Shown: positions 1 to 24,438 of the stretch, one piece after another | Layout of the letters: every line of letters begins with the position of its first letter | Numbering within the stretch: position 1 is the stretch's first letter | Virus record (IMG/VR): IMGVR_UViG_3300022074_000365 | Span: 1-24,438 of that record | Length of the DNA stretch: 24,438 nucleotides | Strand: one strand, 5' to 3' | Source: a virus | The notes under the pieces: generated by a model | Told to the model about the DNA's origin: nothing | Databases searched by the model: none | Seen by the model: only the letters and a program-made list of their open reading frames with translations | Position numbers and translations under genes: made by a program

Positions 1-1
1 G

Positions 2-313
2 TCAAAATCAATAGGGCATATAACCAATCATATTAACCAATCAGAATATACTATAGGCTTTAATGATTTTTGGACTGCATATCCGCGCAGACCAAATACA
101 TCAAAGAAGGATGCTTTTGCTAAATACAAAAAAGCAATAAATAAAATATCAGAGCAACAATTAATTAAGTTAACAAAGCAATTTGCATCATCACAAAAAA
201 ATACAGATCCAAAATTTATACCTCACGCATCTACGTGGTTAAATCAGGAAAGGTATTTTGATATACTTGAAGAACCAAAACAGAAAACAAATAGAAATAG
301 GATTGCAGGATGA
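2..313 (+). CDS. Phage replication-initiation-type protein, C-terminal part (5' end outside window)
   Basis: An open frame runs from the window edge to a TGA at 311-313, giving 103 visible residues. It contains FNDFWTAYPRRPNTSKKDAF near the start, then FIPHASTWLNQERYFD near the end. This pair (FW..YPR+ with K..A...Y, then an (Y/F)IPH..TWLNQ.R block) is the usual C-terminal signature of phage replisome-organiser/O-like proteins, which carry an N-terminal winged-helix DNA-binding domain. That N-terminal domain is not visible here. The stop codon overlaps the ATG of the primase-helicase in an ATGA arrangement, so the two are probably translationally coupled. The place next to the replisome genes supports a role in loading the helicase at the phage origin. 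The family is recognised from the C-terminal motif only. Confidence 0.75.
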   Translation, partial: SKSIGHITNHINQSEYTIGFNDFWTAYPRRPNTSKKDAFAKYKKAINKISEQQLIKLTKQFASSQKNTDPKFIPHASTWLNQERYFDILEEPKQKTNRNRIAG

Positions 314-2016
314 CACTTTACGAACAAGGAATAAAGATTAATTCAAATAGCGCAGGTAACCATAAGACAACATGCCCACAATGTTCTCATACTAGAAGAA
401 ATAAAAAAGACCTTTGCTTGTCAGTAAAGATTGATCAAAATGGCGGCGCTGTTTGGAAATGCCACAATTGTGGATGGTCAGGCAATATTGCAGGGGTAGG
501 TTTTAGCCCAAGCCCTAAACGGATACGCAAGATAAGTTTACCTGACAATCAAGAGCGTGACGACAAATTCTACACATGGTTTAGCAAGCGCAGTATATCA
601 AAGAAAACAGTAGATGCCTTTGGTATTTACAAAACCAAGATGTATTTTGGAGAAGGCGAGGAAGCCTGCATAGCTTTTCCATATCGCCACGATGGTGAAC
701 TTTATAATATCAAATATCGTACAGCAGATAAAAAGTTCCGCCAAGAAAAAGATGCCAGAAAACAATTCTATATGGCAGAGACGCTTGACCTATTGGAACA
801 GGACGCATTGATAATAGTTGAAGGCGAGATGGACGTTCTTTCGTTATACGAATGCGGCTTTTCAAATGTTATTAGCCTGCCAGATGGCGCACCTACAAAA
901 GCAGAGTACCGAGAGCATGACAAACGCTTTGAGATACTCGCAAACCTTGAGGGGCATAAGGCAACTAAGATAATTATAGCGGTAGATATGGATGATGCAG
1001 GGCAAGCCCTTGCCGATGAATTACAGCACAGATTTGGCAAGGATATATGTTGGCGGGTAGAATGGCCTGATATGCATGATGTGACTTGCAAAGATGCTAA
1101 CGAAACCTTGATGACACATGGCAAGGAGGTAGTCAAAGAATGCATAGATGCCGCAAAGCCAAACCCGATTGATGGTGTATTTACCGCACAGCAATATCTC
1201 GGCGGTGTTCTTGATCTTTATTACGGCAGGACAGCAAAGCCACTATCAACAGGCTTTCCCGAACTTGATAAAATCTACAAGATTATGCCTGCTACATTTC
1301 ATGTGATTACTGGTGTTCCTAACCATGGTAAATCAAACTTCCTTGATCAACTTATAGTTAATATGGCAGAGGATCATTTTTGGAAAATTGGTGTATTTAG
1401 CCCTGAACATTCTACTCAACAACATTTGCGGCGACTTCTTGAAAAAAGATTGCGTAAGCCATTTGAGCATGGCCCAACATCAAGAATGAGTGAGGCAGAG
1501 CTAAGGCAAGGTGTAGATTGGCTTAATGATCATTTTCATTTTATAGAGAGTAGCGATGAAATACCAACAATAGACTATATACTTGACCGAGCCAAACAGA
1601 TAAATTTGCGTTACGGCTTAGACGGTCTAGTAATAGACCCATTCAATAAAATCGATGCAACCAGAGATGGCGGTAAACGTGAAGATGAACATATTCGTGA
1701 CCTGATTGCTAAATGCCAACGATTTGGTCAGTATTATAATACGACTGTATGGATGGTGGCACATCCTCACAAACTCTATAGAACAGACGAAGGCATAATT
1801 CCTGCGCCAGATCTGTATCAGATAGCAGGGTCAGCACATTGGAACAATATGGCAGATGTTGGCATGGTCGTGCATAGAGATTTTGAAAGCAACGAAACAC
1901 GAGTGATTATGCGAAAGGTTAGAGAGCAGGACGTATATGGTAATATCGGCGAGTGTTTCTTTACCTATAATACTACAACAAGGTCTTATCAGGAAGTTGT
2001 CACAGATGCCGAATAG
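310..2016 (+). CDS. Bifunctional DNA primase-helicase (T7 gp4-like)
   Basis: This 568-aa protein synthesises RNA primers and unwinds DNA at the phage fork. An N-terminal zinc-binding domain has C22-P-Q-C25 and C51-H-N-C54. A TOPRIM primase domain follows, with LIIVEGEMDV near residues 166-176 and an acidic IIIAVDMDDAG stretch near 221-231. The C-terminal half is a DnaB/RecA-like hexameric helicase with Walker A GVPNHGKS at residues 335-342 and a Walker B-like LVIDPFNKID near 439-448. Length and domain order match T7 gp4 (566 aa). The start at 310 overlaps the upstream stop in ATGA and leaves the complete zinc finger intact. No DNA polymerase is in the window, so it must lie elsewhere in the genome. 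Confidence 0.95.
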   Translation: MTLYEQGIKINSNSAGNHKTTCPQCSHTRRNKKDLCLSVKIDQNGGAVWKCHNCGWSGNIAGVGFSPSPKRIRKISLPDNQERDDKFYTWFSKRSISKKTVDAFGIYKTKMYFGEGEEACIAFPYRHDGELYNIKYRTADKKFRQEKDARKQFYMAETLDLLEQDALIIVEGEMDVLSLYECGFSNVISLPDGAPTKAEYREHDKRFEILANLEGHKATKIIIAVDMDDAGQALADELQHRFGKDICWRVEWPDMHDVTCKDANETLMTHGKEVVKECIDAAKPNPIDGVFTAQQYLGGVLDLYYGRTAKPLSTGFPELDKIYKIMPATFHVITGVPNHGKSNFLDQLIVNMAEDHFWKIGVFSPEHSTQQHLRRLLEKRLRKPFEHGPTSRMSEAELRQGVDWLNDHFHFIESSDEIPTIDYILDRAKQINLRYGLDGLVIDPFNKIDATRDGGKREDEHIRDLIAKCQRFGQYYNTTVWMVAHPHKLYRTDEGIIPAPDLYQIAGSAHWNNMADVGMVVHRDFESNETRVIMRKVREQDVYGNIGECFFTYNTTTRSYQEVVTDAE

Positions 2017-2044
2017 TGTTATAAAATATATTCCTTGTTCGGAG

Positions 2045-2074
2045 GGGCGGGCGTGATTTTATTGCGCTCGTCCC
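2045..2074 (+). other. Stable hairpin between primase-helicase and ParB-like gene
   Basis: Arms 2045-2054 (GGGCGGGCGT) and 2064-2074 (GCGCTCGTCCC) pair over 10 positions, including G-T pairs and one bulged T at 2071, around a 9-nt loop. No T-tract follows, so it is not a standard intrinsic terminator. A purine-rich GGAGGGG (2041-2047) and a GTG at 2053 lie in or beside the 5' arm and open a 15-codon frame ending at 2100. That frame is probably chance. The hairpin may instead act as an RNA stability, processing or attenuation element upstream of the next gene. Confidence 0.45.
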
Positions 2075-2105
2075 ATAACAACTGTAAACACAGCGAATAG
2101 GTCTT

Positions 2106-2738
2106 ATGCAAAATATTTCATTTGAATACATTGATACAAAAAAACTAGTTCCTTATGCAACAAATAGCCGAGTGCATAGTGCTGAACAAATTGATAAAAT
2201 TGCAAAATCAATAACAGAATTTGGCTTTTTAAATCCCATAATTATTGATGGTAAAAAGGGCATCATTGCAGGGCATGGTCGTGTATTGGCGGCAAAAAAA
2301 TTAAAGATAGATAAATTGCCAACAATCAAAGCAGAACATTTAACTGAAGCACAAAAAAAAGCATATGTTTTAGCAGACAATCGTATAGCACTAGATGCAT
2401 CATGGGATTTTACTTTACTGCGTGATGAGTTCGAGCAGTTACAATTACATCAGTTCGATCTATCATTTACTGGTTTTGAGCCAATAGAGCTAGAAAGTCT
2501 AAAGCTAGATATTGATGAAGAAAAAACAGACGCATGGGCAGAATGGGAAGGCATGCCAGAATACGATGACGAACCAACAGTCTTTCGTAGATTATGGGTA
2601 CACTTTCATACTGAAAAAGACTTAAAAGATTTTGAGCGTTTGCTTGAAGGGCAGACAGTAACAGAAAAAACCAAAACAGTTTATTTCCCCAAATATATAC
2701 CACAGAATAATTCAGATTATGAGTATACTGACGAATAA
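2106..2738 (+). CDS. ParB-like N-terminal nuclease-fold (ParB/Srx) domain protein
   Basis: This 210-aa protein has a ParB/sulfiredoxin-fold domain over roughly residues 5-110. Visible are LNPIIIDGKKGIIAGHGR with the G56-H-G-R59 motif, then AYVLADNRIAL. In phages this domain is often fused to, or encoded beside, a DNA methyltransferase; here no methyltransferase domain follows. The C-terminal ~60 residues (VHFHTEKDLKDFERLL, then KTVYFPKY) form a second segment that I recognise only as typical of small phage ParB-like proteins. The 3' end overlaps the glycosyltransferase gene by 20 bp, so the two are probably co-expressed, which suggests a DNA-binding or nicking role linked to DNA modification. 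That role is inference; the domain call is firm. Confidence 0.8.
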   Translation: MQNISFEYIDTKKLVPYATNSRVHSAEQIDKIAKSITEFGFLNPIIIDGKKGIIAGHGRVLAAKKLKIDKLPTIKAEHLTEAQKKAYVLADNRIALDASWDFTLLRDEFEQLQLHQFDLSFTGFEPIELESLKLDIDEEKTDAWAEWEGMPEYDDEPTVFRRLWVHFHTEKDLKDFERLLEGQTVTEKTKTVYFPKYIPQNNSDYEYTDE

Positions 2739-3624
2739 TCACCCAAACTTTCCAATATACATACCCTCTAAAGGCAGGGCGGATGTGTGTCTAACTTCGG
2801 ATGCATTATGCGAGATGAAGGTAAAGCATTACATTATCGTAGAGCCGCAAGAAGTGAAATTATATAAGGCACATCGTAATCTTGAATATGCAAGTATTCT
2901 AAAGCTTGATTTAAGTTATAAGGATAAATACGAACACTGCGATGATCTAGGCACTAGTAAAAGCTCAGGACCAGGTCCCGCACGTAACTTTGCATGGGAT
3001 CATAGCATGAAAAATGGCTACGATTGGCATTGGGTTATGGATGACAACATACAGTATTTCATCAGGACAAATAATCGTAGGCGAATTAGATGTAAAACCG
3101 CATCATTCTGGAAAGCCCAAGAAGATTTTATTTTGAGGTATGAGAATATAGGAATGGGCGGACCAGTGTATGGAATGTTCTGTTTTCGTGATCCAGAGAT
3201 AGATATGCCTCCCTTTATAACAAATACAAGAATATACAGTTGTAACTTCATCCGTAATGATTTGCCGTTTAGATGGAGAGGCAGATATAACGAAGATACA
3301 ATATTGTCACTTGATATGATGAAGGCGGGTTGGTGTACAATTCAGTTCTATGCATTTGCTCAACAGAAAATTGTTACACAAGCACTCAAAGGTGGCAATA
3401 GTGACGAATTTTATTTCAAAGAGGGAACTCTTGAAAAGTCACGTATGCAAGTACAAGTGCATCCTGATGTGAGCAAGTTGGTAAAAAAGTTTGGTAGATG
3501 GCACCACAGGGTTAATTATATGCCGTTCCAAAAGATGAAACTGAGAAGAAAAAAAGACTACGAAGCAATGTTAGGAAAAAATGATTATGGGCAGAAGCTT
3601 GTCAAAAGAGTTAAATCTGATTAA
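2719..3624 (+). CDS. TET-associated-type glycosyltransferase (TAGT-like), putative DNA base hypermodification
   Basis: This 301-aa protein starts FPIYIPSKGRADVCLTSDAL, followed by HYIIVEPQEVKLYKAH, GPGPARNF, WHWVMDDNIQYF (D108-D109-N110), FRWRGRYNEDTILSLDMM (R185-D193), GWCTIQFYAFAQQK and a KGGN motif at about 224-227. These match, in order, the TET-associated glycosyltransferase family, a GT-A-like fold related to the GREB1 C-terminal domain. Phages use these enzymes to put sugars on oxidised 5-methylcytosine made by a methyltransferase plus a TET/JBP dioxygenase. DDN would be the nucleotide-sugar/metal site. Neither a TET enzyme nor a cytosine methyltransferase is encoded in this window, so they must lie outside it or the substrate differs. 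The start at 2719 lies inside the ParB-like gene. Confidence 0.8.
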   Translation: MSILTNNHPNFPIYIPSKGRADVCLTSDALCEMKVKHYIIVEPQEVKLYKAHRNLEYASILKLDLSYKDKYEHCDDLGTSKSSGPGPARNFAWDHSMKNGYDWHWVMDDNIQYFIRTNNRRRIRCKTASFWKAQEDFILRYENIGMGGPVYGMFCFRDPEIDMPPFITNTRIYSCNFIRNDLPFRWRGRYNEDTILSLDMMKAGWCTIQFYAFAQQKIVTQALKGGNSDEFYFKEGTLEKSRMQVQVHPDVSKLVKKFGRWHHRVNYMPFQKMKLRRKKDYEAMLGKNDYGQKLVKRVKSD

Positions 3625-3627
3625 ATA
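3599..3627 (+). promoter_or_regulatory. Candidate sigma70-type promoter for the packaging/head operon
   Basis: TTGTCA at 3599-3604 and TAAATA at 3622-3627 are separated by exactly 17 nt. Transcription would begin near 3634, about 25 nt upstream of the TerS start codon. An imperfect palindrome (TACATAttaatTATGTA-like, 3626-3642) overlaps the -10 and start region and could be an operator. This is motif matching by eye in AT-rich DNA, so it is tentative. Confidence 0.35.
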
Positions 3628-3658
3628 CATATTAATTATGTAATTTGGACATAGAGCA

Positions 3659-4216
3659 ATGGCAAATAGAGATACAGGCAAAATACGAGAGCAGATTAGG
3701 CAGGAGTATATTCAGGGTGTAGCCGATGATGATGGCATTCGTAACTATCCTAGTATGCGAGAGCTGTCACGCAATCATGGGACAACCGCAAATACAATCA
3801 GTAGATGGGCAAGAGAAGGCGATTGGCTAAATAAACGCCAAGAATTTCAAGATCAACTTACAAAAAAGATTTCTGAAAAAAAGGTTAATAAATTGGCAGA
3901 ACAAGCAAGTCAGTTTGATAAAAATTGCTTAACAATTGCAAATGGCATGATCAGTGAAGTTGGCAGACGATTGCAAGCAAATCTGGCGGCACTAAGTGGG
4001 GATGGCAATACAGTAGCACTTGATATCTACCAAATTAAAGATTTAAGCCTGATCGCACTGAATGGGCAAAAGCTTGGTAAGTTGGCATTAGGTGAAGCAT
4101 CAGAAATCCACAAAGGAACAATCAATGTTGACGGAGACGAAGCGTTTAAGCGAGCTTTACAACAATTACGAGCAATGCGGGAAGAACGAGCACAGAGCCA
4201 CACTACAGTCCATTAG
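3659..4216 (+). CDS. terS: Terminase small subunit
   Basis: This 185-aa protein would recognise the packaging site and feed DNA to the large subunit. An N-terminal helix-turn-helix (about residues 32-56, SMRELSRNHGTTANTISRWA, then REGDW) is the typical terminase small subunit DNA-binding motif. A charged helical region at 57-88 and another helical block at 90-160 suit oligomerisation. It sits directly upstream of, and overlaps, the large terminase. The ribosome binding site is weak (a GGA around 3647). The sequence is divergent from well-studied TerS proteins, so the call rests on the helix-turn-helix plus position. Confidence 0.8.
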   Translation: MANRDTGKIREQIRQEYIQGVADDDGIRNYPSMRELSRNHGTTANTISRWAREGDWLNKRQEFQDQLTKKISEKKVNKLAEQASQFDKNCLTIANGMISEVGRRLQANLAALSGDGNTVALDIYQIKDLSLIALNGQKLGKLALGEASEIHKGTINVDGDEAFKRALQQLRAMREERAQSHTTVH

Positions 4217-5420
4217 TGAATGGGAAACGCAAGCGCGTGATTTACAAATTACACCAACTGGTGATTGGAATATATGGCTCATATTAGCTGGCAGAGGCTG
4301 GGGTAAGACACGTACAGGCGCACAAGACATAATTACCTATGCGCTTGAAAATGATGGCGTTAATTGTGCGGTAATTACACCTACATTTGGTGATCTGAAA
4401 AGAGTGGCATTTGGTGGTGTTTCAGGCATCATGTCGTTAATACCAAGAGAGTGCTTGGTTGATGGCAGAGGTCAAGGGTTTAATGCAAGCAATCAAGAAA
4501 TACGTTTAAAGAATGGATCAAAGATCATAGGTTTTAGTGCCACAGAGCCAGATCGGTTACGTGGACCACAGTTTCACAGGGCATGGTGTGACGAATTAGC
4601 GGCATGGCGGTATCCTGAGACATTTGATCAGTTACTTTTTGGCTTAAGGCTGGGAGAAAAACCACAATGCGTTATCACAACAACGCCAAAGCCTACTAAG
4701 TTGCTTAAAAGCTTGATTGATAAACCCGATGTAATTGTAACTAGAGGAAGTACATTTGATAATGCCGCAAACTTGGCTCCCTCAGCACTTGCCGCACTAG
4801 AAGAAAAATATGGCGGTACAACATTAGGCCGCCAAGAACTTTATGCGGAAATTGTTGACGAAGTAGAGGGTGCGCTTTGGTCAAATGATCAAATAGATGC
4901 ACTGCGTATCAATGAAAATGATATACCAGAATTTGCAAGAATTGTTGTCGCAGTTGATCCCGCTGTAACAAACAATGAGCATTCAGACGAAACAGGTATT
5001 ATTGTGGCAGGTCGTGGGATTGATAATCGCTTTTATATAATAGAAGATATTTCTCAGAAAAATACACCAGATGGCTGGATGCGCGAGGCTATAAGAGCCT
5101 ATTATAAATATGAAGCAGACAGAATTGTTGTCGAGGTTAACAATGGCGGTGATCTTGTAGAAAAGCTACTTGCTACAATTGATAAGAATGTGCCAATACG
5201 TTCAGTAAGAGCAACACGAGGCAAAATGATACGTGCAGAACCTATTGCCGCACTATATGAACAAAAAAAGGTGTCACACGTTGGAATATTTGCTAAGCTA
5301 GAGGAACAAATGTGTTTTTATATCGGTGATGGCAAATCACCTGATAGATTAGATGCTCTAGTTTGGGCATTAACAGAGTTGAGCCGTTCAGACGGACAGG
5401 CTACTTGGAGAATTAGCTAA
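4125..5420 (+). CDS. terL: Terminase large subunit (ATPase/nuclease, COG5323-type)
   Basis: This 431-aa DNA-packaging motor has Walker A LAGRGWGKTRTG (G56-T62), Walker B AWCDELAAW (D156-E157), a coupling-type VITTTPKPT motif, and a C-terminal RNase H-like nuclease starting IVVAVDPAVT (D278) with further acidic residues in IVVEVNNGGD. I chose ATG 4125 because AAAGGA (4112-4117) sits 7 nt upstream. A GTG at 4092 extends the frame but has no such site, and no in-frame ATG lies between 4125 and the conserved GDWNIWLILAGRGWGKT block. This start overlaps TerS by 92 bp, which is long, but the coding evidence in both frames is clear. The stop overlaps the portal start in TAATG. Confidence 0.93.
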   Translation: MLTETKRLSELYNNYEQCGKNEHRATLQSISEWETQARDLQITPTGDWNIWLILAGRGWGKTRTGAQDIITYALENDGVNCAVITPTFGDLKRVAFGGVSGIMSLIPRECLVDGRGQGFNASNQEIRLKNGSKIIGFSATEPDRLRGPQFHRAWCDELAAWRYPETFDQLLFGLRLGEKPQCVITTTPKPTKLLKSLIDKPDVIVTRGSTFDNAANLAPSALAALEEKYGGTTLGRQELYAEIVDEVEGALWSNDQIDALRINENDIPEFARIVVAVDPAVTNNEHSDETGIIVAGRGIDNRFYIIEDISQKNTPDGWMREAIRAYYKYEADRIVVEVNNGGDLVEKLLATIDKNVPIRSVRATRGKMIRAEPIAALYEQKKVSHVGIFAKLEEQMCFYIGDGKSPDRLDALVWALTELSRSDGQATWRIS

Positions 5421-7573
5421 TGCCGACATTTAGACAGCGACTAGCAAGCTTTATCAGTCCGCCAAACCTTGAGCGTAAAGAGTTTCCAATGGTCATGTAT
5501 CAGGGGGTAACGGCATACAATCAAAGCAAATACACCTATCAACGTCTGTCCCAAGAGGGCTATCAACAGAATGCGATTGTTTATCGGTGTATCAATGAGA
5601 TTGCCAACGGAGCTAGTGCAGTAAAGTTTCAGGTGTTCGATGGGGACACACAGATTGAAAACCATCCGCTTGAGATGTTGCTTAAAAGGCCAAACGCACA
5701 GATGGCGGGTTCAGAATATTTCCAAGCCCTGTATTCATATCTGCTTTTGGACGGAAACTCCTACGCATTGCGCTCGGATGTAAATGGTAAGCCAAGTGAG
5801 TTACACATCTTACGTCCAGACCGCATGACAATTACGCCAAGCAAGACGCAGATACCCAAGAATTACCAGTACAAGATTAATGGGCAGGTAGCGGCTCAGT
5901 ATGATGTTGACCAAGAGACAGGCGCATCAGAAGTTAAACACCTTAAACTTTGGAACCCATTAGATGATTACTATGGGCTTTCACCAATTAGCGCGGCGGC
6001 TGTTGATATTGATCAGCACAACCTTGCGGCACGACATAACGTCAATCTACTTAACAACGGCGCAAGACCATCAGGGGCTATCGTATTTAAGCCTAAAGAT
6101 GATGCAGGAATGCCTGTTCAGTTATCAGAGTCACAAAGGCAACAGCTACACACAGACCTCAATGCGAGGTTTAGCGGCCCAGATAATTCAGGCCGAGCGA
6201 TGTTGCTTGAGGGTGATTTCGATTGGAAAGAGATGGGTTTGACACCAAAAGACATGGATTTCCTAGAATTGAAGAACATGAGCGCGAGGGATATAGCTTT
6301 GTGCTTTGGTGTTCCTAGTCAGTTGGTTGGTGTCCCAGACGCACAGACATACGCAAACGTGCAAGAGGCAAGACTAGCCCTGTACGAGGACACAATCGTG
6401 CCTTTGATGATGCGGATGCAGAGCGACTTAAACGAGTGGCTTGCACCAGCATATGGTGAGAATATCCAAATAAGATACGACATTGACTCTATCCCAGCCA
6501 TGGCAGAGCGCAGACGCAGGATTTACGACAATGTGATAAATGCAGTCCGCGAGGGGATTATCAGCAGAAACGAAGCCAGACAGCGTTTAGGGCTGGATGA
6601 TATTACAGGCGGTGATGATGTTTATATTGCGGCAAACCTGTTCCCATTGGGCGCACCTAACACGGAGGATGCAGATGACGAAGATGCTAAAGATATTTAC
6701 GGCGGTAAAAGAGAGGTCGAAAAAGATATTTTTACAACTGAAAGCGAAGCTGAACAACGTGCTGAACAGATAGGTTGTAGTGGCACACATGCACACGAGA
6801 CAGAAAACGGCACAGTCTATATGCCATGCGCCAGTCATTCAGACTACGAGAGACTTACAGGCGATGAATTGGAAACACCAAAGGCGGAGGCTGATGTTGA
6901 CACGAAGCCGACAGAAGCTATGGCAAATGCCGCGAAACGTGGGCTAGAGATGCGCCGAGAGTTTGGGCGAGGAGGGACAGCAGTAGGTGTTGCTAGGGCA
7001 AACCAGCTTGTTAAACGAGAAAACCTCTCACCGTCCACTGTGAGGCGCATGCATAGCTTTTTCAGCAGGCATGAGGTTGACAAGAGAGCCGAGGGCTTTC
7101 GTGAGGGCGAGGATGGCTATCCAAGTGCTGGTAAGGTCGCATGGCTACTTTGGGGCGGCGATAGCGGTCAGTCATGGGCGCGCCGTAAGGTTGATCAATT
7201 AAACCGAGAGCGTGATAAAAACTTTGAAGTAGATGCGCTCATAAATGGTGTATTTGAAAGCAAGGCCACAGTATCAGCGCGAGCCAAAAAAGCTATTGCT
7301 AAAAAGGTCAAAGACCATAATGACGAACATGGCGATAAGAAAGGCAAGCGCGTCACACAGCGCATGTTAGAAGCTGTTTTTCGTAGGGGAGTGGGGGCAT
7401 ACAATACAAACCCAGGTTCAGTACGTCCATCTGTAACGAGCAGTGACCAGTGGGCGCAAGCTAGAATTAATGCATTTTTATACGCAGTGCGAAATGGCAG
7501 ATTTAGGTCAGGCAAGTTTGACCTTGACCTTTTACCCGAAGGTCATCCAATGAAAAGCAATAAGAAAAAATGA
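5420..7573 (+). CDS. Portal protein (HK97 gp3-like) with ~300-aa C-terminal accessory extension
   Basis: The protein has 717 residues; HK97-type portals are usually 400-450. Residues ~30-400 are a standard portal, with NAIVYRCINEIANGAS, HPLEMLLKRPN, LLLDGNSYA, VKHLKLWNPLDDYYGLSPI, SARDIALCFGVPSQLVGVPD and a terminal ISRNEARQRLGLDDI. It forms the 12-subunit ring through which DNA enters. After residue ~425 come three segments not seen in ordinary portals: a CSGTHAH...YMPCASHSDY segment (~440-480), an MRREFGRGGTAVGVARAN / YPSAGKVAWLLWGGDSGQSW segment (~505-590), and a SVRPSVTSSDQWAQARINAF / GKFDLDLLPEGHP segment (~650-710). I recognise these only as accessory segments of marine phage virion proteins; their function is unknown. 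GGAG at 5407-5410 precedes the start, and the stop overlaps the next gene in ATGA. Confidence 0.9.
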   Translation: MPTFRQRLASFISPPNLERKEFPMVMYQGVTAYNQSKYTYQRLSQEGYQQNAIVYRCINEIANGASAVKFQVFDGDTQIENHPLEMLLKRPNAQMAGSEYFQALYSYLLLDGNSYALRSDVNGKPSELHILRPDRMTITPSKTQIPKNYQYKINGQVAAQYDVDQETGASEVKHLKLWNPLDDYYGLSPISAAAVDIDQHNLAARHNVNLLNNGARPSGAIVFKPKDDAGMPVQLSESQRQQLHTDLNARFSGPDNSGRAMLLEGDFDWKEMGLTPKDMDFLELKNMSARDIALCFGVPSQLVGVPDAQTYANVQEARLALYEDTIVPLMMRMQSDLNEWLAPAYGENIQIRYDIDSIPAMAERRRRIYDNVINAVREGIISRNEARQRLGLDDITGGDDVYIAANLFPLGAPNTEDADDEDAKDIYGGKREVEKDIFTTESEAEQRAEQIGCSGTHAHETENGTVYMPCASHSDYERLTGDELETPKAEADVDTKPTEAMANAAKRGLEMRREFGRGGTAVGVARANQLVKRENLSPSTVRRMHSFFSRHEVDKRAEGFREGEDGYPSAGKVAWLLWGGDSGQSWARRKVDQLNRERDKNFEVDALINGVFESKATVSARAKKAIAKKVKDHNDEHGDKKGKRVTQRMLEAVFRRGVGAYNTNPGSVRPSVTSSDQWAQARINAFLYAVRNGRFRSGKFDLDLLPEGHPMKSNKKK

Positions 7574-8292
7574 CCATAGATGCAAAATATGGCATTCAAA
7601 TCCATGAGGGTATGATTGCAAGACACCGCCCAGCATTTAAGTTTGGCTATAATCCCGCAGTGGGTACAGATGAGGAGACAGTCTGGTCACAGGGCGGCAT
7701 TTATAGTTATTTGTCATCAGCTAGTGTGTTGAAGGTATCAAGCAGTGATGATGGCGATACATCAACAATTACGATAAGTGGGCTGAATGCAAACTATGAT
7801 GAAATATCTGAAAGCGTAACAATCACAGGTCAAACCGCAGTAAATACGTCAAATAGTTTCTTGCGGGTTAATCGTATGTTTGTAACTGCAGACGAGCCAA
7901 CTGGCGATATTTACGCAGGAACAGGCACAGTTTCATCAGGTGTCCCAGTAAATAAATACGGAAAGATAGATGCTGGCGAAAACCAGACATTGCAAAGCGT
8001 GTATTCAGTTCCAAGAAATCACACAGCGTATATTTTTAACGTAACAGTTTCATCAGGCACAACGGCGGCAAACAAATTCGCAACAGCCAGACTCTTGTTG
8101 CGTGAGTTTAGTGGTGTATTTAGAACCCAGACAGTGACGACATTACACAACAATTTTGCACAATACATTTTGGGTGTCCCGATTGCTATGCCAGCTAAAT
8201 CTGATATTGAGATAAGGGCAGTGGTAAGCTCAGGGTCAGATGCAATCTCTGGCACTTTTAGTTATGTGTTAGTCAAAGATGAAAACAGCTAG
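7570..8292 (+). CDS. Conserved marine-phage virion structural protein (function unassigned)
   Basis: This 240-aa protein appears to be rich in beta strands, with many S/T/V residues and no membrane segment. Landmarks are KFGYNPAVGTDEETVW, QGGIYSYLSSASVLKVSSS, ISGLNANYDEISESVTITGQ, NSFLRVNRMF and a C-terminal VPRNHTAYIFN...IRAVVSSGSDAISGTFSYVLV. The pattern (VW..GG.Y.Y, .I.GL...Y..ISE.V..TG, FLRV.R) belongs to a family I have seen repeatedly as structural proteins in marine phages, without an assigned place in the particle. Position between portal and the Mu F-like gene suggests a head or neck component. It starts within the portal stop codon and overlaps the next gene by 14 bp. Confidence 0.55.
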   Translation: MTIDAKYGIQIHEGMIARHRPAFKFGYNPAVGTDEETVWSQGGIYSYLSSASVLKVSSSDDGDTSTITISGLNANYDEISESVTITGQTAVNTSNSFLRVNRMFVTADEPTGDIYAGTGTVSSGVPVNKYGKIDAGENQTLQSVYSVPRNHTAYIFNVTVSSGTTAANKFATARLLLREFSGVFRTQTVTTLHNNFAQYILGVPIAMPAKSDIEIRAVVSSGSDAISGTFSYVLVKDENS

Positions 8293-9070
8293 AAAGCAAA
8301 GGCGTGGTCGGCTTATATCGGCACGCAGAGAGGTTGCAGAGCAGAACCGTATCCGTAATGGCTATGAGCGCAATCTTGCACAGCAACTTATTTCAGCATT
8401 CAATCGGATAGGCACAAGGGCTGGAGAGCAATACGAATATGGCGGACTTCGAACAATAAACCGCAATCAAATAACTCAAGATTTAACTAATGTAATTCTG
8501 CCAAGTGTGCGTGCTATTATGACTGCAATGGTAGATCGCTTTACATTAATACGAGCAAAGCAATCACCATACGAAAGATATATAGAAGAATATATAAATA
8601 CGCAGGTAGGAAGTCGTATCCAGCTTATTGATGCAACAACACTTGTATTAATACGCAAAGCTATCCTTGATGGCACAGGTGATGATCTAGGACCAGCCCA
8701 GATTTCAAGACTTATCCAAAATAGGGTTTCAACGATTGGCAGACGCAGGGCTATCACTATAGCCAGAACTGAAACACACAGTGCGGCATCATTCGCAAAC
8801 AATGCTGTTGCTAAAGAAATAGGTGTTGACCTTAAAAAACGCTGGGTCAGCACAAACGATGACAGAACACGCGCGCACCACAGGGCGGTAAATGGTCAAG
8901 AGGTTGGCATGGAGGAAGACTTTATAATCCCGACACCCGTTAAGGGCGGGGCAGTAGAGGATAGGCGGCTAGCGTATGCTGGAGACCCCCGTGGAGGTCC
9001 CCAGAACACGATTAATTGTAGATGTGTTATTGTTTATTATGAAGAGGGTGACGAGATACTTGACTCGTAG
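8279..9070 (+). CDS. Head morphogenesis protein, Mu gpF / SPP1 gp7-like
   Basis: This 263-aa minor head protein is thought to bind the portal and be carried inside the capsid in related phages. The C-terminal Mu F-like domain (about residues 150-260) has RRRAITIARTETHSAASFAN, KKRWVSTNDDRTRAHHRAVN, GQEV, GDPRGGPQNTINCRCV and a short acidic tail. The spaced H and the final C-R-C are the family hallmarks. The N-terminal half is basic and helical. The gene overlaps its upstream neighbour by 14 bp, and its last 34 bp overlap a gene on the opposite strand. It is the last plus-strand head gene before the minus-strand cassette. Confidence 0.88.
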   Translation: MKTARKQRRGRLISARREVAEQNRIRNGYERNLAQQLISAFNRIGTRAGEQYEYGGLRTINRNQITQDLTNVILPSVRAIMTAMVDRFTLIRAKQSPYERYIEEYINTQVGSRIQLIDATTLVLIRKAILDGTGDDLGPAQISRLIQNRVSTIGRRRAITIARTETHSAASFANNAVAKEIGVDLKKRWVSTNDDRTRAHHRAVNGQEVGMEEDFIIPTPVKGGAVEDRRLAYAGDPRGGPQNTINCRCVIVYYEEGDEILDS

Positions 9071-9471
9071 ATGGCCTTAATAGGGTCATCAATTACGTCA
9101 AGCTTAGTCATATCATGCCGATCGCGTGATATTGTAATAACGCCATCACCAAATTTGTTTGCTATCCAAGACAGCAAATTCCAAACAACTAAGTCGTATG
9201 GATTTTGTCTTGTCTTGCAGAAATTAAATTTGTAATATTCATCTGGTCGCCCATTTTCTTTTGCATTTGCAAATGGTGTTTGCTCAAAAATGAATGTTTC
9301 GCAATCGTTACCTTTTGTGCCATTAAAGGCAATCTCGGCATCATGCTGTGTTTCATCTACAAAGATGTGACCTTCGCAAGTATCACGGAGATAGCTGTAT
9401 TGATCTAAAATCATAAGCCATTCAGTTCCAGTAAAGTCGCGGTATTGTTTCCAGTAGTTTGTATATCCCAT
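9037..9471 (-). CDS. Conserved phage hypothetical protein, GYTNYW family (144 aa)
   Basis: The protein starts MGYTNYWKQYRDFTGTEWLM and contains IAFNGTKGNDCETFIFEQ, FNFCKTRQNPYDLVVWNLLS and a final block with ISRDRHDMT. This combination (GYT.YW start, I.FNG...CETF, FCKT...PYD.VV) marks a small family often met in phages and plasmids, without a known biochemical role. The frame is open further upstream to 9672, but the ATG at 9471 has GGAG at 9479-9482 (minus strand) 7 nt away, and the family begins with MGYT. It lies 61 bp downstream of the KFHDYNF gene, beyond a terminator, and converges on the Mu F-like gene with a 34-bp overlap. Confidence 0.75.
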   Translation of the reverse strand: MGYTNYWKQYRDFTGTEWLMILDQYSYLRDTCEGHIFVDETQHDAEIAFNGTKGNDCETFIFEQTPFANAKENGRPDEYYKFNFCKTRQNPYDLVVWNLLSWIANKFGDGVITISRDRHDMTKLDVIDDPIKAIYESSISSPSS

Positions 9472-9499
9472 TTGAGTTCTCCTATAATAAATTGAGATG

Positions 9500-9525
9500 A
9501 AAAAAGGGGCGGCTTTGACCGCCCC
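9500..9525 (-). terminator. Rho-independent terminator of the KFHDYNF-family gene
   Basis: Read on the minus strand, GGGGCGG, a 6-nt loop and CCGCCCC (9525-9506) form a perfect 7-bp GC-rich stem followed immediately by six T (9505-9500). It stands 8 bp after the stop of the minus-strand gene ending at 9533. Escape past it would be needed to express the next minus-strand gene unless that gene has its own promoter. Confidence 0.85.
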
Positions 9526-9532
9526 TGATAAA

Positions 9533-10090
9533 TTAGAAATTGTAGTCGTGGAATTTTGAAGGTTGTGTTGATAGAAAATGTTGTCCATAAGATGATTTCC
9601 AACCATCTTTGTTTCGTCTTGCGCGAATGGTGGGCTTTTCTTGATTACTTTTAATATTCCAGATCTGTTCATCTTGATTTACACAATGACCAGCAAAACC
9701 GCCAGAAATAAATGCTGGTTGCCATTCGCCTTTTTCTGCATCCATTTCGCGGATTTCAATAGTTGTATCAGAAATAACACGGACAATTTCAAAAGGCGTT
9801 ACATCTGAGTAACCAGACATGTTGGCATATTCAAAATTGATAGTCTCAATCTTAAAAGAATGAGAGATTGTGCCAAGCTTACTTTCTTTAACAGTTGGCA
9901 GAAATGATATAGCATTTTTTGCGGCAAATTCAGTTGAAAAAGATGTAGCTTTTAAACAATTAAGTGTGTCGTAGATTTTGCCATGTGCAAGTGATTTTTC
10001 TACATCTACATATTCTTCACCGAAATCCATGACCTCGCCTTCAAAGGTTTTCATGGTGTTAATGGTCTTGATATAAAATTGTGTAAACAT
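9533..10090 (-). CDS. Conserved phage hypothetical protein, C-terminal KFHDYNF family (185 aa)
   Basis: No function is known to me. The C-terminal two thirds look most constrained: TPFEIVRVISDTTIEIREMD, AEKGEWQPAFISGGFAGHCV, NQDEQIWNI, then RARRNKDGWKSSYGQHFLS and the terminal KFHDYNF. The density of W, H, Q and aromatic residues resembles a compact beta-rich fold found in other phage hypotheticals. The start at 10090 has AGGA (minus strand, 10102-10099) 8 nt upstream and a promoter-like element just beyond. It has its own promoter upstream and terminator downstream, making it an independent transcription unit inside the head gene block. Confidence 0.7.
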   Translation of the reverse strand: MFTQFYIKTINTMKTFEGEVMDFGEEYVDVEKSLAHGKIYDTLNCLKATSFSTEFAAKNAISFLPTVKESKLGTISHSFKIETINFEYANMSGYSDVTPFEIVRVISDTTIEIREMDAEKGEWQPAFISGGFAGHCVNQDEQIWNIKSNQEKPTIRARRNKDGWKSSYGQHFLSTQPSKFHDYNF

Positions 10091-10118
10091 TTGAGTAATC
10101 CTTTAATAAATAATCAAT

Positions 10119-10153
10119 ATAATACTAATACCAAATTGTTCTTATTAGATCAA
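10119..10153 (-). promoter_or_regulatory. Promoter A, driving the KFHDYNF-family gene
   Basis: On the minus strand, TTGATC (10153-10148), a 17-nt spacer and TATTAG (10130-10125) are followed by a second TATTAT-like hexamer. Transcription would begin near 10118, leaving a leader of about 28 nt with AGGA. The 32-bp block 10122-10153 matches the block upstream of the DUF932 gene at 29 of 32 positions (see promoter B). The T-tract of the preceding terminator ends one base before the -35 element. Confidence 0.65.
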
Positions 10154-10154
10154 G

Positions 10155-10192
10155 AAAAAAAACACCCCCAATCAAAAAAAAATTGAGGGTGC
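10155..10192 (-). terminator. Rho-independent terminator of the DUF932 gene
   Basis: On the minus strand, CACCCTCAAT (10191-10182), a T-rich loop and ATTGGGGGTG (10072-equivalent arm at 10172-10163) pair with a single A-C mismatch and are followed by eight T (10162-10155). It sits 23 bp past the stop of the gene at 10215-11054 and directly abuts promoter A of the next gene. Confidence 0.8.
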
Positions 10193-10214
10193 TTAATATT
10201 TGATTTGTTTGGGT

Positions 10215-11054
10215 TTATCTGGTCAGATATTCCCATTGATTGCTTTTAAGCATATTTGCCACCATATTTTCACGCTCTCTGCGTTTATTTGATGGGTTTG
10301 CGTAATCATTCGTATGCGTAGACCAATGCGTAGCGGCATTATATAAAGCCCAAAGGTTAGAGCCAAGTTTGTCTTGATAATCGCACCAATGACCAAAAAG
10401 AATTGTTCTCTGCTTTTGATTTACAGTGTCATTTTCAAGCGCTGTATGAGATGATTTCTGATAGCAAAGTGTTGCCTCAAATAGCTTCAAGGCCTGTAAA
10501 TCTGTAATTTTAGTAGTAGAGTAGTCAGCCCACATTTGCTGGTTATCCCAAAATGTTTCAACACCATTCTGTATCTGGGCAATAAAGCCATCAACATCTA
10601 GTTTAGTGGTGTGTCTTTGGTATGTGTGCATAACATGATCGGCGGTTGTGCAACCATTTAGGCACCATAATCTTAATGCGTCTGCCTTCAATTGAACAGA
10701 CCATGCGCCATCGTATGAATTATAAAAGCAGATACGAAATTTTATGTGATCATCAGCAATTGGTTCGGCAACCAGATCATTGAATAGAATTTCACCGCGT
10801 AGTCTTGCCCCATTATTAAAAAGGTCAATATTGCAATCATAATCATCAGCAATGCTTGATAAAGATACAGCATTCATTATTGATGATACAACTTCGTCAT
10901 GTGAAATAAGTTCATATCTTTTGCCGTGAATTGCTAAAACATCATTTGTATCTGTTCTTACAACAGCACGACCTAGATTATTGGGAATGTTAAGATTAGA
11001 GACAGTTTGTATATCTTGTATTTCAACAGGAAAATTGTGATCTTGAATAGTCAT
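10215..11054 (-). CDS. DUF932 family phage/plasmid-type protein
   Basis: This 279-aa protein matches the DUF932 (phage/plasmid-like, TIGR03299-type) pattern: GRAVVRTDTNDVLAIHGKRYE, LISHDEVV, a central RGEILFND...IKFRICFYNSYDGAWS, LRLWCLNGC, RHTTKLD and a C-terminal SNLWALYNAATHWSTHTNDY, then a basic stretch and NQWEYLTR. The family is common in phages and plasmids and has no established activity; some anti-defence or replication roles have been suggested elsewhere, but nothing here shows that. The ATG at 11054 has AGGAG (11066-11062) 7 nt upstream and a promoter beyond, and the gene ends in its own terminator. Confidence 0.85.
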   Translation of the reverse strand: MTIQDHNFPVEIQDIQTVSNLNIPNNLGRAVVRTDTNDVLAIHGKRYELISHDEVVSSIMNAVSLSSIADDYDCNIDLFNNGARLRGEILFNDLVAEPIADDHIKFRICFYNSYDGAWSVQLKADALRLWCLNGCTTADHVMHTYQRHTTKLDVDGFIAQIQNGVETFWDNQQMWADYSTTKITDLQALKLFEATLCYQKSSHTALENDTVNQKQRTILFGHWCDYQDKLGSNLWALYNAATHWSTHTNDYANPSNKRRERENMVANMLKSNQWEYLTR

Positions 11055-11085
11055 TGAGTAACTCCTTGTAAAATGTTAATGACAA

Positions 11086-11119
11086 GTATACTAATACTAA
11101 ATTATTCTTATAAGATCAA
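11086..11119 (-). promoter_or_regulatory. Promoter B, driving the DUF932 gene
   Basis: On the minus strand, TTGATC (11119-11114), a 17-nt spacer and TATTAG (11096-11091) are followed by GTATAC. The 32-bp block 11088-11119 equals promoter A at 10122-10153 except at three positions. Conservation of the spacer as well as of the hexamers argues for a functional element rather than chance AT-richness. Confidence 0.65.
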
Positions 11120-11128
11120 CCGATATTA

Positions 11129-11359
11129 TTAATTTCTTTTTTCTATTATTTCAGGATCAATTCTATCATCTAACCATAAGACTGGCATACAAGCCGCAAT
11201 TCTGGCATCATCTTCAGTTGCACCAGAGTTTATTACCTGTGCTTGCATCATACAACTTACAGGATCAAGCCTTAGCTCTGCCTCTATAAGATTTAAGTCT
11301 TGACCAGAGTTTATTGTCATTTTAGAAAAAAGCATTAAAACATAAACATATTCTGTCAT
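11129..11359 (-). CDS. Small hypothetical phage protein (76 aa)
   Basis: The product starts MTEYVYVLMLFSKMTINSGQ and has LRLDPVSCMMQAQVINSGAT followed by DDARIAACMPVLWLD. The layout (short hydrophobic start, then a central Cys-containing helix and a second Cys before P.L) resembles small phage proteins of unknown role; I do not assign a family. No Shine-Dalgarno site precedes the ATG at 11359. Instead a TATAAA -10-like box (11371-11366) lies 6 nt upstream, consistent with a leaderless mRNA. An internal ATG nine codons in (11335) is an alternative start. It lies upstream of promoter B and is divergent from the prohead protease gene. Confidence 0.5.
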   Translation of the reverse strand: MTEYVYVLMLFSKMTINSGQDLNLIEAELRLDPVSCMMQAQVINSGATEDDARIAACMPVLWLDDRIDPEIIEKRN

Positions 11360-11365
11360 AATTTA

Positions 11366-11371
11366 TTTATA
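11366..11371 (-). promoter_or_regulatory. Candidate -10 element for a leaderless minus-strand transcript
   Basis: TATAAA on the minus strand is separated by 6 nt from the ATG at 11359, so transcription would begin at or next to the start codon. No convincing -35 hexamer stands 16-18 nt upstream. Weak evidence alone; it gains weight from the lack of a ribosome binding site and from the mirror arrangement on the plus strand. Confidence 0.3.
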
Positions 11372-11413
11372 CAGCATTGTTCGTACAAGAGCGAGAAAAA
11401 AAAATACTTACTA

Positions 11414-11441
11414 TTGTAAGAAAATCAAGATATGGTATGAT
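11414..11441 (+). promoter_or_regulatory. Promoter for the protease/major capsid operon, with overlapping dyad
   Basis: TTGTAA (11414-11419), a 16-nt spacer and TATGAT (11436-11441) form a good sigma70-like promoter. The ATG of the prohead protease is at 11447, only 5 nt after the -10 box, so the transcript would be leaderless. A dyad CTTAC-TATT-GTAAG (11407-11420) covers the -35 hexamer and could bind a regulator. A promoter is expected here because the minus-strand cassette cuts this operon from the upstream head genes. Confidence 0.5.
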
Positions 11442-11446
11442 TTATT

Positions 11447-12256
11447 ATGCCAATACCAAAACCTAGATCTGGTGAGAGCGAAAAAGATTTTATGGATCGT
11501 TGTATGAGCAATGATACTATGCTTGCTGAATACCCAAGCAATCGCCAAAGGGCGGCAGTTTGTAATACACAGATGGAGCCAAAAATGTCAGATGAACTTG
11601 ATACAAATTATCTAGACACGATTGCAGAAATCAAAGCCTATCACGATGAAGATGACGAAGACAAGGGCGAGTTTGAAGGCTACGCATCTATCTTCGGAAA
11701 TAAAGACCTAGGCAACGATGTTGTTGATATGGGCGCATTTAAGAAGTCATTGCGCCGCCGTGGAGCGAAGGGTGTAAAACTTTTATACCAGCACGACACA
11801 AAACAGCCCATAGGTGTTTTTGATAACATTAAAGAGGATGACCGAGGCTTGTATGTCAAAGGCCGATTGGCGCTTGGCACACAGAAAGGCCGAGAAGTAT
11901 TTGAGTTAATGAAGATGGGAGCCATTGACGGGCTGTCCATTGGATACAAGGTCGATAGCAAGGGTTATTCATATGACCAAGGCGGCAAGCGTAGACGCTT
12001 GAAAGAGGTTGATCTTATGGAGATTTCTGCCGTGACTTTCCCGATGAACCCACAGGCTACAATTCAGGCTGTGAAAGCGGAAGGTCGCACAGTTAGGGAG
12101 TGGGAGGGTTTTCTTCGGGATGAAGGAGACTTGAGCCGTTCCGATGCTAAGATTGCGGCAAAGGCCGTGTCTGATGCTTTGACTTGTCGGGATGACGAGG
12201 CACAAGCTGACTTAATAACCGCTATACAGCAAATTACCAAAACCCTGAAAGGATAG
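11447..12256 (+). CDS. Prohead protease (HK97 gp4-like, peptidase S78)
   Basis: This 269-aa protein cleaves capsid subunits and scaffold during maturation. The start MPIPKPRSGESEKDFMDRCM followed by YPSNRQRAAVC is a short N-terminal tail common in phage proheads proteases and fixes the ATG at 11447, although no Shine-Dalgarno site precedes it. The protease core has FEGYASIFGNKDLGNDVV, LLYQHDTKQPIGVF (catalytic candidate H116), GLYVKGRL, GAIDGLSIGY (S164 nucleophile candidate) and LMEISAVTFPMNP. The C-terminal REWEGFLRDEGDLSRSDAK stretch is usual for the family. The major capsid gene follows 4 bp later. Confidence 0.92.
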   Translation: MPIPKPRSGESEKDFMDRCMSNDTMLAEYPSNRQRAAVCNTQMEPKMSDELDTNYLDTIAEIKAYHDEDDEDKGEFEGYASIFGNKDLGNDVVDMGAFKKSLRRRGAKGVKLLYQHDTKQPIGVFDNIKEDDRGLYVKGRLALGTQKGREVFELMKMGAIDGLSIGYKVDSKGYSYDQGGKRRRLKEVDLMEISAVTFPMNPQATIQAVKAEGRTVREWEGFLRDEGDLSRSDAKIAAKAVSDALTCRDDEAQADLITAIQQITKTLKG

Positions 12257-12260
12257 TAAA

Positions 12261-13478
12261 ATGACAGATGAAGTCAAAAACTATGTTGAGGAAATGGGGC
12301 GGACTTTTGAGGAATTTAAGTCAACGATGGAAACTCGTTTGTCTGAAGTTGAATCAAAAGGCCAAGCAGACCCTTTGACCGAAACAAAACTTGAGAATAT
12401 TGAGGGCGACCTTGATAGACTTGAAGATTTCAATCAGAAGCTAACTCAGCAAGAAGCCGAGTACAAGCAGATGGATGAAAAACTCACACGCTTTGAAACA
12501 ATGCTGAAGCGTCCTGATGCCGCCATTGAAACCGCAAGTGTCGATATGGCAGTCAAGGCGTTTGACCAGTATCTTCGTAAAGGCGACAGCGAACTTACTT
12601 CAGAGGAAAAGAAATCCCTAACAGTCGGCGACAATACCGCCGCAGGCTTTCTTGCACCAAGCGAGTATGTAAATGAACTGATTAAAACTGTAACCGAGAT
12701 TTCACCAATGCGTTCAATCGCAAGAGTGCGTCCAACCACACAGAAGTCAGTCCAGATGCCATCACGCACAGCTACTTTCTCAGCCGTATTTACAGCAGAG
12801 CAAGGCACACGTTCTGAAACAACAGGATACACAACTCAGCAGGAAGAAATTCCTACACACGAGATGTATGCCCTTGTTGATATTTCCGAGCAACTCCTTG
12901 AGGACAGTGTTTTTAATCTTGAAGCAGAGATGCAACAAGAGTTCGCTACACAGTTCGCAAAAGCTGAAGGTACAAAGTTTGTGACAGGCACGGGCGTTGG
13001 AGCACCAGAAGGCATTACCATTAATGCTGATGTTGCAACAACTAACTCAGGCTCTGGTACAGTATTGACAGCCAATGGATTGCTTGACCTTGTACACGCA
13101 ATTAAGTCTGACTATACGAATAATGCTACATTTGTGTTTAACCGCACAACACTAGCGGCAATTCGTAAGTTGCAAGACACCGCAGGTCAGTATGTATTCC
13201 AAGCTGGTATGCTTCTTACAGGTGGCGTTCCAAACACAATTCTTGGATATCCATATGTTGAGATGCCAGATATGCCAGACGTTGCATCAAGCGCAAAGCC
13301 TGTTGCATTTGGTGACTTTAGCCGTGGATACATGATTGTTGATCGTGTAGGCTTGGCAGTCCTTCGTGACCCATTCACACAAGCGACAAGTGGTAATGTT
13401 CGTTACTACGCCCGTAAGCGTGTCGGTGGTCAGGTTGTGCTTGCTGAAGCAATCCGCACACAAACTATTAGCGCATAG
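12261..13478 (+). CDS. Major capsid protein (HK97 fold)
   Basis: This 405-aa protein builds the icosahedral shell. Residues 1-~90 form a highly charged coiled coil, corresponding to the HK97 delta/scaffold domain that the protease removes. The HK97 fold follows, with DNTAAGFLAPSEYVNELIKT, SPMRSIARV, QEEIPTHEMYALVDISEQLL, EDSVFNLEAEM, FVTGTGVGAPEGI, the Y.NNATFVFNR loop and a final GLAVLRDPFT...YYARKRVGGQV. AAAGGA stands 7 nt before the start. It directly follows the protease gene, the standard order for this head type. Confidence 0.95.
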   Translation: MTDEVKNYVEEMGRTFEEFKSTMETRLSEVESKGQADPLTETKLENIEGDLDRLEDFNQKLTQQEAEYKQMDEKLTRFETMLKRPDAAIETASVDMAVKAFDQYLRKGDSELTSEEKKSLTVGDNTAAGFLAPSEYVNELIKTVTEISPMRSIARVRPTTQKSVQMPSRTATFSAVFTAEQGTRSETTGYTTQQEEIPTHEMYALVDISEQLLEDSVFNLEAEMQQEFATQFAKAEGTKFVTGTGVGAPEGITINADVATTNSGSGTVLTANGLLDLVHAIKSDYTNNATFVFNRTTLAAIRKLQDTAGQYVFQAGMLLTGGVPNTILGYPYVEMPDMPDVASSAKPVAFGDFSRGYMIVDRVGLAVLRDPFTQATSGNVRYYARKRVGGQVVLAEAIRTQTISA

Positions 13479-13487
13479 GAGTAAGAT

Positions 13488-13952
13488 ATGTACGATTTAT
13501 CAAATTCCATAAACCCAGCCGTATCACTTGCCGCCGCAGTTCGTTCAGCCGCCGCAAATGGTACAGGTGTTGACCTTAAAGGCTATGAAAGTGCAACCAT
13601 CCTTGTTGACGTAGGTGCTGAAGGTGATACTTTGTCTGGCTCAGTATTTTTTGAGGTTTCATTGGAAGAGTCCGATGACAACTCATCATTCACTGATGTT
13701 GCACAGGCAGGTATTATCGATGGCACTATTGCCGCAGGTGGTATCTTTCTCAAGCTTGACGGGACAGCAGGTGGCAACCCTGACTCAACAGGCGGTATTT
13801 TCCGTGTCGGTTATGTCGGCGGAAAAAGATACGTCCGTGTAGTTCTTGCTAAGACAGGCACACATTCAACTGGCACACCTATCGGTGCTATGGTTGTTCG
13901 TGGTCATGCAAGACATACAGGCGATAATGCATTTACACCACATAATGCATAG
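13488..13952 (+). CDS. Probable capsid decoration or head-associated protein
   Basis: This 154-aa protein follows the major capsid gene by 9 bp, with GGAG 7-10 nt before its ATG. It is small, beta-rich and Gly/Ala-rich: GVDLKGYESATILVDVGAEG, VFFEVSLEESDDNSSF, GGKRYVRVVLAKTG and GAMVVRGHARHTG. The alternating strands and the FEVSLEESDDNSSFTDV stretch are commonly met in proteins encoded just after phage capsid genes. Co-transcription at capsid levels, upstream of a strong hairpin, fits an abundant outer-shell protein. The decoration role is inferred from position; no specific family is certain. Confidence 0.5.
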   Translation: MYDLSNSINPAVSLAAAVRSAAANGTGVDLKGYESATILVDVGAEGDTLSGSVFFEVSLEESDDNSSFTDVAQAGIIDGTIAAGGIFLKLDGTAGGNPDSTGGIFRVGYVGGKRYVRVVLAKTGTHSTGTPIGAMVVRGHARHTGDNAFTPHNA

Positions 13953-13963
13953 GTAATCCCTCT

Positions 13964-13999
13964 GGAGGTGCGGGGTTATTCCCTTTTCCCCGCACTTCT
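13964..13999 (+). terminator. Terminator-like hairpin after the capsid gene cluster
   Basis: GTGCGGGG (13968-13975) and CCCCGCAC (13988-13995) form a perfect 8-bp stem with a 12-nt loop, and four more pairs (two G-T) extend it outwards. The tail TTCTT is a poor T-tract, so termination may be partial. It sits in the 59-bp gap between the capsid-proximal gene and the 66-aa gene. Confidence 0.6.
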
Positions 14000-14011
14000 T
14001 AGGAGTTCAAT

Positions 14012-14212
14012 ATGACTATAAAAATTCTACATAGATGCCAAGCCGCCGCAGATGAACATGGTTCTGTTACCCGTTATTACGAGGTCGGTGATGTTGTTGA
14101 AACTGGACAGCCTTGGCAGGCAAAAATTGCATCGGCTCTCGTTGAGGCTGGATTAGCCGCCGAGACAAAGGTTGTTGCACCGAAAGAAACTAAAACCAAA
14201 GCTAAGAAATAG
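14012..14212 (+). CDS. Small hypothetical head-region protein (66 aa)
   Basis: The product is MTIKILHRCQAAADEHG..., with YYEVGDVVETGQPWQAKIAS, LVEAGLAAET and a lysine-rich tail ending KTKAKK. Short proteins with an (I/V)GD..(E/D)....W...IA...V..G pattern and a basic tail are often found between the capsid and connector genes of HK97-like phages; their role is unknown to me. AGGAG (14001-14005) precedes the ATG by 6 nt. It is the first gene after the hairpin and sits 7 bp before the connector gene. Confidence 0.6.
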   Translation: MTIKILHRCQAAADEHGSVTRYYEVGDVVETGQPWQAKIASALVEAGLAAETKVVAPKETKTKAKK

Positions 14213-14219
14213 GTGAAGC

Positions 14220-14888
14220 ATGGCGGGTCTTACAATCGTTGCAGATGTTTCAGGCGAGCCAATAAGTGCTGATAATGTGCGTGAATACGCCCATATAGAC
14301 GATGGCGTAGAAACTACAGTAATTAACAATATGATTAAGTCCTCACGTTTGTATGTTGAGAATTACTTGGGGCGCAGTCTTCTAAATCGCACACTAAAAC
14401 TTAGCATTGATTATGTTGATGAGGTTGACCAGCCGTTGTGGGAGGGTACACGCATCGGACCTGACATGGCTATTAGGCGCAGATATATACAGCTTCCCAG
14501 ACCGCCAGTCGTTAGCGTCACCCATGTAAAAACTTTTGATGATGCTGATACAGAAACCACGCTTGCATCATCGAAGTACTATGTTGACAATCAGCGTGAA
14601 CCAGCGCGGATCGTGCTACGAAATGGTGAGACATGGCCTACAGCCTTGAGGGTAGCAAATGCAATAGAGATTACTTATGTCTCAGGTTATGGAGCATCAA
14701 GGTCAAATGTCCCAGAGGCAATAATTCAAGGGCTGTTAAGCCATATAACCTTTATGTATGAAAATCGCGGTGATGCCTATGGCAAGCCACAGAACCCATT
14801 GCCTCATTCAATTAAATATCTTCTTGACCCATACAAGGTTTTGAATTTCAGCACAGACGCCTTTAACGACAGCGTATCAGGTTATTAA
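14220..14888 (+). CDS. Head-tail connector protein (phiE125 gp8 / HK97 gp6-like)
   Basis: This 222-aa adaptor would bind below the portal. The family pattern is an N-terminal helical DnaT-like segment (SADNVREYAHIDDGVE, INNMIKSSRLYVENYLGRSL), a beta section with YIQLPRPPVVSVTHVKTFDD and a C-terminal AIEITYVSGYG...VPEAIIQGLLSHITFMYENRGD. The order connector, head closure, gp10-like, DUF3168 matches lambdoid and GTA-type neck gene blocks. The following gene starts 2 bp after the stop. Confidence 0.88.
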   Translation: MAGLTIVADVSGEPISADNVREYAHIDDGVETTVINNMIKSSRLYVENYLGRSLLNRTLKLSIDYVDEVDQPLWEGTRIGPDMAIRRRYIQLPRPPVVSVTHVKTFDDADTETTLASSKYYVDNQREPARIVLRNGETWPTALRVANAIEITYVSGYGASRSNVPEAIIQGLLSHITFMYENRGDAYGKPQNPLPHSIKYLLDPYKVLNFSTDAFNDSVSGY

Positions 14889-14889
14889 C

Positions 14890-15234
14890 ATGATTGGGGC
14901 TATGCGTCATCAGGTTACAATACAGTCGCAAACTGGCTCGGCTGATGGCGGCGGATCATCAAACCTTTCGTATTCTAATGTTGCTACAGTAAATGCCTCT
15001 ATCAAACCTATGTCTGGCGGTGATAGGCTGTTTGGTGACCAGATAGAAGAACGTATAACTCATATGATAACCATACGATTTAGGCGTGATGTAACATATA
15101 AGAATAGAATTAAGTATAGCTTTGCAGATAGCGGAACAAGCTACAGCCGTATATTTAATATTCGCAGAGTTATCAATCGTGATACCCGTAATCGTTTTCT
15201 AGACATACTATGTGAAGAAGGTGTTGCGACATGA
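14890..15234 (+). CDS. Head closure / head-tail joining protein (SPP1 gp16-like)
   Basis: This 114-aa protein starts MIGAMRHQVTIQSQTGSADG and has VNASIKPMSGGDRLFGDQIE, THMITIRFRRDVTYKNRI and IFNIRRVINRDTRNRFLDIL, CEEG. The RH.V.IQ start, the A.I.P.SG.E/D body and the R.F.I..V...D.R...L.I.C.E ending define the phage head-tail joining family, which plugs the connector and receives the tail. The stop overlaps the next start in ATGA. Confidence 0.9.
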   Translation: MIGAMRHQVTIQSQTGSADGGGSSNLSYSNVATVNASIKPMSGGDRLFGDQIEERITHMITIRFRRDVTYKNRIKYSFADSGTSYSRIFNIRRVINRDTRNRFLDILCEEGVAT

Positions 15235-15647
15235 GCAGGGTAAAGGTTAAGGTATCTCATAATAGTAAGGTTCAAAATGTTACCAAGCAGTATGAGGCGC
15301 AGGCTCGTAATGCAGTAAAAGATGGCTGTTTAAGAATACAAAGAATAGCGGTTACAGAAATAGCAAGCGGTGGCAGAACAGGTCGTCAATATAGCAGAGG
15401 TGGCAAAACTCACACAGCGTCTGCCGCAGGCGAGTATCCAGCCACAGATACTGGTAATCTTGCACAAAACATATTCGTTAATATAGCAGTCAATGGCCTT
15501 TCGGGGGTTGTTGAGAGTAAAGCAAAGTATTCATCCTTTCTTGAGTTTGGAACAAGCAAGATGGCGGCACGACCATTTATGTTCCCATCTGCCGAGAGAG
15601 CCAGAGCCTTTATTCGCAAGAAGTTTAGAGAGTTGAGGGCAACATGA
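15231..15647 (+). CDS. HK97 gp10-like tail-completion/neck protein
   Basis: This 138-aa basic protein has a helical N-terminal part (VTKQYEAQARNAVKDGCLRI) followed by AAGEYPATDTGNLAQNIFVN, VESKAKYSSFLEFGTSKMAA and RPFMFPSAERARAFIRKKF. The YA.FLEFGT..M.ARPFM.PA block is the hallmark of the HK97 gp10 family. In related phages this protein joins head and tail. ATGA overlaps exist on both sides, so it is translated as part of a tight neck operon. Confidence 0.9.
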   Translation: MSRVKVKVSHNSKVQNVTKQYEAQARNAVKDGCLRIQRIAVTEIASGGRTGRQYSRGGKTHTASAAGEYPATDTGNLAQNIFVNIAVNGLSGVVESKAKYSSFLEFGTSKMAARPFMFPSAERARAFIRKKFRELRAT

Positions 15648-16051
15648 GTTTACATAGTTGGCCTCTACAGCAAGCGATATTTTCTAAGCTCAATGGTGCA
15701 AGCCTAGTTGATTACGATGGTGATGCGATTACTGGTGTCTTTGATGACGTACCAGAGCAGACAGTTTATCCTTATGTGGTTATCGGTGAGGAGACCGCCA
15801 CAGAGAACGGGACAAAGGATGTTGATGCCCACGAACATACGCTAACCATCCATGTGTGGTCACAGTATCGAGGTTTGCAAGACATTAAAAAAATCATGCA
15901 ACAAATATATACTCAGCTACATAATACTGCTATAACAGTATCAGGTGCTAATTTGGTCAACATCAGACACGAGTTTGAGACAACCTTGTTAGAGCAAGAT
16001 GGTATTACACGGCATGGAGTCATGCGATTTCGGGCAGTGGTTTTTGATTAG
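15644..16051 (+). CDS. Tail completion/terminator protein (DUF3168, gp17-like)
   Basis: This 135-aa protein has WPLQQAIFSKLNGASLVDYD, VYPYVVIGEETATENGTKDV, HEHTLTIHVWSQYRGLQDIK and a final GVMRFRAVVFD. The YPYV.IGE....D....... .H.L.I.VWS pattern is diagnostic of DUF3168, which caps the tail tube and sets the tail end in related siphophages. It ends 9 bp before the major tail gene. Confidence 0.9.
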   Translation: MSLHSWPLQQAIFSKLNGASLVDYDGDAITGVFDDVPEQTVYPYVVIGEETATENGTKDVDAHEHTLTIHVWSQYRGLQDIKKIMQQIYTQLHNTAITVSGANLVNIRHEFETTLLEQDGITRHGVMRFRAVVFD

Positions 16052-16060
16052 GAGATAGAT

Positions 16061-16474
16061 ATGGCGGCACAAAAAGGTTCAGCCTTACTTATGAAAATTG
16101 GCAATGCGGCATCCCCAGAAGTATTTACAACTATTGGCGGAATGCGTAGCACAGCACTCGCAATGAATGACGAGGCTGTAGACATTACAAACAAAGACTC
16201 AGCAAGAGCAAGAACATTGCTTGCTCAAGCTGGTGTTAATAGTTTGACAGTAACAGGTTCAGGCGTGTTTACAGACAGCGCATCAGAGGCAACACTCAAA
16301 GGTAAATTTGATGTTGCGGCATTTAGTAATTATCAGTTTCTAGTTCCAGATTTCGGAACATTTACTGGTGCGTTTATGTTGCAGTCCCTAGAATATGCTG
16401 GAGAGTTCAATGGTGAAGTTACTTATAGCTTTACATTTGAATCATCTGGTGCAATCACGTTTGCAACAGTCTAA
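16061..16474 (+). CDS. Major tail (tube) protein, TP901-1/GTA family
   Basis: This 137-aa protein has MAAQKGSALLMKIGNAASPE, TTIGGMRSTALAMNDEAVDI, TNKDSARARTLLAQAGVNSL and FNGEVTYSFTFESSGAITFA. The GK.LLLKIG...F..I.G.R......N...VD.TNK.S. start and S.ESSG ending match the phage major tail protein 2 family shared by TP901-1 and gene transfer agents. Hexamers stack into the non-contractile tail tube. GGAG stands 8 nt before the ATG. Confidence 0.93.
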   Translation: MAAQKGSALLMKIGNAASPEVFTTIGGMRSTALAMNDEAVDITNKDSARARTLLAQAGVNSLTVTGSGVFTDSASEATLKGKFDVAAFSNYQFLVPDFGTFTGAFMLQSLEYAGEFNGEVTYSFTFESSGAITFATV

Positions 16475-16695
16475 TGAGTTGGGTAGACGTAACAGTTGAT
16501 GTCAAGGATGATCAACACCCTGCAATGTTTAATGCAAAAGAAATGATGCTCAACCTTAGCGGGGCAGTTGATTTATCTACAGTGTCAATAATCACAATCG
16601 GCAAGGTAAAATATAATATCCTTTATACTGTCGATATTGCCGAGCGTGGTGAAACTACAGATGTTAAACTTGAGGAATTTAAAAGTAAGAAATAG
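16474..16695 (+). CDS. Small hypothetical tail-region protein (73 aa)
   Basis: The product starts MSWVDVTVDVKDDQHPAMFN and continues LSGAVDLSTVSIITIGKVKY, VDIAERGETTDVKLEEFKSK. It begins in the stop codon of the major tail gene (TAATG), so it is probably translated by coupling, and no separate ribosome binding site is evident. It is acidic-to-neutral and has no membrane segment. I recognise no family. Position between tube protein and tail chaperones suggests a tail-assembly accessory. Confidence 0.6.
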   Translation: MSWVDVTVDVKDDQHPAMFNAKEMMLNLSGAVDLSTVSIITIGKVKYNILYTVDIAERGETTDVKLEEFKSKK

Positions 16696-16704
16696 GAGTG
16701 CCAC

Positions 16705-17052
16705 ATGGCAAATACAATTCGTGGTGAATTGGATATTGAGTTAAATAACTCAACTTACAAAACAAAGTTAAATCTTAACTCTATTATGGTTCTTGAGCGC
16801 AACCTTGGGAGATCATTAATAAAAGTTACACAAAGCCTTTCAACTGGTGATTTACAACTCACAGAGTTATTGCAAGTTCTTCAAACTGCCCTTAAAGGGG
16901 GCGGCAATGATTTGAGTGATGCCGATGTAAAACAAATTGTTTGGGAAGCTGGATATGTAAATGCGTTATCCGCTGTTGGTGAAATACTTACAAATACTTT
17001 AACAGGGGATGATGAATTAAACGAGGGAAAGCAGGAGGCGGTGAATCAGTAG
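16705..17052 (+). CDS. Tail assembly chaperone, upstream frame (GTA gp10 / Phage_TAC_11-like; lambda gpG analogue)
   Basis: This 115-aa protein starts MANTIRGELDIELNNSTYKT and has LNSIMVLERNLGRSLIKVTQ and DVKQIVWEAGYVNALSAVGE. The GE..I.L....Y......N....LE..LG.S......L start is typical of the GTA gp10/Phage_TAC_11 chaperones, which bind the tape measure during tail assembly. AGGAG precedes the ATG by 6 nt. Near its 3' end the frame carries G GGA AAG (17025-17031) in the correct phase for -1 slippage, after which ribosomes would enter the next frame. See the slippery-site entry. Confidence 0.85.
   Translation: MANTIRGELDIELNNSTYKTKLNLNSIMVLERNLGRSLIKVTQSLSTGDLQLTELLQVLQTALKGGGNDLSDADVKQIVWEAGYVNALSAVGEILTNTLTGDDELNEGKQEAVNQ
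17025..17031 (+). promoter_or_regulatory. Programmed -1 ribosomal frameshift site GGGAAAG
   Basis: The heptamer G-GGA-AAG lies in zero-frame phase of the upstream chaperone gene (codons GGA 17026-17028 and AAG 17029-17031). It is the same heptamer used by lambda for its G/GT frameshift. The -1 frame is open from 17016, overlaps the first frame's end by 37 nt, and runs to 17243. Slippage would give a 179-aa fusion, the analogue of lambda gpGT. The -1 frame has no ATG or GTG before its core domain, only a TTG at 17058. Confidence 0.82.
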
Positions 17053-17057
17053 ATGCC

Positions 17058-17243
17058 TTGCCGTGGAAAACCCTTATAGGGGCTGGCATAGGGGTTATTG
17101 GGATACCGCCATCAGAATTTTGGGATATGGGTCTGCAGGAGTTGTTTATTGCCTTGGATGGGTATACCGAGGCGAACAACATAGAAGAAAAGCCATTAAC
17201 TCAAAATGAATTAGAAGACTTGATGTTGAGGTATCCTGATTAA
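17058..17243 (+). CDS. Tail assembly chaperone, downstream frame (TAC_6/rcc01693-like; lambda T-part analogue), reached by -1 frameshift
   Basis: The segment PWKTLIGAGIGVIGIPPSEF, WDMGLQELFIALDGY and a C-terminal helix ending LMLRYPD match the small GTA-type TAC_6 chaperones (PW..L...G.G.LG..P..FW.MT..EL). The only independent start is TTG 17058; AGGAGG lies at 17033-17038, 19 nt away, too far to serve it. Expression as the C-terminal part of a frameshift fusion is therefore preferred: codons continue from 17031 through AGGGESVDALPWK. The T part recruits the tape measure in lambda. The stop overlaps the tape-measure ATG in TAATG. Confidence 0.82.
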   Translation: MPWKTLIGAGIGVIGIPPSEFWDMGLQELFIALDGYTEANNIEEKPLTQNELEDLMLRYPD

Positions 17244-18979
17244 TGACAACAGTTGATACAATACTAGTTAAGGTAGAGGCAGACCTTAAAGATGTTAATC
17301 GCAAGCTGAAACAGCTTGAAACTAATACTGCTAAAACCACAAAAAGCGTTGAGCGTGGCTTTGACAAAATCGGCAAGTCTTTAAAGGGCTTTGTTGTCGC
17401 GTATGCGGCAGTATTAGCAACAAGAGGTGTATTAGCAACTGCAAAATTTGGTAGTTCTATTGAAGAAATGGAAGCCAAAGCTTCAGCAGTATTTAAAAGA
17501 TTTCTACCGACAGTCCGTGCAGAATTAGATGAGTTTGGTGAGGCGGCTGGACGATCAACTCATATGTTGCTTGAGATGGCAACGTCTGTTCAAGATTTAC
17601 TTGTTCCATTGGGTTTTGCCAGAGGTGATGCCGCACGCTTATCAGTTGATTTGACAAAATTAGCATCTGATGTCGCCAGTTTTAATAATATGGCTGATAC
17701 CGATGTGCTTAATAATTTTCGCAGTGGTTTAGTCGGCAACCATGAGGTGCTTTACAGGTTTGGTGTTGTTATTAAAGAGGCAGACCTTAAGGCTGAACTC
17801 TTTCGAATGGGGATTTCAAAAAGTATTGATGAAGTTACCGCCGCAGAAAAAGCACAGGCACGTTTGAACCTTATAATAGCTGGAACCGCAGATGCGAATG
17901 GCGATGCAATTAGAACAGCAAGAAGTTTGGCAAATGAAACAAAAGGATTAAAGCGTGAGTTTGATAAACTTTACGAAACTATAGCTAAGGTTTTACAGCC
18001 TGTGTTTCTCGGTCTTGTAAAAATTGGCAGATCTATGCTGGCATTTTTTAACAATGAATTAGCATTAGGCATACTTACTGTATATAGAGAAATAGCAGAG
18101 GGTCTAAATTTTATATTTCCCGAAAAAGAATTTGATAAATTTGTTCAAAATTTTGAAAGTCGCATAAAAAAAGCAAGAGAAAGAATAAAATTTGCTGGCA
18201 TACCCTTAGAAGGGGGCGAGACTGTTACTTCATCAGACCCACTCGCGCAAAAAAGAAATGAAATAATAAAAGACCAAGCCAATGAAATATTTCTTCTACA
18301 AGAAAAATTAGGCGGCGCAACAGAGGCGGACCTCAAATTTACAGAAGCTAACATGAAACTTGGCAGGCAATTTGGTCTTACAAACACAAATATTGTTGCA
18401 CAGGTTGAGGCATTAGCAATTCTTGAGCAACAGCTTCAAGACCAAGAAAATACACAACAATCAATTTTAAGTTCGCTTGAAGGATTATCAGCAGGATTTA
18501 GTGAGACACTTGCGGAGTCAATGCTTAATGGTAAACTTGCACTTGAAGATTTCAAAGATGTTGCAAGAAGTTTTGTCAGCACTATCATAAAAGAATTTAT
18601 TAGATTAGAGATAGTTAATAGGCTTATCAATAACATATTTAATTTGCAGGGTACAAACCGCCTACAGCAAGGCAATTTGTTAGACCAGAGTGCCTCTGGC
18701 GGAGCCGTCCAGCGAGGTGTCCCAACGCTTGTTGGAGAGCGGGGTCCAGAAATTATAATCCCGAACACCGCCTCAACAGTCTTAAACTCAAACAATACAC
18801 GTTCAGCTTTGGGCGGCGGTAGTGGTGTTGTGGTTAATCAAAATATTAATGTCAGCACTGGCGTATCACAAACAGTCAGAGCGGAACTTGTCAATTTCTT
18901 GCCTGTTATCCAAAACTCAACAATGACAGCAATCGCACAAGCTAAGACTAAGGGCGGCAGATTGGCGGAGGTATTGTAA
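17243..18979 (+). CDS. Tail tape measure protein
   Basis: This 578-aa protein fills the tail tube and sets its length. The N-terminus is a coiled coil (VKVEADLKDVNRKLKQLETN, SVERGFDKIGKSLKG), followed by a hydrophobic stretch at about 49-70 (GFVVAYAAVLATRGVLATAK), a globular helical region (VLLEMATSVQDLL-like, ARLSVDLTKLASDVASF) and a C-terminal segment with ASGGAVQRGVPTLVGERGPE, IIIPN at about 484-507, which is a standard tape-measure ending. Using the usual rule of about 0.15 nm per residue, a tail near 85-90 nm would be expected. It directly follows the chaperone pair, as in lambda and gene transfer agents. Confidence 0.9.
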   Translation: MTTVDTILVKVEADLKDVNRKLKQLETNTAKTTKSVERGFDKIGKSLKGFVVAYAAVLATRGVLATAKFGSSIEEMEAKASAVFKRFLPTVRAELDEFGEAAGRSTHMLLEMATSVQDLLVPLGFARGDAARLSVDLTKLASDVASFNNMADTDVLNNFRSGLVGNHEVLYRFGVVIKEADLKAELFRMGISKSIDEVTAAEKAQARLNLIIAGTADANGDAIRTARSLANETKGLKREFDKLYETIAKVLQPVFLGLVKIGRSMLAFFNNELALGILTVYREIAEGLNFIFPEKEFDKFVQNFESRIKKARERIKFAGIPLEGGETVTSSDPLAQKRNEIIKDQANEIFLLQEKLGGATEADLKFTEANMKLGRQFGLTNTNIVAQVEALAILEQQLQDQENTQQSILSSLEGLSAGFSETLAESMLNGKLALEDFKDVARSFVSTIIKEFIRLEIVNRLINNIFNLQGTNRLQQGNLLDQSASGGAVQRGVPTLVGERGPEIIIPNTASTVLNSNNTRSALGGGSGVVVNQNINVSTGVSQTVRAELVNFLPVIQNSTMTAIAQAKTKGGRLAEVL

Positions 18980-19602
18980 TGGCAACGTATTCTTATCCAC
19001 TCAGTTATCCGACCAGCCCAAACTACACGCAGTCTCGTTTTCAGTTGATGCGCCGCACAGGTATAAGCCAGAGCCCATTTACAGGCACACAGCAAACTTT
19101 TTCATATGAGAAATTTTCTATGTGGCAAGCAACCCTTAGTTTACCGCCAATGAAAAGAGTGCAGGCCGCAGACTGGCAAGCATTCTTTTTGAAACTAAGA
19201 GGGCGGGTCGGGACTTTTTCCCTCGGCGACCCAGATGCCACTTCACCACAGGGCGCAGTTGCAGGCACAATTGCAATTAACAATGGTGGAGGGTACTCCG
19301 CAGGGGTCAGCACGATTGCAACGGATGGATATACGAATGCAGACAGCACAGTCGTATTCAAGGCGGGTGATTACATACAAGTTGGCACAACATTACATCT
19401 CATTGTAAACAATGCTACATGCTCGTCAGGTGCGGCAAATCTTGATATTGAGCCAGCACTGAAAGGAAGCATTGGGGATGATGCAACGATCACTTACAGC
19501 AACCCGAAGGGTATATTTAGATTAGATACTGATATCTCAGGTTGGGATGCTAATTCCGCATCAACATATGGTTTTAGCTTTAGCGCAAGTGAGGCGTTCT
19601 AA
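18979..19602 (+). CDS. Predicted distal tail protein
   Basis: This 207-aa protein has the landmarks YPLSYPTSPNYTQSRFQLMR, MWQATLSLPPMKRVQAADWQ, AFFLKLRGRVGTFSLGDPDA and a C-terminal beta section ending YGFSFSASEAF. The WQA...LPPM+R..A..W.AFL..LRG..GTF.LGDP core is a recurring pattern in phage proteins encoded between the tape measure and the tail-tip genes, where distal tail or M-like proteins lie. Both ends overlap their neighbours by one base (TAATG). The role is inferred from position and pattern. Confidence 0.65.
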   Translation: MATYSYPLSYPTSPNYTQSRFQLMRRTGISQSPFTGTQQTFSYEKFSMWQATLSLPPMKRVQAADWQAFFLKLRGRVGTFSLGDPDATSPQGAVAGTIAINNGGGYSAGVSTIATDGYTNADSTVVFKAGDYIQVGTTLHLIVNNATCSSGAANLDIEPALKGSIGDDATITYSNPKGIFRLDTDISGWDANSASTYGFSFSASEAF

Positions 19603-20246
19603 TGACACGCTCATCAACTACAGCATTTAATAATGCAGTTGCGGCGGCGACAGTTGACCCCTTTTTTGCCGCAAAACTTGAGTTTGAAAGTGGCACTACT
19701 AATCTTTGGACAGGCGTTGGTGACATATCATTTGAAGCAGGCTCTGGCAGTGAGACTTTTACAGGTGCTGGAGATTTAGCGCAGGTGTCAGCCGTTGACG
19801 AAAGTGCGGATATTGCATCAAGTGGTGTTACATTTACTCTTTCAGGACTTAATTCATCTTTGATAAGTTTGGTATTATCAGAAAACTATCAAGGCAGGAA
19901 TGCAACTCTTTATCTTGGGATGATCTCGTCAGGGTCTGTTGTAGCAAATCCATATATTCTTTTTCGAGGCTTTATGGATACAATGAATATTAATGACTCT
20001 GGTGAAACAGCAATCATTGAAGTAAAGGCGGAAAATCGACTTGTTGCGTTACAAAAAGCAAAGATAAGGCGATACACAAATGAAGACCAAAAACTGATTG
20101 ATTCAACAGATAAAGGGTTTTCATTTATTAATGATCTACAGGATAAAACAATAACATGGGGAACAGGCAAAGCAGACCAAGGCTTGCCACCGCCAACAAC
20201 TAGCGGAAACACAGTCTATGATATGTATATAAACGCACCGATGTAA
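19602..20246 (+). CDS. Predicted tail-tip/baseplate hub protein (lambda gpL position)
   Basis: This 214-aa protein has VDPFFAAKLEFESGTTNLWT, GVGDISFEAG, FTGAGDLAQVSAVDESADIA, GVTFTLSGLNSSLISLVLSE, GRNATLYLG and RYTNEDQKLIDSTDKGFSFI, NDLQDKTITWG. The order (W.G.GD, .G.G.L...S.V.ES.DI...G..F.LSG, .. QGR.A.L.LG, RY...DQ......DKG..F...L.D..I.WG) is a common tail protein pattern resembling the DUF2163/gpL-like group. It lies between the distal tail protein and the NlpC/P60-like protein, where lambda has L. No iron-sulfur-type cysteine cluster is present. Confidence 0.65.
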   Translation: MTRSSTTAFNNAVAAATVDPFFAAKLEFESGTTNLWTGVGDISFEAGSGSETFTGAGDLAQVSAVDESADIASSGVTFTLSGLNSSLISLVLSENYQGRNATLYLGMISSGSVVANPYILFRGFMDTMNINDSGETAIIEVKAENRLVALQKAKIRRYTNEDQKLIDSTDKGFSFINDLQDKTITWGTGKADQGLPPPTTSGNTVYDMYINAPM

Positions 20247-20254
20247 GGACTACT

Positions 20255-20653
20255 ATGCGGCAAGAAGGTTGGGAAAATAGACTTGAGGAACTTGTTCAAA
20301 GCAAGCGGAATCAGCCCTTTGATTGGGCAGAAAATAATTGTGTCGGACTTGTAGCAGAGGCTCAATTAACCATTACAGGCAAAACAGATTTTCCAGAAGT
20401 ATTAGAAAATATTGGGAACAAACACAACGCACACCGATTGATACTCAAGCATGGTAAAAATATAACCGAAGGTGCTAATAAATATTTTACGGCGATACCA
20501 ATAACGATGGCGCAACGAGGCGATATTGTAGAGTTAGAAACATGCGAGGGTCCAGCCGTAGGTTTATGTATTGGTGCAAAAGCAGTTTTTATAGGTAAGG
20601 ATGGGCTTGAGTATATTCCCCTTACCTCATTAATTAGGGCTTGGAGAATGTAA
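20255..20653 (+). CDS. NlpC/P60-like tail protein (DUF6950-like; lambda gpK position)
   Basis: This 132-aa protein has PFDWAENNCVGLVAEAQLTI, with C29 in the place of the NlpC/P60 catalytic cysteine, then ITMAQRGDIVELETCEGPAV, GLCIGAKAVFIGKDGLEYIP and a final LTSLIRAWRM. The F.WA.NNC...., A.RGDIV, .GLC.G..A.F.G.DGL...PL....AWR pattern fits the DUF6950 family found at this place in many phages. In classical NlpC peptidases a catalytic His precedes the G(I/L).(L/I)G strand; here that position reads AVGLCIG with no His. It could be a divergent or inactive cell-wall peptidase. It lies between the L-like and J-like genes, where lambda has K. Confidence 0.75.
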   Translation: MRQEGWENRLEELVQSKRNQPFDWAENNCVGLVAEAQLTITGKTDFPEVLENIGNKHNAHRLILKHGKNITEGANKYFTAIPITMAQRGDIVELETCEGPAVGLCIGAKAVFIGKDGLEYIPLTSLIRAWRM

Positions 20654-23586
20654 TGCCACAGGCAATTCCCGCTCTTATAAGTGCGGCTGTTACAACATTA
20701 GGTGCAAACATTTTTGCCTCATCATTTGTTACGGCTTTTACATTTGCTGGACTAAGTGGCGGATTGGCATTTTTTGCGGCCGCATTTGTTGTTTCTGCCG
20801 CTACTGGTATTATTGGAATGGCACTTGCGCCAGATATGAAGATGTCTGCATCTACTAGTATGCGTGGTCGTGACCAGATGCTCCGACAATCAGCCGCCCC
20901 CCGCAAATTAATCTACGGCACTGTTAAGGTATCTGGACCTGTTGTTTATATGCAAACAGTGGGCAAGTCAGAGATATTGCAAATTGTTATCGCACTTGGG
21001 ACGCATGAAATACAATCAATTGATGAAATTTATTTAAATGAAGATGAATTAACACTTGGGTCGGCGGGGTCAGATGGTTTGCAAGCCCCAACAGCACCCG
21101 ACCAATACACAGGGACTAATACAAAAGGCATCCCTCATTTAAGAATACAAACAAAACTTGGCTCAAGTTCAGACGCAACTTTTGACGAATTGATAAGTGC
21201 ATCAAACGGGCTTTGGACTGCATCACATAAGTTAACTAATATTCCCGCTATATATGCAAGGCTTGGCTATTCAAACGAGGCTTTCCCTAACGGCATTCCA
21301 AATATAAGTGCAGTAGTCAAAGGCAAAAAAATATTAGATACACGTACTGGGTCAACAGCATTTAGTGATAACTCAGCTTTGGTTTTATATGATTATCTAA
21401 CATCCGAGTTTGGTTTAAATTGTTCGACTAGTGAAATAAATACTGCCTCATTTAATACAGCCGCAAATATTTGCGATGAAAATATAAATTTAAAAGCTGG
21501 AGGCACAGAAAAACGATATACGTCTAATGGTGTAGTACTTACTTCAGACACTCCAGAAAACATTATAAAAAATTTGCTTTCCGCTATGGGTGGCACGATC
21601 ACTTACACAAATGGACAGTTTCATGTAAAGGCAGGTGCATATATTAGCCCATCAGATACGCTTACCGATGATGATTTTATTGGGCAAATACAGATAAATA
21701 CTAAGCCATCACGCCGTAACAATTTTAATGCAGTAAAAGGGCAATGGGTGGGCGAGGCAACAAACTGGCAACTTGCCGATTACCCATCAATAACTTCAGC
21801 TACATTTGAGGCGGAGGATGGCAACGAGCGCATATTTAGAGAACTTGATTTACCATTTACAAACTCAAATGCAACTGCACAAAGACTTGCTAAAATCGCA
21901 TTATTTCGGAACAGGCAACAACTGCAAATTTCAGGACGGATGAAATTAACAGCATTTAAATATGATGTTGGCGATACCATCAACATTACAATTGACCGCT
22001 TTGGTTTTTCTTCCAAGGTATTTGAAATTACAAATTGGGCTTTATCAGTTGAGGGCGGTGAAAATCCAGCGCTTGGTGTTGATGTAACAATGAGGGAGAT
22101 TGTCAGCACTGTTTTTGACTTTACAGCATCAACCGAGGAGCAAGACTTTACAGCAGACAATACAGTCCTGCGTACACCATTTGATATTTTACCGCCATCG
22201 GTTGCAGTGTCAGACGAGTTGAGGCTTCAAAACGAAACACCCATAACAGTTTTAATTGTTAATGTCGCAAGTTCTGATTTCTTGGCACAGGAGTTTGAGG
22301 TGTCTATAAAGCGCAATACCGAAACAGATTTTATTTTTCTTGGCAGATCATCCAACACTAAGTTTGAGTTTGTAAATGCGTTAGATGGTGAGACTTATAA
22401 TGTTAGGGCAAAAGCCATCAACTCCGCAGGGGGTGTGTCGTCATTCACAACCACAAACCATCAGGTTACGGGCGGCACGGCACTGCCTCAAGATGTGTCA
22501 AACTTTGCTGTCAATATTATTGGTAAAGAGGCGCATCTTGCATGGACACCAGTAACCGACATTGATTTATCCCACTATCAAATTCGTCACACATCAGCCA
22601 CCACAGGGGCAAGCTTTCAAACAGCACAGATATTCGCAAGAAAAGTATCACGCCCTGCTAACACAGTTGTCGTGCCAGCGCAGACAGGAACATATCTAAT
22701 AAAGGCATTTGATAAGGGTGGTCGGCAATCGCAGAATGCAAGTATAAGCGTTTGCATTATTAATTCTATTGAAACTGGCAACTTAGTCAGCACGATCACA
22801 GAAAGCCCTACATTCAATGGAACAAAGTCAGATGTTGTAGTTGTAGATAATAAATTGCAGTTAGACACCACCATAAATTTTGACTCTGGCTTATCTGGCA
22901 CAGGTAATTTTGATGATGCTCTTGGCCTATTTGACGGGGGCAGTTCAAGCGTTGATAACGAAGGCACATATAGTTTTGTTGGTGCAACAGGAGATGCATC
23001 ACTAGACTTGGGTTCAAAATTTACATCAAGGGTCACGGCAATCTTAACAACAGACCGCCTTGATTATGTTAATGATATAGACTCCGAAGATGGCAACATT
23101 GATGATAAATCTGGTTTGTGGGATGGCGATACAGCCCCTGCCGATGTTAATGTAAAGCTACAGGTATCAACAACAGATGGAGACCCAGCAGGTAGTCCAA
23201 GCTATACCGATTTCAGAGATTTTGTCGTAGGGGAATATAGTGCTAGAGCATTTAAGTTTCGGGCAGTATTGCAGAGTGATAGCACAAACAGCACACCAAC
23301 AGTTTCAGCCTTACAAGTCACAGTAGACATGCCTGATCGTGTAGACTATGGTGACGATATTGCATCAGGAACAGACGCAGGTGGCAAAACAGTCACGTTT
23401 AGCCCTGCATTCAAGCAATTAGATAATTTAGCAATTACAGCACAAAACATGGCAAGCGGCGATTTTTATGTTATAAGTAGTAAATCAGCCACTAGTTTTA
23501 ATGTTATTTTTAAGAACTCAAGTGGAAGTGCTGTAAGTCGTACATTTGACTATCAAGCAAAAGGATTTGGAGAGGTAGTAAGCTAA
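20653..23586 (+). CDS. Tail tip/host specificity protein (lambda gpJ-like) with gpI-like hydrophobic N-terminus
   Basis: This 977-aa protein forms the tail tip and contacts the host. Residues ~5-62 are a long hydrophobic Ala/Gly/Phe-rich stretch (ALISAAVTTLGANIFASSFV, then AFFAAAFVVSAATGIIGMAL), resembling the C-terminal membrane-like part of lambda gpI. The gpJ-like core follows: RQSAAPRKLIYGTVKVSGPV, LIQIVIALGTHEI-like, IDEIYLNEDELTL, PAIYARLGYS, then LVLYDYLTSEFGL and a phage-tail_3 section. Fibronectin III-like repeats lie at about 530-700 (VQEFEVSIKRN-type, ETYNVRAKAINSAGGVSSF, AHLAWTPVTDIDLSHYQIRH), and the end is beta-rich. ATG 20653 is preferred over TTG 20641 because GGAG (20643-20646) sits 6 nt upstream and the start overlaps the previous stop. 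Confidence 0.88.
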   Translation: MPQAIPALISAAVTTLGANIFASSFVTAFTFAGLSGGLAFFAAAFVVSAATGIIGMALAPDMKMSASTSMRGRDQMLRQSAAPRKLIYGTVKVSGPVVYMQTVGKSEILQIVIALGTHEIQSIDEIYLNEDELTLGSAGSDGLQAPTAPDQYTGTNTKGIPHLRIQTKLGSSSDATFDELISASNGLWTASHKLTNIPAIYARLGYSNEAFPNGIPNISAVVKGKKILDTRTGSTAFSDNSALVLYDYLTSEFGLNCSTSEINTASFNTAANICDENINLKAGGTEKRYTSNGVVLTSDTPENIIKNLLSAMGGTITYTNGQFHVKAGAYISPSDTLTDDDFIGQIQINTKPSRRNNFNAVKGQWVGEATNWQLADYPSITSATFEAEDGNERIFRELDLPFTNSNATAQRLAKIALFRNRQQLQISGRMKLTAFKYDVGDTINITIDRFGFSSKVFEITNWALSVEGGENPALGVDVTMREIVSTVFDFTASTEEQDFTADNTVLRTPFDILPPSVAVSDELRLQNETPITVLIVNVASSDFLAQEFEVSIKRNTETDFIFLGRSSNTKFEFVNALDGETYNVRAKAINSAGGVSSFTTTNHQVTGGTALPQDVSNFAVNIIGKEAHLAWTPVTDIDLSHYQIRHTSATTGASFQTAQIFARKVSRPANTVVVPAQTGTYLIKAFDKGGRQSQNASISVCIINSIETGNLVSTITESPTFNGTKSDVVVVDNKLQLDTTINFDSGLSGTGNFDDALGLFDGGSSSVDNEGTYSFVGATGDASLDLGSKFTSRVTAILTTDRLDYVNDIDSEDGNIDDKSGLWDGDTAPADVNVKLQVSTTDGDPAGSPSYTDFRDFVVGEYSARAFKFRAVLQSDSTNSTPTVSALQVTVDMPDRVDYGDDIASGTDAGGKTVTFSPAFKQLDNLAITAQNMASGDFYVISSKSATSFNVIFKNSSGSAVSRTFDYQAKGFGEVVS

Positions 23587-24438
23587 TGGCAAACCATGAT
23601 TATTCTATAGCAAACCAGAGTTTTCCGAGTTTTAGGACAGACCTAAATAATGCGTTGGCGGCGATTGCATCCACTAATAGCGGAACATCAGCACCAAGCA
23701 CCACGTTCGCAAATCAGCTTTGGTATGATAGCAGTGCTAATATTCTATATATCCGCAACGAGGATAACGACGCTAATATCCCATTGCTACAGCTAGACCA
23801 AAGCGGTGACGTAGCGGCAACATTAGCCACAATTATCGATGTACTTGATAAGTCTGGCACAAACACAGCAGGGACAGATTTAACCATAAGGGCTGGTGCA
23901 GGAACAGGCACAGGTGCAGGTGGTAAAATCATTTTGCAGACAGCCGATGGCGGCAGTTCTGGATCAAGCGTAAATTCTCATGCCACGGCTGTAACGATAG
24001 CCGATGATGGTAACGTAGGAGTGGGGCTTACTGACCCTGACACACCATTAGAAGTCCAGATTGGCTCATCAGGCAATGCTTTAAAACTTTCGTCAAGCAC
24101 AGATGGGGCAAGTGTTTTCTTAGCTTTTGAGCAACAAGAAAGTGGAACAAAGCATGTGCGTGGTCGTATCCGTGCGGCTAGTAGCGGCGTTGAGGGCGGA
24201 TTAATTTTTGAAACAGGTGCGTCTAGTTCTACAAGTGAGCGTATGCGTATTGATAATTCGGGTCGATTGCTGGTAGGCAAAACAACTAGCGCAATTGGTA
24301 CAGCAGGTCATACGTTACAGGCTGATGGATTTTTCTCCGCAACAAGAAGTGCCTCTCAGTGTGCAGGATTTAATCGTTTATCAGACGATGGTAATGTTGT
24401 TGAGATTCGCAAAGATGGTACGCTAGCTGGCTCGATTG
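23586..24438 (+). CDS. Tail fibre protein, N-terminal part (3' end outside window)
   Basis: The frame opens at ATG 23586, overlapping the previous stop in TAATG, and stays open to the window edge (284 full codons). It begins MANHDYSIANQSFPSFRTDL, NNALAAIASTN, a start found on many marine phage fibres that probably anchors them to the tail tip. It continues with a W-Y-D-S-S / IRNEDNDAN block, a Gly-rich GTGTGAGGKIILQTADGG, VTIADDGNVGVGLTDPDTPL, and SERMRIDNSGRLLVGKTTSA. The S.RMRID..G...VG repeat is typical of trimeric fibres that end in a peptidase S74/intramolecular chaperone domain. That domain would lie beyond the window, so the C-terminal fate is unknown. Confidence 0.85.
   Translation, partial: MANHDYSIANQSFPSFRTDLNNALAAIASTNSGTSAPSTTFANQLWYDSSANILYIRNEDNDANIPLLQLDQSGDVAATLATIIDVLDKSGTNTAGTDLTIRAGAGTGTGAGGKIILQTADGGSSGSSVNSHATAVTIADDGNVGVGLTDPDTPLEVQIGSSGNALKLSSSTDGASVFLAFEQQESGTKHVRGRIRAASSGVEGGLIFETGASSSTSERMRIDNSGRLLVGKTTSAIGTAGHTLQADGFFSATRSASQCAGFNRLSDDGNVVEIRKDGTLAGSI

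Follow-up and report, generated by a model that had tools for sequence, protein, structure and literature searches.

In Mu-like phages of Pseudomonas aeruginosa, the anti-CRISPR (acr) locus occupies a fixed position among the head genes, contains variable genes and has a promoter of its own (PMC4704812). Inverted repeats overlap acr promoters (PMC4704812, PMC4378225, PMC8434428). Two other arrangements have to be considered: the morons of lambdoid and other phages, and the promoter/stem-loop (PeSL) cassettes of T4-type phages as presented in PMC4503421, which cites Arbiol 2010 and Comeau 2014.

The locus described here lies in a 24,438-nucleotide stretch of phage DNA (the window). It resembles the Pseudomonas acr locus in that small, variable accessory genes sit at one fixed spot by a protease/scaffold gene, with a conserved promoter and low GC. 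As at acr loci, an inverted repeat lies over the promoter; this palindrome is perfect in the promoters of relative L053 and of the L043 type and degenerate in the window. Unlike the acr locus, which is found between the protease gene and gpG, the cassette is located between the MuF and protease genes on the strand opposite to the head genes, contains no recognisable Acr or HTH gene, shows no sign of lysogeny and has a promoter class that is common to other operons of the same genomes. Like morons, it consists of extra promoter/terminator units of deviant GC between genes that adjoin in relatives. Unlike morons, it comprises several genes that are often exchanged at one site, and in contrast to the prophage expression of morons it shows evidence of membership in an early-type regulon. 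The best explanation of the whole, to which we assign a probability of about 0.7, is a hot spot with promoter-driven early expression opposite to the late genes (anti-late) and with gene swapping.

Layout of the cassette

Four minus-strand open reading frames at 9037–11359 lie between the plus-strand genes for a MuF-like minor head protein (8279–9070; PF04233, E = 7e-16) and the S78 prohead protease (11447–12256; PF04586, E = 3e-35), which form the left and right borders of the site. An earlier note on this DNA had described this four-gene arrangement, and contig L042 preserves the same gene order with proteins that are 100% identical. The first cassette gene is orf76 (11129–11359), with relatives in L049 (92%), L047 (60%) and L046 (53%). 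It is followed by a DUF932 gene (10215–11054, 279 aa; PF06067, E = 4e-14; phrog_1221, E = 1e-20), a KFHDYNF-family gene (9533–10090, 185 aa; phrog_19789) and, as the last gene, a GYTNYW-family gene (9037–9471, 144 aa) that has relatives in 37 loci and overlaps the MuF gene by 34 bp at its 3' end. The mechanically called GYTNYW frame of 211 aa is too long: because the N-terminus MGYTNYW is invariant among the relatives of this protein, the true start is at 9471, and the gene therefore does not overlap with KFHDYNF. The dN/dS ratios of DUF932 (0.10) and orf76 (0.12) against L049, and of GYTNYW (0.09) against L053, indicate that the cassette genes are real. An assembly chimera is ruled out by L042, L049 and L053. 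The GC content of the cassette is 0.34–0.38, compared with 0.45–0.46 for the MuF, protease and major capsid protein (MCP) genes.

The KFHDYNF and DUF932 genes are each preceded by a putative promoter of the form TTGATC-17-TATTAG on the minus strand (10122–10153 and 11088–11119, the latter including CTTATAAG), and each is followed by a predicted intrinsic terminator on the same strand (9505–9526, with 9 pairs and a run of T confined to the minus strand, and 10160–10194). By sequence, the proposal that at least two cassette genes have their own promoter and terminator holds for this pair. A 32-bp pattern built from the two promoter copies matches only these two positions, with 0.00 matches expected from shuffles. 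A third, weaker copy of the element precedes orf76 on the minus strand (11364–11403), at a distance of 44–83 bp from the start codon of the protease gene, which is the position of the border promoter in relatives. As sigma-70 matches, the window promoters are weak and fall under the 10/12 threshold applied below. No promoter of its own was recognisable for GYTNYW within the window. Upstream of the orf76 promoter there is a small minus-strand stem-loop, CTTAC/GTAAG followed by nine T (11396–11420), which is weak and below the threshold of the terminator scan. The plus strand before the protease gene contains a promoter-like match, TTGTAA-16-TATGAT (11414–11441), of uncertain use; the scan that yielded it gave about as many matches of this kind as chance would. 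Finally, a direct repeat in the leader/RBS region precedes both GYTNYW (9469–9492) and KFHDYNF (10088–10111); the two minus-strand copies are 619 bp apart and 88% identical over 24 nt.

The terminator after DUF932 abuts the KFHDYNF promoter, and together they form a stem-loop and promoter composite (10194–10122) with equivalents in L049 and L053. Such a composite between genes, which could serve gene shuffling, is reminiscent of PeSL cassettes as outlined in the source cited above. Unlike the T4-type phages of that description, with their high density of early promoters, this phage has HK97-type head genes with MuF, and the composite is present at one or two junctions only, at one fixed site in the late operon.

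The MuF–protease interval in related phages

In relatives, the TerL–portal, protease–MCP and MCP–g154 junctions measure at most 35 bp. The spacing between the MuF and protease genes ranges from 32 to 4773 bp. The earlier note had assumed that these two genes normally adjoin; empty sites of 35–54 bp do exist (L072, L073, L090, L099, L102, L103, L108, L109, L113 and L114), but 43 of the 55 junctions in the clade exceed 300 bp. The alignment with relatives that this note had suggested for finding a precise insertion point gave a clear answer, both from the empty sites and from L049, which lacks precisely one gene. According to the same note, the moron idea fails if all relatives carry the same genes at this site and express them only with the late genes. 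The content varies from phage to phage, so this is not what we found.

The site is filled mostly with minus-strand genes. The minus strand carries 30 of the 39 conserved cargo families, and terminators within the sites number 14 on the minus and 5 on the plus strand, with 2.0 expected per strand; here and in the other comparisons of loci, those from related samples are not wholly independent of one another. The proposed comparison of base composition also bore out, since the cassette is lower in GC than its neighbours and the interval is lower in GC than its flanks in all 44 filled sites tested in relatives. A DNA search with the locus against 50,697 phage records returned no match. As judged from the sequences compared, strand bias, content turnover, low GC and the gain or loss of single genes at leader repeats mark this interval as a hot spot at a fixed position, where accessory genes are exchanged on the strand opposite to the late head operon.

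The clearest example of exchange is L049, where gene order is the same (protein identity 70–92%) except that the KFHDYNF gene and its terminator are precisely absent, with the indel junction at the leader repeat. The counterpart of the KFHDYNF promoter (10122–10153) would in L049 directly drive GYTNYW. The window and L049 thus represent a natural before/after pair for the gain or loss of one gene. The nearest relative of the GYTNYW protein is encoded in L053, and that of DUF932 in L049. The cassette is not a fixed four-gene unit, and single genes have been gained and lost among relatives. We also considered a fixed GYTNYW–KFHDYNF–DUF932 system and rejected it, since these families hardly co-occur outside the clade: GYTNYW and DUF932 are found together in two contigs there, and in other phages each family mostly occurs without the others. 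Gene swapping may proceed via recombination at the repeated promoter and leader sequences. An ERF annealing protein and a PD-(D/E)XK nuclease, both phage-encoded, perhaps assist the process.

A precise site with both empty and filled states could also result from a homing endonuclease, a transposon or a similar mobile element that landed there. This explanation is scarcely credible and already largely refuted. None of the four cassette genes codes for a nuclease, transposase or recombinase; the only signal, a weak match to rve_2 that missed the cut-off (E = 0.004), came from a gene on the plus strand of one relative. Moreover, site contents differ, single genes move, and the cassette borders showed no conspicuous terminal inverted repeats.

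Border promoters and anti-late operons

A strong sigma-70 promoter, oriented along the cassette strand, often opens a filled site 50–110 bp from the protease gene. Sigma-70 matches of at least 10/12 on this strand and within 160 bp of the protease gene occur in 22 of 42 distinct loci, where 3.5 are expected, and the same test before the MCP gene gave 0 of 36. The class TTGACA-N3-GTAAACA lies on the minus strand in all 22 cases in protease loci. In the near-genome-length relatives G005 and G009, it is present in five copies each (0.015 and 0.05 expected), all opposite to the late genes, and heads four more operons of small genes. In the clade of the window itself, the promoter TTCTTATAAGAA is found in L050, L052 and L053 and in an operon of G002 that looks early; the corresponding operon of G001, a contig with a 100% copy of the cassette, has it with two mismatches. 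Promoters of this class also precede the gene for a 59–60 aa HTH protein (59 aa at 2287–2463 on the minus strand of L128), which belongs to an operon of early appearance and has a Pfam score just under the cut-off. The cargo also has relatives outside the hot spot, with 16 matches to 7 genes, DUF932 included, all on the anti-late strand. This regulon evidence is strongest in relatives of 60–70% capsid identity rather than in the window's own genome, and no copy of the window's own promoter element was found among distant relatives, where promoters of other classes occupy that position. Spacer palindromes were discarded as a rule for the site, with arms of at least 5 occurring 13 times on the plus and 16 times on the minus strand; when arms of at least 6 are required, all 8 palindromes belong to the minus strand, and they stem partly from near-identical loci.

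In relatives, the cassette strand therefore has a sigma-70-type promoter class and gene families in common with other anti-late operons of small genes. Our preferred reading is that the cassette represents an outlying part of an early-type regulon, placed within the late head operon. Expression independent of the assembly programme, as the earlier note had put it, appears to mean membership of this second promoter class.

Alternatively, the cassette genes could be linked to the virion or its assembly as late-acting internal or decoration proteins, and lie on the other strand by chance. Their location among head genes would fit, and in some other phages KFHDYNF is encoded a few kb before the terminase on the same strand. 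We consider this highly improbable, given that the cassette is on the opposite strand, that its promoter class was not seen on the late strand and that the site can be empty. Furthermore, in roseophages the cargo has relatives next to replication or orphan genes, and its relatives within the clade are on the anti-late strand.

As parts of an early-type regulon, the cassette and the other anti-late operons would be transcribed by host RNA polymerase early in infection. All of them may later be silenced by a repressor that binds to the promoter palindrome, and the 59–60 aa HTH protein is a candidate for this role. In the terminators found, the run of T is restricted to the minus side, so late plus-strand transcription could pass through the cassette, which would also yield antisense RNA. 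If this is true, the phage keeps part of an early-type programme inside the late operon without breaking the latter.

Cargo proteins and their possible targets

The DUF932 protein resembles DUF932 proteins of phages and plasmids in that it scores 53.3 bits against PF06067 (gathering cut-off 23). It differs from TIGR03299, against which it reaches 47.3 bits, under the cut-off of 110.7. The titles and abstracts of papers naming DUF932 give no function for it. Sequence-profile searches of the PDB with DUF932, KFHDYNF and GYTNYW returned nothing significant. Fold searches with AlphaFold2 models of DUF932 (pLDDT 87.6) and KFHDYNF (pLDDT 93.9) gave no match at E ≤ 0.001; weak matches to capping-protein and Rad52 folds were taken as noise. 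PADLOC matched none of the four cassette proteins, and no known anti-defence protein was recognised among them with Pfam, NCBIfam and PADLOC.

Could the four genes nevertheless be anti-CRISPRs with a linked repressor? The genomic position is nearly that of the acr locus in Pseudomonas Mu-like phages, with variable content and its own promoter (PMC4704812), GC is low as at acr loci (PMC4378225), and clade promoters contain palindromes (compare PMC8434428). Against this possibility, NCBIfam and Pfam revealed no Acr family for the four genes or for 91 cargo representatives, and the same proteins include no HTH family that would represent a linked aca gene. New Acrs usually have no homologues. KFHDYNF and DUF932 are, on the other hand, spread over phages of unrelated hosts, among them Bacillus, Pseudomonas, Yersinia, Microcystis and Bacteroides. 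Overall, a strict acr–aca locus is very unlikely.

A classical moron of a temperate phage, expressed from the prophage to benefit the lysogen through lysogenic conversion or superinfection exclusion, is also an unlikely reading. The layout is the textbook one, with low-GC genes that are inserted among head genes and equipped with promoters and terminators of their own (definition in PMC4378225), and since the contigs are incomplete, a lysogeny module could be missing. Yet Phage_integrase had no match in 12 clade records, nine of which are 31–49 kb long, and all control genomes were positive. Among 84,980 species genomes there was no close relative of the protease (best match 52%), and hence no close prophage. 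From the moron interpretation of the earlier note we retain separate promoters, exchangeability, a precise site and low GC; the lysogenic-type function that it had also considered finds no support, given that no tyrosine-integrase match was obtained in the 12 records.

Returning to the hot spot with early anti-late expression, the most likely role of its cargo is to target the host or host defences, not to function in the virion. This is the weakest step of the proposal, and we base it on the location, on the promoter class and on the small number of cargo genes that are recognisable in relatives. More tentatively, and with some doubt, the site may be a co-regulated port for takeover and counter-defence genes, where cargo with a border promoter joins the early regulon; GYTNYW, KFHDYNF and DUF932 would be three such families, widespread and so far undescribed. 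For new phage genes that take over or outwit the host, this site merits a search. If the port model is true, location in the interval between the MuF and S78 protease genes, opposite strand and a border promoter constitute a rule for picking takeover or anti-defence candidates, and this rule would work on marine metagenomes without any known neighbour gene. The window itself derives from an uncultured marine phage of a clade that may, as a guess, infect Rhodobacterales, and in most of the related phages, too, this place is occupied by small genes that can be swapped.

The minus-strand cassette of the window

The window is a virus record of 24,438 bases, and its rightward operon encodes terminase, portal, MuF, protease, major capsid and tail. 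Between MuF (plus strand, ending at 9070) and the protease (plus strand, starting at 11447), mechanical ORF calling yields four minus-strand genes that are transcribed in the order orf76, DUF932, KFHDYNF and GYTNYW. The start of GYTNYW was set at 9471 because MGYTNYW begins every member of this family. Purifying selection acts on the cassette genes, and other contigs show the same arrangement. An earlier note had read the four genes as morons, and their layout does conform to the structural definition of morons; for the lysogenic-type function also proposed there, we found no evidence of lysogeny.

Two clear minus-ward terminators are present, one 3' of DUF932 and one 3' of KFHDYNF. Neither has a T-run on the plus side, and therefore late transcription need not be stopped there. 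This late plus-strand transcription may exert antisense effects on the cassette. A 32-bp element, its pattern built from the two copies concerned, precedes both DUF932 and KFHDYNF; orf76 has a weaker copy upstream. The element (TTGATC-17-TATTAG, including CTTATAAG in the copy before DUF932) is a weak match to a sigma-70 promoter. The window's own promoters are weaker than those of its relatives.

A variable junction and the exchange of its genes

A protease search collected 80 relatives, mostly incomplete contigs and with loci from related samples that are not independent. Of the core junctions, TerL-portal, protease-capsid and capsid-g154 all measure 35 bp or less. The portal-MuF junction reaches up to 710 bp, and the MuF-protease junction spans 32 to 4773 bp, exceeding 300 bp in 43 of 55 cases. 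In ten relatives this hot spot is an empty MuF-protease site of 35-54 bp. The small genes of filled sites vary from relative to relative; 30 of the 39 conserved cargo families are mostly minus-strand, and several plus-strand families adjoin MuF. The GC content of the site is lower than that of its flanks in 44/44 loci. Portal-MuF is the second most variable junction (>300 bp in 10/34), and in the window it holds a 240-aa gene (7570-8292) that is absent or replaced in many relatives. The head-region gene order of L110, L116, L117 and L118 is rearranged because the C-terminal part of the portal lies downstream of g222.

The DNA of the window can be aligned with that of the related locus L049 across orf76, DUF932, the DUF932 terminator and the next promoter. 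After this promoter L049 runs directly into the ribosome-binding site of GYTNYW, whereas the window contains KFHDYNF and its terminator. The indel has its junction at a leader sequence present twice, at 9469-9492 and, 619 bp away, at 10088-10111. Located 3' of the KFHDYNF terminator, GYTNYW of the window presumably lives on read-through. The closest relative differs by gene, L053 for GYTNYW and L049 for DUF932, and these two genes therefore have separate histories. L053 is a mosaic relative, with a capsid 100% identical to that of the window (dS 0.08) and a TerL of only 64% identity. Recombination at short repeats has a plausible agent in the ERF annealing protein and PD-(D/E)XK nuclease encoded by the contig of L042, the one with a 100% copy of the locus. 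The cassette recalls the PeSL shuffling known in T4-type phages, to which PMC4503421 refers.

Border promoters and a probable second expression programme

Of 42 distinct filled loci, 22 have a cassette-strand promoter that matches the consensus at 10/12 positions or more and stands no further than 160 bp from the protease; 3.5 were expected. The same scan returned 8 on the plus strand and, as a control, 0/36 before the capsid gene. In a set of distant relatives this border promoter reads TTGACA-N3-GTAAACA. Five copies occur in each of two near-genome-length contigs, against an expectation of 0.015 in G005 and 0.05 in G009. All lie on the anti-late strand, opposite the late genes: in either contig one stands at the head of the hot spot, and the remainder lead other small-gene operons. 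Over all protease loci, some of them near-identical, 22/22 copies are anti-late and 17 lie in the hot spot. In an independent search, cargo proteins compared with contig regions outside the hot spot produced 16 matches to 7 genes, all on the anti-late strand and some directly behind border-class promoters; this set includes the DUF932 family.

The strong form in the window's clade consists of TTGACn and a spacer with TTCTTATAAGAA or a close variant (L050, L052, L053). The same form is found again in an early-looking operon of G002; the corresponding operon of G001, to which L042 belongs, has it with two mismatches. The operon also encodes an HTH protein of 59-60 aa (HTH_31, E 3-4e-5, slightly below the Pfam cut-off). 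Another subset of the clade has ATGTTATTCCAATAACAT, a palindrome of 18 bp, in the corresponding position. These sequence patterns, which as regulon evidence are strongest in relatives sharing about 60-70% identity in protease and capsid, make it most likely that the cassette is one component of a second expression programme of early type, encoded on the anti-late strand. Some of this programme would be housed within the head operon, and the cassette promoters would be early and may be subject to repression.

A second block on the opposite strand, again led by a promoter of this class, sits immediately before TerL in L138 (6632-9100) and L133 (15300-17450); it includes an Amidoligase_2 gene (in L138, PF12224 with E 5e-32). 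In L128, a 12/12 perfect sigma-70 promoter on the plus strand (6482) precedes a 126-aa gene, which itself lies upstream of the primase.

Known systems and the function of the cargo

Among known systems, the acr locus of Pseudomonas Mu-like phages comes closest; it shares with the cassette nearly the same genomic place, variable genes and an own promoter (PMC4704812), low GC content (PMC4378225) and inverted repeats within the promoter (PMC8434428). Unlike this locus, the cassette contains no Aca-type gene and no Acr homologue was found; the likeness does not establish it as an acr locus.

Homologues of the cassette genes in isolated roseophages occur among replication or orphan genes; a host assignment from the occurrence of cargo homologues would be a guess. 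The two confident structure models, KFHDYNF (9533-10090, pLDDT 93.9) and DUF932 (10215-11054, pLDDT 87.6), gave no PDB match at E<=0.001, and the modelled proteins may possibly adopt undescribed folds. Recognisable cargo of relatives includes PAPS reductase, MT-A70 methyltransferase (plus strand), a DNA-binding protein and a pyrimidine-dimer glycosylase. This repertoire is compatible with DNA modification, repair and counter-defence, without being proof for the four genes.

Further genes of interest, at 2106-3624 of the window and 1715-2287 of L128, are a ParB-like gene that adjoins a TET-associated glycosyltransferase (PF20691, E 9e-38) and, in the 100% relative, a 2OG-Fe(II) oxygenase located upstream on the same contig; they possibly serve DNA base hypermodification.
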